NCBI RefSeq assembly: GCF_025151535.1
Contig: NZ_CP102288.1
Span: 129,501 to 193,500 of the forward strand
Source of the DNA: Segatella copri DSM 18205
Lineage (GTDB): Bacteria > Bacteroidota > Bacteroidia > Bacteroidales > Bacteroidaceae
DNA length: 64,000 bases
Direction: 5' to 3'
Shown: piece after piece, positions 1 to 64,000 of the stretch
Layout of the letters: each line of letters starts with the position of its first letter
Position numbering within the stretch: position 1 is the stretch's first letter
Notes under the pieces: model-generated
Databases searched by the model: none
What the model was told of the DNA's origin: nothing
The model's input: only the letters and a program-made list of their open reading frames with translations
Position numbers and translations under genes: made by a program

Positions 1-282
1 GCCTGGTACGTATTCGGTACCAAGAAGGAGTTGAAGGAGCAGCATATCATGGAAAAGGGTAAGGTAATGACCGGCAATTTCAACAAGAGTTATTTCACCA
101 AGGTTGATATCCGCAACATTTCTGAAATCAAGTTGATGTCAAAGTCGGCTAAGTTGCTCACTACCCACCCATCCAGCTCTTATGCATTGGTACGTGATGC
201 TAACAAGCAGTATACACTCCGCATCACCAATCCACAGATTTTCTGGAGCACCAGCAAGTATCTTGTAGTGCTCGTTAAGTAA
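1..282 (+). CDS. C-terminal part of a Bacteroidales conserved protein (5' end outside window)
   Basis: The frame is open from the first base and ends in TAA at 280-282, so only the last 93 residues are visible; the true start lies upstream. The fragment contains YVFGTKKELKE near its start and TNPQIFWSTSKYLVVLVK at its end. This resembles, from memory, the C-terminus of a Bacteroidetes lipoprotein family with a coiled-coil body, sometimes annotated as Cbp1-like collagen-binding adhesin; that name is a weak suggestion. Its stop directly abuts the stop of the convergent tadA gene with no base between them. Confidence 0.6.
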   Translation, partial: AWYVFGTKKELKEQHIMEKGKVMTGNFNKSYFTKVDIRNISEIKLMSKSAKLLTTHPSSSYALVRDANKQYTLRITNPQIFWSTSKYLVVLVK

Positions 283-729
283 TTATCTCTTTCTCTGAAA
301 GAAATCCTGCATGAGTGCGCGGCACTCATCTTCCAATACGCCCGATGTCACTGTCGTCTTAGGATGCAGTGCATCGGGCGCATATTTTGTATACCCCCTT
401 TTCTCGTCGCTGGCACCATATACCACGCGGCTGATCTGTGCCCATCCCAGCGCTCCGGCGCACATCACGCAGGGTTCTACCGTAACGTATAGGGTACAGT
501 CTTTCAGGTATTTTCCTCCCAGCATGTTGGCTCCCGAAGTGATGGCCTGCATTTCGGCATGAGCCGTAACATCTGTCAGCATCTCCGTAAGATTGTGGGC
601 ACGCGATATGATCCGGTCTTTACAAACGATGATGGCGCCTACCGGAATCTCGTCTTCATCGAATGCCGCCTGAGCCTCCATCAGGGCACGGCGCATGTAT
701 GCTTCGTCTTTTTTCTTGATATCTTCCAT
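283..729 (-). CDS. tadA: tRNA-specific adenosine deaminase TadA
   Basis: Zinc deaminase expected to convert the wobble adenosine 34 of tRNA-Arg(ACG) to inosine. The 148-residue product has the complete cytidine/deoxycytidylate deaminase signature: HAE at residues 57-59 (zinc-ligand His57, proton-shuttling Glu59) and PCVMC at 86-90 (Cys87, Cys90). The length is normal for TadA. The family also contains guanine deaminases and other nucleoside deaminases, but the HAEMQAI and PCVMCAGA wording fits TadA best. It is divergent from yraN; a minus-strand -7 element (TAATTTTG, plus-strand 741-748) lies just upstream. Confidence 0.9.
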   Translation of the reverse strand: MEDIKKKDEAYMRRALMEAQAAFDEDEIPVGAIIVCKDRIISRAHNLTEMLTDVTAHAEMQAITSGANMLGGKYLKDCTLYVTVEPCVMCAGALGWAQISRVVYGASDEKRGYTKYAPDALHPKTTVTSGVLEDECRALMQDFFQRKR

Positions 730-758
730 TGTTTTTCGTGCAAAATTACATAAAAAAG

Positions 759-789
759 TTTGAAGTGTGGACTTTTTTTGTTATTTTTG
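759..789 (+). promoter_or_regulatory. Bacteroidetes-type promoter for yraN-birA
   Basis: TTTG at 759-762, 19-bp spacer, TATTTTTG at 782-789. This fits the TTTG-N19-TAnnTTTG consensus exactly and sits about 45 bp before the yraN start. Confidence 0.65.
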
Positions 790-832
790 CAAGGTAAAAG
801 CATCTTTTGGTGCAAAATAAAGAAAATAGACT

Positions 833-1210
833 ATGGCAGAGCATAATGAATTAGGCAAATGGGGAGAAGACGAGGCTACGCTCTATCTCGAGAATGAAGG
901 CTATGTCGTCATCGACAGAGACTGGAAAGCCGGCAAGCGGGATCTGGATATCCTTGCCGTTTCGCCGGATGGTAAGACGCTGGTTGTGGTAGAGGTCAAG
1001 ACCCGTTCGGGTGAAGAATACCAGCAGCCCGAGGAAGCCGTAGATGTCAGGAAGATGCGTAATCTGGCAATAGCCGCCAATACTTATGTCAAGGAACAGA
1101 AGGTGGAAAAAGAACTTCGCTTTGATATTGTTACCGTGGTAGGGGTAGGGCATCAGGTGAAACGCATCGAGCATCTTGTGGATGCCTTCAACCCGTTGCT
1201 GATTGGATAA
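833..1210 (+). CDS. YraN/UPF0102 family endonuclease-like protein
   Basis: A 125-residue protein of the YraN (UPF0102) family, a small restriction-endonuclease-like fold whose role is not firmly established. Visible family features are GxxGE near residue 8-12, the RDLDIL strand at 36-41 and EVKTR at 54-58, together forming the usual D...E-x-K active-site arrangement. The family consensus often has GEIDLI where this protein has KRDLDIL, so the first acidic residue is replaced by Arg, but Asp37 and Asp39 remain. Length is normal. birA follows 34 bp downstream on the same strand, so the two are probably co-transcribed. Confidence 0.88.
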   Translation: MAEHNELGKWGEDEATLYLENEGYVVIDRDWKAGKRDLDILAVSPDGKTLVVVEVKTRSGEEYQQPEEAVDVRKMRNLAIAANTYVKEQKVEKELRFDIVTVVGVGHQVKRIEHLVDAFNPLLIG

Positions 1211-1244
1211 CCCGTTGTGATTCGCTATACATTATTATATAGAC

Positions 1245-1985
1245 ATGGAAAAGAAGATTATACGATTAAAGGAAGTGGATTCCACGAATACCTTCCTGAA
1301 GAATTTGGATACTTACGATGAAGATGCGCTGACCATTGCCATTGCTGATTATCAGACAGCAGGCAGGGGACAGGGCGTGCATACCTGGGAGAGTGAGCCG
1401 GGCAAGAACCTCCTCTTCAGTATGATGATGTGTCCTAAGTGGGTACCTTTGCGCCAGCAGTTCCTACTTTCCGAGGCTGGTGCGCTCGCCGTGAAGGACG
1501 CTCTTGATTCCTATACGGACGGCATTACGCTGAAATGGCCGAATGATGTGTACTGGTATGACAAGAAAATCAGTGGCACGCTGATAGAGACTGCCATCGA
1601 CTCCAAGGGCATCAAGCGCTGCATCTTCGGTATCGGTATTGATGTCAATCAGACTGAGTTCCACAGCGATGCGCCCAACCCTGTATCTCTGGCTCAGATT
1701 CTGGGTCATGAGGTGGATAGGGAAGAGGTGCTTCAGAAGGTGATTGAGGCTTTCTGCAGATACTACGAACTTCTGCGTCGTGCCGACTATATGGATGTGT
1801 CGGGCATCTATCATCTTTCTCTCTACCGTCGCAAGGGCTATCACTGGTATGAGGATAAGGACGGTAAGTTCGAGGGCGCCTTCGTAGAGGTGGAGGACGA
1901 TGGTCATCTCATCCTTCATGACAAGAAGGGAGTGATACGCTCGTATGCGTTCGGAGAAATCAAGTTCCTGATTAATAGTTTATAG
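1245..1985 (+). CDS. birA: Biotin--[acetyl-CoA-carboxylase] ligase
   Basis: Activates biotin with ATP and transfers it to the carrier lysine of biotin-dependent carboxylases. The 246-residue product starts directly in the catalytic domain: VDSTN at 11-15, GRGQG at 40-44 (biotinyl-AMP loop), KWPNDV at 97-102 and KISGTLIE at 108-115. It lacks the N-terminal winged helix of E. coli BirA, so it should be a class I enzyme without repressor function, the usual form in Bacteroidetes. The last bases run into an intergenic tandem repeat. Confidence 0.92.
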   Translation: MEKKIIRLKEVDSTNTFLKNLDTYDEDALTIAIADYQTAGRGQGVHTWESEPGKNLLFSMMMCPKWVPLRQQFLLSEAGALAVKDALDSYTDGITLKWPNDVYWYDKKISGTLIETAIDSKGIKRCIFGIGIDVNQTEFHSDAPNPVSLAQILGHEVDREEVLQKVIEAFCRYYELLRRADYMDVSGIYHLSLYRRKGYHWYEDKDGKFEGAFVEVEDDGHLILHDKKGVIRSYAFGEIKFLINSL

Positions 1986-2054
1986 TTAATAGTTAAGAGT
2001 TAATAGTTTATAGGAGGCTACGCCCTATAAACTGTTAACTGTAAATTGTAAATT
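1973..2054. repeat. TTAATAGTTTATAG-type short repeat, dyad-forming
   Basis: Tandem variants of AGTTAATAGTTTATAG followed, after GAGGCTACGC, by their inverted complement (CCTATAAACTGTTAACT). The two halves can pair over about 17 bp. The same repeat type recurs at 35200-35255, 39611-39700, 40308-40475, 51742-51772 and 53717-53812, and inside the DUF3987 gene. Here it bridges the birA stop and the pyrH start. Confidence 0.75.
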
Positions 2055-2062
2055 AAAATAAA

Positions 2063-2773
2063 ATGGCAAAGTTTAAAAGAATTCTTTTGAAATTGAGCGG
2101 CGAGAGTCTGATGGGCAAGCAGAGCTTCGGCATCGACCCAGAGCGCCTGAGTGATTATGCTAAGCAGATAAAGGAGGTCCATGAGATGGGCGTTCAGATA
2201 GGCATTGTGATTGGTGGTGGTAACATCTTCCGCGGTTTGAGCGGAAGCCAGAAGGGTTTCGACCGTGTCAAGGGCGACCAGATGGGTATGTGTGCTACCG
2301 TTATCAATTCCCTGGCATTGAGCAGCGCACTCGGAGCCTTGGGTGTTAAGAACAAGGTGCTTACTGCCATCCGCATGGAGCCTATCGGCGAATTCTACAC
2401 CAAGTGGAAGGCGATTGAGGCGATGGAGGCAGGCTATATCTGCATCTTCTCTGCAGGTACAGGTAGTCCATACTTCACTACCGATACCGGTTCTTCTCTC
2501 CGTGGTATCGAAATCGAGGCTGACGTGATGCTCAAGGGTACCCGTGTAGACGGCATCTATACCGCCGACCCAGAGAAGGATCCTACAGCTACCAAGTTCA
2601 AGGACATTACCTATGATGAGATTTACACCAAGGGCTTGAAGGTAATGGATTTGACTGCTACCACCATGTGTAAGGAAAACAACCTTCCTATCTACGTGTT
2701 CAATATGGATGTTGTAGGTAACCTCAAGAAGGTGATGGATGGTGAGGAGATTGGTACGCTCGTACACAACTAA
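2063..2773 (+). CDS. pyrH: UMP kinase
   Basis: Phosphorylates UMP to UDP in pyrimidine nucleotide synthesis; bacterial hexameric amino-acid-kinase fold enzyme. The 236-residue product has KLSGESL near the N-terminus (phosphate loop), IGGGNIFRG around residue 50, and a C-terminal DGIYTADPEKDP segment typical of the family. Length is normal. The start ATG at 2063 follows an A-rich stretch (aaattaaaataaa), the usual weak initiation context in Bacteroidetes. A hairpin terminator follows at 2800-2834. Confidence 0.95.
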   Translation: MAKFKRILLKLSGESLMGKQSFGIDPERLSDYAKQIKEVHEMGVQIGIVIGGGNIFRGLSGSQKGFDRVKGDQMGMCATVINSLALSSALGALGVKNKVLTAIRMEPIGEFYTKWKAIEAMEAGYICIFSAGTGSPYFTTDTGSSLRGIEIEADVMLKGTRVDGIYTADPEKDPTATKFKDITYDEIYTKGLKVMDLTATTMCKENNLPIYVFNMDVVGNLKKVMDGEEIGTLVHN

Positions 2774-2799
2774 ACTTCTCTCAACAGGAAGAAAAAAGC

Positions 2800-2834
2800 A
2801 AATGCGACTGGATTCACATCTAGCCGCATTTTTC
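2800..2834 (+). terminator. Rho-independent terminator after pyrH
   Basis: AAATGCG at 2800-2806 pairs with CGCATTT at 2825-2831, with further pairing inside the loop, followed by a short T run. Confidence 0.65.
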
Positions 2835-2882
2835 AATTAACAATCTTACTAAAACTGTATATCCCAATAAAGGGAATTTCTT

Positions 2883-3614
2883 CTATTTCGTCTTCTTCAG
2901 ATAAATAATCGCCGAGATGATGACGTATGCCACGATGACAAGCCACCAGCCGGTGAGGAAACCGATCAGACCATCAAGTGCTACCGATGTAGCGAGGATG
3001 ATGATGGTGAGCGCGGCAAAGCCATATTTCACCTCATTGCCCTTGAAGCCCCACTGCTTGAACTTCAAGGCGAAAAGAGGCATCTCGCAAACCAGCAGAT
3101 AGCTGGTGATGAGAATCAGAGCCAGAATGATGAATACCGACCATGAATATCCTTCGAGCCAGCTTGGATTGAACACAATCAGCGAACCCCAAAACAGGGC
3201 GTTGGCTGGTGTAGGAACACCGATGAAAGAGGTAGTCTGACGCTCATCAAGATTAAACTTAGCCAGTCGCAATGCCGAGAAGGCTGCGATGATGAAGGCT
3301 GCGTAAGGCAGCCATGGGCGCAAAGGCTCCAGAAAACCCGGATATTCCATTACAAAGAGTTGTGAGAATACGATGGTGGCAGGAGCCACACCGAAGGTTA
3401 CGTCATCTGCCAGCGAATCCAGCTCCTTGCCTATTGGCGATGAAACGTGCAGCAGGCGGGCGCTCATGCCGTCAAAGAAGTCGAATACGGCTCCGATGAT
3501 AATCCATAACAATGCCATCCTTGGGTTCCCGCCGAAGGCAAACGATGTTGCAATGCAGCCCGAAACCAGGTTGCAGCAGGTTATCGTGTTTGGAATATGT
3601 TTTTTGATACTCAT
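2883..3614 (-). CDS. pssA: CDP-diacylglycerol--serine O-phosphatidyltransferase
   Basis: Condenses CDP-diacylglycerol with serine to phosphatidylserine in the inner membrane. The 243-residue product carries the whole CDP-alcohol phosphatidyltransferase motif: Asp45, Asp48-Gly49, Ala52-Arg53, Gly62, Asp66 and Asp70 in the spacing DxxDGxxARx8GxxxDxxxD. Several hydrophobic segments follow, ending with a Lys-rich tail (YLKKTK). It lies downstream of psd on the same strand with a 71-bp gap, so the two steps of phosphatidylethanolamine synthesis are adjacent and probably co-transcribed. Confidence 0.93.
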   Translation of the reverse strand: MSIKKHIPNTITCCNLVSGCIATSFAFGGNPRMALLWIIIGAVFDFFDGMSARLLHVSSPIGKELDSLADDVTFGVAPATIVFSQLFVMEYPGFLEPLRPWLPYAAFIIAAFSALRLAKFNLDERQTTSFIGVPTPANALFWGSLIVFNPSWLEGYSWSVFIILALILITSYLLVCEMPLFALKFKQWGFKGNEVKYGFAALTIIILATSVALDGLIGFLTGWWLVIVAYVIISAIIYLKKTK

Positions 3615-3685
3615 TTCTTTACACTATATTATGATAGAGTGAAAGCCGGAAGTATGTTCCGGCTTGCCCTCTATCTGTCAATATG

Positions 3686-4378
3686 TTATTTCAATTTAGC
3701 GATGATGGTCTGGTCGCCAGTAGTTGACTGTCCCATCTTTACGCATACTTCTGAACCTACAGGCAGGTAGACATCCACGCGTGAACCCAGCTTGATGAAT
3801 CCCAGGTGCTCGTCGATGAAGCATTCTTCCCCTTCCTTGGCATAGGTTACGATGCGGCGTGCCACTGCACCGGCAATCTGTCGGCAGAGTACATCCACTC
3901 CCTCAGGTGTGGTAATCATCACGTCGGCATGCTCGTTTTCCTCGCTAGCCTTAGGCAGCCATGCCTTGTGGTAGTTGCCGTCCACATGCTTCACGAATTT
4001 TACCTTACCATCCACCGGGAACCAGTTGGCATGAACATTCCAGAGGCTCATGAAGATGGAAATCATCAGGCGGCGGTCACCGAAGTAAGGAGCATTCTCC
4101 ACCTCTTCTATCACCACAATCTTTCCGTCGGCAGGTGCTACTACCAGTTTCGAAGTATCCTCTACGTTGAGGTATCTGATAGGACAACGGTAGAAGTTGA
4201 GCACGATACCATATACCGTACCGAACACAACAACAAAAGCCCAGAACGGAATCTTGTTGTCTAAGGTTGTCCACAATATAGCCGCAATGGCTACTAACGC
4301 TATCGCTCCGGTTACCAGCTGATCGGTACCTTCGCGGTGCAATCTTATCTTCTTTAATTTCTTTATTTTCTGTCCCAT
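3686..4378 (-). CDS. psd: Phosphatidylserine decarboxylase (archaeal/short type)
   Basis: Decarboxylates phosphatidylserine to phosphatidylethanolamine. The 230-residue product has two adjacent hydrophobic segments (about residues 22-60) and the C-terminal self-processing site LGSR at 197-200, where cleavage between Gly198 and Ser199 would create the pyruvoyl cofactor. [19 protein letters not shown] (131-149) is typical of the short PSD-A branch. Upstream, a minus-strand TACCTTTG element (plus-strand 4405-4412) is a likely promoter. Divergent from dnaE. Confidence 0.93.
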
Positions 4379-4483
4379 ATAGTAGGATTAAGTTTTTATT
4401 GGTGCAAAGGTACGTCATTTTTATCACTTTTGCAAATTTTTTATGGGTTTCTTTTACCTTTTTCAATATTTTCGCATATTTCT

Positions 4484-4515
4484 TTTGGCTTTTTCAATAT
4501 TTCGCCGTAACTTTG
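4484..4515 (+). promoter_or_regulatory. Promoter for dnaE
   Basis: TTTG at 4484-4487, 20-bp spacer, TAACTTTG at 4508-4515, about 30 bp ahead of the chosen dnaE start. Confidence 0.6.
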
Positions 4516-4543
4516 TTGTCAAAATTTGAATTTTAAACAGATA

Positions 4544-7500
4544 ATGGAAGATTTTGTTCATTTGCATGTACACACCCAATACTCCATCCTCGACGGCCAG
4601 TCGAAGATACCGCATCTGGTAGATAAGGCCATCAAGGACGGCATGAAGGGTATGGCGGTAACCGACCACGGTGTGATGTTCGGCATCAAGGAACTCACCG
4701 ACTATTGCGGCAAGATTAATAAAGACCGCAAGAAGGAGGGACTCGAACCTTTCAAGCCTATCATAGGCTGCGAGATGTATGTGGCACGCCGAACCAAAGC
4801 CGACCGAGAGAAGGATAAGGGCGATATGAGCGGTTATCACCTCATTGTACTTGCCAAGAATTATAATGGATACAAGAACCTCATCAAGCTGGTGAGCAAT
4901 TCGTGGGTGGATGGTTACTACATGCGCCCACGAACCGACCGTGCCGATCTGGAGAAGTATCACGAAGACCTCATCGTCTGTTCGGCATGTATTGCAGGCG
5001 AGGTGCCATCCAAGATTCTGCATGGTGACCTGGAAGGAGCCCGCGAGGCTTGCCAGTGGTACCACAACCTCTTTGGCGATGATTACTATCTCGAGCTCCA
5101 GCGCCATAAAGTGCCCGATGATCCCAGTCTGCTTGCCAACCGAGAGGCTTACGAGTTGCAGCAGCGTGCCAACAAGGAACTCATCAAGATGGCAAGGGAG
5201 TTTAACATCAAACTGGTGTGCACCAACGACTGCCACTTCGAGGATAAGGAGACTGCCGAGGCTCACGACCATCTGCTCTGTATCGCTACCGGCAAGGATC
5301 TCGACGACCCTAACCGTATGCGCTATTCCAAGCAGGAATGGTTCAAGACCCGCCAGGAGATGAACGAGGTGTTCTCGGATATCCCCGAAGCGCTTTCCAA
5401 TACCCTCGAAGTATTGGATAAGGTGGAGATTTACAGCATCGATCATGGTCCTATCATGCCTTTCTTCCCGATTCCGGAGAGTTTCGGTACCGAGGAGCAG
5501 TTGCGGCAGAAGGTATCAGAAGAAGACCTCTACAAGGAGTTTACCTCTGATGAGAACGGCAAGAACCCGCTGCCACCAGAGGAAGGTCAGAAGGTAATCG
5601 ACCGATTGGGCGGTTACGATAAGATATACCGTATCAAGTTTGAGGCAGAATATCTGCGCCACCTTGCCTACGAGGGAGCCAAAAAGCTTTATGGCGACCC
5701 GCTGCCCGAGGATGTAGACGAGCATGTAAACTTCGAGCTCCATGTGATGAAGACCATGGGTTTCCCGGGCTACTTCCTCATCGTGTCAGACTTCATCAGG
5801 GCGGCGCGCGAGGAACTCGGCGTGATGGTGGGCCCGGGACGTGGATCTGCGGCAGGTTCGGTGGTGGCTTACTGCTTGGGCATTACCAAGATTGACCCAT
5901 TGAAGTACGACCTCCTGTTTGAGCGTTTCCTGAACCCAGACCGTGTGAACCTTCCGGATATTGATACCGACTTTGATGATGACGGCCGAGGCAAGGTGCT
6001 GAGATGGGTAATGGATAAGTATGGTCATGAGAACTGTGCCCATATCATTACCTACGGTTCCATGGCGACGAAGAACTCCATCAAGGATGTGGCGCGTGTA
6101 GAGAAGTTGCCGTTGGATAAGGCGAATGCACTCTGCAAGGCTATCCCAGACCGATTGCCTGACGGTGCCAAGATGAACCTGACCAATGCCATCAAATATA
6201 CCCCAGAGCTGCGCGAGGCAGAGTTCTCCAACGATCCCCGCGAGAGCAATACCATCAAGTATGCCAAGATGCTCGAAGGAACCATCCGAGGCACGGGTAT
6301 CCATGCCTGCGGATTCATCATCTGCCGCGACCCTATCAGCAACTGGGTGCCTGTATCTACTGCCGATGACCCTGATTTCCCGGGACTGAAGACGGCGGTA
6401 ACGCAGTACGACGGCCATGTCATCGAGACCACCGGTCTGATTAAGATGGACTTCCTGGGCTTGAAGACCCTCTCCGAGATGAAGGAGGCATGCAAGGTTA
6501 TCAAGCAGACTACGGGCGATGTCGTTGACCTCGATACCATCCCTATCGATGACGAGCTGACCTATCAGCTCTATCAGCGCGGTCAGACCATCGGAACCTT
6601 CCAGTTCGAGTCGCCGGGTATGCAGAAGTATCTCCGTGAGCTGAAGCCTACGGTGTTCGAGGACCTCATCGCCATGAACGCCCTCTACCGTCCGGGACCT
6701 ATGGATTACATCCCTGACTTCATTGCCCGCAAGAACGGCAAGCAGGCGATTACCTACGATATCCCGTGTATGGAGAAGTATCTGAAGGATACCTACGGCA
6801 TCACGGTCTATCAGGAGCAGGTGATGCTTCTTTCCCGTCAGTTGGCGAGCTTCACCCGAGGCGAGTCTGATGCGCTGCGTAAGGCGATGGGTAAGAAGAA
6901 AAAGGCCATCGTAGATGCGATGAAGCCTAAGTTTATCAAGCAGGGACAGGAGAACGGCCACGACCCGAAGGTGCTGGAGAAGATATGGGGCGACTGGGAG
7001 AAGTTTGCTTCCTACGCCTTCAACAAGTCTCATGCCACCTGTTATTCGTGGGTAGCCTACCAGACTGCCTATCTCAAGGCGCACTATCCTGCCGAATACA
7101 TGGCGGCGCTGATGACCCGACGCTTTGCACAGATTACCGAAATCACCAAGCTGATGGAGGAGTGCCAGTCGATGGGCATCAAGACCTTGGGACCGGATGT
7201 GAACGAGAGTTACCGCGTGTTCGGTGTGAACGAGCATGGAGAGATACGTTTCGGTCTTTCAGCCATCAAGGGTATGGGTGCTCCGGCAGCCGATGCCATC
7301 GTGGCAGAGCGACTGAAGAACGGACCTTATAAGAGCATCTTCGATTTTGCCGAGCGTGTAGATTACTCCAGCGTGAACCGCAAGGCTTTCGAAACCTTGG
7401 CGCTGAGTGGCGGTTTCGACAGCTTCGGCATCCGTCGCGAGCAGTTCTTCGGCAAGAACAACAAGGGCGAAACCTTCCTCGATACGCTGGTGCGCTACGG

Positions 7501-8254
7501 TCAGCTCTTCCAGCAGGAACAGCACGAGGCTGCCAACTCACTCTTTGGCGGTACCGAGGCGATAGAAATAGCTACGCCGCCTATTCCTGATGCAGAGAGC
7601 TGGAGCACCATCGAACGTCTGAACCGTGAGCGCGAGCTTGTGGGCATCTATCTTTCTGCCCATCCGCTCGATGAGTACAGCATTATCCTCAACTCCCTCT
7701 GCAATACCCATTGCTCTGAACTGGGCGACAAGCAGGAGCTGGCAAAGAAGGAGGATGTGGTGCTGGGCGGCATCATCACGGGTGTGAAGTCGAAGTTTAC
7801 CAAGACGGGCAAGCCGTGCGGTTTCGTTACGCTCGAAGACTTTGAGGGCTCAGGCGAGCTGGCTCTCTTTGGCGAGGACTGGGGCAAGTGGCGCGGCATC
7901 ATGGTTGAAGGCAGCACCATCTACATCACCGCCAAGTGCGTTTCCCGTTACGGCAATGCCAACTATCTCGATTTCCAGATAGGCAATGTGGAGTATCTGC
8001 AGACGGTCAAGGAGAACCGCATCGACCGCTTCACCATCAATGTGGAGAGCGATGCGATAGATGAAACGATGGTTAGCGACCTGCAGACCATTCTGGAGAA
8101 TGACGAGGGCAAGGCGCAGCTCTTTTTCCAGATACATGATGTAGACAGCAATACCTATTTGCTGATGCGTGCCCGTGAGCATACGGTGGGTGTGGGCCAT
8201 GCCCTCATCCAGTATATCGAGCAGCATCCTAAGATGAGCTATCAGATCAATTAG
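4544..8254 (+). CDS. dnaE: DNA polymerase III subunit alpha
   Basis: Replicative DNA polymerase catalytic subunit, 1236 residues. The start is placed at ATG 4544 rather than the in-frame TTG at 4526, because the PHP domain begins at once with VHLHVHTQYSILDG, as usual in DnaE. In order: PHP domain (about 1-290), polymerase core with GPGRGSAAGS near residue 429 and the catalytic aspartates in PDIDTDFDDDGR near 470, the fingers/HhH region, and an OB-fold near 1067-1140. YAFNKSHATCYSWVAYQTAYLKAHYPAEYMAAL, split around residue 830, is diagnostic of the family. Length is normal for Bacteroidetes DnaE. trxA follows 35 bp downstream. Confidence 0.96.
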   Translation: MEDFVHLHVHTQYSILDGQSKIPHLVDKAIKDGMKGMAVTDHGVMFGIKELTDYCGKINKDRKKEGLEPFKPIIGCEMYVARRTKADREKDKGDMSGYHLIVLAKNYNGYKNLIKLVSNSWVDGYYMRPRTDRADLEKYHEDLIVCSACIAGEVPSKILHGDLEGAREACQWYHNLFGDDYYLELQRHKVPDDPSLLANREAYELQQRANKELIKMAREFNIKLVCTNDCHFEDKETAEAHDHLLCIATGKDLDDPNRMRYSKQEWFKTRQEMNEVFSDIPEALSNTLEVLDKVEIYSIDHGPIMPFFPIPESFGTEEQLRQKVSEEDLYKEFTSDENGKNPLPPEEGQKVIDRLGGYDKIYRIKFEAEYLRHLAYEGAKKLYGDPLPEDVDEHVNFELHVMKTMGFPGYFLIVSDFIRAAREELGVMVGPGRGSAAGSVVAYCLGITKIDPLKYDLLFERFLNPDRVNLPDIDTDFDDDGRGKVLRWVMDKYGHENCAHIITYGSMATKNSIKDVARVEKLPLDKANALCKAIPDRLPDGAKMNLTNAIKYTPELREAEFSNDPRESNTIKYAKMLEGTIRGTGIHACGFIICRDPISNWVPVSTADDPDFPGLKTAVTQYDGHVIETTGLIKMDFLGLKTLSEMKEACKVIKQTTGDVVDLDTIPIDDELTYQLYQRGQTIGTFQFESPGMQKYLRELKPTVFEDLIAMNALYRPGPMDYIPDFIARKNGKQAITYDIPCMEKYLKDTYGITVYQEQVMLLSRQLASFTRGESDALRKAMGKKKKAIVDAMKPKFIKQGQENGHDPKVLEKIWGDWEKFASYAFNKSHATCYSWVAYQTAYLKAHYPAEYMAALMTRRFAQITEITKLMEECQSMGIKTLGPDVNESYRVFGVNEHGEIRFGLSAIKGMGAPAADAIVAERLKNGPYKSIFDFAERVDYSSVNRKAFETLALSGGFDSFGIRREQFFGKNNKGETFLDTLVRYGQLFQQEQHEAANSLFGGTEAIEIATPPIPDAESWSTIERLNRERELVGIYLSAHPLDEYSIILNSLCNTHCSELGDKQELAKKEDVVLGGIITGVKSKFTKTGKPCGFVTLEDFEGSGELALFGEDWGKWRGIMVEGSTIYITAKCVSRYGNANYLDFQIGNVEYLQTVKENRIDRFTINVESDAIDETMVSDLQTILENDEGKAQLFFQIHDVDSNTYLLMRAREHTVGVGHALIQYIEQHPKMSYQIN

Positions 8255-8289
8255 AGATAATTTTGTTTAATATTTAAAAGTTTAGAAAA

Positions 8290-8604
8290 ATGGAAGTAAC
8301 AATTACAACCGAGAATTTCGAGAGCTACAAGAATGGCGAACTGCCATTGGTAGTAGATTTGTGGGCAACATGGTGCGGTCCTTGCCGCCAGATTGCTCCT
8401 ATCGTATCAGAACTTGCTGAGGAGTTTGACGGCAAGTTGGTAGTAGGCAAGTGTGATGTAGAGGAGAACGACGACATCGCTATGGAGTTTGGTGTCCGTA
8501 ATATCCCTACCATCCTCTTCTTCAAGGGGGGCCAGCTGGTAGACAAGTTTGTTGGCGCAACCTCTAAGGCAACCCTCACCGAGAAGTTCCAGGCTCTCCT
8601 GTAA
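8290..8604 (+). CDS. trxA: Thioredoxin
   Basis: Cytoplasmic dithiol-disulfide oxidoreductase of 104 residues with the canonical active site WCGPC at 28-32 and the cis-proline in RNIPTILFF. No signal peptide. The stop is followed within 25 bp by a strong terminator, so the transcript ends here. Confidence 0.96.
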   Translation: MEVTITTENFESYKNGELPLVVDLWATWCGPCRQIAPIVSELAEEFDGKLVVGKCDVEENDDIAMEFGVRNIPTILFFKGGQLVDKFVGATSKATLTEKFQALL

Positions 8605-8625
8605 TCAGCCTGGATAGGAAATGAT

Positions 8626-8673
8626 AAAAGCATCTGGCTTGAGAAAACATATTCTCAGCCAGATGCTTTTTTT
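8626..8673 (+). terminator. Strong terminator between trxA and tsaE
   Basis: AAAAGCATCTGGCT(T)GAG at 8626-8643 pairs with CTCAGCCAGATGCTTTT starting at 8654, one bulged T, followed by seven Ts. The A run on the other side makes it usable on both strands, so it probably also ends the minus-strand tsaE transcript. Confidence 0.85.
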
Positions 8674-8692
8674 GTTCGGGGCTGTCGGAGAC

Positions 8693-9103
8693 TTACCATT
8701 CTACGCTTCTGGTTCCGTCTTCTTCGGCGGTGATAGTCACTTTGGTGCAGTCTTCCGGCAGCAGGTCTTCTATCAGTTCCGGCCACTCCAGGAAACAGAG
8801 GTTGCCGCTGTAGAAATAATCTTCGTAGCCCATATCGTATACCTCATCGAGTTTCTTGATGCGGTAGAAATCGAAGTGGTAGACAGGTGAGCCGTCGCCC
8901 GCTGTATATTCGTTTACGAGGGCGAAGGTAGGAGATGTGATGACATCTTCTACGCCCAGTTCTTCGCAAATGGCTTTTACAAATGTTGTCTTTCCGGCTC
9001 CCATCTTGCCATAGAAGGCAAAGACCTTGCCGTCGCCCATGTTCTGCAGAAATTCCTTGGCTGCTTCATGGATCGTGTCTAATGAGTCAATTTTTATCTT
9101 CAT
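8693..9103 (-). CDS. tsaE: tRNA threonylcarbamoyladenosine biosynthesis ATPase TsaE
   Basis: ATPase partner of TsaB/TsaD in formation of t6A37 on tRNAs decoding ANN codons. 136 residues with the P-loop GKMGAGKTT at 32-40, TSPTFALVNEY around 56-66 and HFDFYRI near 75, all typical of TsaE/YjeE. The C-terminus ends in a short acidic stretch. Length is normal. Confidence 0.92.
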   Translation of the reverse strand: MKIKIDSLDTIHEAAKEFLQNMGDGKVFAFYGKMGAGKTTFVKAICEELGVEDVITSPTFALVNEYTAGDGSPVYHFDFYRIKKLDEVYDMGYEDYFYSGNLCFLEWPELIEDLLPEDCTKVTITAEEDGTRSVEW

Positions 9104-9133
9104 ATATTTACTTTGAATTAATTTATTCTAGCT

Positions 9134-9267
9134 AGGAGTTAAGGAGTTAAGAAGTTAAAGGAGTTAAGACGTATGTCTTGTTGCCTAAGAACAACGCCTG
9201 AAGACTATTGTCTTAACTCCTTTAACTCCTTTAACTCCTTTAACTCCTTTAATTCCTTTAACTCCTT
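9134..9267. repeat. 9-bp tandem repeats (AGGAGTTAA / TTAACTCCT) in inverted arrangement
   Basis: Left block 9134-9169 contains AGGAGTTAA-type units; right block 9212-9267 contains about six copies of the complementary CTTTAACTC unit. The two blocks are separated by about 40 bp and can pair, giving a long imperfect hairpin between tsaE and porX. The porX stop codon (9258-9260) lies inside the right block. Confidence 0.8.
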
Positions 9268-10814
9268 TTTCTCGGTGTCAGCGTGATGAGCGGTATGAGC
9301 ATTTCCTCCATCGAGATGCCGCCGTGCTGGAAGGTATCCTTGTAGTATTGCACATAATAGTTGTAATTATTCGGATAGGCGAAGAAACTGTCGCCCGTGG
9401 CAAATACATACGAGGTACTCAGGTTAGGTGCCGGCAACTGGGCACGCTGAGGCTCCTTGATGGTGAAAACTTCCTTGCTCTGGTAAGCCAGATTCTTGCC
9501 CAGTTTGTAACGCAGGTTGGTGTTCGTATTGCGGTCGCCTACAATCTTGATTGGTTTCGATGCCCTGATGCTGCCGTGGTCGGTGGTGAGCACTACCTGG
9601 TAATCGCTCTGCGAAAGGAGCTTGAAGAGCTCGGAGAGAACCGAATGGCGGAGCCAGCTCTGCGTGATGCTGCGGTAGGCACTCTCGTTGTTGGCAAGCT
9701 CGCGCACCATCTTAGATTCGGTACGCGCGTGAGAGAGCATGTCGATGAAGTTAATCACCAGCACGTTCAAATCGTAGTTGCGGCACTCGTTGTAATGCTC
9801 CAGGAAGCGGTCGGCACCCTGCGAATCGTTCACCTTGTGATAACTGAAGGTATAGTGCTTTCTGAATCGCTCTATCTGGGTCTGTATCAGCGGCGCCTCG
9901 TTGAGGTTCTTGCCTTCCTCCTCGTCCTCATCTACCCAGAGGTCAGGGAACATTTCGGCTATCTTGTTCGGCATCAGGCCGCTGAAGATGGCGTTGCGCG
10001 CATATTGCGTGGCGGTAGGAAGGATGCTCATGTAGAGCTGCTCGTCGATGTCGAACAGGTCGCCGATGTCTTCAGCCAGCATGCGCCACTGGTCATAGCG
10101 GAAGTTATCTATCACAATCATGAACACCTTCTTGCCCTCATCGAGCAGCGGGAATATCTTGCGCTTGAAGATGTCGGGACTCATCAGATGGCGGTCTCTG
10201 TTGTCGGGACTCACCCAGTCGAGATAGTTCTTGGCTATGTATTTGGCGAAACCCTGGTTAGCCTCTTCCTTCTGCATGCCCAGCATCTCTGCCATCGGAC
10301 TTGCCGTATCGCTCAGCTTCAGTTCCCAGCTTACCAGTCGCCTGTAAATCTCCATCCAGTCTTCCGCCGTTCTGCATTCCATCATCTGCATGGCTATCTG
10401 CTGGTAGTCTTGCTGGTATCCGCTCTGCGTCACCTCCGCCACGATGTCTTTGCGGTGGATGTTCTTCTTGAGCGAGAGCAGAATCTGGTTCGGGTTTACG
10501 GGTTTGATCAGATAGTCGGCTATCTTTGAACCGATTGCCTGGTCCATGATGTTTTCTTCTTCGCTCTTGGTGCACATCACTACCGGTGTAGCAGGCTGGA
10601 TGTCCTTGATGCGTAGCAGGGTTTCCAGTCCGCTGAGTCCCGGCATCATCTCATCGAGCAGGATGAGGTCGAAGGTCTGCTGGCGGCAAAGTTCAATGGC
10701 ATCAGGGCCGTTGCTTACCGTCTGCACCTCGTATCCTTTCTTTTCCAGAAAGATGATGTGTGCCTTGAGAAGTTCTATCTCGTCGTCTATCCAAAGTAAT
10801 AATCCGTTGCTCAT
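9258..10814 (-). CDS. porX: PorX response regulator with PglZ domain (type IX secretion regulator)
   Basis: 518 residues. An N-terminal receiver domain (1-120) has Asp10/Asp11, the phosphoacceptor Asp54 (LILLDEMMPG), Thr82 and Lys104. Instead of a DNA-binding output it carries a helical linker and a large PglZ domain of the alkaline phosphatase superfamily, with MIVIDNFRYDQW and TTDHGSIRASKP segments supplying metal-binding acidic residues and His. This is the architecture of PorX, which in Porphyromonas regulates T9SS genes with the kinase PorY and sigma factor SigP; neither partner is visible here. The last codons lie in a tandem repeat, so the C-terminal residues RKRS are repeat-derived. 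Confidence 0.92.
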   Translation of the reverse strand: MSNGLLLWIDDEIELLKAHIIFLEKKGYEVQTVSNGPDAIELCRQQTFDLILLDEMMPGLSGLETLLRIKDIQPATPVVMCTKSEEENIMDQAIGSKIADYLIKPVNPNQILLSLKKNIHRKDIVAEVTQSGYQQDYQQIAMQMMECRTAEDWMEIYRRLVSWELKLSDTASPMAEMLGMQKEEANQGFAKYIAKNYLDWVSPDNRDRHLMSPDIFKRKIFPLLDEGKKVFMIVIDNFRYDQWRMLAEDIGDLFDIDEQLYMSILPTATQYARNAIFSGLMPNKIAEMFPDLWVDEDEEEGKNLNEAPLIQTQIERFRKHYTFSYHKVNDSQGADRFLEHYNECRNYDLNVLVINFIDMLSHARTESKMVRELANNESAYRSITQSWLRHSVLSELFKLLSQSDYQVVLTTDHGSIRASKPIKIVGDRNTNTNLRYKLGKNLAYQSKEVFTIKEPQRAQLPAPNLSTSYVFATGDSFFAYPNNYNYYVQYYKDTFQHGGISMEEMLIPLITLTPRKRS

Positions 10815-11126
10815 ATTTTATATCCTTTTTCTTTTCGGGGTGCTAAAGTACAAAGAAAAATGGAATGAGGAACACGACTTCGTGTTAAAGAGAGTTAATG
10901 ATAAAGATTCTTTGGTACTTTTTATGAAAACGTTTGTATTACCTTGTGACAAAACCTAAAGACATAGGTTATTTGAAACTTATTTGTATAACTAAACATA
11001 AGCATTATGATCAGACGCAATTACTTGAAAAATTTGTCTATTTAGCAATAATACGACCGGGAATCCGTTTTTTATGGTAAGGTAATTCATAAAAACGAAC
11101 AATATAAAGAAGAAAAACAAGAAACA
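10815..11126. other. 312-bp intergenic region between porX and lysO
   Basis: AT-rich spacer between divergent genes. I see no lysine-riboswitch-like fold and no ORF. A minus-strand promoter for porX may lie near 10842-10856 (TTTCTTTGTACTTTAG read on the minus strand). No other structure stands out. Confidence 0.4.
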
Positions 11127-11438
11127 ATGCTCAAGATAGTAATGATTATGTTATGCGGAATAGGTACCGGCTATCTGCTCCGCAACAAGAAAATGAGTTT
11201 TATCGGCCGTATCATCACGGTGCTGATATGGGTACTCCTGTTCCTGCTCGGTATCGAGGTAGGTTCTAACCCTCGTATCATCAGCGGTCTTCAGACCCTG
11301 GGACTTGAGGCGATAGCCCTGACCTTGGGAGGCAGTCTGGGTAGTGCACTCTTTGCTTGGGCATTGTGGAAGTATGTTACAGCAAAGCAGGCTAAATCGT
11401 CGGCTCACGCTGAAACCGGGAAAGGAGGCAAGGCATGA
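11127..11438 (+). CDS. LysO N-terminal half (DUF340 membrane protein)
   Basis: A 103-residue hydrophobic protein with about three membrane segments (1-16, 27-44, 57-80) and a Lys-rich tail. It matches the N-terminal part of LysO (YbjE) of E. coli, a ~300-residue lysine exporter. The remainder of that protein is encoded by the next gene, whose ATG overlaps this stop (ATGA at 11435-11438), so translation is probably coupled and the two halves presumably assemble in the inner membrane. Substrate is inferred from the family. Confidence 0.75.
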   Translation: MLKIVMIMLCGIGTGYLLRNKKMSFIGRIITVLIWVLLFLLGIEVGSNPRIISGLQTLGLEAIALTLGGSLGSALFAWALWKYVTAKQAKSSAHAETGKGGKA

Positions 11439-12037
11439 AAGGCAGTTTGATTATCGTAAGCTTCTTTGTTCTGGGTATCATCGTAGGCTTGTGTGATGTG
11501 ATTCCGGCAGGTCTTCTGGACAGCGACGTGAGCTATTGTGCACTCTGCTGCCTGATGTTCTGCGTAGGTATCAGCATCGGTTGCGATACCTCAGTGCTGA
11601 AGAGTTTCAAGAAGGTGAATCCCCGTCTGATGATGCTCCCTGTGATGACCATTCTGGGTACGCTGGCAGGTTGTGCCGCCGTATCTCTCATCTTGAGCCA
11701 CCGCCAGCTTACCGATTGTCTGGCTATAGGTTCAGGATTCGGATATTACTCACTTTCTAGTATCTTCATCACCGAATACAGGGGCGCCGAACTGGGAACT
11801 ATCGCCCTTCTTGCCAACATCTTCCGCGAGATTCTCACCCTGCTGTGTGCTCCGCTGCTGGCAAAATACTTCGGCAAACTGGCACCTATCAGTGTAGGTG
11901 GAGCCACGACCATGGATACAACGTTGCCTATCATCACCCGATATTCGGGCGAGAGTTTCATCATCGTTTCCATCTTCCATGGCTTCTGTGTCGACTTTTC
12001 TGTACCCTTCCTGGTTACTTTCTTCTGTTCTTTGTAG
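11435..12037 (+). CDS. lysO: Lysine exporter LysO family, C-terminal part
   Basis: 200 residues with about six membrane segments, homologous to the C-terminal two thirds of LysO. Recognisable segments are GSGFGYYSLSSIFITEYRG around 98-116 and VGGATTMDTTLP near 153-164, conserved in the family. It overlaps the upstream N-terminal half by four bases. Known LysO exports lysine and its toxic analogue thialysine in E. coli; the function here is by family. Confidence 0.85.
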   Translation: MKGSLIIVSFFVLGIIVGLCDVIPAGLLDSDVSYCALCCLMFCVGISIGCDTSVLKSFKKVNPRLMMLPVMTILGTLAGCAAVSLILSHRQLTDCLAIGSGFGYYSLSSIFITEYRGAELGTIALLANIFREILTLLCAPLLAKYFGKLAPISVGGATTMDTTLPIITRYSGESFIIVSIFHGFCVDFSVPFLVTFFCSL

Positions 12038-12072
12038 AAATAGCTAAAAGCAGTTCTTAAGACCTAAATAAA

Positions 12073-12106
12073 AAAGCCCCCGATGCGTTATGCACCGAGG
12101 GCTTTG
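12073..12106 (-). terminator. Hairpin terminator, T-run on minus strand
   Basis: AAAGCCC at 12073-12079 pairs with GGGCTTT at 12100-12106, with additional CG(A)TGC/GCA(C)CG pairing inside. The T run (TTTTTTATTT) lies on the minus-strand side, so it best serves the smalltalk/HU transcript, though it may also stop lysO. Confidence 0.65.
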
Positions 12107-12134
12107 CTATGTCGAATCAAAATTTAAAAAACAT

Positions 12135-12219
12135 CTTTTTTTTACCTTTTTACCTTTAAAGAGCAGCCTTGCTGGCTTAACATCCCGCTAGGCTTTTTTA
12201 CCTTTTTACTTTTTTACCT
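12135..12219. repeat. GTAAAA-type repeat with AGCCTAGCGG core
   Basis: Read on the minus strand: GGTAAAAAAGTAAAAAGGTAAAA runs, then GCCTAGCGGGATGT, then another GGTAAAAAGGTAAA run, starting directly after the smalltalk stop codon. The same arrangement (GTAAAA runs, GCCTAGCGGAATGT) follows the antirepressor gene at 30001-30068. Confidence 0.65.
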
Positions 12220-12315
12220 TTAAAGAGTGCAGCTGGTAACTCCGAGCGTAGTAGCGATGGCTGTAAGGACGGAGATTGCAATCTGCAAAATCGTTTTCCA
12301 AGTATTTGCTTTCAT
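12220..12315 (-). CDS. Smalltalk protein (31 aa)
   Basis: A very short ORF of 31 codons beginning MKANTWKTILQIAISVLT and ending GVTSCTL. It matches the Bacteroidetes family named smalltalk protein: basic start, one hydrophobic helix, and TTLGVTSC at the end. Function is unknown. The gene lies 164 bp downstream of the HU-like gene on the same strand, the usual pairing for this family. The Cys near the C-terminus is a conserved family feature, not an N-terminal lipobox. Confidence 0.85.
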   Translation of the reverse strand: MKANTWKTILQIAISVLTAIATTLGVTSCTL

Positions 12316-12478
12316 AATCTTTATTTTAATGTTTAATGTTGAATGTTGAGTGTTGAGTGTTGACTTTTTGAATGTTGAATGTTAACTTGGTGGGGGGATG
12401 CGCTGGCTTCCGTCAGGCGTTAGGGAGAGACGCACCCCCGTTAGGCACTCCTGCGGGTTTTGCCCTCAGGCGAGGGCT
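12316..12478. repeat. TTGAATGT tandem repeats and GC-rich dyads upstream of smalltalk
   Basis: 12333-12392 is a run of TTGAATGT / TTGAGTGT units. After it come a GGGGGATGCG...CGCACCCCC dyad (about 12394-12439) and a perfect hairpin GCCCTC-AGGC-GAGGGC at 12462-12477, one base beyond the HU stop. The last is a candidate terminator or processing hairpin between HU and smalltalk on the minus strand. Similar TTGAATGT runs flank the HU start (13054-13107) and the antirepressor start (26302-26345). Confidence 0.65.
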
Positions 12479-13042
12479 TTATTCAAGCCCGTCGCCGCTA
12501 TCCTGAGAGCCGCCTCCGCCGCCTTCTTGGGTTCCGCCACCGGTAGTACCTGAGCCGCCCTGGCTGGTGTCAGAGCCACCGCCCTGAGTTGTGTCACCAC
12601 CGCCTGTGGTGCCCTCCTCGTCGGTGCCGATATAGCCGCCGTACTCCTGAATCTTGCACTTCTTGCGCAGCTCGGCATTGCTCCAGCTCTTCGTGTTTCT
12701 CACAATCAGGTGCACGCCCTCCACGCTGGCAGCCGTCACCTTCTCCTTGGTATCCTCCGCCTTGGAGCTCATACCGATGGAGAACAATCCGAGGTCAGAG
12801 AGACGCACGCTCTTGCCGTCGAGAATCAGCTCCTGCAGATGGTCGAGTGCATCCATCAGCACACCGTGGATGGTACCACGAGAGTATGGCGAGCCGTGGT
12901 CGGAGATATGCGATACGAATCCCTCGAAGTCCACTTCGCGGTCGGTTACCGAAGTAGCATACCACTTCTTCTTACCTGCGTTTTCACCAGTCTGAGGTGT
13001 GCGCTGTACTTTACGATATTTCAATGTTCCTTTTACTTCCAT
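12479..13042 (-). CDS. HU-like DNA-binding protein with Gly/Ser/Thr-rich tail
   Basis: 187 residues. Residues 1-130 match the Bacteroidetes HU family DNA-binding protein variant that starts V-K-Y/Y-x-x-x-x-R-x-P: here GTLKYRKVQRTP, then WYATSV..., DFEGFVSHISDHGSPYSRGT, LQELILDGKSVRLSDLG. The remaining ~50 residues are almost only Gly, Ser, Thr and Gln with acidic residues, a disordered tail. Such proteins usually sit beside smalltalk and DUF3987/VirE-type genes in accessory clusters. A consensus-like promoter on the minus strand lies at 13143-13174. Confidence 0.88.
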   Translation of the reverse strand: MEVKGTLKYRKVQRTPQTGENAGKKKWYATSVTDREVDFEGFVSHISDHGSPYSRGTIHGVLMDALDHLQELILDGKSVRLSDLGLFSIGMSSKAEDTKEKVTAASVEGVHLIVRNTKSWSNAELRKKCKIQEYGGYIGTDEEGTTGGGDTTQGGGSDTSQGGSGTTGGGTQEGGGGGSQDSGDGLE

Positions 13043-13053
13043 AATCTTTAGTT

Positions 13054-13107
13054 TTAATGTTGAATGTTAAATTAATAGTGTTGAATGTTGAATGTTGAAT
13101 GTTGACT
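13054..13107. repeat. TTGAATGT tandem repeat upstream of HU gene
   Basis: Runs of TGTTGAATGTTGAATGTTGA in the leader of the HU-like gene, of the same type as 12333-12392 and 26302-26345. Confidence 0.7.
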
Positions 13108-13142
13108 TGGCGGGGTGCACAAGCCTTTCTTGAACGACAGTG

Positions 13143-13174
13143 CAAAGATACGCCAATTTCCCGATACCACCAAA
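13143..13174 (-). promoter_or_regulatory. Promoter for the HU-like gene
   Basis: On the minus strand: TTTG (plus 13171-13174), 20-bp spacer, TATCTTTG (plus 13143-13150), about 100 bp upstream of the HU start. Confidence 0.65.
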
Positions 13175-13318
13175 TTTCAGCGTGTGATAAGGCGCGATTT
13201 TCAGCACGCTTTCAATCCGAAACCTGTTAAACAATCTAACTCGCCGTTTTGCGCCCCGCAACTCATACTTTTTCAGAAGAGAAACCATAGAGTTAAAGAG
13301 AAGAAAACACAGCACCTT

Positions 13319-13539
13319 ATTCAGTATTCAGTTATTCAGTTTTTTTTAAGGGTTTACTTTTTACCCCCTTAAAAAGTAAAGTTTATATACTATCTATATA
13401 TCTATATATATAAATATATATATAATATAATATAATAATAAAAAATACATTACAAAATAACCAATCCCTTTCTTCTGGGTTTTCAAACCCTTTATCTATG
13501 TAAGGGTTTAAAAAAAAACTGAATAACTGAATACTGAAT
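13319..13539. repeat. Nested inverted-repeat element (three-hairpin arrangement)
   Basis: Outer arms 13319-13349 and 13508-13539 are inverted copies over about 30 bp (ATTCAGTATTCAGTTATTCAG plus a T/A run, differing by one base in the run). Inside, TTTACTTTTT/AAAAAGTAAA (13353-13362 and 13371-13380) and AAACCCTT/AAGGGTTT (13485-13492 and 13502-13509) form two further perfect hairpins. The centre (13381-13440) is nearly pure A/T with TATA runs. No ORF. The 23-bp arm sequence recurs exactly at 25651-25673. With flanking sequence this explains most of the 646-bp gap 13043-13688. Confidence 0.8.
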
Positions 13540-13568
13540 ACGGAACAAGGCAATTGCAGAAAGGATTG

Positions 13569-13599
13569 TTCTTATATTTTTCGCGCACTTATAAACATT
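13569..13599. repeat. 31-bp repeat upstream of Rpn-type genes, copy 1
   Basis: TTCTTATATTTTTCGCGCAC followed by TTATAAACATT. A copy with one mismatch lies at 15342-15372. Both stand 100-140 bp upstream of genes of the Rpn family. Confidence 0.7.
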
Positions 13600-13646
13600 T
13601 TCTCAATTTTTATCAGAAAACTCTTGCAGATATGAAAATAAAATCG

Positions 13647-13654
13647 TAACTTTG
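13647..13654 (+). promoter_or_regulatory. -7 element (TAACTTTG) upstream of the 13689 gene
   Basis: TAACTTTG with CTTG 20 bp upstream as a weak -33 element, 35 bp before the start codon. Confidence 0.5.
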
Positions 13655-13688
13655 CTGATGCAATAGAAATATTAATAACATTGGGATT

Positions 13689-14045
13689 ATGAAGCAGGTA
13701 GAAGAAAGATATATCAGTTTTGAAGCCAGCAAGATGGCATATCGTGATATCAAGAATTCAATTGATACCGCCAAGCGAGAAGGTAAAGAAGAGGGCCTGG
13801 CTGAAGGCTGGGAGAAGGGCCTGGCTGAAGGCATGGAAAAGGGCTTGGCTGAAGGCATGGAAAAGGGCTTGGCTGAAGGCATGGAAATGGGCTTGGTAAA
13901 AGGCTTGGCTGAAGGCATGGAGAAGGGCATGAACAAGCGAAGCCTTGAGATTGCCAGAAAGATGCTGGCGAATGGTATGGATGCTGCCACGGTGATGGAA
14001 ATAACAGGATTGTCGGAGAGTCAGTTACAGCAGCTGAAAGGATAA
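13689..14045 (+). CDS. Short Rpn-family C-terminal protein with EGMEKGLA repeats
   Basis: 118 residues that correspond only to the C-terminal part of Rpn-family (PD-(D/E)XK nuclease family transposase-like) proteins. No catalytic domain is present. Residues 35-82 are tandem 8-residue units of the EGMEKGLA type, and the end (ARKMLANGMDAATVMEITGLSESQLQQL) is the typical small helical tail. It has its own promoter-like sequence and start, so it may be expressed. It is probably a truncated Rpn gene; a sequence resembling the Rpn N-terminal half follows it directly. Confidence 0.6.
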   Translation: MKQVEERYISFEASKMAYRDIKNSIDTAKREGKEEGLAEGWEKGLAEGMEKGLAEGMEKGLAEGMEMGLVKGLAEGMEKGMNKRSLEIARKMLANGMDAATVMEITGLSESQLQQLKG

Positions 14046-14161
14046 GGAACTGCCTGGAGAAACGAATGATCTCCGAGGCTGCATCTTTGACATCTATTGT
14101 GTTACCGACGATGATAAACATTTCATCGTTGAGATGCAGAACAGATGGGTACCTTTCTTTG
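14043..14161 (+). pseudogene. Internal fragment of an Rpn-family gene
   Basis: The bases directly after the preceding stop encode, in one frame, NDLRGCIFDIYCVTDDDK and on to MQNRWVPFF, matching residues about 48-84 of the intact Rpn protein at 15480 almost exactly. It stops being similar at 14161, precisely where the 178-bp repeat begins. No start codon. Confidence 0.8.
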
Positions 14162-14338
14162 CGGCTGCACCCTTTCGGCTAGCCCCACACGCCCTGAAGG
14201 GGCAGAAGCTCCTAGCCCAGGGCAACACCCTGGGTATTAATGAAATATAAACTAACGCCCTGTAAGGGCAAAAGCTTTAAAAATATTCGAATTTTAATCT
14301 ATAGGCTTATGGTACATGTAAATGAAACAATAGTTATA
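14161..14338. repeat. 178-bp repeat with GCCCTGAAGGGGC dyads, copy 1
   Basis: Begins CGGCTGCACCCTTTCGGCT and ends about AATGAAACAATAG. The second copy at 16796-16974 is roughly 95% identical end to end. It contains the palindromic modules CGCCCTGAAGGGGCAG, CCAGGGCAACACCCTGG and CGCCCTGTAAGGGC that also build the larger elements at 30089-30389 and 34916-35199. Both copies follow Rpn-derived sequence. Confidence 0.85.
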
Positions 14339-14372
14339 TATTCACTTTTGCGTGATTTTTCTTGCTGAAAAG

Positions 14373-14403
14373 TTTGTTTTATCAAAGATTATTCGTATCT
14401 TTG
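14373..14403 (+). promoter_or_regulatory. Promoter of the Abi leader RNA (copy 1)
   Basis: TTTG at 14373-14376, 19-bp spacer, TATCTTTG at 14396-14403: an exact match to the Bacteroidetes consensus. It lies 76 bp upstream of the Abi start, leaving room for the hairpin leader. Confidence 0.7.
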
Positions 14404-14405
14404 CA

Positions 14406-14463
14406 GCGTCAGTCCTCGCCAAGCCTCTTAACAATGCTCAAATCGTGCGAGGCGTTTTTTATT
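14406..14463 (+). ncRNA. Candidate hairpin non-coding RNA / leader upstream of an Abi-family gene (copy 1)
   Basis: After the promoter comes CAGTCCTCGCCAAGCCTCTT; CCTCGC (14414-14419) pairs with GCGAGG (14447-14452), followed by CGTTTTTTATTT. This gives a ~55-nt transcript ending in an intrinsic terminator directly in front of an Abi gene. A leader with the same start (CAGTTCCTGCCACGCCTCTT) and layout precedes the second Abi gene on the opposite strand (15080-15140). Small RNAs paired with HEPN-domain Abi proteins have been described; the assignment here is by arrangement, not by a search. Confidence 0.5.
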
Positions 14464-14478
14464 TATACACATTTGAAT

Positions 14479-14864
14479 ATGGCAAATCTTATACCTTTTA
14501 CAAAACGATTTGAATCTTCAGAAAATCTCGTTAATTTGCTTGAATCACGAGGTTTACAGATTTATGATAGGAACAAAGCCATACAGTACCTTGACAATAT
14601 TGGTTATTACAGATTGTCTGCTTATATGTATCCTTTGTTGAAGATGCCCAAGACTGCACATTTATACAAGGAAGGTTCATCCTTCAAGAAAGTGATGATG
14701 CTTTATCGTTTTGATAAGAAACTGAGACTACTCATGTTCAATGAGATAGAAAAGATTGAAATTGCTATCCCAAAATAACATGGTTGTTCATTCTGTTTCC
14801 CGAAATTGACTTAAAAGCTCTCGGCTTTCCGCAGGGATGGCGAATGGAACCATTATGGAGGTAA
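14479..14864 (+). pseudogene. Abi-family (AbiD/AbiF-like) protein, internally deleted
   Basis: The start is placed at ATG 14479 (MANLIPFTKRFESS); a longer reading from 14362 would run through the promoter and leader. The first 100 codons match the N-terminal part of Abi_2/AbiF-type proteins: LLESRGLQIYDRNKAIQYL, IGYYRLSAYMYPLL, FDKKLRLLMFNEIEKIEIAI. A stop follows at 14776-14778. Just beyond, in one frame, come WLFILFPEIDLKALGFPQGW and the ending EPLW, the typical C-terminus of the same family. The middle part with the expected HEPN RxxxxH residues is missing, so the toxin cannot be functional. Confidence 0.75.
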
Positions 14865-14866
14865 TT

Positions 14867-15064
14867 TCAAGTGAAACTGCTATTTTGTGCAAATCTATGT
14901 GATTCTGTATTCAGTTCCATCGGTTGTAGGTAGTTCGCAAAACGAAAATAGCTTACAGAATGAAGAAATTTTATAGCATCTTCTTCATCTTCGATTGTCA
15001 GCCCGCGTTCTTTCAGAATGTCAAGTTGACAATAAAAATCCATTGCTTGTTTTGTGTACTGCAT
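14867..15064 (-). pseudogene. N-terminal fragment of a second Abi-family gene
   Basis: 65 codons starting MQYTKQAMDFYCQLDILKER, then GLTIEDEEDAIKFLHSVSYFRFANYLQPME, the characteristic N-terminus of Abi_2-type proteins. It breaks off at FAQNSSFT, where the full-length family would continue for more than 200 residues. It is tail-to-tail with the first Abi remnant, the ends being 2 bp apart, so one rearrangement probably destroyed both. It keeps its own promoter and hairpin leader upstream. Confidence 0.75.
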
Positions 15065-15079
15065 ATTACTTCAGTATAA

Positions 15080-15138
15080 TATAAAACACGAAGTCCTGCC
15101 GTGGTACGCTTTCAAGAAGAGGCGTGGCAGGAACTGTT
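15080..15138 (-). ncRNA. Candidate hairpin non-coding RNA / leader upstream of an Abi-family gene (copy 2)
   Basis: On the minus strand after TAATTTTGCAG: CAACAGTTCCTGCCACGCCT, then CTTCTTGAAAGCGTACCAC, then GGCAGG, then ACTTCGTGTTTTATATT. CCTGCC (plus 15126-15131) pairs with GGCAGG (plus 15095-15100). Position, size, first 20 nt and U-rich end parallel the leader at 14406-14463, though the paired bases differ (CCTGCC/GGCAGG against CCTCGC/GCGAGG), which is a compensatory type of change. Confidence 0.5.
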
Positions 15139-15142
15139 GCTG

Positions 15143-15150
15143 CAAAATTA
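15143..15150 (-). promoter_or_regulatory. -7 element of Abi leader copy 2
   Basis: TAATTTTG on the minus strand, with GTTG 20 bp upstream (plus 15171-15174) as an imperfect -33 element. Confidence 0.5.
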
Positions 15151-15341
15151 CTAATTTCATTCCAAAATGCCAACTTTTTTTTAAAGAATATGCATTCTAA
15201 ATATGCTATTTAACATTGTATAACGGAATTTCGGTCAACGAACCATCTCATGTCATTTGATACTTTCTTCATACTTCTTTTCTTTTGATTCTATTTTGCG
15301 AAGATACAAAAGAATCCGAATAACCGGAAACCATTTCATCT

Positions 15342-15372
15342 TTCTTATATTTTTCGCGCACTAATAAACATT
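15342..15372. repeat. 31-bp repeat upstream of Rpn-type genes, copy 2
   Basis: One mismatch to 13569-13599; it stands in the same position relative to the downstream Rpn gene. Confidence 0.7.
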
Positions 15373-15385
15373 CTCCCTTTGCCAG

Positions 15386-15434
15386 TAACTTTTTCTAAAA
15401 CTTTTCCCCGATTTTCTTGCGTGTTTCGAAATAA
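15386..15434. repeat. 49-bp upstream block, copy 1
   Basis: Begins TAACTTTTTCTAAAACTTTT and ends TTTCGAAATAA. A copy with a single mismatch lies at 17130-17178 upstream of an unrelated small gene. Each is followed 6 bp later by a -7 element (TATCTTTG here, 15440-15447). Confidence 0.8.
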
Positions 15435-15439
15435 AAGTT

Positions 15440-15447
15440 TATCTTTG
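15440..15447 (+). promoter_or_regulatory. -7 element (TATCTTTG) of the rpn gene
   Basis: TATCTTTG with CTTG 20 bp upstream (15416-15419), 33 bp ahead of the start codon. Confidence 0.55.
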
Positions 15448-15479
15448 CGGCAGATTTACAGAATCTAAACTGATAATTT

Positions 15480-16403
15480 ATGGGTAGATACATCAACCCC
15501 TTTACCGACTGGGGCTTCAAGCGTCTCTTCGGTCAAGAGTTCAGCAAGGACTTGCTGATTAATTTTTTGAACGACTTGTTTGAAGGTGAGTTTCAAATCA
15601 AGGACGTAACATTCAAGGATAAGGAACAGCTTGGAGATACTAATGATCTCCGTGGCTGCATCTTTGATATCTATTGTGTTACCGACGATGACAAGCATTT
15701 CATCGTTGAGATGCAGAACAGATGGGTACCTTTCTTTGTGAACCGTTCCATCTATTATGCTAGTAAGGCTTTTGTTGCCCAACGCAAGAAATTTGATGAA
15801 GCTGGTGTCCGCACAGCTATTTTATACCAGTTTGTACCGGTTTATGTGGTTTGCATCATGAATTTTATGCCAAGGGAGCATGAGGTGACAAAGTTTAGGA
15901 CAGACGTTGCTTTGAGGGAGAAGTCTAGTGACTCGATGTTTTCTGACAAGCTTCGTTTCATCTATCTTTCTCTTCCTTTCTTTGATAAGAGTGAGGAAGA
16001 ATGCGAGACAGGTTTTGAAAAATGGATTTATGTTTTGAAGTATATGGAAGTATTGGAAAGATTGCCTTTTACGGCACAGAAGAAGATATTCGATCATCTT
16101 GCTAAATTGGCGGATGTTCGTTGCTTGAGTAGTGAGGAGCAGGAAAAATACGATGAAAGTATTAAGGCCGCCGATGATTACTACTCCGGCCTTTATGGCT
16201 CTTATGTTGAAGGAGAGGAAAAGGGAATGGCTAAAGGTAGAGCAGAAGGAATGGCTAAAGGGATGGCTAAAGGAATGGCTAAAGGGATGGCTAAAGAAAA
16301 GTTAGACACAGCTTACCGCCTTTTGTCAATGGGTCTTTCTGAAGCGCAAGTATCAACGGCCACCGAGCTTCCGCTGGAGGAAATTCAGAAAATGAGGAAA
16401 TAA
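15480..16403 (+). CDS. Rpn family recombination-promoting nuclease/putative transposase
   Basis: 307 residues, full-length. The N-terminal PD-(D/E)XK nuclease domain begins MGRYINPFTDWGFKRLFGQE and has the active-site strands CIFDIYC near 60-66 and FIVEMQ near 75-80. The C-terminal part contains the tandem units GMAKGMAKGMAK around 264-280, then the helical end LSMGLSEAQVSTATELPLEEI. Rpn proteins of E. coli promote RecA-independent recombination and cut DNA; this one is by homology. It is preceded by repeats shared with other genes and followed by a partial duplicate of its own 3' half. Confidence 0.88.
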   Translation: MGRYINPFTDWGFKRLFGQEFSKDLLINFLNDLFEGEFQIKDVTFKDKEQLGDTNDLRGCIFDIYCVTDDDKHFIVEMQNRWVPFFVNRSIYYASKAFVAQRKKFDEAGVRTAILYQFVPVYVVCIMNFMPREHEVTKFRTDVALREKSSDSMFSDKLRFIYLSLPFFDKSEEECETGFEKWIYVLKYMEVLERLPFTAQKKIFDHLAKLADVRCLSSEEQEKYDESIKAADDYYSGLYGSYVEGEEKGMAKGRAEGMAKGMAKGMAKGMAKEKLDTAYRLLSMGLSEAQVSTATELPLEEIQKMRK

Positions 16404-16786
16404 GAACTGGCATTGAAAAATTGATTTCTGTATTGAAGTATATGGAAATGGATGAAGTATTTAAGAATTTGCCTTTAGCGGAACAAAAGAAGATGCTCGA
16501 TCATCTTGCAAAATTGCCAGATGTTCGTTTCTTGAGTAGTGAGGAGCGGGAAAAATACGATGAAAGTATTAAGGCTGTTGATGATTACTACTCCGGCCTT
16601 TATGGCTCTTATGTTGAAGGCGAGGAAAAGGGAATAGCTAAAGGTAGAGCAGAAGCTCGTGCAGAAGGTGAATTATCTAAAGGTTTGACAATAGCCCGTA
16701 ACTTGTTGTCAATGGGTATGTCTTGGTCGCAAATCATGCAGGCTACCGGATTGACAGAAGAAGAATTGAAGCCGCTTCTGGCGTAG
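16404..16786 (+). pseudogene. Duplicated C-terminal third of an Rpn-family gene
   Basis: Directly after the rpn stop, the frame TGIEKLISVLKYMEM continues into LPLAEQKKMLDHLAKLPDV and YDESIKAVDDYYSGLYGSYV, a near-copy of residues about 178-245 of the intact protein, then a different tail (GRAEARAEGELSKG...GLTEEELKPLLA). An in-frame ATG at 16421 could start a 121-residue product, but the nuclease domain is absent. It looks like the remnant of a second Rpn gene recombined onto the end of the first. Confidence 0.75.
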
Positions 16787-16795
16787 TGTATATCT

Positions 16796-16974
16796 CGGCT
16801 GCACCCTTTCGGCTTGCCCCACACGCCCTGAAGGGGCAGAAGCTCCTAGCCCAGGGCAACACCCTGGGTATTAAGGAAATATGAACCAACGCCCTGTAAG
16901 GGCAAAAGCTTTAAAAATATTCGAATTTTAATCTATAGGCTTATGGTGCATGTAAATGAAACAATAATTATACA
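16796..16974. repeat. 178-bp repeat with GCCCTGAAGGGGC dyads, copy 2
   Basis: Near-identical to 14161-14338 over its whole length. It lies 10 bp after the Rpn-derived ORF. Confidence 0.85.
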
Positions 16975-16990
16975 GAGCTCTTCTCCCAAG

Positions 16991-17086
16991 ATGGCAGAAT
17001 GGGTGAAGAGACTGAAGGCTCATAAAGCTGAGCAACTGGAGAAGTTGCGCAACGTAGAGAAGTGTGACTTTGAATTTCAGTTCTGA
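16991..17086 (+). pseudogene. Short coding remnant, 31 codons
   Basis: An open frame MAEWVKRLKAHKAEQLEKLR...FEFQF directly after the 178-bp repeat, with charged helical composition typical of the end of a real protein. No promoter or recognisable family. Probably the C-terminal leftover of a gene lost at this junction; it could also be a genuine small ORF. Confidence 0.35.
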
Positions 17087-17129
17087 TGCGAGCCAATATA
17101 TGATACCAGCCTCCCCTAATACTTTCTGA

Positions 17130-17178
17130 TAACTTTTTCTAAAACTTTTCCCCGATTTTCTTGCATGTTTCGAAATAA
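17130..17178. repeat. 49-bp upstream block, copy 2
   Basis: One mismatch to 15386-15434. The -7 element TACCTTTG follows at 17184-17191, 22 bp before the next start codon. Confidence 0.8.
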
Positions 17179-17212
17179 TGATGTACCTTTGCTCTAATAA
17201 AAAGAAGTATTT

Positions 17213-17596
17213 ATGACAGGAGAAGAGATGAAAATATATCTAAAGCAAAGTGGAATTCCTCTTGCAACAATTGCAGAAGGTCTTGGAATCAGTCCTCAGA
17301 ACCTGAATGGTAGGTTGAAGGCTAAAAGTCTGAAGACGGACTTTGTAGCGCAAATTAGGGCTGTCATTGATAGCTACGCATCCTCTCTGTCGACAGAAAT
17401 GGAAGGGGACGTGATGGATTCGAATGTTAACGGCTCGAATAATATGGCAGGTCAGTCATCTGTAGATTTGGCCTTGCAGCGAGAGACTGAGGTTTTGCGC
17501 AAGCAGAATGAGTTTCAACAGAAACTGATTGAAGCACAGCAGAAACAGATTGCAACCCTGCTCGCTCTCGCAAGTAAGAACATTATAAATAATTGA
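17213..17596 (+). CDS. Small putative helix-turn-helix protein with coiled coil
   Basis: 127 residues, no named family recognised. Residues 1-45 (MKIYLKQSGIPLATIAEGLGISPQNLNGRLKAKSL split here) read as a helix-turn-helix of the kind found in phage and mobile-element regulators. Residues 80-118 are a Gln/Lys/Glu-rich coiled coil. Similar two-part proteins are common in Bacteroidetes accessory DNA. It shares its upstream block with the rpn gene, and a secreted-protein gene follows after one base. Confidence 0.6.
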   Translation: MTGEEMKIYLKQSGIPLATIAEGLGISPQNLNGRLKAKSLKTDFVAQIRAVIDSYASSLSTEMEGDVMDSNVNGSNNMAGQSSVDLALQRETEVLRKQNEFQQKLIEAQQKQIATLLALASKNIINN

Positions 17597-17597
17597 T

Positions 17598-18014
17598 ATG
17601 AAAAAAATATTTTTATTCTTAGTTCTAGCTTTGTCCAGTATGAGTATTTGGGCACAGCATACAGTATATTGTGAAATAATGCAGTTTAATCCGGCAGGAC
17701 TGGGGGCTTCGGTTATATCCGTAGACTTCGGGAATAAAGGGGCTGATGAGTTGGTAGACGAGAATGGTAAGAAGATTAAATTCAATTCCTCTATTGATGT
17801 ACTCATGTATATGGAGAAAAGAGGATGGAATGTCGTGTCTGCATTCTCGGTAATACATGACCCCGGCATTTCCAAGGCTGTTCCTGTCGTTCACTATCTC
17901 ATGAAGAAGATTGTCTCAGATTATTCTGAGATAATGAATGGTATCCATACGAAGAAAGCTACCACGCAACAAAAGCAGAAGAAAACTCTTGGGGATGATG
18001 GATACTTTAATTAA
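17598..18014 (+). CDS. Secreted protein of unknown function
   Basis: 138 residues with a clear type I signal peptide (MKKIFLFLVLALSSMSIWAQ, cleavage probably after Ala19). The mature part begins HTVYCEIMQFNP and includes VISVDFGNKG and VLMYMEKRGWNVVSAF; the last 20 residues are basic and low in complexity. The MEKRGW...AF pattern resembles small conserved Bacteroidetes proteins, but I cannot name the family. One base separates it from the HTH gene, so the two form an operon. Confidence 0.65.
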   Translation: MKKIFLFLVLALSSMSIWAQHTVYCEIMQFNPAGLGASVISVDFGNKGADELVDENGKKIKFNSSIDVLMYMEKRGWNVVSAFSVIHDPGISKAVPVVHYLMKKIVSDYSEIMNGIHTKKATTQQKQKKTLGDDGYFN

Positions 18015-18038
18015 TCCTGTAATGTGCAAGGAGTAACC

Positions 18039-18200
18039 TCGCTGCTGACGGCAAGTATCTCGGCTCTACGGTTGCAGCCAACGGTGCAGCCTCTTATGCT
18101 GTATCTGAGTCTTTGGTTATCGCCAAAGTGGGTAAGAATTCTATCAAGATTGCGATGAAATAATGATTGTGCAGAGCGTGCATCTAGCATAAAATCATAT
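18039..18200. repeat. ~160-bp repeat encoding an orphan C-terminal tail, copy 1
   Basis: Contains an open frame ADGKYLGSTVAANGAASYAV...VIAKVGKNSIKIAMK ending TAA 18161-18163, with no start codon. Copy 2 at 20776-20938 is about 90% identical, including 30 bp beyond the stop. Probably the 3' end of a gene duplicated with its downstream region. Confidence 0.75.
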
Positions 18201-18243
18201 AAGTCGGGAAGATGCAGTAGCTTATAAGGAACTTCTTAAAGGT

Positions 18244-18720
18244 ATGACATGGGAAGAACTTATTGTCTATTATCAACCAATTAAAAATATAACGAATATG
18301 GTAGAAGATTATACAGCAGAAGAGTTGAATAAACTCATCAATGAGTGTCGGAAGAAGTACGAAAAACTTGAAAAAGAGACCGTCATGAAGGCTCTGACTG
18401 GCGAGATTGGTACGAACTCCGCAATGGTGGAAGAGTTGGAGATTCTCAACATCCACTATCACGATGAAATGGATGAGTACGATATCACTGCACCTGACCT
18501 GAATCCAGATCTTATCGAGAACTTCAAGATGGCAGAGCGTGATGGCAAGAACGTCATCTTCGAGGCACAGGAATATCTTAAAATCCTGGGAATGTGCGAA
18601 GAGATGTTCAACCAGAAGCTATGGGTCAACGAAGATGGCCACATATGCGATGAGGAAGGTAATAGACTATCTGCCGACGGAGAACATCGTGTATTTGAGG
18701 TCATTAAAGGCAGAAAATGA
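18244..18720 (+). CDS. Acidic protein of unknown function
   Basis: 158 residues if started at ATG 18244; ATG 18298 (MVEDYTAEELNK) is an alternative. The frame is open upstream to 18193 without another ATG. The product is rich in Glu/Asp, predicted helical, with no signal peptide or membrane segment. No family recognised. It follows the orphan tail repeat and ends in a strong terminator. Confidence 0.55.
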   Translation: MTWEELIVYYQPIKNITNMVEDYTAEELNKLINECRKKYEKLEKETVMKALTGEIGTNSAMVEELEILNIHYHDEMDEYDITAPDLNPDLIENFKMAERDGKNVIFEAQEYLKILGMCEEMFNQKLWVNEDGHICDEEGNRLSADGEHRVFEVIKGRK

Positions 18721-18762
18721 TATATTTCTAGTTTTTCATAGCTAGATTTGTTTAAATGATTG

Positions 18763-18797
18763 TCCTCTCTTGCCCGTGAGGGTAGGAGGGGATTTTT
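18763..18797 (+). terminator. Strong rho-independent terminator
   Basis: A 13-bp stem (with G-U pairs) from TCCTCTCTTGCCC to GGGTAGGAGGGGA around a GTGA loop, then TTTTT. Confidence 0.8.
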
Positions 18798-18884
18798 AAA
18801 ATGGCTCCGATTAGCCAAAACTGGGAACTTCGGCTCCTATAGTAATAATAAAAGCCCTACGCAACACGGTTAAGCGAGAACGAT

Positions 18885-19112
18885 ATGAGTGATAAATTAG
18901 TAGTAAAGATTCTTATGATAGCTGGGCATATTGCCACAGTCATATCAATACTGATTGTACTAGGCAATCTGTATACAGCTTTATTTGGTTCTGACTTCAG
19001 GGTCGGGGCTGCAATGGAAAGAGTACTCATTGGTATTGCCTCTTTCGTGTCATCTGTTGCACTCATTGGTTTTGCATACATAGTAAAACACGTGTGTGGA
19101 ATAAAAGATTAG
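18885..19112 (+). CDS. Small membrane protein of unknown function
   Basis: 75 residues with two hydrophobic segments (about 8-33 and 46-68) separated by a short polar loop. No family recognised. Not preceded by a clear promoter element. Confidence 0.5.
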   Translation: MSDKLVVKILMIAGHIATVISILIVLGNLYTALFGSDFRVGAAMERVLIGIASFVSSVALIGFAYIVKHVCGIKD

Positions 19113-19294
19113 TAATATTATAGTCGTTTGTCACATTACTGATAGAAGGTTATTATATGTGTATTTATTAGGACAACATCAATGTGCTCAAATTGTCCTT
19201 GCAAAGGAAGAATAATAGTTTTGAGTGTCATGAATGAAAAATTATACATAGAATTATTATTGACTTTATTTTTATATATTAAAATAATGAGATT

Positions 19295-19483
19295 ATGAAG
19301 AAGTTATGTTTTGCAATAATGATACTCGCTGGAGCATCCGTTGTTTCTTGTAGTAGCGGTGATGATGATTATACACCTAGTTGGTTTGTGCATAAGAATC
19401 TAACTAAGGCTGATGGTGCAGATCATTATAATGCTGATCGCAAAATAAATATTCATGTAACAGCTGATGGCTCTTGCATGTAA
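19295..19483 (+). CDS. Small putative lipoprotein
   Basis: 62 residues with a lipoprotein signal ending VVSC (Cys19), followed by SSGDDDYTP, the Ser/Asp-rich start typical of Bacteroidetes surface lipoproteins. The mature part is only 43 residues and ends abruptly at ADGSCM, so the gene may be truncated. Function unknown. Confidence 0.55.
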   Translation: MKKLCFAIMILAGASVVSCSSGDDDYTPSWFVHKNLTKADGADHYNADRKINIHVTADGSCM

Positions 19484-19597
19484 GTATGGAGGAAAGATAA
19501 TTTTAGAGGAAATTCACATTGTTACGATAGTTTGCTCAAATAGTTTTAAGGTAATTAATGTCTGTATAAATATCAGTTTTAGCTAAAAAGAAACACT

Positions 19598-20746
19598 ATG
19601 AGTAAAGAAAAGTCTTTTAGTGGTATATATAAGGATGTTACATACGAAGATATTCTGTCGTATAAGAGATTCAAGAAGCTGTCTTTCCTGAAAGGCTATA
19701 GCCCAGAAGAGATAGCTAGGCATCTTTATGCCCAAGAAAATATATCGAAAGATAAATGGAAAGTTCTGAATATATTAAGCAAAGAGCTTTTCAATAAGAA
19801 AAGAGCTGAAGCTTATAAGCTGAAAATTCATAGTAATTATGATTATCTGTTAAACGAATTTGATAATAGAAGATTACCGGATGGTGTGTTCTCGGAGTCA
19901 TTTGATAAAGGAGTTATTGCATGTGTAAAGGCAAAATCTGAAATCCCCTTCTATCAACAGTTTATCTGTGATTATTTTTTTGAATTCAATATTGACAGCA
20001 TCATAGATTATGCCTATACATTACCAGAAGAACAAAAAGATATGTGTAAGACGTTGATTTATGCAGCTATACAATATTACAGAGATACCAATGACTCTAG
20101 AAAAATAATGTTGAATAATGCTCGACATAAAGAATATTCTAGTGATAAGGTTGATGACAGAGCCCAAAAAGACAAACTTATTTCAAAAATAAGTGAATCT
20201 GAAAATCATAGTGATGTTCCTGCCAAAGAAGTGCATCTTGACATGGTTTCCAAGCCAGAAGATCCTATTGATGCTAAGGAGAGAAAAGATAGAATCCGCT
20301 CTAAAGATGGTATTGATTATAGTGACCAACAGAAGAGAAAACAGGAAACAGGAGATATTGGCGAGAAATTAGTTCTTGCAAATGAAATCGAAAAAGCCAG
20401 AAAATGGGGGCTGTCAGAAGATTTGGTCTCTCAAATAAGAAGAGTCTCGTTGGAAAGCGATGATTATGGTTTTGATATACTCTCCTTTGACCAAAATGGA
20501 AGGGAACATTATATAGAGGTAAAGACAACCAAGGCTTCAAGCAACAGTTTGTCGTTTGTTCTCACGCAAAACGAATTAGACCATGCTAGAAAATATGGTA
20601 GTGCTTATTCTATAGTTATGGTATTTGACGTTGCGCAAAACCCTCGTATATGGGATATGGGAAATCCTTTTGTTAGTGAACCATGTAAAGTGAACATCAA
20701 ACCGATTAAGTATTTGGTGGAAGTTAATGTAGATACGAAAGAATAA
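19598..20746 (+). CDS. DUF3883 domain protein (PD-(D/E)XK nuclease-like)
   Basis: 382 residues. The N-terminal ~170 residues are helical and unrecognised; a charged linker follows. Residues 250-370 form a DUF3883 domain: TGDIGEKLVLANEIEKARKW, then SLESDDYGFDILSFD, YIEVKTTKAS near 305, and FVLTQNELDHARKYGSAYSI. The D...E-x-K arrangement is that of PD-(D/E)XK nucleases, and DUF3883 domains are frequent in restriction and other defence genes. No helicase or methylase neighbour is visible, so a role in defence is only suggested. The gene is more AT-rich than the core genes. Confidence 0.75.
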   Translation: MSKEKSFSGIYKDVTYEDILSYKRFKKLSFLKGYSPEEIARHLYAQENISKDKWKVLNILSKELFNKKRAEAYKLKIHSNYDYLLNEFDNRRLPDGVFSESFDKGVIACVKAKSEIPFYQQFICDYFFEFNIDSIIDYAYTLPEEQKDMCKTLIYAAIQYYRDTNDSRKIMLNNARHKEYSSDKVDDRAQKDKLISKISESENHSDVPAKEVHLDMVSKPEDPIDAKERKDRIRSKDGIDYSDQQKRKQETGDIGEKLVLANEIEKARKWGLSEDLVSQIRRVSLESDDYGFDILSFDQNGREHYIEVKTTKASSNSLSFVLTQNELDHARKYGSAYSIVMVFDVAQNPRIWDMGNPFVSEPCKVNIKPIKYLVEVNVDTKE

Positions 20747-20775
20747 TTATCTCTTATGCGAGGTAGTGAAGTTCT

Positions 20776-20938
20776 TCGCTGCTGATGGCAAGTATCTCGG
20801 CTCTACGGTTGCAGCCAATGGTGCTGCCTCTTATGCCGTTTCCGAGTCTTTGGTTATCGCCAAAGTGGGTAAGGATTCTATCAAGATTGCAATGAAATAA
20901 GGATTGTGAAGAGCGATGCACCTACCGTAAAATCATAA
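20776..20938. repeat. ~160-bp repeat encoding an orphan C-terminal tail, copy 2
   Basis: Open frame FFAADGKYLGSTVAANGAAS...VGKDSIKIAMK with TAA at 20898-20900. It begins 30 bp after the DUF3883 stop. Near-copy of 18039-18200. Confidence 0.75.
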
Positions 20939-20945
20939 AAAGTAA

Positions 20946-20992
20946 GGGGAAGAAGGCGAGTAACGTAAATTGCTCACTTTTTTCCCTTTTTT
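20946..20992 (+). terminator. Terminator after the DUF3883 region
   Basis: GGGGAA and GAGTAA pair with TTGCTC and TTTCCC, followed by TTTTTTCTTG. The rest of the gap to 21125 is AT-rich without visible genes. Confidence 0.55.
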
Positions 20993-21125
20993 CTTGTTAT
21001 TCTATAGTAAAATATAGTTTAAATATTAATGTTTTTGAAAAATATATCCGGCTATTCATGGTAGCTGGGGAGTCGGCTTTGCTGTTCAAATAATTAGTTG
21101 TAAATTCGCATAAATTTACACAATT

Positions 21126-21581
21126 ATGTTGGATATTGCAGAACATAGACAAAAGTTGATTCTGAAGAACTTAGCTCAGCTAGACGACAGAATCAATGAG
21201 ATACAAGAAGAGTGCATCATCTTGTATCTAAAGTCTTTTATAGGTGATGGAGCTGAACTGCTATCTCCATATCAGTTCTCTAATATTACGCATATCAAGT
21301 ATGATACAGTAATAAATGTGTTGAAAAGAAAAGTGAAGTTCAAGTCTTACCAGCAGCGGCGGTGGTGTTATTGCATCCTTTATCATTGGGATACTATCAT
21401 TGATACGCTGAATAAGAAACATGTTGCGGAGAGTAAAAATTTTGAAAAAGATAAGTTCGAAAAGAACTTCAATGAGGCTTTTTGGCACTGGGCTACGATA
21501 GGGAGAGACTTGAAACAACTTGACAAGTTGAAAGAGAAAGTAGAAGAAATGCAAAGCAATTTTTCACCTCGCAATAAATAA
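21126..21581 (+). CDS. Protein of unknown function
   Basis: 151 residues, basic and largely helical, with no signal or membrane segment. Visible stretches are KYDTVINVLKRKVKFKSYQQ and a C-terminal coiled coil (LKQLDKLKEKVEEMQ). No family recognised. AT-rich like its neighbours. Confidence 0.5.
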   Translation: MLDIAEHRQKLILKNLAQLDDRINEIQEECIILYLKSFIGDGAELLSPYQFSNITHIKYDTVINVLKRKVKFKSYQQRRWCYCILYHWDTIIDTLNKKHVAESKNFEKDKFEKNFNEAFWHWATIGRDLKQLDKLKEKVEEMQSNFSPRNK

Positions 21582-21688
21582 TTGAGCAACAACATTAAAA
21601 AAATATCATGAGATTTAGCCGTGCATCAGTGTTTGCGCAGCTATTATAGAGAAACAATAACAATTAATAACTTAAAATCAGAGTAAAA

Positions 21689-21839
21689 ATGAAAAATTCA
21701 ACATGAAATCGGGGGAGACATTCCTCATACTGCTCTGCAGCTCAATGTCTCCGAAGTAAGGATTCACCCTGGAAAACTTTCAGGGGCCACCTCTTCTTCC
21801 AAGATTGAGGAAGTAAATTTAGTCTATCTTAAAAGGTGA
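21689..21839 (+). pseudogene. Possible frameshifted small ORF
   Basis: ATG at 21689 opens only five codons (MKNST, stop). In the next frame 47 codons run EIGGDIPHTALQLNVSEVRI...VNLVYLKR to TGA 21837-21839 without a start. Removing two As from the run at 21692-21696 would join them into one ~50-residue protein. A small gene broken by an A-run indel is the simplest reading. Confidence 0.35.
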
Positions 21840-21845
21840 AGATAT

Positions 21846-21995
21846 ATGATTAAACTTATCGTAAAACTGAAGATTGCCCTGGCTGTGTTGGGAATCATCA
21901 GTATGAGTGTTGATATCGTAGTTAACCTGAAAGGCGTTCGCGTGTTTGAGGGTACTACAAGTATTGATAACCTTATAAGTCTTTTTGAATCATGA
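21846..21995 (+). CDS. 49-residue membrane-associated small protein
   Basis: MIKLIVKLKIALAVLGIISM followed by a short polar part ending NLISLFES. One hydrophobic helix. Its TGA overlaps the ATG of the next gene (ATGA, 21992-21995), which argues that it is translated and coupled to that gene. Confidence 0.55.
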   Translation: MIKLIVKLKIALAVLGIISMSVDIVVNLKGVRVFEGTTSIDNLISLFES

Positions 21996-22510
21996 AAGTC
22001 AGTTGCATACTAAATTTTAATGGCGATATTCATGTGGGAGGTGTAAATCTTGGCAATGTCGTGAACTTCAATCCTTCGCATGATGCCGCAAGAGAGAGGT
22101 ATAAGGGAGATGATTTTTCTAATTCCGATGTAACGGAAGCTGACTTTGAAGATGATGATGAAGAGGACAAAAGGAATAATAAGAAAGCATCTGGCATAAC
22201 CAGGTTGTTCTTACCTCATAGACCTACAGTTCCTAAAGAATTGAAAGGAGAAAAAGCACAACAGATTCTGAAAAGTTTGTATGAGTATGGGATTTTGGAT
22301 GAAAACTACCAGCCTGTCAATCTTTCTGGCTACCAGAAAGGTTATCTTGCCTATAAGTTATCCATCAAACTGAATATTACCAAACAATGGAAAGTATTCT
22401 CACAGTTATGGGATATGAACCCTGCTGTGCTCAGAACCCGCTACAATGAAGCTATCTCAATGCCTTCTATGGGTGAATTTGGAGATAAAATCAATAAATA
22501 TATAGGTTAA
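21992..22510 (+). CDS. Protein of unknown function with acidic linker
   Basis: 172 residues. The start MKVSCILNFNGDIHVGGVNL resembles a short beta-rich region, followed by an acidic stretch (EADFEDDDEEDKRNNKK), and then a helical domain (KGEKAQQILKSLYEYGILD...GYLAYKLSIKLNI). The helical part looks like Bacteroidetes proteins of unknown function; I cannot name it. Translation is probably coupled to the 49-residue ORF upstream. Confidence 0.55.
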   Translation: MKVSCILNFNGDIHVGGVNLGNVVNFNPSHDAARERYKGDDFSNSDVTEADFEDDDEEDKRNNKKASGITRLFLPHRPTVPKELKGEKAQQILKSLYEYGILDENYQPVNLSGYQKGYLAYKLSIKLNITKQWKVFSQLWDMNPAVLRTRYNEAISMPSMGEFGDKINKYIG

Positions 22511-22532
22511 ATGACCGTTTTTTGCAAGTAGT

Positions 22533-22562
22533 ACTAGTACGACAGTACTGGTACGTACTAGT
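22533..22562. promoter_or_regulatory. Palindromic operator-like site
   Basis: ACTAGTACG at 22533-22541 is inverted as CGTACTAGT at 22554-22562, and the core contains CAGTACTG, itself palindromic. It lies just upstream of the -7 element TACATTTG (22583-22590), a position suited to a repressor site. No known regulator is assigned. Confidence 0.4.
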
Positions 22563-22590
22563 TTTTTGTCGCAGAATCGCCGTACATTTG

Positions 22591-22637
22591 CCCCCGGAAT
22601 TCAGAACCGATATGGTCTGGGTTTCGGGGGCTTTTGT
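22591..22637 (+). ncRNA. Candidate structured leader RNA / attenuator before the Bro-N-DUF3987 genes
   Basis: Directly after a -7 element (TACATTTG), CCCCCGGAA (22591-22599) pairs with TTTCGGGGG (22622-22630), and inside it CAGA(A)CC pairs with GGTCTG. A CTTTTGTG tract follows. The RNA would be ~45 nt and stop 58 bp before the next start codon, so it could be a small RNA or an attenuator of the downstream operon. Confidence 0.5.
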
Positions 22638-22694
22638 GTATAGGCACATCAACCGTTGTGGGAGCGCCCAACTGTTTAAAAAGGAATTTATAAG

Positions 22695-23207
22695 ATGAAA
22701 GCAATGAAACCTTTTTATTTTACTCATCCGCAGTACGGAAAACTGAGGGTGGTGGTGATTGGAGGCAAAATCTATTACTGCCTGATGGACGTGAAGAACA
22801 TCTTCAAGAAGTCGGTACAGAAACTCTATGAGACGATTGCTGACTCGGAGGGGGAACTGAAAAATCTGAACATCGTGATGATGAAGGATATGAAAATCAA
22901 GTATAACCTCTTCTTCGAGAACCAGGAAATGGGGAAGGAAGAAACGGAGGCTGAGAACGTGAATGCGGATATCAACTTCTGCGATGAACAGCTGGTGAAA
23001 GACCTCGTTGACAAGGATGTTGCTGCCGAGAAGATTGCGGCAAAATGGGTAATAGGGTTCGTCAAGAGCAGACTGAATGATGCCGAGAATGCTTCGCTCT
23101 TCGAGGCGAACGGGGTTGACGAAATTTCTGATAACTCGCTGATTCTGCCTATCAATGTATGTTATGGTAGCGGGTATATCATGATTAACAGCGAAGTGTT
23201 CGATTAA
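22695..23207 (+). CDS. Bro-N-like domain protein
   Basis: 170 residues. The start FYFTHPQYGKLRVVVIGGKIYYCLMDV corresponds to the first strands of a Bro-N domain (F-x-x-P-x-x-G-x-L/I-R-V-V...G...Y-C-x-x-D-V). The remainder is acidic and helical with two DE-rich stretches, then ends in GVDEISDNSLILPINV. It lies 18 bp before the DUF3987 gene on the same strand, so they form an operon. Function unknown; Bro-N proteins are common in phages and mobile elements. Confidence 0.6.
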   Translation: MKAMKPFYFTHPQYGKLRVVVIGGKIYYCLMDVKNIFKKSVQKLYETIADSEGELKNLNIVMMKDMKIKYNLFFENQEMGKEETEAENVNADINFCDEQLVKDLVDKDVAAEKIAAKWVIGFVKSRLNDAENASLFEANGVDEISDNSLILPINVCYGSGYIMINSEVFD

Positions 23208-23225
23208 TAAAAATATGGAGGTAAA

Positions 23226-25727
23226 ATGGAGACAGTACATGTAGTGGCAATTAATCCTTATCGCAAAGGTAATAAGGGGAAAGTTTTTTCTTACAATATC
23301 GATACTTATGATAAGGTCATCGGGTCGGAGGAAATCAAGAAGATGATTCAGCAGATTCGGGGTGAATTGCCGATTGACGGAGTGGATTTGAACGATGCGC
23401 AGGCGGTGAAGAAGGCGCAGGAGAGGCTGAAGAGCGAGCTGCCTTTCTTCTGCCCGCACTACGGCATGTTCAAGAATAATGTGCGCAGACAGGAGAATGC
23501 GATGCCGGAAAGCTTTCTCTTCCAGACGATTATCGATGTGGATGATATGGAGTATGTGGAGAGGGCGATTGAGAAGGCGCGCGAGCTGAACTGCTCTTCG
23601 GGGATATGGAACGGCTCGTTGCTGCATCTCTGTTATAGCGCTCGCAAGAAGCTGCATATCGGGATTAGAATGCCGGTGGGGATGACCATCGAGGAGACGC
23701 AGAAGGCGTATTGTGAGGCACTGGGCGTGCCTTATGATGAAAGCTGCATCACACCTGAGAGAATGATTTTCCTGACGGATAAGGACTCGGAAATCTACCG
23801 GTCTAAAATGTGGTGCGCAGTGATGCCGGAGAGCGAGATACAGGCTCGCAGACAGGCTTTTCTGGACCGTGGGCTGACGGTGGACGGAAGAGGAGTTGCA
23901 AAAGTTAATAGTTTACAGTTTACAGTTAATAGCAATAGTAATGACAAAGTTCAAAACAATAGACTTCCGGGCAATCATGGCACTGGTGAACTGGGAGAGG
24001 CCAGCGAGAAGAATCTGATAGCCTTTGATCTGTTCGTGCAGTCGGCTGGGCTTGAAGGAATGGCGATTGATACCGTCGGGTCTCGGCACTCTTCGCTGCT
24101 CGCTATCATGAGCGCAGGCGCTTCGAGGGTGATGAGCGAGGAGGAACTGATGAAGGTGGTGAGAACGAAAATGCCGAGCTACTATCAGGAGGATGACTGC
24201 CATCAGCTGATACATGATTTCTATGCGAAATATGCTGACAGCTGCAAACCGATGTCGAGGGATGTGATAAGGGTGAATGCGCTGGCGGAAAAACAGGCCA
24301 GCCAACAAGTTAATAGTTTACAGTTAACAGTTAATAGCCCTAACGCAAATCATGCAGTTCAAGGTTCAATGCTCCAAGTTCAAAGTACCGAGGAGGATTA
24401 TCCTGACCCGCCAGCGATGCCGGAGAAACTGCCGAAACTGGTGGAACTGCTGATATCTCGGACACCGGAGATTTATAAGCCGGCTGTGGCGCACGCTATC
24501 TTCCCACCGCTCGCTACGCACCTCTGGCAGACGAGCTTCCGATATATTGATAATGTAGTGCATGAGGCTACATTGTCTACGTGCTTGCTGGCTGGTACGG
24601 GCGCAGGTAAATCGTCTGTAAACAAGCCGATTAGCTATATTATGGAGGATATCCGGAAACGGGATGCAGAGAATCTGAAACGTGAGAAGGAATGGAAGGA
24701 GGAGATGACGCGTAAGGGCGCCAACAAGGACAAGCGTAAGCGACCGGACAACCTCGTTATACAGGAGATTGATGCCGATATGACCAATCCGGCATTCGTG
24801 ATGCGAACCGCTGAGGCGCAGGGACGATTTCTTTACACTTCGCTCAATGAGCTGGATCAGTTTGATGCTCTGAAGGGTACCGGAAACCAGCATTTCCGTA
24901 TCATGTGTCTTGCCTCAGATAGCGACAACCAGTACGGCCAGACTCGCGTGGGCATATCGAGCGTTACGGAGCGTGTAACCATCCGATTCAACTGGAACGC
25001 ATCTACCACTATCCAGAAAGGACAGCGTTACTTCTCAAAAGTTTTGACAGATGGTCCGATAAGCCGCATCAATTTCTGTACCATTCCGGAGCGTGAAATC
25101 GGTGATGAAATGCCTGTCTTTGGTGATTACGATGATGCTTACCGAGAGGGGCTGAAGCCTTATATCGAGAATCTGAACAACGCCAGGGGGCTGATTGACT
25201 GTCCTGAGGCATTCCAGCTTGCCCTCCGGCTGAAGGATGAGAATGCTGAGTTTTCACGTCTGTCGCAGGACAGGGTTTACGAGAATCTTTCCTTCCGTGC
25301 CAACGTCATCGCCTACCTGAAGGCGTGTGTGCTGTATGTGGCGAACGGCTGTAAATGGGAGCCGGAGATAGATGAGTTCATCCGCTGGAGCGAGCGTTAC
25401 GACCTCTACTGCAAGATGCGATTCTTTGGTGATGCCATCAAGAGGGCGAACTTTTCGAACGAGAAATCGAGCAAGCGTGGACCGGCAAATCTGTTGCAGC
25501 AGTTGCCTGATGTCTTTAATTTCCAGCAGGCAGAATATCTCCGCTCGCAGTTGGGCATGGACAAGAAGGGCACTCCTTCGATGTTGCGTAATTGGGTGAA
25601 CCGAAACTATATCCGGAAGATTCCGCCTAAGGGTGCAACGGGTGACGTAATCAGTATTCAGTTATTCAGTTTTGAAAAGCTACGTAACCGCAAGGATGGT
25701 AAAGAGGTAAAAATATTAGAATCTTAA
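23226..25727 (+). CDS. DUF3987 / VirE-N (BT4734-type) protein
   Basis: 833 residues. Residues ~60-220 match the BT4734/VirE N-terminal region (PHYGMFKNNVRRQENAMPES; QKAYCEALGVPYDESCITPE). Residues ~400-800 are DUF3987, a P-loop domain with ATGAGKSS-like LLAGTGAGKSS near 458-468 and DADMTNPAFVMRTAEAQ. Function is unknown; the family is widespread in Bacteroidetes accessory clusters with HU and smalltalk genes. Two 30-bp repeats at 23904-23933 and 24309-24338 (one mismatch apart) are read in frame as VNSLQFTVNS and VNSLQLTVNS. They belong to the intergenic TTAATAGTTTACAG type. The 3' end (25651-25673) carries the 23-bp motif of the inverted repeat at 13319. Confidence 0.85.
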   Translation: METVHVVAINPYRKGNKGKVFSYNIDTYDKVIGSEEIKKMIQQIRGELPIDGVDLNDAQAVKKAQERLKSELPFFCPHYGMFKNNVRRQENAMPESFLFQTIIDVDDMEYVERAIEKARELNCSSGIWNGSLLHLCYSARKKLHIGIRMPVGMTIEETQKAYCEALGVPYDESCITPERMIFLTDKDSEIYRSKMWCAVMPESEIQARRQAFLDRGLTVDGRGVAKVNSLQFTVNSNSNDKVQNNRLPGNHGTGELGEASEKNLIAFDLFVQSAGLEGMAIDTVGSRHSSLLAIMSAGASRVMSEEELMKVVRTKMPSYYQEDDCHQLIHDFYAKYADSCKPMSRDVIRVNALAEKQASQQVNSLQLTVNSPNANHAVQGSMLQVQSTEEDYPDPPAMPEKLPKLVELLISRTPEIYKPAVAHAIFPPLATHLWQTSFRYIDNVVHEATLSTCLLAGTGAGKSSVNKPISYIMEDIRKRDAENLKREKEWKEEMTRKGANKDKRKRPDNLVIQEIDADMTNPAFVMRTAEAQGRFLYTSLNELDQFDALKGTGNQHFRIMCLASDSDNQYGQTRVGISSVTERVTIRFNWNASTTIQKGQRYFSKVLTDGPISRINFCTIPEREIGDEMPVFGDYDDAYREGLKPYIENLNNARGLIDCPEAFQLALRLKDENAEFSRLSQDRVYENLSFRANVIAYLKACVLYVANGCKWEPEIDEFIRWSERYDLYCKMRFFGDAIKRANFSNEKSSKRGPANLLQQLPDVFNFQQAEYLRSQLGMDKKGTPSMLRNWVNRNYIRKIPPKGATGDVISIQLFSFEKLRNRKDGKEVKILES
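23904..23933 (+). repeat. In-frame 30-bp repeat in DUF3987 gene, copy 1
   Basis: GTTAATAGTTTACAGTTTAC followed by AGTTAATAGC, coding for VNSLQFTVNS at residues 227-236, in the linker between the VirE-N part and the DUF3987 part. Confidence 0.9.
24309..24338 (+). repeat. In-frame 30-bp repeat in DUF3987 gene, copy 2
   Basis: One mismatch to copy 1; codes for VNSLQLTVNS at residues 362-371. Just after it, 24359-24386 has another direct-repeat stretch (CAAGGTTCAATGCTCCAAGT), giving QGSMLQVQST. Confidence 0.9.
25651..25673. repeat. 23-bp motif shared with the inverted repeat at 13319-13539
   Basis: TCAGTATTCAGTTATTCAGT plus TTT, identical to 13321-13343 and inverted at 13515-13537. It encodes SIQLFSF near the end of the DUF3987 protein. 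Confidence 0.9.
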
Positions 25728-25740
25728 TGGAGTTTGAGTT

Positions 25741-26301
25741 ATGGAAATAGTAGTAAAAAGAATAGCAAAAAAGAAGACTTATACGATAGGTCATCTTTAT
25801 ATCCTGAGCGATAAGGATGTGAAACGTACTTGGCGCTCGGGGGTAAAAATAGGCGACAAGCGTATCTTTGAGCACAGCTTCGATAAGACGAAGTTGGACA
25901 AGGAGCATTACTTCTGTGATACCCTGGAGCCTACGTGGAGAAACCTCCTGGGTGTCGAACTGAAACCGGAAGAGGAGGATGGACGGTACAGCAGGGTATC
26001 GGGCAAGAAAGCCCGCAAGATACCGGGTCATACGGCGATACCGGAAGGCTCGTATCCTGTGGTTATCTCGAAATCGCCAAGGTTCAAGAAGTGGCTTCCG
26101 CTGGTGCAGGGTGTTCCTGATTTTGAGGGCATCCGCATTCATGCCGGTAATTATCCCGATGATACGCAGGGGTGCATTCTGGTAGGTGAAAATAAATTAC
26201 AGGGTGCCGTCTTTAATTCCCGCATCTGGCTGCACAGGCTCATGAATGCCATTACCGCAGCGAGAGAACGGGAGGAGAGCGTTTGGATTACGATTTTGTA
26301 A
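25741..26301 (+). CDS. DUF5675 family protein
   Basis: 186 residues. The central part has the family hallmarks [50 protein letters not shown] and [14 protein letters not shown]; the sequence is interrupted by an insert (residues ~65-95, [20 protein letters not shown]). The domain resembles small L,D-transpeptidase- or hydrolase-like folds with a conserved HAGN...GC, but activity is not established. It lies 13 bp after the DUF3987 gene. In related clusters this position is often taken by a peptidoglycan amidase, suggesting a comparable cell-wall role (inference). Confidence 0.8.
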
Positions 26302-26345
26302 TGTTAAATGTTGAGTGTTGAATGTTGATTTTTGAATGTTAAGTT
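26302..26345. repeat. TTGAATGT tandem repeat upstream of the antirepressor
   Basis: TGTTAAATGTTGAGTGTTGA and variants, as at 12333-12392 and 13054-13107. Confidence 0.65.
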
Positions 26346-27192
26346 ATTAATTTTTAAAAACAAATTATTATGGTAAAGTCAGTTAATACAAATAAAGTAG
26401 AAATGGATAAGAAGGCAGCAATTGCTGTTGTGTTTGAAAACCCTGAATTCGGTAAGATTCGTACCTTGACCGATGAAAATGGGGAGCCTTTGTTCTGCGC
26501 AAAGGATCTCTGTGATATACTGGGGTATAAAAAATCAAGAAACGCTGTAAATCAGTTGGTTAACCACCTTGACGCCCTAAAACAGGGCGTCAAGGTATCG
26601 GGAAGCCTTCGTAAGGATGGAAGCCGAACAGTACGAACTCAGCAGATGATCTTCGTCAACGAGAGCGGTTTCTATGCTTTGGTGCTCGGCTCCAAGCTTT
26701 CTACTGCCGTGAAGTTCAAGAACTGGGTTACGGCTGATGTGCTGCCACAGATTCGCAAGACGGGCGGTTATATTCCGGTTCAGCCGGGCGAGAGCGATGA
26801 GGAGACAATCCGACATGCGGAAGAAATTCTCCGTGCTACGCTCAAGGAGAAGGAGAATCTGCTGAAGAAACAGCGCCTGCAGATTGAGCAGCAGAAGAAG
26901 CTTATCGGCGAACAGGATACAGAAATCCGCCGCTTGAATGATGTGGTGGATGAGCAGGTGGTTCGCATCGCCAAGAGTGGTGATAACATCATCCAGTTGG
27001 AGAATCAGGTGGGTAATCTTTTGCCGAAAGCGCTCTATAGCGATAACGTGCTCGATTCCGTTTCTTGCTTCACCACCACGCAGATTGCGAAGGAGCTCGG
27101 CATCACAGCGCAGGAACTGAACCGCTCGCTCTGCGCCCTGCATATCCAGTATTACCAGAGCGGTCAGTATCTCCTCTATGCCGATTATGCCC

Positions 27193-27198
27193 ACATGG
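27193..27198. repeat. Target-site duplication (left), ACATGG
   Basis: ACATGG directly before the IS terminus TGACAG; the right copy is 29824-29829. Confidence 0.85.
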
Positions 27199-27209
27199 TG
27201 ACAGTATCG

Positions 27210-27320
27210 GCGAATCGGTACCACTGTAGCGCATGAATCGGTACCATCATAGCACTGCATTCGGTACCATCGTATCACTTGAATCGGTACCATCATAGCG
27301 CACCAATCGGTATCAAAAAG
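27210..27320. repeat. Multiple terminal transposase-binding repeats, IS left end
   Basis: Five units with the core ATCGGTACCA (or TCGGTATCA), about 22-24 bp apart. Mirrored by four units at 29725-29815 in opposite orientation. Confidence 0.75.
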
Positions 27321-27390
27321 ATGTAAAGTTCTGCTCATGTATAATAATCACCGCCTATCTTTGCAGAAGAATTTTAAAATCTGTATAGAT

Positions 27391-28946
27391 ATGGCACAAA
27401 GTAATGTAAACATGAGCAAATTAAAACGTTCATTTCAAATGCTAGCGGCAAAAATACCGCAACGCACCATTTGCGAGCAACTACACATGGGACGTGGCGT
27501 ACTGAATCGTTACAAGACCCTGGCGGATTCCCAAGGTTTGTCCTATGGCGTGATAGGCCGCATGAGTGACGGGGAAATAGAATCTTTCCTCCAGTTGTCC
27601 AAACCCACAGCAGCCCCATCCTCCCAACGTCAGGTGCTGGACGGGCTGTTGCCTGAATATGTGTCAGACTTGTCGCATAACCGCTACCTCACCATTCAAG
27701 CCCTGCACGAGTCATACAAGAAGGAGCATCCCGACGGATATGGATACACCCAGTTCAAGAAGTCAATCCGTGAGTATCAGTACTCACACAACCTCAGCTT
27801 CCATAACACCTATATTCCTTGGGGAAGAGATGCAGATTGACTTCGCCGGCGATGCCCTGTGGCTTACCGACCCGAAGACAGGTGAGCTAACCAAGGTTGT
27901 CGTCCTGGTCTGTATCCTGCCATACAGCGGTTTGGGATTTGCCAAGGCTATGTACAACGCTTCCATGGAGAACTTCTTCGGCGGTATATCCGATGCCTTC
28001 TCTTACTTCGGCGGAACAACTCGCATAGCCAAGAGTGACAACATGAAGCAGTGGGTGAAGAAATACGACCGCTACGAGCCAGCGTTCAATGATGCAGCCG
28101 TGGAATGGGCCGCCTACTACGATACAACCCTCCAAACCTGCAGGGTTCGCACTCCCAGGACAAAGGTCCAGTCGAGGGACTCGTCCAAAAGACATACAAT
28201 GCCGTCTACGCTCTGCTACATGACGAGGTGTTTTACAATCTACCGAGTATGAATGCCCGTATCTATGAGTTGATGGACGGCTTCAATGAAAAGCCGTCCG
28301 AACGACAGGGAGAAGCAGACGTGACATCTTCGAGGCGGAAGAGCAACCAACGTTGGGTAAACTGCCCATGGCTCCATACCGCTTCAGATATCGCAAGGAG
28401 GTGAAACTGTCCGGTACCTATCACGTCATGGTTGACAAGCACAACTATAGCGTGCCATACCAGTATGTCGGGCAAAAGGTGAGCGTACTGTGGGACTTGG
28501 ATACCGTGGAGGTTTACTCCGGGAGTTCTCGCATAGCCATCCATCAGCGTCGCCAAGGATCCGGATACAGCACGCTTGACGAGCATATGCCGGACAAACA
28601 TCTTGCCTACAAGCACGGACAGGGATATAATGCCGCCTATTTCCTGGAGGAGGCGGCATTGGTCGGCAGCAACACCACTGCCGCAGTCCAATCCATCCTC
28701 AATCGCACGAAGCATGTCGAGCAGTCGTACAAGTCCTGCCAAGGAGTCCTGTCTCTCAAGCGCAAGTATGGCAAGGAGCGCCTGGAGAAGGCCTGCAAGC
28801 GTCCTGCAGGTTGTTCATCCATCACCTACACGACCATCCGCAATGTGTTGGAGAAGAACCTTGACCAAGTTGACGGGGAAGAAACAGTCTCAAATGTGCC
28901 ACAGAACGACTATGTGAGAGGCGCGGAGGCATTTATGAACATTTAA
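27391..28946 (+). pseudogene. istA: istA transposase, three frameshifts
   Basis: The start is ATG 27391 (MAQSNVNMSKLKRSFQMLAA). Frame 1 runs to about 27820 with an HTH part and ends TYIPWGRD. A shift near 27820 is needed to continue in GEEMQIDFAGDALWLTDPKT (rve integrase core with the first Asp), a second near 28145 to reach DKGPVEGLVQKTYNAVYALL, and a third near 28316 to reach FEAEEQPTLGKLPMAPYRFR and the C-terminal half ending RGAEAFMNI. All conserved IstA regions are present, only the frame is broken. Single-base indels of this kind may be decay or assembly errors. Confidence 0.88.
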
Positions 28947-28960
28947 ACATATATAGTAAC

Positions 28961-29691
28961 ATGAACTTACAAGAAACCATCATACAACTCAACGAGTTGA
29001 AGCTCAGAGGTATGTCATCCTCCTTCGAGGCCATGACCAGCCTTCCTGTACAGAACCGCCCATCCCTTAAGTCGCCATCTCCAAGATGGTGGATGCAGAG
29101 GTGCAGGACAGACGAGATCGAAAGACCGCCATGTATCTAAAAATCAGCAAGCTTAGATATACGGCACTCTTAGAGGATGTCATCTGTGGAACAGACCGCA
29201 ACTTCACCAAGGATGACCTTGCCGCCATTGCCGACTGTGCCTTTATACGCAGGCATGAGAACTTGCTCATACAAGGAAAGTGCGGCTGCGGAAAATCCTT
29301 CCTTGCCTGTGCCCTTGGAAGACAGGCTTGCATGCTAGGCTACAGAACTCTCTATCTCAATATGAACAGCTTTGTGGAGAAAGTTGCACTCAGCAAGCTG
29401 GATGGGTCGTACCTGAGGATGATAACCAATCTGGAAAAGTATGACTTGCTCATATGGGATGACTTCGGGTTGCAGCCAATGGATGACAAGACCAGACTCG
29501 CAATGCTCCAAATCCTAGAAGAGAGATACGAGAGAAAGTCCGTCATTATCGCCTCACAGCTTCCCATTGCCAAATGGTATGATTACATAGGTGATCCTAC
29601 CTTGGCAGATGCCATTATGGACCGTTTGGTGGCAAATGCAAGTAAAATAGAGTTAAAAGGCGAATCTATGCGCCAGAAATTGAAAAAATAA
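28961..29691 (+). pseudogene. istB: istB ATPase helper, one frameshift
   Basis: Starts ATG 28961 (MNLQETIIQLNELKLRGMSS), 14 bp after istA. One base is missing near 29075, after RPSLKS, so that the reading continues in another frame with ISKMVDAEVQDRRDRKTAMY. The AAA+ domain is intact beyond this: Walker A QGKCGCGKS, Walker B LLIWDDFG and the C-terminal DRLVANASKIELKGESMR. About 243 residues when repaired, normal for IstB. Confidence 0.88.
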
Positions 29692-29823
29692 ATTACCTTT
29701 GCAAATTGAAAAGCAGAACTGAAATCTTGGTACCGCTTGCAGCGATACAAGCGGTACCGATTGCAGTGATAGCATGGTACCGATTACACCGCTACGCGTG
29801 GTACCGATACAGCGCTATCGTCA

Positions 29824-29829
29824 ACATGG
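29824..29829. repeat. Target-site duplication (right), ACATGG
   Basis: Follows the IS terminus CGTCA directly and continues into GGTTTAGCC of the antirepressor. Confidence 0.85.
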
Positions 29830-30000
29830 GTTTAGCCAAGAGCCGCACCCGCTACAGCGCCTTCCTAGACCCGAAGAGCGATGGCAGACAGGAGAAGATG
29901 GGCAGAGCCTACACCCATACCTATCTCGTATGGACCGAGCGAGGACGGAAGTTCATCCATGACCTTGCTCAGCGATACTGGGAACTCATTGAAAAGTAAA

Positions 30001-30068
30001 AAGGTAAAAAAGTAAAAAGGTAAAAAGAGCCTAGCGGAATGTATAGCTAGGTTCTTTTTACCTTTTTT
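30001..30068 (+). terminator. GTAAAA-repeat hairpin terminator after the antirepressor
   Basis: A run of AAGGTAAAAAAGTAAAAAGG is followed by a near-perfect stem: AAAAAGGTAAAAAGAGCCTA (30014-30033) continuing GC, and GCTAGG plus TTCTTTTTACCTTTTT (30046-30067). Same GCCTAGCGG core as the repeat downstream of the smalltalk gene (12135-12219). Confidence 0.75.
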
Positions 30069-30088
30069 TAGGGGGGAAAGGGGCTAAG

Positions 30089-30389
30089 GCTCCTTGAAGC
30101 AGCACGCCCTGAAAGGGCAGAAGCTCCTAGCCCAGGGCATCGCCCTGGGTATAATAGCAATCAGCAAGGCGCCCTGTAAGGGCAAAAGCTTTATGTATTG
30201 CCTGGAGTTTTAAAGCTTTTGCCCTTACAGGGCGACAGGTTCGCGTCCGTAATTACCCAGGGCGATGCCCTGGGCTAGGGGCTTCTGCCCTTTCAGGGCG
30301 TGTGGCTAGGAGCTTCTGCCCTTTACCTTTCCCTTCGGCCGGTGATCGTTGGTTCAGGGCGTGTGGGGCAAGACTTGTGAAACTTCAGT
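30089..30389. repeat. Large palindromic repeat element, left copy
   Basis: The left arm (30089-30192) and its imperfect complement (30212-30305) are built from the modules CGCCCTGAAAGGGCAGAAGC, CCCAGGGC-AT-CGCCCTGGG and CGCCCTGTAAGGGCAAAAGC. A further half-module and TGTGAAACTTCAGT (30376-30389) close the right side. 30089-30192 is the inverted complement of 35051-35154 with two mismatches in 104 bp. Together with 30001-30068 it fills the 438-bp gap before porW; no gene is visible. Confidence 0.85.
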
Positions 30390-30437
30390 TATCTCAAAAT
30401 ATACTGACGAAATCATCATACTCCAGCTGACTGTCCA

Positions 30438-33400
30438 CTAAAATCCATCTAAATCATATTCTTCGCTGTCCAAATCCAGACTGTCGTCGTTGTCGTAAGT
30501 TGTCTTTGGCGCTTTTTCTTCCTTTATATCCGCATCGGTTCCCTGGGTTCCGGTAGTTTCGTTGCTGAGAGTTCCGGTTGTACCATTATCGAATGTTCCG
30601 GTAGTTCCGGTTTCTATTTCACCGGTAGTTCCGTTTTCTTCTTCATTTTCTTCTGAATCATCCGTCTTTTTCTGCTGGATGATTTCCTCCGGTTCTTCAA
30701 GCAGTGGGTCCTTGCTGATTTTCAGCGGTGCCAGATGCTGGGTATAGAAGAGGGTATAATCGTCGTAGCTCAGACTGGTGCCCAGTAGCAGGAGGTTTGG
30801 TTCGCTGATAACGATGCCTCGGGCTCCCTTTGAGAGGAGCTGGGTGATGGCCTGATGCTGGTAGATGTCGTTGGCATACTGGCGTGCTTCATCGTAATTG
30901 CGGAAGCCCTTTACCTGCATGCGGTGCAGACCATTCTGCTCGTCAATGACGAGGTCGAAATTGCGAACGAGATAGGAGGTGAAATTATATTTCGCCATCT
31001 CGAAGAGCAACTGGTTCTCGTTTACAGAATCGGGAACGTAGGCGAGCATGAAGACGAACGGCTCGTTGCGCTCAATGCTGAATACCTTTGCTTTGGATTT
31101 GACGTCATCATTGAGTACGGCGTTGCGGCGCGACCATACATTGCTCAGATCGAATGTGCCGCCCTTGAGCTGTCTGCCGGCTTTCACTCCGTTGAGAATC
31201 ATTCCTGCCATTTCGCTGAGTCGGCTGTTCGGATATTTCTCTACCACCTGCTGCATATCATCGAGACAAGCCTGGATATTACCCTCGTGGAGCTGGGTGA
31301 GTCCGCCGATAAAGAGGAACTTGTCGCGGTTGGCTCCTTCAGGATAGCGCTTGTCAGAGATAGCCCTGTTGTGTACCACCTTATTATATAGGTTAGCCTT
31401 GAAGGCATCGTAGGTGGCAGCATAGAGCGAATCTTCGAGATGAATGCCCATCTTCGCATCTTCCTCATAATAAGGAGAGGTGAGCAGGGCGGTCCATTGG
31501 CTCTCCGGATAATTCGCTTTCAACAGGTCGAGATAGCGGCTGGCGATGGCTGGCTGCTTCCTGATGTTGTAGAGCAGGTAGAGGTGATAGTAGGCATCAT
31601 CGAGATGTTCGTATGCTGCGTTCTTCTTCACCAGTCGCTGCAGCATGCGTTCGCTTTCGTCCAGATCATTGAGTTTGTCTTTCAGGATGATGCCGGCATG
31701 CAGCAGTCCGTCGTCCAGAATCTGATTGCTTTCTGCCATCTTCTCTTCGGTGAGCGGAATCTGAGCGAGATAGTAGGCGCGCTGATGCGGATCTTCTTCT
31801 GCACTCAGGTTCTTCTCTTTCTCCTTCTCAAGGGCTTTCTTCTGTGCCTCGTTGAGGAGTGAATCGCGCTGTTCATCAGTCATTTCTTCTACACCTTTGG
31901 TATCGGCTACTACGGTCTGGTTACTCCGCTGCCAGTTGTCTATGTTCTTTCGTTTGCCCCAGAGGCGTTCAAACTGCTGTTTGCCTTGGGCTACGGCAGA
32001 TTGGGAGTAGAAATACCAGGTATTGGCGTTGCCGAAACCGCCGTTGCCCATGGCTCCGTTTCCGAAGCCGGATGAGGCATTGCTGTTTCCCTGATTCCTG
32101 TTATTTCTGCTGTTATAACCATTGCCGTTGTTTCTTCCGAAGTCAGAGTTGCCCTGCTGTTCTGCCAATTCCTGGTCGGCAAGTCTTCTCTTTTCTTCTT
32201 TTTCCTGCTTTTTCAGGGCATCTATCACCTTGTCAATGGCGACATTCCGTTCTGTTTCGCTCATGCGGGCGAGTGATTGCAGGGAGTCCTGCAGATGGAT
32301 GGCGTCGGTATAAGGCACCAGTTCATCGAGAACCTTCGAACGGTCGGAGAGCTGTTTGTAGTCTTTGCGGTCCTGGTCTAGGAGTCCGATGGCAGCATCA
32401 TAGCATCGCTTGGCATCGCCATAACGGTGGCATTGCCAGTATACATTGCCCAGATGCAGCAGCAATACACCTTTCTCTACTCCGTTTCGGCTTGATTTCG
32501 CGGCACCCTTTTCGTATGCAGCAATAGCCTGAAGGGTATCGCCCTGGTTGAGATGTATGTTGCCGATGGCATAATAAACCTGGTCGAGATATTCCTGGTT
32601 CTTGTCGCTCGCTGCCATTCGCTTCAATTTAGATACCATCTTCCGGGAGTTGTTGGTTGCCAGTACCTCGGTCATGGAGATGCGGGCATTGAACTCCAGT
32701 TCGTAAGGCGGATTGAGACGGATGACATGCTTGAAGGCACGGTAGGCATTCTGGGCATGTCCCTGTAGTGCTTCTACCTGTCCCATCAGATACCAGAGGC
32801 GGGCTTTCTGCTTGCGTCGCATCTCATAGCCGATGGCTTTGCGGAGATACGGAACGGCCTCCTGATAGCGTCCGGTCTTCAGATAGTAGAGGGCATAGGT
32901 CTTGTCCCATTCCTTCTGGGCACGCCAGTGGATGGAATCGCGCTCGATATTACGGATTACATCTTCGGCATCGTATATCCATCCCGATTCGAGATAACTC
33001 TTGGCGAGCCAGGCACGTGCCTTGCCGTAAATGCCGGGTTGGGTAGCGTAGAGGCGGCTCATATAGGCGAATGTAGCTGCTGCCGACTGGAAATCGCCTT
33101 CAAAAAATTGGGAACGCCCCATCAGCATCCATGCCTTCCAGAGGAACGGATTATATTCACGGCGTTGCAGCCATTCCAGGTCTTTGGCTGTCTTGCGGCG
33201 TTTCTTGTCCCATACCGGGCGGCGCTTGATGCTATGCTGGTGAATGGCTTTCTCGCATTTCTCGATGGCGCGGTCGTAGTTCGACTTGCCCAGTTCGCGG
33301 CTGTTCTTGTTGCCAACCGTATAATAAGGAATCATTTCAGAGTAATTGTCCTTATTTCCGTTTTCCTTTTCGAGCGAGCCTTCAATATAGGCTACGGTCC

Positions 33401-33551
33401 CATTATAATAGGTGTTGTATCGGGCGTTGAAGGCATGCCACCATCTGCTCTTCGCCGTATTCTTCTGCGTAGAACATCCTGCTATGGTCACTGCAAAGGC
33501 AAGGATAACCATAGCTGGCAAGAAGTTTCTGAATGGGAAATGCTTCAACAT
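30438..33551 (-). CDS. porW: PorW/SprE-like TPR lipoprotein of the type IX secretion system
   Basis: 1037 residues. Lipoprotein signal with the lipobox ending IAGC (Cys26), then KSRWWHAFNARYNTYYNGTVA, the diagnostic start of PorW/SprE proteins. Residues ~100-450 and 590-790 are tetratricopeptide repeats; between them is an Asn/Gly-rich segment (470-520). A C-terminal SPOR-like part (LVIDEQNGLHRMQVKGFRNY, ~870-930) precedes a Thr/Gly/Glu tail with GTTGT units (~985-1015). PorW/SprE is needed for T9SS function, probably linking the motor or translocon to its energised components. Alone on its transcript as far as seen. Confidence 0.88.
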   Translation of the reverse strand: MLKHFPFRNFLPAMVILAFAVTIAGCSTQKNTAKSRWWHAFNARYNTYYNGTVAYIEGSLEKENGNKDNYSEMIPYYTVGNKNSRELGKSNYDRAIEKCEKAIHQHSIKRRPVWDKKRRKTAKDLEWLQRREYNPFLWKAWMLMGRSQFFEGDFQSAAATFAYMSRLYATQPGIYGKARAWLAKSYLESGWIYDAEDVIRNIERDSIHWRAQKEWDKTYALYYLKTGRYQEAVPYLRKAIGYEMRRKQKARLWYLMGQVEALQGHAQNAYRAFKHVIRLNPPYELEFNARISMTEVLATNNSRKMVSKLKRMAASDKNQEYLDQVYYAIGNIHLNQGDTLQAIAAYEKGAAKSSRNGVEKGVLLLHLGNVYWQCHRYGDAKRCYDAAIGLLDQDRKDYKQLSDRSKVLDELVPYTDAIHLQDSLQSLARMSETERNVAIDKVIDALKKQEKEEKRRLADQELAEQQGNSDFGRNNGNGYNSRNNRNQGNSNASSGFGNGAMGNGGFGNANTWYFYSQSAVAQGKQQFERLWGKRKNIDNWQRSNQTVVADTKGVEEMTDEQRDSLLNEAQKKALEKEKEKNLSAEEDPHQRAYYLAQIPLTEEKMAESNQILDDGLLHAGIILKDKLNDLDESERMLQRLVKKNAAYEHLDDAYYHLYLLYNIRKQPAIASRYLDLLKANYPESQWTALLTSPYYEEDAKMGIHLEDSLYAATYDAFKANLYNKVVHNRAISDKRYPEGANRDKFLFIGGLTQLHEGNIQACLDDMQQVVEKYPNSRLSEMAGMILNGVKAGRQLKGGTFDLSNVWSRRNAVLNDDVKSKAKVFSIERNEPFVFMLAYVPDSVNENQLLFEMAKYNFTSYLVRNFDLVIDEQNGLHRMQVKGFRNYDEARQYANDIYQHQAITQLLSKGARGIVISEPNLLLLGTSLSYDDYTLFYTQHLAPLKISKDPLLEEPEEIIQQKKTDDSEENEEENGTTGEIETGTTGTFDNGTTGTLSNETTGTQGTDADIKEEKAPKTTYDNDDSLDLDSEEYDLDGF

Positions 33552-33599
33552 AAATTGCTTCTTTATTTTAAAATTTTTCTTTCGGAGCGTGTGAAAGCC

Positions 33600-34400
33600 T
33601 TAGTGCTTTCTGGCTGCCAGTATCCTTGCTGCTGCAAACAGGATGATGCTGACGAAGATGATGGTTGCACCTGATGGCACATAGAGCAGATAACTGGCAT
33701 AGAGGCCTACGATGCAGTCGATGCAGCCTATCACGATGCTGGCTCCTATCATGCGTTTGTAGCTGTAGGTGAAGAGGTTGGCAGTCATCTGTGGTATGGT
33801 GAGCAGACTGATGGCAAGTACGATGCCCACCATCTTGATGGTTGCCACGATGGTCATGGCGATGAGCGTCATCATCATATATTCTATCGCAGTAACCGGC
33901 AGATGTTGCGATTTGGCAAAGGTGCTGTCGAATGCGATGGTCTGGATAGGACGCAGCAGAAAGGTGAACAGCAATGCTACAAACAGGGTAAGACCTGCCA
34001 GAAGCCAGAGGTCTGTGCTGTCGATGGCAAGTATACTTCCGAAGAGGAAAGAGGGCAGGTCGGGCATGAATCCCGGAGTAAGGAAGCAGCAGATGATGCC
34101 CACGCTCATGCCAAGGGTCCAGAACATGGCGATGGCTGAGTCTTTGCGCACATCTTTCTTCCGTGATACCCATTGCACGCCGAAGGCACTCAAAATGGCG
34201 AATACCATGGCAGAGAGTATGGGGTTGATGCCTGCAAATACGCCGATACCGATGCCGCCAAAAGAGGCATGCGTAATGCCACCGCTGATGAAGACCAGCC
34301 GGCGGGTGACGATGTAGGTGCCTACAAAGCCACACAGGATGCTTGCCAGTAGGGCGCCAATCAGCGCGTTCTGAAAAAATGTATATTGCAGTATATCCAT
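33600..34400 (-). CDS. Metal ABC transporter permease (ZnuB/MntB family)
   Basis: 266 residues with eight or so membrane segments and the family pattern NALIGALLASILCGFVGTYI, VTRRLVFISGGITHASFGGI (the ISG...HASFGGIG cytoplasmic loop) and MTLIAMTIVATIKMVGIVLA. It transports Zn2+, Mn2+ or Fe2+ together with a binding protein and an ATPase, neither of which is nearby, so the metal cannot be told. It lies 48 bp upstream of porW on the same strand. Confidence 0.88.
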   Translation of the reverse strand: MDILQYTFFQNALIGALLASILCGFVGTYIVTRRLVFISGGITHASFGGIGIGVFAGINPILSAMVFAILSAFGVQWVSRKKDVRKDSAIAMFWTLGMSVGIICCFLTPGFMPDLPSFLFGSILAIDSTDLWLLAGLTLFVALLFTFLLRPIQTIAFDSTFAKSQHLPVTAIEYMMMTLIAMTIVATIKMVGIVLAISLLTIPQMTANLFTYSYKRMIGASIVIGCIDCIVGLYASYLLYVPSGATIIFVSIILFAAARILAARKH

Positions 34401-34466
34401 GTCTTTACTTTAAACTTAATACTTTGAACTTTGCGCATTGCATGTTGCGCATTGCGTATTGCACGT

Positions 34467-34850
34467 TTAACTTAAAAAACTGATGACTTCGTCCTTAATC
34501 TGGTTAGGCAGGTTGATGCCTCTCAGTATCAGACTTCGGTTCCATCCCGCCACCTCTTCCGGCTGCATCGTATAGAGCACTTCCGAGAATTCCTCTACCT
34601 CCTCATCGGTATAGTCGTCGGCAGCTCTTCCTGCAAACCGGTCGAGTTCCTCGTCATCGTAGTATTCTATTTCCTTGGTGGCGGCTTCCATCATGCATTC
34701 CTGTTCGCATTTGGAGTTCTCTCCGTTGCAGGTATTGCACGAAACTCCTTCCTGCAAAGGCTCTTCATCCTCTCCCTTGCGATGAGAAATGATGCCGAAA
34801 ATGGCGCTTATCAAGCCTAGGACCACCAGGGCAAAAATCAGGTACAACAT
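34467..34850 (-). CDS. Membrane-anchored Cys-rich conserved Bacteroidales protein
   Basis: 127 residues: one N-terminal membrane helix (1-22), then a cytoplasmic part with a Cys cluster SCNTCNGENSKCEQECMM (four to five Cys, possibly metal binding) and an acidic helical end with DDYTDEEVEEFSEVLYTMQP. No known function. It precedes the metal transporter permease by 67 bp, which would be consistent with a metal-related role (inference). Confidence 0.65.
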   Translation of the reverse strand: MLYLIFALVVLGLISAIFGIISHRKGEDEEPLQEGVSCNTCNGENSKCEQECMMEAATKEIEYYDDEELDRFAGRAADDYTDEEVEEFSEVLYTMQPEEVAGWNRSLILRGINLPNQIKDEVISFLS

Positions 34851-34915
34851 TTACTTTGATCTTTGAATATTGAACTTTATGATTGGTAAAGCTGTTGAAC
34901 AATTAACTATCAACT

Positions 34916-35199
34916 ACTGAAGTTTCGCAAGTAAGCCCCACACGCCCTGAAAGGGCAGAAGCTCCTAGCCCAGGGCATCGCCCTGGGTTATTATGGGCGC
35001 TAGCCTTTCGCCCTGTAAGGGCAAAAGCTTTCAAATACCAAGCAATTAACAAAGCTTTTGCCCTTACAGGGCGCCTTGCTGATTGCTATTATACCCAGGG
35101 CGCTGCCCTGGGCTAGGAGCTTCTGCCCTTTCAGGGCGTGCTGCTTCCAGGAGCTTTTGAGCTTTCAGCCCGTACTTGAATCACATGCGAAACTTCAGT
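34916..35199. repeat. Large palindromic MITE-like element, right copy
   Basis: 284 bp bounded by 14-bp inverted termini ACTGAAGTTTCGCA (34916-34929) and TGCGAAACTTCAGT (35186-35199). Inside are two arms of about 95 bp containing CGCCCTGAAAGGGC, CCCAGGGC...GCCCTGGG and CGCCCTGTAAGGGCAAAAGC, which pair around a short AT-rich centre. No ORF. The right arm 35051-35154 is the inverted complement of 30089-30192. It accounts for most of the gap 34851-35240; the rest is the TTAACTATCAACTATT repeat at 35200-35255. Confidence 0.85.
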
Positions 35200-35255
35200 C
35201 AACTATTAACTGTCAACTATTAACTGTTAACTATCAACTATTAACTTTCAACTAT
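35200..35255. repeat. TTAACTATCAACTAT-type tandem repeat
   Basis: About five units of AACTATTAACTGTCAACTAT type, reaching into the end of aroA (stop codon at 35241-35243). Confidence 0.7.
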
Positions 35256-36485
35256 TTCAAATCCCACTTTCTTCAGGTCTTCCCAATAATGAGGATAGGA
35301 TTTGCTTACCACCTCAGGATTGTTGATTTCAATCTGAGGGAACTTGAAGGCAAGTGGGGCGAAGGCAAGTGCCATGCGATGGTCCTCGTAGGTGTCGATA
35401 GGCTCGAAACTAGGCTCGCAGGTCTCGCCATCCCAAATCAGCGTGTTATCGTTCTCGTCATAAATCACGTAACCTACCTTCTTCAGCTCCTTCTTCAATG
35501 CCTCGATGCGGTCGGTCTCCTTGATCTTGAGACTGGCAAGGCCGGTGAACTTAAACTTTACGCCCAGGGCACAGCAGGCTACAACGATGGTCTGTGCTAG
35601 GTCTGGAGAACCGCTGAAATCGTAGTCAAAACGAGGCAAGAGACAGCGCTGGACTTTCAACTTGACAGGAGAAAGAACATCTCGGTTCTCAAATTCTGAT
35701 TTCACGCCCAGCAGACTGAAGATGTATTTTACGACAGAATCGCCCTGCTTGGAACTGTCGAACAAGCCTTCGAGTCTTACCTCAGAATCAGGGTTTCCGT
35801 TCAGCGCCATCATTTCATACCAGTAAGAAGAAGCGCTCCAGTCATTCTCGATGGTGTAGTCGGCTACGCAGCTGTAAGGTTGTGGCTTTACGGTGATGGT
35901 ATCCACATCGGTCCATTCTGCGCTGGCTCCGAAGTTCTGCATCGTCCACAGCGTGAGGTCGATGTAAGGACGTGATGCTATCTCGCCCGTCAGTTTCAGT
36001 TCCAGACCGTTTTTCAGGATAGGACCAATCATCAGCAGTGCCGAGATATACTGCGAACTGATGTTTCCCACCACTTCGAGATGTCCGCCTTCCAGTGGCT
36101 TACCAACGATGTGGAGTGGAGGATAGCCCTCTTTCTTTTCATACTGTATATCAGCTCCGAGGTAGCGCAGGGCATCTACCAGAATAGCAATAGGGCGGTT
36201 CTGCATGCGCTCGGTACCTGTGATGGTATGCTCGCCCGGTGTAGCAGAAAGATAGGCGGTCATAAAGCGCATGGCGGTACCGGCAGCCTTGATGTTGATG
36301 ACATCAGGCATATCGCGCAGTGCCGCAATGATGACTTCTGTATCATCGCAATCGCTCAGGTTGCGGGGCTGCAACTTGCATCCCGCCATGGCATTGATTA
36401 CCAATGCACGGTTGCTGATACTCTTGGAAGCTGGCAAGTTGATACTTGCATTGAGTTGGCGTGGAGCCTTGATTGTATATTTCAT
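35241..36485 (-). CDS. aroA: 3-phosphoshikimate 1-carboxyvinyltransferase (EPSP synthase)
   Basis: Sixth step of the shikimate pathway: shikimate-3-phosphate plus PEP gives EPSP. 414 residues with LPASKSISNRALVINAMAGC (substrate-binding Lys/Ser/Arg) at ~17-36, TAMRFMTAYLSATPGEHTIT (PEP loop), TERMQNRPI, and the C-terminal KIKETDRIEALKKELKKVG and DHRMALAFA. Slightly shorter than the 427 residues of E. coli AroA, as usual in Bacteroidetes. The last codons overlap a tandem repeat (IVES end). Confidence 0.95.
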   Translation of the reverse strand: MKYTIKAPRQLNASINLPASKSISNRALVINAMAGCKLQPRNLSDCDDTEVIIAALRDMPDVINIKAAGTAMRFMTAYLSATPGEHTITGTERMQNRPIAILVDALRYLGADIQYEKKEGYPPLHIVGKPLEGGHLEVVGNISSQYISALLMIGPILKNGLELKLTGEIASRPYIDLTLWTMQNFGASAEWTDVDTITVKPQPYSCVADYTIENDWSASSYWYEMMALNGNPDSEVRLEGLFDSSKQGDSVVKYIFSLLGVKSEFENRDVLSPVKLKVQRCLLPRFDYDFSGSPDLAQTIVVACCALGVKFKFTGLASLKIKETDRIEALKKELKKVGYVIYDENDNTLIWDGETCEPSFEPIDTYEDHRMALAFAPLAFKFPQIEINNPEVVSKSYPHYWEDLKKVGFEIVES

Positions 36486-36531
36486 TTTCTTCTTGTTTCT
36501 ATTTCTTTTAATACTCTTTTTTCTGATTTTG

Positions 36532-37737
36532 CTATTTCTCAGCCTTCAGTATCCGGATGTCCTTGATGCTGACAGCCTTTTCCTTGGCATATCGGATTGG
36601 GAGGTCATCTTCTGTTTCCGGCATCTCATCCCATGCACGGGTTCTCGGACGAATCTTCTTCGGACCCGGTATCAGGGGCGAATAATACAGAACCTGACGG
36701 ATGCGGTTTGCCTGTTCTGGGGTGAATCGCATGCTGTAACAGATGCTGTAGTCCATCAGATTGTCTGACTGCCATTCCTCATCCTTGCTGTTGGTGCGTT
36801 TGGCAAGCTCTCGCATGCTGAGCGTGGTATCCTTCTTGATGGCTTGTGCCTTGCTGACATATTCTGTCAGCCATTTGCCGTATGCTATTCGGTTGTAGCT
36901 CGGCGTATCATCGCAATAGTCTGAGTCGTCATCATCATCGGCAGCCTCTGAACTTTCTTTTGTAGTCTTTTCCGAGAAGCAGTGGAAGAGACCCAGATAA
37001 TGACCCAGTTCGTGGGCCAGCGTAGCATTCGGGTCGGCTGTATTGTAGGTATATCCTTTATGATTCTTATCTGTAGTATACCGGGTCCCTTCATACTCCC
37101 TTCCCACATAGATTGAGTTAAGCGAAACGCAATAAGGTTTCCCTAGCTTACTCAGCGGATAATTCTTGCCATCGCCCAAACCATCTATCTGCGGATAGCC
37201 GCCTACCTGATAAGGCAGATGACTGATGCCCAGCGTGGTGCTGTTTTCATCGGTCTTCTTGAAGGCATATACCATCACATTGATGTAGTTGTTCTGGTCC
37301 CAGCAGTACTTAGCATTCTTTTTGTCCTTCATGAAGCTCTCGCAGTCGAACTCCGATTCTGGAACCTTGATATATTCTACACCCGGTGTACTGAGTCTCT
37401 TGCCGCTCTCATTCTTCTCAGCCAGTTCGAACAGGATATGCAGGTTCTCGCTCGGGATGGTATCCATCTGATAGTTGTAGACATCACCCTGATAAAGTTC
37501 GTTCACATTGGAGAGAATCTCCTTGAGGCGGGTATATTCAATGTATTGCGTGGAGTCCCTGTAGAAGACATGAAAGATGACAGGCAGATGATAAACATAA
37601 TCATCGCCTGTAATGATATCTGTGTCACGGTCTTGTCCGTGGGATATGATAGGGTCGCCGATAGAGCCTTCGGTATCCTTGCATGATGCAAAGCTGAGGA
37701 CGGTGAGGGCGATCATGAAATAAAGAATTTTTCTCAT
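36532..37737 (-). CDS. Zinc-dependent metalloprotease lipoprotein (M43-like)
   Basis: 401 residues with a lipobox ending FASC (Cys19) followed by KDTEGS, so it should be exported and lipidated. The extended zinc motif HELGHYLGLFH at about 236-246 (HExxHxxGxxH) is that of metzincins, and the later DNLMDYS carries the Met-turn region. The family is found in Bacteroidales as metalloproteinase lipoproteins related to pappalysin-type M43 peptidases. It is 46 bp upstream of aroA on the same strand, but the two functions are unrelated. Confidence 0.85.
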   Translation of the reverse strand: MRKILYFMIALTVLSFASCKDTEGSIGDPIISHGQDRDTDIITGDDYVYHLPVIFHVFYRDSTQYIEYTRLKEILSNVNELYQGDVYNYQMDTIPSENLHILFELAEKNESGKRLSTPGVEYIKVPESEFDCESFMKDKKNAKYCWDQNNYINVMVYAFKKTDENSTTLGISHLPYQVGGYPQIDGLGDGKNYPLSKLGKPYCVSLNSIYVGREYEGTRYTTDKNHKGYTYNTADPNATLAHELGHYLGLFHCFSEKTTKESSEAADDDDDSDYCDDTPSYNRIAYGKWLTEYVSKAQAIKKDTTLSMRELAKRTNSKDEEWQSDNLMDYSICYSMRFTPEQANRIRQVLYYSPLIPGPKKIRPRTRAWDEMPETEDDLPIRYAKEKAVSIKDIRILKAEK

Positions 37738-38118
37738 GTGCGTACCTTATATTATATATTTTCGTGCAAAAATACAAAAATAAAAGAAGATAGGCGAGAA
37801 ATATCCTGAAAAAGTTTCTCGAAATGCCAAAAAACTTGTGCTTCCATCTTCTTGATGTATATCAATTCAGTTACATTTTGTAAACTTGGCTCCATGAAAA
37901 TAGCGTTTTATAAGGTATACCTTCGTGTAATATGCAATTTTTTAGGCTATGAAATTGCAAATTGTAAGCTTGTGTGCGTTCAAAATCAAAAAGTATTACT
38001 TGCTCAAAAAATAAGATAAAATAGCGTTAAGGAATTATGATTTTTTCGGAAATCGTTGTATCTTTGCACCAGAAAAAGAAACAAAGACAATTACAATAAC
38101 ATCCTAAAAATAAACAAT
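37738..38118. other. 381-bp intergenic region with a promoter-like element
   Basis: AT-rich. TATCTTTG at 38059-38066 is a -7 element about 50 bp before the 38119 gene; no good TTTG stands 19-20 bp upstream. On the minus strand a promoter for the protease may lie near 37766-37785. No ORF that I would support. Confidence 0.45.
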
Positions 38119-38625
38119 ATGAAACGAATGATATTATTCTCATTGATGGCTTTGATGACCATAGCAGCTTTCGGTCGTAAGCACGTAGAGAATGCAACAG
38201 TTGTAGCTGACACTATTTTCTATGCAGAAAATATGAGCAATGTAGCCAGTGCAGATCAGGCTAGTTATTACAGACTGCTGATGACTACTGGTTCTGGCCT
38301 TAACAAGAAGGACGTTTTCCAGGACTTCTATATGAACGGTAATCTCCGTGCTGAAGGTGGTTATAGTTTTATCGACCTCGGCAACGATCGCAATACTATC
38401 TTTGATGGTGAGGTTACTACCTATTATAAGAATGGTAAGGAGAAGTGGCATGGCAACTATGTCAATGGTAAGCGCGAAGGCTACTTCACCCTCCAGCTCC
38501 GTGAAGGCGGTGTAGCTGTCGTTCAGTTCAAGAATGGCAAGTCTGTTCACGATTACTTCATGGTAACTTACAAGGACGGTTCTTCTGAGAAGAGAAATCT
38601 CTCTGAGTTGAAGCAGTTCATGTAA
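38119..38625 (+). CDS. Secreted protein with MORN-like repeats
   Basis: 168 residues. Start chosen at ATG 38119 (MKRMILFSLMALMTIAAFGR, a signal peptide); the frame is open further upstream but through the promoter. The mature part has short repeated strands of the MORN/YwqK kind: YMNGNLRAEGGYSF, GEVTTYYKNGKEKWHGNYVN and GKREGYFTLQLREGG. Such repeats form beta-hairpins; a binding role is inferred at most. Monocistronic, with a terminator at 38721-38759. Confidence 0.7.
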   Translation: MKRMILFSLMALMTIAAFGRKHVENATVVADTIFYAENMSNVASADQASYYRLLMTTGSGLNKKDVFQDFYMNGNLRAEGGYSFIDLGNDRNTIFDGEVTTYYKNGKEKWHGNYVNGKREGYFTLQLREGGVAVVQFKNGKSVHDYFMVTYKDGSSEKRNLSELKQFM

Positions 38626-38720
38626 TCAGAAATAAGCAACTATGTAGTTTTGTTACTTCATTGAATTAGAAGAAAATCTCTCTTATATAAATTAAAATTT
38701 TATGTTGATATGACCAATAT

Positions 38721-38759
38721 GGGGATGGCTTCCGTGAGGAAGGTGCATCCCCTTTTTTT
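38721..38759 (+). terminator. Terminator after the MORN-like gene
   Basis: GGGGATG-G-CTTCC pairs with GGAAG-GTG-CATCCCC, followed by TTTTTTT. Confidence 0.85.
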
Positions 38760-38782
38760 ATAACCTATATTTACCAACAACA

Positions 38783-38822
38783 AGAAGAGGGTGAATCATA
38801 AACTTATGACACACCCTCTTCT
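38783..38822 (-). terminator. Hairpin terminator after xth
   Basis: AGAAGAGGGTG (38783-38793) and CACCCTCTTCT (38812-38822) form a perfect 11-bp stem. On the minus strand it lies 35 bp after the xth stop and is followed by TGTTGTTGG. Confidence 0.6.
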
Positions 38823-38856
38823 GATTATTCTTGTTGATGTTGGATGAAAGGTAGGA

Positions 38857-39609
38857 TTAGAACGTTAAATCTACTTCTACCGGACAATGGTCGCTGCCCA
38901 TGATTTCTGTATGGATCTTAGCTTCTGTAATCTGTTCCTTGATACGGTCGGAGACAAGGAAGTAGTCAATACGCCAACCGGCATTCTTCTCGCGCGCCTT
39001 GAAACGGTATGACCACCACGAATAGGTTACCTCATCAGGATGGAGATAACGGAAGCTGTCGGTGAAACCATCATTCAGAAGAACGGTCATCTTTTCGCGC
39101 TCTTCATCGGTGAAACCGGCATTACGGCGGTTGGTCTTCGGATTCTTGATATCTATCTCTTCATGTGCTACATTCAGATCGCCGCAGATGATAACAGGTT
39201 TCTTGGCGTCAAGAGATTTCAGGAACTTTCGGAAATCGTCTTCCCAAGTCATGCGATAATCCAGGCGCTTGAGCTCTGTCTGCGAATTTGGGGTGTAGCA
39301 GGTAACGAGATAGAACTGGTCATATTCCAGCGTGATGATTCTGCCTTCATGATCATGTTCCTCTACGCCCATACCATAACTTACGTTCAATGGCTTGTGC
39401 TTGGTATAGATAGCTGTACCGGAGTATCCTTTTTTCTCAGCGTAGTTCCAATAACTCTCGTAGCCCTCAAACTGAAGGTCTAGCTGTCCCTCCTGCATCT
39501 TTGTTTCCTGCAGGCAGAAGAAGTCGGCATCGAGTTCCTTAAACTGGTTCTCGAAGTCCTTGCCCACGCAAGCGCGCAGGCCATTTACATTCCAAGATAT
39601 AAACTTCAT
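38857..39609 (-). CDS. xth: Exodeoxyribonuclease III
   Basis: AP endonuclease/3'-5' exonuclease in base excision repair. 250 residues with FISWNVNGLRA at the start, CLQETKM (catalytic Glu) near 33-39, GDLNVAHEEID with the catalytic Asp/Asn pair, SWWSYRF and the C-terminal GSDHCPVEVDL with the catalytic His. Normal length. Its start is separated from folE by a repeat region, so it may be transcribed from folE's promoter or its own. Confidence 0.93.
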   Translation of the reverse strand: MKFISWNVNGLRACVGKDFENQFKELDADFFCLQETKMQEGQLDLQFEGYESYWNYAEKKGYSGTAIYTKHKPLNVSYGMGVEEHDHEGRIITLEYDQFYLVTCYTPNSQTELKRLDYRMTWEDDFRKFLKSLDAKKPVIICGDLNVAHEEIDIKNPKTNRRNAGFTDEEREKMTVLLNDGFTDSFRYLHPDEVTYSWWSYRFKAREKNAGWRIDYFLVSDRIKEQITEAKIHTEIMGSDHCPVEVDLTF

Positions 39610-39610
39610 T

Positions 39611-39700
39611 TTTTTATAGTTTATAGTTAAGAGTTAATAGTTTACTGTTGATGGCAAGAATGCTCTATAAACTATCAACTGTAGACTATTAACTATATAT
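39611..39700. repeat. TTAATAGTTTATAG-type repeat between xth and folE
   Basis: TATAGTTTATAGTTAAGAGT and its inverted counterpart CTATAAACTATCAACTGTAG around a short centre; can form a stem. Confidence 0.7.
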
Positions 39701-40293
39701 TAGATTCTTTTACTTTCTCCTCTCAGCAGACTCATAAACTCCTGGCGGGTGTTCAGTGAATTGAAGACTCCGCTGTAGTCGCTGGTGGTGGTAATGGAAT
39801 TCTGTTTCTCTACACCTCGCATCTGCATGCACATGTGCTTGGCTTCTATCACTACCATCACGCCCTGCGGATTCAATGTTTCCTGAATACAGTCTTTAAT
39901 CTGCTGGGTAAGACGCTCCTGTACCTGGAGACGGTGGCTGTAGATATCAACCACACGGGCAATCTTGCTCAGACCTGTAATCTTGCCGTTCGGGATATAG
40001 GCTACATGCACCTTGCCATAGAAAGGAAGCATGTGGTGCTCGCACATCGAGAAGAAATCAATATCTTTCACGATGACCATCTGGTTGTATTTCTCTTCAA
40101 AGAGGGCATCGGTCAATACCTTGTGTGCATCCTGTGTATAGCCACGGGTCAGTATCTGCATAGCCTTGGCTACTCGCATCGGTGTTTTTACAAGTCCTTC
40201 ACGTTCAGGGTCTTCTCCCAAGAGCTTTAATACTTCAGTATAGTGTTCTGCGAGTTCGTCCAATCCCTCGCGAAATTCTGTTTCTGGATTCAT
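39700..40293 (-). CDS. folE: GTP cyclohydrolase I
   Basis: Converts GTP to 7,8-dihydroneopterin triphosphate, first step of folate (and queuosine) synthesis. 197 residues with [20 protein letters not shown] (zinc-binding Cys and His), [20 protein letters not shown], and CMQMRGV with the second zinc Cys. Normal length. folK at 56939 is another folate gene in the window but not in the same operon. Confidence 0.95.
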
Positions 40294-40307
40294 CTTATTT
40301 AATTTAT

Positions 40308-40475
40308 AATTCTTAATTAATAGTCAATAATTTACAATTAATAGTTTATAGTTAGGCCTACGGCATAAAAGTTTATAATTTATAATTAATAGTTTATAGT
40401 TAGACCTACGGCATAAATGCTGTAAACTATCAACTGTAAACTATCAGCTGTTAACTATCAACTATAAACTATTAA
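40308..40475. repeat. TTAATAGTTTATAG-type repeat array between folE and the SPOR gene
   Basis: The longest block of this type: several AATAGTTTATAGTTAGGCCT and AATTTATAATTAATAGTTTA units, then inverted units (CTGTAAACTATCAACTG). TTAGGCCTACGGCATAAA occurs twice, so a 60-bp unit is itself duplicated. Confidence 0.75.
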
Positions 40476-41123
40476 CTAGTACTGTACCGTAATCTGTCCC
40501 TTTACAAGGCATGCCTGTCTGTATCCCAGGGAACGAACCTTGGCAAGCATCTTCTGGGCTTCAGCTAAACTGCGGAAGTTGCCCATTCGGCAAATCCATC
40601 TTGGAGAGTAGAAATGAACATAAACCGGCTGCTCAGGGAAATGAACTTTCAGCTGATTGCCAGTCTGTTCTGCTTTCAGGCGGTCGTTACGCGAATTGCC
40701 GCCTGCAAAAGCCTGTACTCTATATCCTGTAACCTTATAGCTCTTGCGCATCACTTTCTTGCGCATATCCACTACAGGTGTCTCTGTTTCTTCTTTTTTG
40801 TTCTCTGCCTTTTGGGCATTGTTCACATGGGCATTCTCTCGGTTTGCCTCATGATGCTGTGGCTCAGTCTTCTTCAGGGAATCAGGCTCCTGCTTGTGCT
40901 GAGTTTCAGGCTCTTTTTCTTTTTTCTGTGGGGTAGTCTTAGTCTTGTCGTCTTGTGGAATCACTTGTTTGCCGTTTACCAGTTCATCAATCGCCTTACT
41001 TTGGTTCACGGTTACAACACCCTTTCCCGGTTCCTTCTTTTTGAGATGGTCCAGGTAGTTCTGCGCATTAGCTGTGAATGTTGAGCAGAGGATCATAATC
41101 AATAATGTGACGAATTGTTTCAT
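40476..41123 (-). CDS. SPOR domain-containing secreted protein
   Basis: 215 residues. Signal peptide MKQFVTLLIMILCSTFTANA, a Lys/Glu/Gln/His-rich linker (50-120), and a C-terminal SPOR domain: GYRVQAFAGGNSRNDRLKAE, YVHFYSPRWICRMGNFRSLA and LAKVRSLGYRQACLVKG. SPOR domains bind denuded peptidoglycan, usually at the septum. Acts in the periplasm. Downstream of tpiA with a terminator-like hairpin between. Confidence 0.85.
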   Translation of the reverse strand: MKQFVTLLIMILCSTFTANAQNYLDHLKKKEPGKGVVTVNQSKAIDELVNGKQVIPQDDKTKTTPQKKEKEPETQHKQEPDSLKKTEPQHHEANRENAHVNNAQKAENKKEETETPVVDMRKKVMRKSYKVTGYRVQAFAGGNSRNDRLKAEQTGNQLKVHFPEQPVYVHFYSPRWICRMGNFRSLAEAQKMLAKVRSLGYRQACLVKGQITVQY

Positions 41124-41163
41124 GACTATTCCTTTTATGTTTGTCGTCTTGTTTTTTTAACAG

Positions 41164-41200
41164 CACCTTATTTTTAGTTCTCTCAATATATAATAAGGTG
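41164..41200. repeat. Dyad upstream of the SPOR gene
   Basis: CACCTTATT and AATAAGGTG stand 18 bp apart. No T run; could be a regulator site or the second half of the tpiA terminator region. Confidence 0.4.
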
Positions 41201-41211
41201 TAATGAAGAAT

Positions 41212-41245
41212 GAAGGGATGCGCTTCACGAAGAAGGCATCCCTTC
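41212..41245 (-). terminator. Terminator after tpiA
   Basis: GAAGGGATGC (41212-41221) and GCATCCCTTC (41236-41245), 25 bp after the tpiA stop on the minus strand, followed by ATTCTTCATT. Confidence 0.6.
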
Positions 41246-41269
41246 GGGAAATGTAATATCCTTGTGAGA

Positions 41270-43363
41270 TTACTTCTTCCAAGCGTCGATGATACCCTTG
41301 AAGTCAGCAGCCTTCAAAGAAGCACCACCGATCAAACCACCGTCGATGTTTGGCTTAGCGAAGAGCTCAGGAGCGTTGCTAGCCTTGCAGCTACCACCGT
41401 AGAGGATTGATGTCTCCTCAGCAGCCTCGTTGCCATACTTCTCTGCTACGATAGAGCGGATGTATGCCAACATCTCTTCAGCCTGGTCAGAAGTAGCAGT
41501 CTTACCTGTACCGATAGCCCAGATTGGCTCGTAAGCAAGGATGATGTTCTTCCAATCGTCAGCGCTCAAGTGGAATACTGAACCTTCCAACTCAGCCTTT
41601 ACTACCTCGTTCTGCTTCTCAGCCTCACGCTCCTCGAGAGTCTCACCGCAGCAGAAGATAACCTTCAAACCGTTAGCCAAAGCCAACTCTACCTTCTCCT
41701 TCAGGATCTCAGCTGTTTCGCCATAGTACTGACGACGCTCTGAGTGACCGAGGATAACATACTGAGCACCTGTGCTCTTTACCATCTCTGCTGAAACCTC
41801 ACCAGTGAAAGCACCCTTAGCCTTGTCTGCGCAGTTCTCTGCACCAAGACCTACAATCTCTGAATCCAAAACCTGAGCTACAGAAGCCAAGTGGATGAAT
41901 GGAGTACAGATTACTACGTCGCAGTTTGGTTTGTCTGCTACCAATGCCTCGTTGATCTCCTTAGCGAGAGCAACACCGTCCTGCAGGTTCATGTTCATTT
42001 TCCAGTTACCTGCTACAATTTTCTTTCTCATTTTTCTTTTCTTTTTAAAAGTTGATAATATTCTGTTCGAATTCTCTTTCTTTCTAATCCAGGCGCCCCA
42101 AGCCCAGAGCCGGTCGGCAATGGTGAGGAGTACCAGCGGAATGATGAACCAGGAGATGATGCCGGCTATCTTCTTGGCGGCACTTACTTCCGGCATCTTG
42201 CCTATCTCGGTCTTCTCCAATGGCTTGTCACCAATCTCTGCCATGTCAGGCAAATCGTTGTGGCTCCATTTCTGGATGATGGTTCCGTTCTTCAGCAGAA
42301 GAAGACCTGGGTTGCTGCGGATTACCGTCTTCAGCGTAGTCTCGTCTGTGACATAGAAGGGATATTCCGCTCCTGTTATGTCCTGCCAGTGCTTGATGGC
42401 TTTCTCCGTACTAGCCGTGAGGCAGAGAAAACGGTAGCCATGGTCGTTGGCATATTCGTAAATCTCATCGATATTGCCGAAGTTGCTGTCGTCGGCAAAT
42501 TCAAGATGTGGCGAAACCAGGAGGAAGGTGTAGCCTTTATCGTGAATCACTTCCTGGGTAATGTCTTCTCCCGTCTTGGCATCAGCTATGCTGAAGTCGT
42601 GGATTGGAGGTACGTAACCTTCTTCGGTCTGAACCGTCTTGCTGTCGATGAAAGTCCAGGTGGAGTCGGGATAGTTGTCTATCGTAAACTCCTTCCGTTC
42701 TCCGTTCTTCTCCAGGATGAAGGTGGTATCAAACTTGGGTTGCTTGGCTCCCTTCGGAATCTCCATGCCCTTGGCGATGTTGACACCTATATGATAAGGA
42801 CGGAAGTCGAATTGCGGCAGATACCACAGACTCCAGATACTCATCACGATGGAGAAGAGAAAGGTGTAGTTGATGGCAATCCACTGGGTTGGTTTAGATA
42901 CCAACTGTGGCATTTCCATCGGTTTCTTCCATAGCAGGATAGCGATGGCAAGGAGGATGAGGTTCTTGACGAACGTCTCCATGTTGGTGAGTACGACGGC
43001 ATCACCGAAACAGCCGCAATCTTTCACCGGGTCTGCGATGACAATCCACAGGGTAATCAGCGTCATCACGCTCATTAAGAGCAGCGCAATCTTGCTGACC
43101 AGTTTTCTGCGGATGGCAAGAAGCAGGAAGATACCGATGGCAAACTCGCACATAGCCAGCACGATAGACATCAGCAATGTGCTCCATGAAGGGAACATCC
43201 AGTCGATGTGCAGCGCCTCCAGATAGTCGGTTATCTTGTATTGCGTGCCTAATGGGTCAATTCCCTTCACAAATCCTGAGAAAATGAAGGTTATTGCCAT
43301 CAGAAGTCGCCCAATATTGACCGCTATCTTTGTTAATATGTGAGTTGCCATATTCTTCATCAT
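41270..43363 (-). CDS. tpiA: BT_3928-like membrane protein fused in frame to triose-phosphate isomerase
   Basis: One open frame of 697 codons with two unrelated parts. Residues 1-~430: a DoxX-like four-helix membrane region ([30 protein letters not shown]) and a redox/thioredoxin-like domain, the BT_3928 family. Residues 445-697: complete triose-phosphate isomerase from [13 protein letters not shown], with GHSERR and the catalytic [12 protein letters not shown], 253 residues if translated from ATG 42031. The join [16 protein letters not shown] is encoded by an A-rich stretch that looks like a normal tpiA ribosome-binding region. Related genomes have two adjacent genes (from memory), so a lost stop is likely; tpiA may still start internally at 42031. 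Otherwise the enzyme would be membrane-tethered. Confidence 0.85.
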
Positions 43364-43372
43364 TTTATATTT

Positions 43373-43921
43373 TTACTTCTCGCTCATTTTGATGACACCG
43401 AAGACGGCATAGTTGATGATGTCCATATAGTTGGCATCAATACCTTCAGAAACGAGGGTAGCGCCTGCGATGTCTTCAATTTCCTTTACGCGCTGAATCT
43501 TGGTCAGGATGAAGTCTGTATAACTGCTGACTCTCATCGAGCGCCATGCTTCATCATAGTCATGGTTTTTCCTGAGCATCAGTTCCAGTGCCTCCTTTGC
43601 ATGGAGGTCGTATAGTTTTATAGCCTCTTCGGGTGTCATATCCACCTCATCCACAAAAGGCTTTTCGAGCTGGATGAGTCCTATGATACCATAATTGATA
43701 AGGGCAATGAATTCCGGACGGATACCTTCGCCAACCAAAGATTCTTTCTTGATTTCGAGCGAGCGGATGCGCTTCGCCTTGATATAGAGCTGGTCTGTCA
43801 GAGAAGAAGGGCGCAAGATTCTCCAAGAGGCTCCATAATCATGAAGCTTCTTCTCAAATAATGTCCTGCATTCACTCATGACATCCTTAAACTGCTGTTC
43901 TGTTTTCAATAAATCTGCCAT
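43373..43921 (-). CDS. DUF1599 domain protein
   Basis: 182 residues. Start chosen at ATG 43921 (MADLLKTEQQFKDVMSECRT) rather than the in-frame 43954, because homologues begin here. Two similar halves are visible: FEKKLHDYGASWRILRPSSL..TDQLYIKAKRIRSLE and MLRKNHDYDEAWRSMRVSSYTDFI..KIQRVKEIE, i.e. an internal duplication typical of DUF1599 (nucleotide-modification related, all-alpha NTP-PPase-like; function unproven). It precedes the BT_3928-tpiA frame by 9 bp, forming an operon. Confidence 0.88.
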   Translation of the reverse strand: MADLLKTEQQFKDVMSECRTLFEKKLHDYGASWRILRPSSLTDQLYIKAKRIRSLEIKKESLVGEGIRPEFIALINYGIIGLIQLEKPFVDEVDMTPEEAIKLYDLHAKEALELMLRKNHDYDEAWRSMRVSSYTDFILTKIQRVKEIEDIAGATLVSEGIDANYMDIINYAVFGVIKMSEK

Positions 43922-43980
43922 AATAATTTCGAAATTCGGTGCAAATTTACGCATTTATTATGAAATAGCCAAATAATTAT

Positions 43981-44170
43981 TTTGTTTTTCGCTTAATTTG
44001 CTGTAACTTTAAATAAGTTACGCTGCATCTCAACAATAAAAACAAAAAAAAAACTTTTTTTATTATGTATTGTCTTCGATTTGCTGTAACTTTTGATAAG
44101 TTACGCTGCACTCGGAAGAAAAAATAAATCGCGATTTATTTTGTTTTTCGCTCGATTTGCTGTAACTTTG
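43981..44170 (+). promoter_or_regulatory. Triplicated promoter region of the CCA-adding enzyme gene
   Basis: Three related copies of TTTTTCGCTYRATTTGCTGT-AACTTT. Copy 1: TTTG 43981-43984, N19, TAACTTTA 44004-44011. Copy 2: TATG 44064-44067, N19, TAACTTTT 44087-44094. Copy 3: TTTG 44140-44143, N19, TAACTTTG 44163-44170. Only copy 3 has a perfect -33/-7 pair and it is nearest to the gene. AAGTTACGCTGCA follows copies 1 and 2. Confidence 0.75.
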
Positions 44171-44191
44171 CACCCCGAAAGTAAAAAGAGT

Positions 44192-45634
44192 ATGAGAAAT
44201 TTGACCAATGCCGAACTGGCACAGATACTGGATAAGGATATATTTCATAAGATTTCAGAGGCAGCAGATGGGCTGTCTGTGGAGTGTTATGTAGTAGGTG
44301 GATATGTGCGTGATCTCTTCCTGGAGCGACCTTCCAATGATATTGATGTCGTTGTGGTTGGTAGCGGTATAGAGGTTGCTTCTGCCTTGAAGAAGATGCT
44401 CGGAAGAAAGGCGCATCTCTCTGTGTTCCGTAATTTCGGAACAGCACAAGTGAAATATCAGGATACAGAAGTGGAGTTTGTGGGCGCCCGTAAGGAGAGC
44501 TATCAGCACGATTCCAGAAAGCCTATTGTGGAAGATGGAACGCTGGAGGATGACCAGAACCGCCGCGACTTTACCATCAATGCGATGGCTATCTGCCTGA
44601 ACAAAGACCGTTTTGGAGAACTCGTAGATCCTTTTGATGGCGTCTACGATATGGAAGATGGCATTATTGCCACTCCGCTCGACCCGGATATCACTTTTTC
44701 TGATGACCCGCTGCGTATGATGCGTTGCGTGCGTTTCGCTACCCAACTCAATTTCCAGATAGAGGAGGAGACCTATGATGCGCTCTCCCGCAATGCCGAG
44801 CGCCTGAAGATTATCAGTGCTGAGCGAATCTGCGACGAGATGAACAAGATTATGCTCTCCAAGCACCCAAGCAGCGGTTTCTATTACCTGAAAGATACAG
44901 GTCTGCTCGATCTCATTCTTCCGGAACTGATTGCGATGGACAAGGTGGAAACCCGTAACGGCAGGGCACATAAGAATAATTACGACCATACGATGGAGGT
45001 GCTCGAGAATGTGTGCAAGCATTCAGATAACCTCTGGCTCCGCTGGGCTGCTCTCTTCCACGACATCGGTAAACCGAAGAGCAAGCGCTGGGACAATAAT
45101 ATCGGCTGGACATTCCACAGTCATAATATAATAGGTGCAAAGATGATTCCGGGTATCTTCCGCCGTATGAAACTTCCGATGGATGCGAAGATGAAGTATG
45201 TGCAGAAGCTGGTAGAACTCCACATGCGTCCGATTGTGATTGCTGATGAGGAGGTTACCGACAGTGCCGTTCGCCGCCTGCTGAATGATGCCGGTGATGA
45301 CATCAACGACCTGATGACGCTCTGCGAGGCTGATATCACCAGCAAGAACCAGGTGCGCAAGCAGCGTTTTCTGGATAATTTCAAGATGGTGCGCGAGAAA
45401 CTGGTTGATCTGCAGGAACGTGATTATAAGCGACTTCTCCAGCCATGCATCGATGGTAATGAGATTATGGAGATGTTCCATCTTACCCCTTGCCGCGAGG
45501 TAGGCACCCTGAAGCAGTATCTCAAGGATGCTGTATTGGATAATAAGGTGGCTAATGAGCGTGAACCGTTGATGGAACTTCTGATGAAGAAGGCTCAGGA
45601 GATGGGATTGGTAAATGCAGAAAACTCAAAATAG
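44192..45634 (+). CDS. cca: CCA tRNA nucleotidyltransferase
   Basis: Adds or repairs the 3'-CCA of tRNAs. 480 residues from ATG 44192 (MRNLTNAELAQ); the open frame extends upstream through the promoter repeats and was not used. Class II nucleotidyltransferase head with VVGGYVRDLFLERPSNDIDV (GGxVRD and DxD) at ~30-50, RRDFTINAMA near 128, neck and body, then an HD domain (WAALFHDIGKPKSKRW near 290) as in Gram-negative-type enzymes. Some members of the family are poly(A) polymerases; the HD domain and length favour CCA-adding. Confidence 0.9.
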   Translation: MRNLTNAELAQILDKDIFHKISEAADGLSVECYVVGGYVRDLFLERPSNDIDVVVVGSGIEVASALKKMLGRKAHLSVFRNFGTAQVKYQDTEVEFVGARKESYQHDSRKPIVEDGTLEDDQNRRDFTINAMAICLNKDRFGELVDPFDGVYDMEDGIIATPLDPDITFSDDPLRMMRCVRFATQLNFQIEEETYDALSRNAERLKIISAERICDEMNKIMLSKHPSSGFYYLKDTGLLDLILPELIAMDKVETRNGRAHKNNYDHTMEVLENVCKHSDNLWLRWAALFHDIGKPKSKRWDNNIGWTFHSHNIIGAKMIPGIFRRMKLPMDAKMKYVQKLVELHMRPIVIADEEVTDSAVRRLLNDAGDDINDLMTLCEADITSKNQVRKQRFLDNFKMVREKLVDLQERDYKRLLQPCIDGNEIMEMFHLTPCREVGTLKQYLKDAVLDNKVANEREPLMELLMKKAQEMGLVNAENSK

Positions 45635-45650
45635 AGAATAATTTTTGTTA

Positions 45651-45677
45651 AATAACGGCTCCTTGCGAGCCGTTATT
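45651..45677 (+). terminator. Terminator after cca
   Basis: AATAACGGCTC-CTTGC-GAGCCGTTATT, a perfect 11-bp stem, followed by CATTTATTATT. Confidence 0.75.
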
Positions 45678-45690
45678 CATTTATTATTAG

Positions 45691-45698
45691 TACTTTTG
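45691..45698 (+). promoter_or_regulatory. -7 element (TACTTTTG) of the RND operon
   Basis: TACTTTTG, 14 bp after the cca terminator. The 110-bp leader to the start contains AAAGTTTTCGCTAGAGGACG and a similar AAAAGACTTTTGG dyad, possible regulatory features. Confidence 0.45.
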
Positions 45699-45809
45699 CA
45701 GTGCTTTTAAAACTTAAAGGTGCATAAAAGTTTTCGCTAGAGGACGAAAAGACTTTTGGATAAGAGAAGATAAAAGATTAAATAATAAATTTATAATATA
45801 AAAATAGGT

Positions 45810-47021
45810 ATGAAAATTAAAAGCGTTTTGTTTGTTGCAGCAGTTTGTGTTCTTGCTGCGTTGACATCATGTGGTGGAAGTAAGAAGGGCGGTCTGCCTG
45901 ACTTCAGCGATGATGAGTTCGCTGTAGCTACTATCGGTACTTCCAGCGCCGCATTGCAGACTACCTATCCTGCTACCATCAAGGGTATCCAGGATGTAGA
46001 GGTACGTCCTAAGGTTTCTGGTTTTATCACTAAGGTTTTTGTACACGAGGGACAGACTGTATCAGCAGGTCAGGCTTTGTTCTCTATTGATAGCGAGACC
46101 TATCAGGCTGCTGTCCGTTCTGCAGCTGCCGCTGTAAACACAGCTAAGGCACAGGCTAATACAGCCAAGTTGACCTATCAGAACAATAAGAAATTGTATG
46201 ATAGCAAGATTATCGGTGAATATGAACTCTCTACAGCAGCTAACAGCTATGCAACAGCTAAGGCTCAGGTAGCTCAGGCAGAGGCAGCTTTGGCTTCAGC
46301 CCGCGAGCAGTTGGCTTGGTGTACCGTTACCAGTCCTTCTGCTGGTGTAGTAGGTAGTCTTCCTTTCAAGGTAGGTGCTCTGGTAAGTGCTTCTGGTCAG
46401 GCTCTTACTACCGTTTCCAATATCAGCACTATGGAGGTATTCTTCTCACTCTCTGAGTCTCAGATCTTGAGCATGTCTAAGACCAATGGTAGCATTCAGG
46501 CAGCCATCGCAGCGTTCCCAGCTGTTAAGTTGCAGTTGGCAGACGGTTCTATCTATAATCACCCGGGTAAGGTGGTTAAGATGAGTGGTGTCATCGATGC
46601 TACTTCCGGTTCTATCTCTCTCATCGCTCACTTCGCTAACCCAGAGAAGTTGCTGAAGAGTGGTGGTGCAGGTTCTATCGTCGTTCCTAACGATCATAAC
46701 AGCGCTATCGTTATCCCTCAGGAGGCTTGCTCTCAGGTTCAGGATAAGATTTTCGTTTACATCGTAACCAAGGATAACAAGGTGAAGTATTCTGAGATCA
46801 AGGTCAATCCACAGGATGATGGCAAGAACTATATCGTAACTGCAGGTCTTCATGTAGGCGATCGTATTGTTTTGAAGGGTATTACCAAGTTGACCGATGG
46901 TCAGCAGATCAAGCCTATCACTCTGGAGCGCTACAATCAGAAGATTGCTGAGGCTGCCAAGTTGGCTGAGTCTCAGGATAACGCTCATGCCTTCGCTACT
47001 GCTATGGGCGGAAAGAAGTAA
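45810..47021 (+). CDS. RND efflux periplasmic adaptor (AcrA/MexA-like lipoprotein)
   Basis: 403 residues. Lipobox LTSC (Cys21), then the membrane-fusion-protein order: beta-barrel strand, lipoyl half (GIQDVEVRPKVSGFITKVFV HEGQ.. split), alpha-helical hairpin rich in Ala (AAAAVNTAKAQANTAKLTYQ...), second lipoyl half (LAWCTVTSPSAGVVGSLPFK) and beta-barrel (STMEVFFSLSESQIL). It links the inner-membrane pump to the outer-membrane channel encoded next door. Start of a three-gene operon. Confidence 0.93.
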   Translation: MKIKSVLFVAAVCVLAALTSCGGSKKGGLPDFSDDEFAVATIGTSSAALQTTYPATIKGIQDVEVRPKVSGFITKVFVHEGQTVSAGQALFSIDSETYQAAVRSAAAAVNTAKAQANTAKLTYQNNKKLYDSKIIGEYELSTAANSYATAKAQVAQAEAALASAREQLAWCTVTSPSAGVVGSLPFKVGALVSASGQALTTVSNISTMEVFFSLSESQILSMSKTNGSIQAAIAAFPAVKLQLADGSIYNHPGKVVKMSGVIDATSGSISLIAHFANPEKLLKSGGAGSIVVPNDHNSAIVIPQEACSQVQDKIFVYIVTKDNKVKYSEIKVNPQDDGKNYIVTAGLHVGDRIVLKGITKLTDGQQIKPITLERYNQKIAEAAKLAESQDNAHAFATAMGGKK

Positions 47022-47054
47022 TATATAATAAGGTATAAAGAAAAATAGTAAATT

Positions 47055-50000
47055 ATGTCATTTACAAACTTTATAAAACGCCCGGTACTTTCGACGGTGG
47101 TTTCCATCTTCTTCGTCTTGCTGGGTATTATCGGCTTGGTATCGCTGCCTATCGAGCAGTATCCGAATATCGCGCCGCCTACCATCACGGTAAATGCTGA
47201 CTATACGGGTGCAGATGCCCAGACGGTGTTGAACTCTGTCGTTGCTCCGCTGGAGGAGAGTATCAACGGTGTGGAGAACATGACTTATATGACCTCTTCC
47301 GCGTCTAACTCTGGTGATGCTGAGATCACCGTTTACTTCAAGCAGGGTTCCGACCCAGATATGGCTGCGGTCAACGTACAGAACCGTGTATCTCAGGCGC
47401 AGTCTCTGCTGCCTGCCGAGGTTACCAGGGTGGGTGTCACTGTAACCAAGCGTCAGAGTTCTAACGTCATCATGTTCGCTCTGACTACAGACGATGGCCG
47501 TTATGACGACCAGTTTGTTACCAACTACGCCCTGATCAACGTCATTCCTCAGTTGAAGCGTATCAATGGTGTGGGTGATGTGCAGAGCCCTTCTGCCCGT
47601 AACTACTCTATGCGTATCTGGTTGAAGCCAGAGAAGATGAAGGAGTTCGGACTGGTTCCTTCTGATGTTTCTCAGGCTTTGGCAGAGCAGAATATCGAGG
47701 CTGCCCCTGGTAGCTTTGGTGAAAGCTCTGATATGCAGTATGAATATACCTTGCGCTACAAGGGTCGTTTGAAGACTCCAATGGAGTATGAGAACATCCT
47801 TATCAAGAGCAATACTTCCGGTCAGACGCTCCGTTTGGGCGAAATTGCCAAGGTTGAGTTGGGTGGTTTGCAGTATAACGTAAACCTGCTCAATGATGGT
47901 CAGCCTGCCGTGCTGGGTATGGTTCAGCAGATTGCCGGTTCCAACGCTACCCAGATTGCCAGCGACGTAAAGAAAACGCTTGATGAACTGGAGAAGAGTT
48001 ATCCTCCTGGGTTGAAGAATGTTATCCTGATGGATGTTACTGAGTTCTTGTTCGCATCTATCGAGGAAGTTATCTTCACCTTGATCATCACCCTGGTACT
48101 GGTGTTTATCGTAGTGTATATCTTCTTGCAGGACTTCCGTTCTACGCTGATTCCTATGATTGCCGTGCCTGTGGCTTTGGTCGGTACCTTCCTCTTCCTC
48201 TGGATCTTCGGATTCTCCATCAACCTGCTTACGCTGTCAGCCCTGCTGCTGGCTATTGCGATTGTGGTCGATGATGCCATTGTGGTGGTCGAGGCGGTTC
48301 ACGCCAAGCTCGACCAGGGTTACAAGAGTGCCCTTACTGCAGCTATCGATGCGATGAACGAAATTTCCAGCGCCATCATCTCTATTACATTGGTGATGTC
48401 TGCCGTGTTCGTTCCTGTATCGTTCATCGGTGGTACTTCCGGTTACTTCTACCGTGAGTTCGGTGTAACCATGGCGGTATCTATCGTTATTTCGGCTATC
48501 AATGCGTTGACGCTGTCTCCTGCACTCTGTGCCGTGTTACTGAAGCCACACGAGGAGGGTCACGAGAAGAAAATGTCTTTCATCGACCGATTCCATGCTG
48601 GATTCAACTATCAGTTTGATAAGATTACCAATAAATATAAAGGTGGTGTCAAGTGGGTTATCAATCATGGCATCATCGCTGGTAGCCTCGTGGCTGTCAG
48701 CATCGTAGGTCTGGTTGCCCTGATGGGTACAACCAAGACGGGTCTGGTGCCTGATGAGGATACCGGTACTATCTTCGCTTGTATCTCTACAGCTCCTGGT
48801 ACTTCTCAGGAACGTACAGCAGAGGTGGTTAAGCAGGTAGATAAGATGCTGGCTAGCAACCCAGCCATCGCAACCCGTAACGCCATCATGGGTTATAGCT
48901 TTATCGGTGGTGCCGGTTCTAACCAGGGTACCATCATCGTGAAGCTGAAGCCATTCGAGGAGCGTCCGGGTGGATTCTTCCACCGTATCAAGGAGGCTTG
49001 TACCGGTGGCGGTATCGAGGCGCTGTTTGTCAACCCTATGGAGTATACCTCTGTATTGGGTATGATCTACAAGCAGACTGCTACAATCAAGGATGCACAG
49101 GTGCTTGCCTTTGCTCCACCTATGATTTCCGGTTTCTCTATGCAGAATGGTATTACCATGACTATGCAGGATAAGACTGGTGGCGACTTGAATAAGTTCT
49201 TTGATAATGTGAAGAAGTTCCTGGCTGAGTTGAACAAGCGTCCTGAGATTCAGACCGCCCAGACTCAGTATAACCCTAACTATCCACAGTATATGGTAGA
49301 TGTAGATGTTGCCAAGACCAAGCAGGCTGGCATCTCTCCATCAACAGTATTGTCTGTCATGCAGGGTTATCTTGGTGGTCTCTACGCATCTAACTTCAAT
49401 GCCTACGGTAAGCTCTACCGTGTCATGATTCAGGCTGGACCTGAGAGTCGTATGCGTCCAGACGATCTGAGCAAGATTTATGTACGTTGTGCTGATGGCA
49501 CCATGTCTCCTGTAAGCGAGTTCGTGAACTTGAAGAAGGTTTATGGTCCAGCAAACATCACCCGATTCAACCTGTTTACCTCTATGGATGTATCTGTAAC
49601 TCCTAACAGCGGTTACTCTACCGGTGACGGTATGAAGGCGATTGCTGAGGTTGCCAAGGAGACATTGCCAGAGGGTTACGGCTATGAGTACTCTGGTTTG
49701 ACCCGTTCTGAGGCTGAGTCCAGCAACTCTACAGGTTTGATTTTCGCACTCTGTATCGTATTCGTTTACCTCATCTTGAGTGCCCAGTACGAGAGTTACA
49801 TCTTGCCTCTGTCAGTAGTATTGTCTATCCCATTCGGTTTGGCAGGTGCGTTCATCTTCACCAACCTCTTCGGTCACTCTAACGATATCTACATGCAGAT
49901 TTCGTTGATTATGTTGATCGGTCTGTTGGCTAAGAACGCCATCCTTATCGTACAGTTCGCCCTCGAGCGTCGTCGTACGGGTATGGCTATCAAGTACTCA

Positions 50001-50321
50001 GCTATCCTGGGTGCCGGTGCCCGTCTCCGTCCTATCCTGATGACCTCTCTGGCGATGGTTATCGGTCTGTTGCCTCTGATGTTCGCATCAGGTGTAGGTA
50101 AGAATGGTAACCAGACCCTGGGTGCTGCCGCCGTAGGTGGTATGTTGCTCGGTACAATCTGCCAGATCTTCGTGGTTCCTGCTCTCTTCGCAGTCTTCCA
50201 GTGGTTGCAGGAGAAGTTGACCCCAATGAAGTTCGAGGATGAGTTGAACGAGGAGGTAGCTGCCGAGTTGGAGCAGTATGCCAACGCAGCTCATCAGAAG
50301 AAGGGTATCGATAAGAAGTAA
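47055..50321 (+). CDS. RND efflux transporter permease (AcrB-like, HAE1)
   Basis: 1088 residues, proton-driven multidrug-type pump of the inner membrane. Starts MSFTNFIKRPVLSTVVSIFF, porter domain with FFQQGSDPD-like YFKQGSDPDMAAVNVQNRVS, TM4 with IAIVVDDAIVVVEAVHA (the proton-relay Asp pair near residue 405), and the C-terminal duplicate domain with LIMLIGLLAKNAILIVQFA. The 12-TM, two-loop layout is complete. Slightly longer than AcrB (1049). Substrates cannot be told from sequence. Confidence 0.95.
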   Translation: MSFTNFIKRPVLSTVVSIFFVLLGIIGLVSLPIEQYPNIAPPTITVNADYTGADAQTVLNSVVAPLEESINGVENMTYMTSSASNSGDAEITVYFKQGSDPDMAAVNVQNRVSQAQSLLPAEVTRVGVTVTKRQSSNVIMFALTTDDGRYDDQFVTNYALINVIPQLKRINGVGDVQSPSARNYSMRIWLKPEKMKEFGLVPSDVSQALAEQNIEAAPGSFGESSDMQYEYTLRYKGRLKTPMEYENILIKSNTSGQTLRLGEIAKVELGGLQYNVNLLNDGQPAVLGMVQQIAGSNATQIASDVKKTLDELEKSYPPGLKNVILMDVTEFLFASIEEVIFTLIITLVLVFIVVYIFLQDFRSTLIPMIAVPVALVGTFLFLWIFGFSINLLTLSALLLAIAIVVDDAIVVVEAVHAKLDQGYKSALTAAIDAMNEISSAIISITLVMSAVFVPVSFIGGTSGYFYREFGVTMAVSIVISAINALTLSPALCAVLLKPHEEGHEKKMSFIDRFHAGFNYQFDKITNKYKGGVKWVINHGIIAGSLVAVSIVGLVALMGTTKTGLVPDEDTGTIFACISTAPGTSQERTAEVVKQVDKMLASNPAIATRNAIMGYSFIGGAGSNQGTIIVKLKPFEERPGGFFHRIKEACTGGGIEALFVNPMEYTSVLGMIYKQTATIKDAQVLAFAPPMISGFSMQNGITMTMQDKTGGDLNKFFDNVKKFLAELNKRPEIQTAQTQYNPNYPQYMVDVDVAKTKQAGISPSTVLSVMQGYLGGLYASNFNAYGKLYRVMIQAGPESRMRPDDLSKIYVRCADGTMSPVSEFVNLKKVYGPANITRFNLFTSMDVSVTPNSGYSTGDGMKAIAEVAKETLPEGYGYEYSGLTRSEAESSNSTGLIFALCIVFVYLILSAQYESYILPLSVVLSIPFGLAGAFIFTNLFGHSNDIYMQISLIMLIGLLAKNAILIVQFALERRRTGMAIKYSAILGAGARLRPILMTSLAMVIGLLPLMFASGVGKNGNQTLGAAAVGGMLLGTICQIFVVPALFAVFQWLQEKLTPMKFEDELNEEVAAELEQYANAAHQKKGIDKK

Positions 50322-50348
50322 TAACGCAATGTAACTTCAAAGGAAACA

Positions 50349-51743
50349 ATGAAAAAGAATTTAAATATCATCATATTGGGTCTCGCAGCGCTCTCCCTGA
50401 GCAGCTGCAAGACTCTCTACGGAAAATATGAGCGTCCGGATGTGAAGACCAGCGGTATCGTTCGCGATGTAGCTTCTGATACAGATACTTTGGCTGTAAA
50501 GGATACTACTACCTTCGCCAATATCCCTTGGCGCAGTGTCTTTACCGACCCTCAGCTTCAGTCGCTCATCGAGAAGGGATTGAACAACAATGTCAACCTC
50601 CTCAATGCGGCTTTGAACGTGAAGATAGCAGAAGAGCAGCTGAAGTGTGCTAAGTTGGCATTCCTGCCTGCCTTGTCTTTCACTCCTCAGGGAACCATCG
50701 CTTCCTGGGATGGTCAGGCTGCAACCAAGACTTACACGATGCCTGTTACAGCCAGCTGGATGGTAGACCTCTTCGGCAATCTGCTATCTCAGAAGCGCAG
50801 TGCCCAGATGGCGCTGCTCCAGTTGCAGGATTATCAGGTATCTGTCAAGACCAACCTCATCGCCAACATCGCCAACATGTATTATACTCTGTTGATGCTC
50901 GACAAGCAGGTGGAGTTGGTTAACAATATGGAAGGATTGACCAAGGATACTTGGGAGACTATGCAGAAGATGCACGATCTCAGATTGGGTTACCGTACAC
51001 CAGCCATCCAGTCAGCTGAGTCTAACTACTATTCTGTGTTGACCCAGAAGACCGATCTGTTGCGCCAGATTCGTGAGACAGAGAACTCTCTGAGTCTGCT
51101 CATCGGCGATCAGGCACATAGCATCGCCCGTGGCAAGTTGGATAACCAGAGTCTTCCATCTAATTTCTCAACCGGTGTAGGCATCCAGTTGCTCAACAAC
51201 CGTGCTGATGTCCACGCAGCCGAGATGAATCTTGCCCAGTGCTTCTATGGTGTAGAGACCGCCCGCAGCAAGTTCTATCCATCTATCACTATTTCCGGTA
51301 CAGGTGCCTTCACCAATTCAGCTGGTATGGGCATCGTGAACCCTGGTAAGTGGTTGCTCTCAGCTGTAGGTTCTCTTACCCAGCCAATTTTCCAGAACGG
51401 CCGTATCATTGCCGGTTTGAAGGTGGCTAAAATGCAGTATGAGCAGGCTTACAACACCTGGCAGAATACCGTGCTGAAGGCTGGTAGCGAGGTGAGCAAT
51501 GCGCTTGTTCTCTACAACTACTCTGATGAGAAGAGCAAGATAGAGCAGAAGCGAATAGAAGTACTCGAGAAGAATGTAGAATCTACCAAGGAATTGATGG
51601 GTATTGCAGGCAGCTCTTACCTTGAAATCATCCAGGCACAGTCTTCACTCCTCAACGTACAGCTTTCTAAGGTAGCTGATGACTTCAACAAGATGCAGGC
51701 AGTAGTAAATCTCTACTATGCATTGGGTGGAGGAGCTAAGTAG
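50349..51743 (+). CDS. Efflux outer membrane lipoprotein (TolC/NodT family)
   Basis: 464 residues with a lipobox ending LSSC (Cys20). The mature part has the duplicated TolC pattern: IPWRSVFTDPQLQSLIEKGL, NNNVNLLNAALNVKIAEEQL, then the second half LLNNRADVHAAEMNLAQCFY, PSITISGTGAFTNSAG. It supplies the trimeric outer-membrane channel for the pump upstream; it starts 27 bp after the permease. Confidence 0.93.
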   Translation: MKKNLNIIILGLAALSLSSCKTLYGKYERPDVKTSGIVRDVASDTDTLAVKDTTTFANIPWRSVFTDPQLQSLIEKGLNNNVNLLNAALNVKIAEEQLKCAKLAFLPALSFTPQGTIASWDGQAATKTYTMPVTASWMVDLFGNLLSQKRSAQMALLQLQDYQVSVKTNLIANIANMYYTLLMLDKQVELVNNMEGLTKDTWETMQKMHDLRLGYRTPAIQSAESNYYSVLTQKTDLLRQIRETENSLSLLIGDQAHSIARGKLDNQSLPSNFSTGVGIQLLNNRADVHAAEMNLAQCFYGVETARSKFYPSITISGTGAFTNSAGMGIVNPGKWLLSAVGSLTQPIFQNGRIIAGLKVAKMQYEQAYNTWQNTVLKAGSEVSNALVLYNYSDEKSKIEQKRIEVLEKNVESTKELMGIAGSSYLEIIQAQSSLLNVQLSKVADDFNKMQAVVNLYYALGGGAK

Positions 51744-51772
51744 TTTATAGTTAATAATTAATAGTTTATAGT
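51742..51772. repeat. TTAATAGTTTATAG-type repeat before the LpxA-like gene
   Basis: AGTTTATAGTTAATAATTAA then TAGTTTATAGTT, between the outer-membrane channel gene and the next start. Confidence 0.65.
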
Positions 51773-51773
51773 T

Positions 51774-52556
51774 ATGGCTAGTATAATAAGTCCAAAGGCA
51801 GAGGTTTCTCCAAAGGCTAAGATTGGAGACAACTGCAAGATATATCCATTCGTCTATATCGAGGACGATGTGGTCATCGGCGACAACTGTACCATCTATC
51901 CATTCGTGAGCATCATGAACGGTACTCGCATGGGTAATAATAATAAGGTGTTCCAGGCAGCCGTTATCGCTGCCCTCCCACAGGACTTCCACTTTACAGG
52001 TGAGGAGAGTGAGGTAGTAATCGGCGATAACAATACCATCCGTGAGAACGTGGTTATCAACCGTGGTACCCATAAGGGCGGCAAGACCGTTCTGGGCAAC
52101 AACAACTTCCTGATGGAAGGTGCCCATATCTCTCACGATACCGTAATCGGCAACGGTAGCGTATTCGGTTATGGTACCAAGATTGCGGGCGACTGCGTGA
52201 TTGGTAACGGTGTCATCTACTCAACATCTGTAGTAGAGAACGCCAAGACTAGAGTAGGCGACCTGGCGATGATTCAGGCAGGTACTACCTTCTCTAAGGA
52301 CATTCCTCCTTATATCATTGCCGGTGGAAAGCCTGTGAAGTATGCAGGTCCTAACACCATCATCATGGAAGCAGCCGAGCTTACCGAGAAGGTTCGCAAG
52401 CATATTGCTAATGCCTACCGACTGGTATTCCATGGTCAGACATCCCTCTTCGATGCCATCAACCAGATCAAGGATCAGGTGCCAGATGGACCGGAGATTC
52501 AGAACATCATCCAGTTCCTGGAGAGTTCAGAGAAGGGTGTCATCACTAAGATGTAA
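51774..52556 (+). CDS. LpxA-like acyltransferase (UDP-N-acetylglucosamine O-acyltransferase family)
   Basis: 260 residues with left-handed beta-helix hexapeptide repeats (IGDNCKIYPFVYIEDDVVIG and following). NFLMEGAHISHDTVIGNGSV contains the catalytic His in the LpxA pattern. Compared with E. coli LpxA it has one coil fewer in the middle (the GAHVMVGGCSGVAQ region is replaced) but keeps the C-terminal helical part (ANAYRLVFHGQTSLFDAINQ). It could be the lipid A enzyme or the second, divergent LpxA-like copy seen in Bacteroidetes. It lies 30 bp after the efflux operon, probably on the same transcript. Confidence 0.75.
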   Translation: MASIISPKAEVSPKAKIGDNCKIYPFVYIEDDVVIGDNCTIYPFVSIMNGTRMGNNNKVFQAAVIAALPQDFHFTGEESEVVIGDNNTIRENVVINRGTHKGGKTVLGNNNFLMEGAHISHDTVIGNGSVFGYGTKIAGDCVIGNGVIYSTSVVENAKTRVGDLAMIQAGTTFSKDIPPYIIAGGKPVKYAGPNTIIMEAAELTEKVRKHIANAYRLVFHGQTSLFDAINQIKDQVPDGPEIQNIIQFLESSEKGVITKM

Positions 52557-52647
52557 TGAATGTACATAAAGGGATTTACCATCCCGAATAATAAATTTTC
52601 ATTTAGTAAATTCAAGTCATACCTATTTGAATTTTACTTATTATGTG

Positions 52648-52680
52648 AAGGGCTGGCCGTGAGGTTGGCCCTTTTCCTTT
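52648..52680 (+). terminator. Terminator after the efflux-lpxA-like operon
   Basis: AAGGGCTGGCC-GTGA-GGTTGGCCCTT, an 11-bp stem with G-U pairs, followed by TTCCTTTTTC. Confidence 0.8.
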
Positions 52681-52838
52681 TTCAATTGAACTTAACTTTT
52701 GCCTGTGGTTCGATTAATTAATTGAATAAATGTAAATAAATGCTATTTTATTTTGTAATCTCTTCGTTTATGCGTATCTTTGCAGACAATTTGGGTCATT
52801 GTGCCCTTTTGGTTTTAAGTTAGTAAAGGTTTTTAAAA

Positions 52839-53717
52839 ATGAGAAAGAAACAATATAAGCCTAGCAATCATCGTGGATTGCAGGTCATTACTTTGTGTAT
52901 CAGTACCGCTATGGTGCTCATTTTGTTGGGATTAGTTATCTTCTCTGTCCTCATGGGACGTAATCTCTCTTCCTATGTGAAGGAGAATCTCGTGGTACAG
53001 GTGATGCTCGAACAGGATATGACTAACCCGGAGGGATTGCAGATGTGTAAACGCCTGAATGCAAGATCTTATGTCAATACGCTGACTTATATCACCAAGG
53101 AAGAGGCACTGAAAGAAGCTACCCGCGATTTGGGTACCAACCCGAGCGAGTTTGCCGGTGTCAATCCTTTCCAGCCTTCCATAGAGATTACGACGAAGGC
53201 AGATTACGCGAACAATGATTCATTGAAGTGGATTGCCAAGGAACTGAAGGCATATCCGCGTGTTACCGAGGTTACTTATCAGCACGACCTGATAGAACAG
53301 GTGAACAATTCGTTGGCAAAGATCAGTATCGGATTGCTGATTGTAGCAGCCCTGCTCACCTTCATCTCGTTCTCGCTGATTAACAATACGGTGCGTCTGG
53401 GCATCTATGCCCGCCGTTTCTCCATCCATACGATGAAGCTGGTAGGTGCATCCTGGGGCTTTATCCGCCGTCCGTTCCTGCGCAAAGCTGTGCTTGTGGG
53501 TGTTGTTTCAGCCCTGCTGGCAGATGGTTTTCTGGGCGGTTGTCTCTATGCATGGTCGCTCCACGAACCGGAACTGATGAATGTTTTGGGCTGGCAGGAA
53601 CTTGCCATCACCGGCGGCTCCGTCTTCCTCTTCGGTATCATCATCACCGCCTTCTGCGCCTGCATCTCAGTCAATAAGTTCCTGAAGATGAAGGCGGGAG
53701 ACCTTTATAAGATTTAG
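52839..53717 (+). CDS. ftsX: Cell division protein FtsX
   Basis: 292 residues, membrane component of the FtsEX complex, which controls septal peptidoglycan hydrolases. One N-terminal TM (around 15-37), a periplasmic domain, then three C-terminal TMs, with LVVQVMLEQDMTNPEGLQMC and SLINNTVRLGIYARRFSIHT MKLVGAS (split) typical of FtsX. ftsE is not adjacent, as is common in Bacteroidetes. Promoter-like TGCGTATCTTTGCAG (TATCTTTG) precedes at about 52775. First gene of a run of division and envelope genes. Confidence 0.92.
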   Translation: MRKKQYKPSNHRGLQVITLCISTAMVLILLGLVIFSVLMGRNLSSYVKENLVVQVMLEQDMTNPEGLQMCKRLNARSYVNTLTYITKEEALKEATRDLGTNPSEFAGVNPFQPSIEITTKADYANNDSLKWIAKELKAYPRVTEVTYQHDLIEQVNNSLAKISIGLLIVAALLTFISFSLINNTVRLGIYARRFSIHTMKLVGASWGFIRRPFLRKAVLVGVVSALLADGFLGGCLYAWSLHEPELMNVLGWQELAITGGSVFLFGIIITAFCACISVNKFLKMKAGDLYKI

Positions 53718-53812
53718 TTGATAGTTGATAGTTAAAAGTTAATAGTTAAAAGTTAATAGCAGCTTTGCCGTATAGCAAGTTTGCTATAAACTGTAAATTG
53801 TAAATTATATAA
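53717..53812. repeat. TTGATAGTTAATAG-type repeat between ftsX and DUF3098
   Basis: GTTGATAGTTGATAGTTAAAAG and further units, then inverted units (CTATAAACTGTAAATTGTAA) around GCAGCTTTGCCGTATAG. Confidence 0.7.
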
Positions 53813-53816
53813 AATA

Positions 53817-54047
53817 ATGGATAAGAAGAATTTAGCATTCGACAAGATGAACTTTATCTTGTTAGGCATCGGAATGGCGATTATTATCATCGGTTTTCTG
53901 CTGATGAGTGGCGCCGGTTCTAACGAGCATACCTTCGATACTGATATTTTCAGTACCCGTCGCATCGTTGTAGCACCAACTGTAACATTGATAGGTTTCC
54001 TTTCAATCATCTATGCGGTGATACATAAACCGAAAGACAATGAATAA
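53817..54047 (+). CDS. DUF3098 small membrane protein
   Basis: 76 residues with two hydrophobic segments (17-37 and 55-70), starting MDKKNLAFDKMNFILLGIGM. The DUF3098 family is regularly found between ftsX and uppP in Bacteroidetes, suggesting an envelope or division link (inference). Confidence 0.85.
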   Translation: MDKKNLAFDKMNFILLGIGMAIIIIGFLLMSGAGSNEHTFDTDIFSTRRIVVAPTVTLIGFLSIIYAVIHKPKDNE

Positions 54048-54076
54048 TTTATAATTAATATACATATTATTATTAG

Positions 54077-54922
54077 ATGGATTTTATTCAGACTATCATT
54101 ATCTCTATCGTAGAGGGACTGACCGAGTTCTTGCCTGTATCCAGTACGGGCCACATGATTATAGCAGAAAATTTGCTGGGTGTAGATATCCAGGATAAGT
54201 TTGTCAACGCCTTTACTGTCATCATCCAGTTTGGCGCCATCCTTTCTGTCATCTGTCTGTATTGGAAGAGATTCTTCTATCCAGAGGCTGTGAAGACCGG
54301 TGAGAAGACCTATTTGAAGGCGATGTTCGATTTCTATGCCCGTCTGGTTGTAGGTACCGTGCCTGCCGTGATATTGGGCCTTGCCTTCAATGATTTCATC
54401 GAGTCAAACCTTGGCAATGTACAACTGGTGGGCTGGATGCTTGTCATCGGCGGTATTTTCATGCTCTTCTGCGATAAGATATTCAATAAAGGCAGCGAAC
54501 AGACCAAGCTTACTTACAAGCGTGCCCTGATTATCGGTTTCATCCAGTGTATAGCGATGATTCCTGGTGTATCGCGCTCCATGTCAACCATCGTAGGTGG
54601 TATGTCCCAGCGTCTTACCCGCAAGGCAGCAGCCGAGTTCTCATTCTTCCTGGCTGTGCCAACCATGTTTGGCGCCACCTGTCTCGAGGTTTATAAGCTC
54701 ATCAGCCATGGCGGCGGCTCATTGCTCACCCAGGGCAACAACCTGTTCACATTGATATTAGGCTCAGTGGTAGCATTCATCGTTGCCATTCTCGCCATCA
54801 AGTTTTTCATCAATTATGTCACCAAGTACGGTTTTGCAGCTTTCGGCTGGTACCGTATCGTAGTAGGACTTATCATTATCATCTGCGGCCTTTGTGGTGT
54901 AGATATGCAGATGGTTGACTAA
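54077..54922 (+). CDS. uppP: Undecaprenyl-diphosphatase
   Basis: Dephosphorylates undecaprenyl pyrophosphate to recycle the peptidoglycan lipid carrier; membrane enzyme of the BacA type. 281 residues, about eight TMs, with EGLTEFLPVSSTGHMIIA (E-rich and SSTGH motif) at 15-32 and MIPGVSRSMSTIVGG near 165-179. Normal length. It lies 10 bp before truB. Confidence 0.95.
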   Translation: MDFIQTIIISIVEGLTEFLPVSSTGHMIIAENLLGVDIQDKFVNAFTVIIQFGAILSVICLYWKRFFYPEAVKTGEKTYLKAMFDFYARLVVGTVPAVILGLAFNDFIESNLGNVQLVGWMLVIGGIFMLFCDKIFNKGSEQTKLTYKRALIIGFIQCIAMIPGVSRSMSTIVGGMSQRLTRKAAAEFSFFLAVPTMFGATCLEVYKLISHGGGSLLTQGNNLFTLILGSVVAFIVAILAIKFFINYVTKYGFAAFGWYRIVVGLIIIICGLCGVDMQMVD

Positions 54923-54931
54923 ACATAAAAT

Positions 54932-55648
54932 ATGGATTTCAGAAAAGGAGAAATTATTGCCATCGACAAGCCTTATCGAATGTCGAGTTTCGGAGCCCTG
55001 GCACATGTTCGCTATCTGCTCAGCAAGAAGCTCGGTTTTAAGGTGAAGATAGGACATGCCGGTACGCTCGATCCCCTTGCCACTGGCGTGCTGGTGCTCT
55101 GCACCGGTAAATGTACCAAGCAGATAGAACAGCTGCAGACCCATACTAAGGAGTATACAGCTACCCTGCAGCTCGGTGCTACTACCGCCAGCTACGATAA
55201 GGAACACAGCGTGAATCACACCTATCCTACGGAGCATATCACCCGCCAGCTGGTGGAGGAAACGCTCAAGCAGTTTGTGGGCGAGATTCAGCAGGTTCCG
55301 CCTACCTACAGCGCCGTAAAGGTGAATGGCGACCGCTCTTATGCCTTGCGCCGGGCAGGCGAAGAGGTTCAGCTCAAGCCGAAGACCGTGCGTGTAGACG
55401 AGATAGAACTCACCGATTATAACGATGAGGAGAAGACCGCCAGCATCCGTGTGGTTTGCGGCAAAGGCACTTACATCCGCTCCCTCGCCCGTGATATCGG
55501 CAGGGCTCTCGATAGTGGCGCATACCTTACCGCCCTCCGCCGTACCAAGGCAGGAAGTTTTGCAGTAGAAAACTGCATCAGTTTTGATCATTTCCAGGAA
55601 TGGCTTGATGAGCAGCCTCTCGAAGACAGCCTTCAGCCATCCAAGTAA
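54932..55648 (+). CDS. truB: tRNA pseudouridine(55) synthase
   Basis: Makes the universal pseudouridine 55 in the T-loop of tRNAs. 238 residues with GHAGTLDPLATGVL at 41-54 (catalytic Asp47), KEYTATLQLGATTASYD, PPTYSAVKVNG and GTYIRSLARDIG. It lacks a C-terminal PUA domain, as usual in Bacteroidetes. queA starts 14 bp downstream. Confidence 0.95.
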   Translation: MDFRKGEIIAIDKPYRMSSFGALAHVRYLLSKKLGFKVKIGHAGTLDPLATGVLVLCTGKCTKQIEQLQTHTKEYTATLQLGATTASYDKEHSVNHTYPTEHITRQLVEETLKQFVGEIQQVPPTYSAVKVNGDRSYALRRAGEEVQLKPKTVRVDEIELTDYNDEEKTASIRVVCGKGTYIRSLARDIGRALDSGAYLTALRRTKAGSFAVENCISFDHFQEWLDEQPLEDSLQPSK

Positions 55649-55661
55649 TAAAAAATATAAC

Positions 55662-56846
55662 ATGAAGCTATCACAATTTAACTTTAAGTTGCCAAAAGAT
55701 CAGGTGGCACTTTATCCACATAAGGCAAAGCACGTGGTAAAAACGGCTAGTGGTGAACGTACATTCGAGATTACTCGCCGCGATGAGTCCCGACTCATGG
55801 TTCTCCACAAGAAGTCAGAAACCATCGAGATGTACAAGAAAGATGAAAACGGCAAGGATATGGTTGATGCCGATGGCAATCCAGTATTCCTGCAGTTCAA
55901 GGATATCGTGAATTACTTCGAAGAGGGCGATACCTTCATCTTCAACAATACCAAGGTTTTCCCAGCCCGTCTTTATGGTACCAAGGAGAAGACCGATGCC
56001 AAGATTGAGGTGTTCCTGCTCCGTGAGCTCAATCCTGAGATGCGCCTTTGGGACGTATTGGTAGAGCCTGCCCGCAAGATCCGTATCGGCAACAAGCTTT
56101 TCTTCGATGATGTCAACGAGATGGTTGCCGAGGTTATCGACAATACCACCAGCCGTGGACGTACCCTCCGTTTCCTCTATGATGAGGACGGCAATCATGA
56201 TGTCTTCAAGCGTTCGCTCTTCGCTCTGGGCGAGGCTCCGCTTCCTCGCTACGTTATCGATGCACGTGAGGATCATCACGCTACAGAGGATGATATGGAC
56301 GATTTCCAGTGTGTTTTCGCTGAGGTAGAGGGTGCTGTTACTGCACCTGCTACCGGTCTTCACTTCTCACGCGAGCTGATGAAGCGTATGGAAATCAACG
56401 GTATCAACGAGGCTTATATCACCCTGCATTGCGGTTTGGGCAACTTCCACGATATTGAGGTGGAGGACCTTACCAAGCACAAGATGGATTCTGAGCAGAT
56501 GATGATCAGTCAGGAGGCATGCGATCTGGTTAACAAGACCAAGCTTGCCGGCCATCGCGTCTGCGCTATCGGTACCAGTGTGATGAAGGCAACAGAAACG
56601 GCTGTAGGCACCGATGGTATGATGAAGGCATTCGACGGATGGACCAACAAGTTCATCTTCCCTCCATACGATTTCGGTCTTGCTGACTGTGCCGTAGCCA
56701 ATTTCTATCATCCGGAGTCAACCCTGATGATGAGTACTGCAGCCTTTGGCGGTTACGACCTGGTTTACGAGGCATACAAGATGGCTGTGAAGAATGGCTA
56801 TATGTTTGGCTGCTATGGTGATTCTTTGTTGATGCTTCCAGATTAA
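55662..56846 (+). CDS. queA: tRNA preQ1 ribosyltransferase-isomerase
   Basis: Transfers the ribosyl part of S-adenosylmethionine to preQ1 at the tRNA wobble position to give epoxyqueuosine. 394 residues from ATG 55662 (MKLSQFNFKLPKDQVALYP); an in-frame extension to 55584 overlaps truB and is unlikely. Recognisable are DTFIFNNTKVFPARLYG, LPRYV, QCVFAEVEGAVTAPATGLHF and YDFGLADCAVANFYHPESTLMM (split). Longer than the E. coli enzyme (356), typical of the phylum. Confidence 0.94.
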   Translation: MKLSQFNFKLPKDQVALYPHKAKHVVKTASGERTFEITRRDESRLMVLHKKSETIEMYKKDENGKDMVDADGNPVFLQFKDIVNYFEEGDTFIFNNTKVFPARLYGTKEKTDAKIEVFLLRELNPEMRLWDVLVEPARKIRIGNKLFFDDVNEMVAEVIDNTTSRGRTLRFLYDEDGNHDVFKRSLFALGEAPLPRYVIDAREDHHATEDDMDDFQCVFAEVEGAVTAPATGLHFSRELMKRMEINGINEAYITLHCGLGNFHDIEVEDLTKHKMDSEQMMISQEACDLVNKTKLAGHRVCAIGTSVMKATETAVGTDGMMKAFDGWTNKFIFPPYDFGLADCAVANFYHPESTLMMSTAAFGGYDLVYEAYKMAVKNGYMFGCYGDSLLMLPD

Positions 56847-56938
56847 CTGTGGTATAAACAGTTTATATACACATAGAAGTTATTGATATTTTGGGTTTTA
56901 GCTTAGTTATCCACAATTTTATAAAAGTGTGAATAAGT

Positions 56939-57346
56939 ATGTATCAGGTATATTTAAGTCTCGGTACGAATTTGGGCAACCGAAAGCGCAACATTCGCGA
57001 GGTAATTGAAAAGATAGGAGAGCAGATTGGTGTGGTAGAGCGCCAGTCTGCTCTTTACGAAACCAAGCCTTGGGGCTATTCATCGCCCAACGACTATATC
57101 AATGCCTGTGTGCTGGTTCTCACCACGATGGCTCCGCGCCAGGTGCTGGAGGCTACGCAGCGCATAGAGAGCGAAATGGGGCGCACTATGAAGTCGGTGG
57201 ATGGCGAATACCAGGACCGCATCATCGACATTGATATCCTGATGATAGATGACTTGGTGATAGATGAGCCCGATTTCAAGGTTCCCCATCCGTTGATGGA
57301 GGAGCGTGAATTCGTGATGAAACCGCTGAAGGAGATACTAAAATAG
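56939..57346 (+). CDS. folK: 2-amino-4-hydroxy-6-hydroxymethyldihydropteridine diphosphokinase
   Basis: Pyrophosphorylates hydroxymethyl-dihydropterin in folate synthesis. 135 residues with YLSLGTNLGNRKRNI, ETKPWGYSSPNDYINACVLV and DRIIDIDILMIDD, the pterin- and ATP-binding signature. A little short against E. coli HPPK (159) but complete in motifs. Between queA and folK lies ~90 bp including TTATCCACAATTTT, a DnaA-box-like 9-mer, a single copy. Confidence 0.92.
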   Translation: MYQVYLSLGTNLGNRKRNIREVIEKIGEQIGVVERQSALYETKPWGYSSPNDYINACVLVLTTMAPRQVLEATQRIESEMGRTMKSVDGEYQDRIIDIDILMIDDLVIDEPDFKVPHPLMEEREFVMKPLKEILK

Positions 57347-57365
57347 AGATTTTAAAAAAGAAATT

Positions 57366-58013
57366 ATGCAGTTGTTCGAAAGTTATCACTTCATTTCCTG
57401 GGCGGTTATGGCATTGGTCCTACTAGCCCTTTTGATATTTTATATAATTAGCTTGCGCTTAACAGTGAAGAGACAGGTTTGTATCATCAAGTCTCTGCGC
57501 CAGCAATTGCAGAATCTTTTAGATCCTTCGGCTTCGGTTGAAGCCGTTCGTACAGATCATCTCTTTTCCGAAGTACAGGGTAAGAATTTGGGCGATGAGG
57601 CACTTGAGGCATTGACTACGGAGCAGGAATTATTTGTCAAGGCAACATTATATATGAAGGAGAAAACTCCTTTTACCAATCCTGATTTTCATATAGATGA
57701 TTTGGCAAAGGCTTTGTGTTCTAATCGTACTACCTTGGCAAATTGCATCAGGAAATATACTTTCGGTGATATGACCTTATTGCAGTTTATCAATCGTTAT
57801 CGTCTGAATTATGCCGTTCAGTTATTGTCTTCTCCAGATAATAAGCTAAATATTTCGCAGATTGCAGAAGCTGCGGGCTTTCGTTCTCGCAGCGTCTTCA
57901 ATCGGCAGTTTTTCTTGCGGTTTCATTGTTCACCTTCTGAATTTCGAGAGAATCCTCTTAACCAGGCAGAGGGTGAGATGCCTTCTGACTTGACAAATAC
58001 ACTTGAAAAATAG
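57366..58013 (+). CDS. Membrane-anchored AraC-family regulator
   Basis: 215 residues: one TM (13-36), a short coiled linker, and a C-terminal AraC-type HTH domain (IDDLAKALCSNRTTLANCIR; LLQFINRYRLNYAVQLL; ISQIAEAAGFRSRSVFNRQF FLRFHCSPSEFR, split). Related to the output part of Bacteroidetes hybrid two-component proteins but without sensor or receiver. It overlaps the convergent regulator's 3' end by 91 bp. Target unknown; the nearest candidate on the same side is the fimbrial operon. Confidence 0.8.
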   Translation: MQLFESYHFISWAVMALVLLALLIFYIISLRLTVKRQVCIIKSLRQQLQNLLDPSASVEAVRTDHLFSEVQGKNLGDEALEALTTEQELFVKATLYMKEKTPFTNPDFHIDDLAKALCSNRTTLANCIRKYTFGDMTLLQFINRYRLNYAVQLLSSPDNKLNISQIAEAAGFRSRSVFNRQFFLRFHCSPSEFRENPLNQAEGEMPSDLTNTLEK

Positions 58014-59110
58014 GCCAGTGAAGAGAATCCTGCCTTGTAAGCTACGTCAATGAGCTTTTGTTGGGGATCATTTGCCATGATTCTCTTGGCTTCTTCTATT
58101 CGCAGGCTCGAAATCCAGGAACTGAAACTCATGCCATATTCTTCATTGATAAAGGTTGATAGATATGTTTTGTTGGTGTGTAGTCGGCTTGCCAGTTCTT
58201 CTATGGTGAATTGTTCTTGCGTATAAGCCTTTTCTTTCAACCACAATGCCAATCTTGGGCGCAATATATTCCTGAAGTCTTCTTTCCTTTTGTTTTTATA
58301 GCTGTTGCCGGCAGCTATGGCGTTTTCTTCCTTTTTTGTATCAAGAGCACTTGGGCACTTGTTTTCATCTGTATGGATGCCCCGCTCGCTAGCCAATTGT
58401 AGGTTTCCGTATTCTCTGGCATGGTTTATAAAGTTGATGGTGATATAGATATTCACTGCTACAATATAAAACTGCAAGAGCCAGTTGATGATTGCTCCTG
58501 ATGTGGTGGAAATAACTGCAAAGGCAAAAAGGATATAGAGCAGCCAATGAGTGATGTTCAGCCATTTCAGGAAAGATCTTTGGTCGCTGGAGAAATAGTT
58601 GGCCAGTTCTATGTTGTACTGAAGATAGGTTCTATGGAAATAGAACACATGTTGGAAGCATAGTTCCACAATGCCTAACAGGGCGATGATCTGCAGTATG
58701 GGGCTGTACTCTTGTAATGCGTCGAGCATAGCAAAAAGGGCAAAGCAAGATGTTGCGCCAAACTTGATTGCTGTGATTTTGCAGCGTCGCTTGGAAATGT
58801 ATTGATGGTTTATCAGATTACTGAAGGAAAAGGAGAAGCAGATGCCGATGAGATAGAATAGGATGGTATCTAAACTCACCTCCCAATCGTATGAGTATGT
58901 CCACACTCCGTTGAAGCTGGCAAGCCAGATCCATATATCTATACTCATTATGAACATGCCAGTAGCCAGTAATCTCTTTGACTTTCGATAGGGCGCATAG
59001 ATGCTGGTTTGGGGTGTGTTGATGAATATAAGGAAAAATCCCAGCATGCAATAAATGATGCTGGTCATCGTTACTAAATACGAAAAGTTTTCTTCTAAGA
59101 ACTCATTCAT
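57923..59110 (-). CDS. Seven-TM AraC-family regulator
   Basis: 395 residues. Residues ~10-245 contain six to seven membrane helices; residues 290-385 are an AraC HTH domain (EQFTIEELASRLHTNKTYLS; RIEEAKRIMANDPQQKLIDV; AGFSSLAYFSSVFVKSEGIS). Such 7TM-AraC proteins sense an unknown signal at the membrane. The gene's upstream side faces the fimbrial operon (373-bp gap 59111-59483). Its 3' end is inside the convergent regulator's coding sequence. Confidence 0.82.
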   Translation of the reverse strand: MNEFLEENFSYLVTMTSIIYCMLGFFLIFINTPQTSIYAPYRKSKRLLATGMFIMSIDIWIWLASFNGVWTYSYDWEVSLDTILFYLIGICFSFSFSNLINHQYISKRRCKITAIKFGATSCFALFAMLDALQEYSPILQIIALLGIVELCFQHVFYFHRTYLQYNIELANYFSSDQRSFLKWLNITHWLLYILFAFAVISTTSGAIINWLLQFYIVAVNIYITINFINHAREYGNLQLASERGIHTDENKCPSALDTKKEENAIAAGNSYKNKRKEDFRNILRPRLALWLKEKAYTQEQFTIEELASRLHTNKTYLSTFINEEYGMSFSSWISSLRIEEAKRIMANDPQQKLIDVAYKAGFSSLAYFSSVFVKSEGISPSAWLRGFSRNSEGEQ

Positions 59111-59483
59111 AATCTTTTTCTTTCAAGTAAATTCTATATATTTAGTTGACTGATAACTACTGATAGGCGCAATGAAAAAATGTTTTGTTTGTATCTCCTG
59201 CAGTTATACTCCTGCAAAGTTACAAATTATTTTCCTAAAAATGAAATTTTTATGTTCTAAAAATGCAATTCTTTGATATTTAGTTGGTTTTACACACAAT
59301 TTTCCCCTCCCATTATGTTCGTTTTTTCTTTTTTCTATCATCTTTTCCTTGCTTTTTTTTTCTGTTTTCTAAAATTGCAAATCGTGTTTTTGCGGTTTTT
59401 GATAATATATTTTCCTCTTTTTTTTTAATTTTGCGGCCAAAAATAAGTACATTATAAGAAATTGTATTCTAAGATAATAATAT
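59111..59483. other. 373-bp AT-rich intergenic region between the 7TM-AraC gene and the fimbrial operon
   Basis: Very T-rich on the plus strand. TAATTTTG at 59426-59433 is a likely -7 element about 50 bp before the operon, without an obvious -33 at the right distance, which would fit activation by a regulator. No inverted repeats of the phase-variation (invertible promoter) kind were seen. Confidence 0.45.
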
Positions 59484-61028
59484 ATGAAATTTAGTGGATT
59501 TATATCAGTTGCTATATTGTTGTGTTTTTGCATCTTACCTATGCAAGCCCGCCAAGCCGAGCAAACCAAGCCATCTCAGCAGACCTGGCAGACTAAGCAG
59601 GTTGGCTTGAAGACCAATATGCTTTATTGGGCTACTGCTACCCCTAACTTGGGATTAGAGATGGCTGTAGGCAAAAAGCATACAACTCAGGTTTTCTTCG
59701 GCTTGAATCCTTGGAAGCAAAGTGGCGGCAACCATTCCAGTCTTCGTCATTGGATGGTGATGCCTGAGTATCGCTACTGGTTCAATCAGAACTTCGATGG
59801 TTGGTTCCTCGGTGCTCATGCTTTAGGAGGACTGTATAATGTAGGTGGCGTGAAGTTTCCTTTCGGGTTATTGAAAGGATTGCGCAACCATCGCTATGAA
59901 GGATGGTATGCCGGAGGCGGTATCACAGCCGGTAAGCAATGGAATCTTTCTAAGCACTGGAACTTCGAGGCTTCGCTCGGATTGGGCTATATCCATACCA
60001 AATACGATAAATTCGAATGTGGTACCTGTGGTGAAAAACTCAACTCTGCCCATAAGAATTATGTGGGACCCACCAAGGTGGCTCTTTCCCTCATTTATTT
60101 GATTCCGGGTAGGGCAGATGAAAAATGCTCAACAGGTGCTCCTCAGATCATCGAGACCATTCAGCAGCCTAAGCAGAACGTATTGAAGCCGGTGCTCCAG
60201 TTGCAGGCAGTAGTAGCCGAAGCTCCGAAGATTCGCCATTTGGATAAGCGTGCCTATATCGACTTCCCGGTCAACAGGATAGAATTGCGTGCCGATTATC
60301 GCCGTAATCCGGCACAGTTGGATAGCATCATCACCACCATCAAGGCATTGAAGGCGGATAATAACCTGCAGGTGATGGGCATCAATATCCATGGTTTTGC
60401 TTCGCCGGAAGGTTCGTATAAGCATAATGAGTATCTGGCAAAGAATCGTGCCATCACCCTGACAGAATATGTCCGCAAGATGGTAGAGTTGCCTGACAGC
60501 ATCTTTGCGGTATCATCTACCGCTGAGGATTGGGACGGTTTGCGTGAGTATATCCGGGCAAGCAACTTGGAGAAAAAGGAGCAGCTTCTTGCCATAGCCC
60601 AGGATGAAAATCTGGATCCAGATGCTCGTGATGCGAAGCTGAAGCAACAATATCCTGCACAGTATCGCACCCTGCTCACCCTCTGCTATCCAGCTCTCCG
60701 CCATAGCGACTACCACATTACTTATAAGGTTAAGCCTTTCGATGTGGAAGAGGCAAAGCAGATCATGAAGACCAGGCCGCAGCTGTTGTCGCTCAACGAG
60801 TTGTTCATGGTAGCCCAGACCTATGAGGTAGGTTCCATGGAGTTCAATGAGGTGATGGAGCTGGCTGTGCGCATGTATCCGGAGGATGAAACGGCAAACC
60901 TGAATGCTGCCATTATCCGTCTGAACAACGGAGATGCCGATGCTGCCAAGCCATATTTGGATAGAGCCGGCGATTCAAAGGAAGCCAATGCCGCAAGAAA
61001 GGCGTATGAAATGATGATGATGCAATAG
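59484..61028 (+). CDS. DUF3575/OmpA-like outer membrane protein of the fimbrial operon
   Basis: 514 residues with a signal peptide ending MQARQA. Residues ~35-210 form a DUF3575 beta-barrel-like domain (KTNMLYWATATPNLGLEMAV, FFGLNPWKQSGG, MPEYRYWF). Residues ~260-390 form an OmpA-like domain (YIDFPVNRIELRADYRRNPA, MGINIHGFASPEGSYKHNEY) expected to bind peptidoglycan. The C-terminus is helical with a repeat-like tail. In Porphyromonas and Prevotella such proteins accompany Mfa/Fim fimbriae. Confidence 0.83.
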   Translation: MKFSGFISVAILLCFCILPMQARQAEQTKPSQQTWQTKQVGLKTNMLYWATATPNLGLEMAVGKKHTTQVFFGLNPWKQSGGNHSSLRHWMVMPEYRYWFNQNFDGWFLGAHALGGLYNVGGVKFPFGLLKGLRNHRYEGWYAGGGITAGKQWNLSKHWNFEASLGLGYIHTKYDKFECGTCGEKLNSAHKNYVGPTKVALSLIYLIPGRADEKCSTGAPQIIETIQQPKQNVLKPVLQLQAVVAEAPKIRHLDKRAYIDFPVNRIELRADYRRNPAQLDSIITTIKALKADNNLQVMGINIHGFASPEGSYKHNEYLAKNRAITLTEYVRKMVELPDSIFAVSSTAEDWDGLREYIRASNLEKKEQLLAIAQDENLDPDARDAKLKQQYPAQYRTLLTLCYPALRHSDYHITYKVKPFDVEEAKQIMKTRPQLLSLNELFMVAQTYEVGSMEFNEVMELAVRMYPEDETANLNAAIIRLNNGDADAAKPYLDRAGDSKEANAARKAYEMMMMQ

Positions 61029-61069
61029 AACGAAAAAGAAATTATAAGTAAAATTAAAACTATAGGATT

Positions 61070-62878
61070 ATGAAGAAATTTACGATGCTTTCATCTGTGC
61101 TAGTTTCTGCACTGATGCTGGTGGTTGCATCCTGCTCTAGCGAAGATGTTGCTGGCGACGATGCACAGAATGGTAAGGGGACTACTTCTTTCCTTGCCGT
61201 GAATATCGAGAACGTGGGTTCTGCTCCTGCATACGTGGGTTCTGCTCCTGCATCTCGTAGTTATGAACAGGGTGATGGTACTTATGAGAATGGCACTGAG
61301 GCTGAGAGTAAGATTAACAAGGTGCGTTTCTATTTCTTCAATGGTGATGGTACTCCATACCTGTTGGTGAAAAAAGATCCATCTCAGGCAGAATCCGTAA
61401 ATTATTTGGATAAGTCTGTTGTACAACATGGTGGTAATAATGACCAAACAGTTGAAACCAAGACTGATGCGGTGCTTGTGATAGAAGGTGATACGAAGAC
61501 TGTACCAGCCTCTGTTATCGCTGTGATCAATCCAGATGTGTTGGAGAATACAACCCTGCATAATGGTAAAAGTATGACTATTTCTGAACTCCGAACATCT
61601 GCAACAGGTTCGAAGTTTTATGATACTACCAATGGCTTTGTTATGTCTAATTCTGTGTATGAAAGTGCTGGTCAGGACATTTGCTCAACACCTGTTGCAA
61701 ACAACGTTTTCTCTACATCTGATAAGGCCTTGAGGAACCCTGTGGATATTTATGTGGAGCGAGTTAATGCCAAGGTTAATGCAAAGATTGATAAAGACTA
61801 TAAACGCACTGGAGAGACCGAGAATGCATGGAGTCAAAATGCAGAGGGTAAGTACCAGATAAAGGTTGGCAGTATTGATGTTACCACTTATGAAGAGAAT
61901 ACCAATTCAACTCCAACAACACACCAATATCCTGTATATGCAGTAGTTCAGGGATGGCAGGTGGCTGATGCCAATGGTAAGGCTGAAGTTTGCAAGCAGA
62001 TTAAGACTTCATGGTTTGCAGGAGAATTAGGTATTAATCCTTGGACAACTCGTGATTACCATCGTAGTTTCTGGTCTGAGTCAGTACCTTTCAATTCGGG
62101 TGCTGTGACAGGAGCTAATCGCCCAGTCAATCCTTCTTTTAATGACATCAATATGCCATTGTCAGACGGTTTCGCGGCAACACCTGTCTATACATTGCCA
62201 AATACGCCAGATGCGGTAGTTAAAAATCCAAAAACAAGTGACAATGACTTGACAAAACTGATTGTCGCAGCCAAACTGGTATACAAGGATGCTGATGATA
62301 GCTATAAGGCAGCGCAGGTATGTCAGTATAGAGGTTTGACCTATCTCGGCGAGGATGCTGTTAAAAAGCAGATTGCAGGTAGCTTTACACAATATTTCAA
62401 AAAGACATCAGATGCATCAGGTGCTACAGTCTATAAATCCCTTGAGGCTTCTGATATTGCATTCAAGACTTCTTCTTCTGTAAAGAATTATGAGGTTGTT
62501 GCAACTCTGGCAAGCACCGTAGGTGATATTTATGTCAAGAATGGAGAAACATGGACAATAGCACCTAAAGACGATGTTAATGCAGCCCTTGCCAAGGAGG
62601 ACGCTCTGATTCGTACTGCTGATGGTTCTACCTATTATTATACACCAATCAAGCATCTCGGTTCTGAAGGCAAGTTGGGCGAGTATGGTATCGTGCGCAA
62701 TCATTCTTATCAGGTAACTATTCAGAATATCCAGGGATATGGAACTCCAGTCTATGATCCAGACAAGGTTATCGATCCAATGATTCCAAGCGATGATAAT
62801 ACCTATCTTGCTGCACGTATCAATGTTCTTTCTTGGCGCGTGGTATCCTCAACTGTAGATTTGGATCAGACAAAGTAA
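61070..62878 (+). CDS. Mfa1-like fimbrial major subunit (lipoprotein precursor)
   Basis: 602 residues. Lipobox ending VASC (Cys22). After SSEDVAGDD the mature start holds a direct repeat (VGSAPAYVGSAPASR), probably a 24-bp duplication. The body has the Mfa1/FimA pattern: ESKINKVRFYFFNGDGTPYL, then DIYVERVNAKVNAKID and IVRNHSYQVTIQNIQGYGTP, and it ends INVLSWRVVSSTVDL, the donor-strand-type C-terminus. Such precursors are lipidated, exported, cut by a protease and polymerised on the surface. Stem subunit by inference. Confidence 0.85.
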   Translation: MKKFTMLSSVLVSALMLVVASCSSEDVAGDDAQNGKGTTSFLAVNIENVGSAPAYVGSAPASRSYEQGDGTYENGTEAESKINKVRFYFFNGDGTPYLLVKKDPSQAESVNYLDKSVVQHGGNNDQTVETKTDAVLVIEGDTKTVPASVIAVINPDVLENTTLHNGKSMTISELRTSATGSKFYDTTNGFVMSNSVYESAGQDICSTPVANNVFSTSDKALRNPVDIYVERVNAKVNAKIDKDYKRTGETENAWSQNAEGKYQIKVGSIDVTTYEENTNSTPTTHQYPVYAVVQGWQVADANGKAEVCKQIKTSWFAGELGINPWTTRDYHRSFWSESVPFNSGAVTGANRPVNPSFNDINMPLSDGFAATPVYTLPNTPDAVVKNPKTSDNDLTKLIVAAKLVYKDADDSYKAAQVCQYRGLTYLGEDAVKKQIAGSFTQYFKKTSDASGATVYKSLEASDIAFKTSSSVKNYEVVATLASTVGDIYVKNGETWTIAPKDDVNAALAKEDALIRTADGSTYYYTPIKHLGSEGKLGEYGIVRNHSYQVTIQNIQGYGTPVYDPDKVIDPMIPSDDNTYLAARINVLSWRVVSSTVDLDQTK

Positions 62879-62898
62879 ATAATTCATAAACTGTATAA

Positions 62899-63948
62899 AT
62901 GAAGAAGATTATAAATGATATCAAAGAGAAGGGAAGGCTGATGATGCTCTCTTGCTGCGCCATCCTCGGTTTGCTGCTCGCATCCTGTGATTATTGGCAC
63001 GATAGCTACGAGGGATGTGAGGAACTGCTGAAGACTCATCTGAAGGTGCAGTTCATCTACGATATGAACATGAAGTTTGCCGACGCTTTCCCTCATGAGG
63101 TAAAGAACGTCACACTTTATGCTTTCGACCAGCAGGGAAAATTGGCTTATGTCAAGACCGAGGCTGCCGAGAAGATTATCGCCGAAGAGGGGATGAACAT
63201 CGACGACCTGACTCCTGGTGTCTATGATCTTCTCGTTTGGGCACAGGGCGAAGAGCGTTATGCTGGCTCCTATACTTTTGGGCAGGCACGCATAGGCTCT
63301 TCAGCCTGTGATGTACTCAAGGCTACGGTGAACCGTGCCGATAAGGGAATCGTCGACCATGATTTGACTCCGCTCTTCCATGGACAGTTGGCAAAAGCCA
63401 ATCTCACAAAGATGGAGAAGGGGGGAACGAGAACCGTCAAGGTTTCGCTTACCAAGAACACCAATCATTTCAAGGTGGTTTTGCAAAACCTGTCGGGAGT
63501 GAATCTCAGTGCCGATGACTTCATCTTCCAGATTACCGATAACAATGGTAAGATGGATTACGACAACAGTCTGATGGAGGATGAAATGCTTACCTACAAC
63601 GCCTGGTCTGCTTACTCCGCTTCTGCCGGTGTCAGTTCAGGTAGCAGCGAGCAGACATCAGTGGCATGCGCCATCGCCGAGTTGACCACCAACCGGCTGG
63701 TGAAAGGCCACGATATGCGACTGCGCGTATACAATAAGTCAACGGGTGCAAGCATCATCAATATTCCATTGATAGATTATGCCTTGATGGTAAAAGGTAA
63801 TTATAACAAGAGTATGAGCGATCAGGAATATCTGGATAGACAGGATTCCTACGACCTTGTATTCTTCATTGACGAAAACCACAAATGGCAGGCAGCTTCC
63901 GTCATCATCAATTCATGGAGAGTGGTACTGAGCAAGACAGATATGTAA
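62899..63948 (+). CDS. FimB/Mfa2-like fimbrial anchor subunit
   Basis: 349 residues with a lipobox ending LASC (Cys30, after a 12-residue N-terminal extension). DSYEGCEELLKTHLKVQFIY, FPHEVKNVTLYAFDQQGKLA, and LTPGVYDLLVWAQGEERY match the FimB/Mfa2 family, whose members remain lipid-anchored and tether the fimbria. It lies 20 bp after the Mfa1-like gene. The operon probably continues beyond the window. Confidence 0.88.
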   Translation: MKKIINDIKEKGRLMMLSCCAILGLLLASCDYWHDSYEGCEELLKTHLKVQFIYDMNMKFADAFPHEVKNVTLYAFDQQGKLAYVKTEAAEKIIAEEGMNIDDLTPGVYDLLVWAQGEERYAGSYTFGQARIGSSACDVLKATVNRADKGIVDHDLTPLFHGQLAKANLTKMEKGGTRTVKVSLTKNTNHFKVVLQNLSGVNLSADDFIFQITDNNGKMDYDNSLMEDEMLTYNAWSAYSASAGVSSGSSEQTSVACAIAELTTNRLVKGHDMRLRVYNKSTGASIINIPLIDYALMVKGNYNKSMSDQEYLDRQDSYDLVFFIDENHKWQAASVIINSWRVVLSKTDM

Positions 63949-64000
63949 TCTATAATTATTGTATTTAATCATGATGTATGAGATAAAAGGAATAAGATAT

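Follow-up and report, generated by a model that had tools for sequence, protein, structure and literature searches.

Two probable decayed AbiF-type RNA toxin–antitoxin systems of different subtypes, placed tail to tail in Segatella copri DSM 18205

The locus and its features

The DNA analysed here (the window) is a stretch of 64,000 nt from the Segatella copri DSM 18205 genome. It carries two short leaders on opposite strands, each followed by part of an Abi-family gene. The features are as follows, in window coordinates and with the evidence for each in brackets.

14373–14406, plus strand: promoter-like stretch of the plus leader, ending in TTTGCAG (sequence)
14414–14452, plus strand: class I abiF RNA hairpin (RF03085), outer stem CCTCGC/GCGAGG, inner stem AGC/GCT (RF03085 score, class I covariation)
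14453–14478, plus strand: U-rich tract after the hairpin and 5' untranslated stretch up to the ATG (sequence)
14479–14769, plus strand: AbiF clade I remnant, residues 1–97 of 300 (tblastn, E 1e-42, 67% identity)
14772–14861, plus strand: AbiF clade I remnant, residues 271–300, in another frame (tblastn, E 4e-9, 60% identity)
14873–15064, minus strand: Abi_2 clade II remnant, residues 1 to about 68 of 301 (tblastn, E 1e-20 for residues 1–62 and 2e-18 for 7–68)
15094–15132, minus strand: class IIb leader hairpin, outer stem TCCTGCC/GGCAGGA, inner stem ACGC/GCGT, 3' bulge ACCAC (RF03085 below cut-off, model R1, class IIb covariation)
15140–15174, minus strand: promoter-like stretch of the minus leader, with TAATTTTGCAG at 15150–15140 (sequence)

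Both genes had been described in a first-pass annotation as Abi remnants on opposite strands, and the tblastn alignments and partial matches to the Abi_2 profile agree with this. The plus remnant scores 68.6 bits over profile positions 1–59 of 184, and the minus remnant 15.7 bits over positions 1–31, below the cut-off of 25.6. The plus copy is without residues 98–270, the part in which the R...H motif of full copies falls, and tblastn did not find the rest of the minus copy beyond residue ~68. The two are arranged tail to tail, the minus remnant ending 11 nt from the end of the plus remnant. An intact Abi_2 HEPN protein with an R-x4-H motif is encoded by neither window gene, both being truncated, and judged from these reading frames a full toxin cannot be expected from either. 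Since both genes are broken, only the RNA half could still act here. Residues 1–97 of the plus remnant align with PDB entry 8vz6 (E 2e-36), the only PDB sequence matched at E 0.001 by either remnant or by two full copies of the genome, P0001 and P0003. This entry is the structure of PbAbiF with its ncRNA, AbiFr (PMC12737573), and PMC12373285 and PMC12737573 describe PbAbiF as an RNA-inhibited HEPN ribonuclease.

Both leaders lie just upstream of, and on the same strand as, an Abi_2/AbiF gene, which is the placement typical of RF03085 RNAs, with the difference that the genes are remnants. The motifs quoted in the first-pass annotation were all located where it had put them: TATCTTTGCAG, the plus-strand instance of TAnnTTTGCAG, at 14396–14406 and CAGTCCTCGCCAAGCCTCTT at 14410–14429 on the plus strand, and TAATTTTGCAG together with CAGTTCCTGCCACGCCTCTT (15136–15117) on the minus strand. 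Its stems CCTCGC/GCGAGG and CCTGCC/GGCAGG pair fully, and a U-rich tract is present 3' of the hairpin and ahead of the ATG in both leaders. The motif TAnnTTTGCAG is by itself not rare: counting both strands, the 64 kb contain 6 sites.

The plus leader belongs to the abiF RNA family RF03085: positions 14415–14452 score 52.7 bits against a cut-off of 37 (E 6e-7, all of Rfam searched over the window), and no other Rfam family exceeds its cut-off in the 64 kb. Its promoter has TTTG near −33 and TATCTTTG at −7, an arrangement that we take to be the Bacteroidota-type promoter motif, and the U-rich tract within 14453–14478 is probably terminator-like. The minus leader scored 30.5 bits with RF03085 (15131–15094; E 0.011 in a permissive search of the 4 kb from 13000 to 17000) and, being under the cut-off of 37, was filed as a related class, IIb. 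A second covariance model, R1, was built from 43 class II leaders of other genomes only, the window's genome being excluded (L026, one of the training sequences, belongs to a close relative, and its protein and P0001 are 94% identical). R1 gave 37.5 bits for the minus leader (E 6.2e-8 in the window), the runner-up in the window scoring 12.4 bits. The minus leader shares with RF03085 an architecture of outer stem, inner stem, loop and 3' bulge, and on this ground, together with the partial match, a non-abiF family was rejected. Chance resemblance is likewise ruled out by the RF03085 match on the plus strand and the R1 match on the minus strand; with the clear covariation described below, these bear out the earlier view that the leaders are structured RNAs. 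The suggestion of an AbiF-like class with a small-RNA partner also holds, given the score of the plus leader and 8vz6 as the only PDB sequence match of its remnant. It can be refined: the leaders are of separate RNA classes, each of which goes with its own protein clade.

Other AbiF systems in the same genome

The window's genome is a single contig of 3.33 Mb. RF03085 matched it at nine places at E up to 10, eight of them above cut-off, and Abi_2 at eight places at E up to 1, comprising five full copies and three remnants, two of which are those in the window. R210 and H215 are invariant in three of the full copies (P0001, P0003 and P0004). Against the PbAbiF chain of 8vz6, the full-length P0003 of class I reaches 432 bits (residues 1–300) and the clade II protein P0001 reaches 236 bits, and the plus-strand window gene differs from the same chain in being without residues 98–270. 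Inspection of upstream regions showed that two clade II genes are preceded by CCGCCACGC...AGCGAACCAGGGCGG leaders and one clade III gene by a CCCGTCGGCA...TGCTGGCGGGT leader, none of which Rfam reports. On this held-out genome, R1 gave four matches at E up to 1. All of them lie immediately before a clade II Abi_2 gene, which is full in two cases and a remnant in the other two, the window's match at 37.5 bits being among the latter. At 1217657–1218034 of the genome (L023), a class II leader is followed by an open frame of 125 aa in which the first ~34 Abi_2 residues are joined in frame to a C-terminal part with the motif RNCCAHH; by its sequence, this frame appears to be a natural in-frame internal deletion.

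Relatives, covariation and the reach of Rfam

A scan with an alignment of three Abi_2 proteins, the clade II protein first, returned at least 379 stretches encoding relatives, and the best 80, ranked by likeness to the clade II protein, were used. Apart from one betaproteobacterial bin, their sources are Bacteroidota and Chlorobiota. The class patterns assign a class II leader to 64 of these 80 loci and a class I leader to 15, and the 80th, L104, has a class I leader with an insert before a protein cut to 232 residues. A lack of conserved structure upstream of intact Abi homologues, which would have told against the first-pass annotation, was not observed: a leader is present in 79 of 80 loci picked by protein, and in the last it is enlarged by an insert. 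The class patterns were composed after these sequences had been inspected and so are not independent evidence; that is provided by R1 on the held-out genome. A motif-free scan took the leader as the best hairpin in 70 of the 80 loci, two of those with a different pairing; at L038, among the ten remaining loci, it chose the first hairpin of a tandem pair. It was replaced by the class patterns because its rules misfit some class I forms. Two tandem leader hairpins before one gene, recalling the two-motif RCd22, were seen at L038 and at G045:C5:2282 and 2419. No confirmed relatives were found in viral contigs scanned with P0001 and P0003.

The leader structure covaries, as is required of an AbiF-type RNA toxin–antitoxin system. 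Among class II leaders, 5 of 12 pairs are changed on both sides, with 48 double-changed cells against 16.3 in shuffles and 0–6 in slid controls, and the invariant columns are CGC, GCG, a further C and GG. In class I (21 sequences, the window's included), 3 of 11 pairs are changed on both sides, the window contributing at two; 2 of the 11 fail in 14 of 21 rows, which is a real difference between two class I forms. Class IIb and near forms (11 sequences including the window's) have 5 of 11 pairs changed on both sides.

Class IIa, the commonest kind of leader in a sample that the query biases towards clade II, was not detected by RF03085 at E 0.5 in any of nine loci, nor at the gathering score in 20 further loci, and none of seven class III loci matched any Rfam family at E 0.5. 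In total, Rfam 15 reported none of the 29 class IIa and seven class III leaders tested under any family. Other class IIb leaders score about 30–47 bits with RF03085, on either side of the cut-off (for example 39.1 bits for the class IIb-type L039 and 34.2 for L092), and an intermediate class II leader, L159, scores 29.8 bits, below it. As the tested class IIa leaders were missed, the Rfam abiF model may need widening.

RNA class and protein clade

For a protein tree, 114 distinct sequences of at least 230 residues were taken from the loci collected. By pattern, 70 were labelled class II, 28 class I and six class III, and ten had no label; on visual inspection, two of these ten were assigned to class II and two to class III. 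After removal of L181 (truncated) and L188 (373 residues), 112 rows were left. Class I (28 rows) and class III (8 rows) each form one clade with 100/100 support, and class II (71 rows) is paraphyletic. The five leader-less proteins are four members of a separate deep clade and L178, which sits on a long branch and is of unsure placement. The tree needs four label changes, the minimum being three, against a mean of 37.3 for shuffled labels, and none of 200 shuffles gave a number as low. RNA class therefore tracks protein clade. Class II is found across Bacteroidota and Chlorobiota, and class I in Bacteroidales.

Window positions 14340–14407, in front of the class I hairpin, share 94% identity with the sequence preceding a class II leader elsewhere in the genome (G000:1614603–1614670). 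Given this identity across two classes that are each matched to a clade, promoters appear to have moved between systems while the hairpins stayed with their proteins. The same similarity could be read as a repeated promoter or mobile repeat, the two window leaders being recent copies of each other, since promoter stretches are common to several systems and recombination seams coincide with some of the leaders. This explanation is highly improbable, and for the hairpins it is refuted: their stems, inner helices and bulges are unlike, and the classes to which they belong precede many Abi_2 genes; one leader being a recent duplicate of the other is ruled out by their different classes.

It could also be argued that the hairpin is only a cis-acting attenuator or terminator of the toxin mRNA and binds no protein. 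Both leaders do have a hairpin and then a U-rich tract ahead of the ATG, and early termination is part of the control described for C. difficile in PMC12373285. Against this, the loop, inner stem and 3' bulge are conserved beyond the needs of a terminator, as the invariant class II columns attest, a terminator would need no match between leader class and protein clade, and RCd22 acts in trans and binds the protein (same source). A purely cis-acting role is accordingly very unlikely.

Loss of the toxin without loss of the RNA

The genus was surveyed in 60 genomes, the window's included, each at least 90% complete, the filters being stricter with so many genomes. RF03085 was found in 22, R1 in 20 and Abi_2 in 36 of these. 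Merging gave 80 leaders. Five weak ones, detected by R1 only and below 28 bits, were not counted further; one of the five precedes a full gene. The remaining 75 stand before a full Abi_2 gene (34), a partial one (12) or none (29), so that 41 of 75 are without a full toxin, or 35 of 69 after removal of six near contig ends. One toxin has two tandem leaders and several leaders of genome G049 are near-identical copies, for which reason the cases of toxin loss are not independent events. Some of the 29 without a downstream Pfam match keep 16–66 N-terminal residues, two of these 29 keep the C-terminal end as well, like the window, and others retain no trace.

The converse is rare. Only one of 108 clade I–III proteins (L178) is without a leader; part of this set was found through the RNA, whereas the best 80 of the 379 loci were picked by protein. 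In front of L104 (232 aa) and the full-length L167 (304 aa), the leader is of class I but its 3' bulge holds an insert of ~80 nt. Not every Abi_2 protein comes with a leader, the four deep-clade proteins and L178 being without one. In the 60 genomes, no leader hit accompanied 30 of the Abi_2 matches. Seven of these proved on inspection to be class III, four belong to the deep clade, one is L178, two are truncated and the remaining 16 are weak or partial matches, one of them an N-terminal fragment. The toxin is thus lost often and the RNA rarely, which is the asymmetry predicted for an RNA antitoxin because losing the RNA first is costly and losing the toxin first is not.

Leaders without a toxin were examined in a set of 55 de-duplicated class I/II leaders found by pattern, which omits the window's plus leader and extends in part beyond the 60 genomes; 25 have a full toxin, 27 do not and three are cut by contig ends. 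All six outer-stem positions pair in 24 of the 27 leaders without a toxin and in 22 of the 25 linked to one, and TAnnTTTG is present in 23 of 27 (one miss being a contig edge) and 25 of 25, respectively. Across three pairs of orphan leaders, the RNA shows differences at 3 of 113 sites, where the flanks would predict 13.0 (P 0.001). These figures, and the lack of a full toxin at 35 of 69 leaders, would suit the retention of toxin-less leaders as antitoxins in their own right, which might for instance confer immunity to AbiF carried by incoming elements. On the other side, one of the three pairs lies within a single genome and its flank aligns poorly, and without it the count is 3 of 74 against 7.3 (P 0.07). 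Conservation is also partly built in, since the orphans were found by their fold, and the 45-nt orphan promoters differ at 12 of 135 sites, like the flanks; three of the orphan promoters are damaged and two class I orphan stems have a mismatch. Retention as stand-alone antitoxins is, on balance, unlikely.

Several rearranged leaders were seen in the survey. A similar insert of ~80 nt interrupts the 3' bulge of class I leaders after GCTCAA at L104:2371, L239 (G067:C68:14774) and L240 (G068:C82:918), and in L239 and L240 a second GCTCAA closes the insert, as would be left by an insertion that duplicates its target. G068:C82 has a full-length protein, L104 a cut one and G067 a fragment. In G049, L215 and L217 have a near-identical class II leader, after which about 25 initial Abi codons run in frame into an unrelated-looking protein that resembles the end of a dGTPase, and two more G049 contigs break inside the same RNA. 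Among L219, L022 and L019, the leader at G049:C36:22936 matches G000:314k from −516 to +44 (86%) and G000:1613k from −61 onward (92%); from the extents of these matches, the leader and promoter lie at a recombination seam.

Interpretation and comparison with known systems

To our knowledge, experimental tests exist for two AbiF systems only, that of C. difficile and PbAbiF. PMC12373285 reports that in C. difficile RCd22 neutralises AbiF by direct binding, for which its stems are required, and that the leader has its own promoter, mostly stops before the gene and binds AbiF, read-through giving the toxin. The likeness of AbiF-Cd/RCd22 to the window extends to an abiF-motif leader before an Abi_2 gene with a promoter in front; a terminator between RNA and gene and a read-through transcript belong to the C. 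difficile system, in which RCd22 has two abiF motifs, compared with one per window leader, and the window genes are broken (PMC12373285). Type III systems (ToxIN, AbiQ, CptNI and TenpNI) also have an RNA antitoxin upstream of a ribonuclease toxin with a terminator between them, and AbiF-Cd is counted there as a new member of type III (PMC12373285). The window differs from ToxIN and its kin in toxin family and in having no tandem antitoxin repeat: the remnants match Abi_2 and not the ToxN family, and each leader has one hairpin.

Promoter, hairpin, U-rich tract and close ATG fit the C. difficile scheme, and by analogy binding and termination would be expected here too. In an intact system, the promoter would yield a short hairpin RNA ending at its own U-rich tract; this RNA would bind the AbiF HEPN ribonuclease dimer and keep it silent, and occasional read-through would give the toxin mRNA. 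In the window, the catalytic region appears to be gone from both toxins, and both leaders and promoters look intact. With promoter and fold kept by both RNA genes, the locus would then make at most antitoxin RNA. We consider it highly probable that the window holds two decayed AbiF-type RNA toxin–antitoxin systems of different subtypes, tail to tail, of which at most the antitoxin RNA is made. A bolder proposal, that Bacteroidota AbiF comprises at least three matched RNA–protein specificity classes despite a common genome and promoter, and that the abundant toxin-less leaders are stand-alone protective antitoxin RNAs, seems doubtful.

The RNA type itself is known; this analysis adds class II and III leaders that went unreported by Rfam where tested, the correspondence between these leaders and protein clades, and the frequency of toxin-less leaders. 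AbiF has been described in PMC12737573 as the ancestor of CRISPR-Cas13, with the leader RNA as groundwork for the guide RNA. Clade-matched RNA–protein pairs that reside in one genome make RNA specificity in the AbiF family directly testable, and with about half of the leaders in the genus lacking a full toxin, the fate of an RNA antitoxin after toxin loss can be asked.

Surroundings of the locus

A 177-nt repeat, 97% identical, occurs at window positions 14162–14338 and 16796–16972 and holds a hairpin weakly resembling Acido-Lenti-1 RNA; these matches (26.9 bits, cut-off 37) were rejected. Beside it, a 124-nt piece of a PDDEXK_2 transposase gene is repeated at 14038–14161 and 15615–15738. In-frame 12-nt repeats (GLAEGMEK and GMAK type) are present at 13767–13931 and 16221–16301 in two genes, one of them PDDEXK_2, and differ between the copies.
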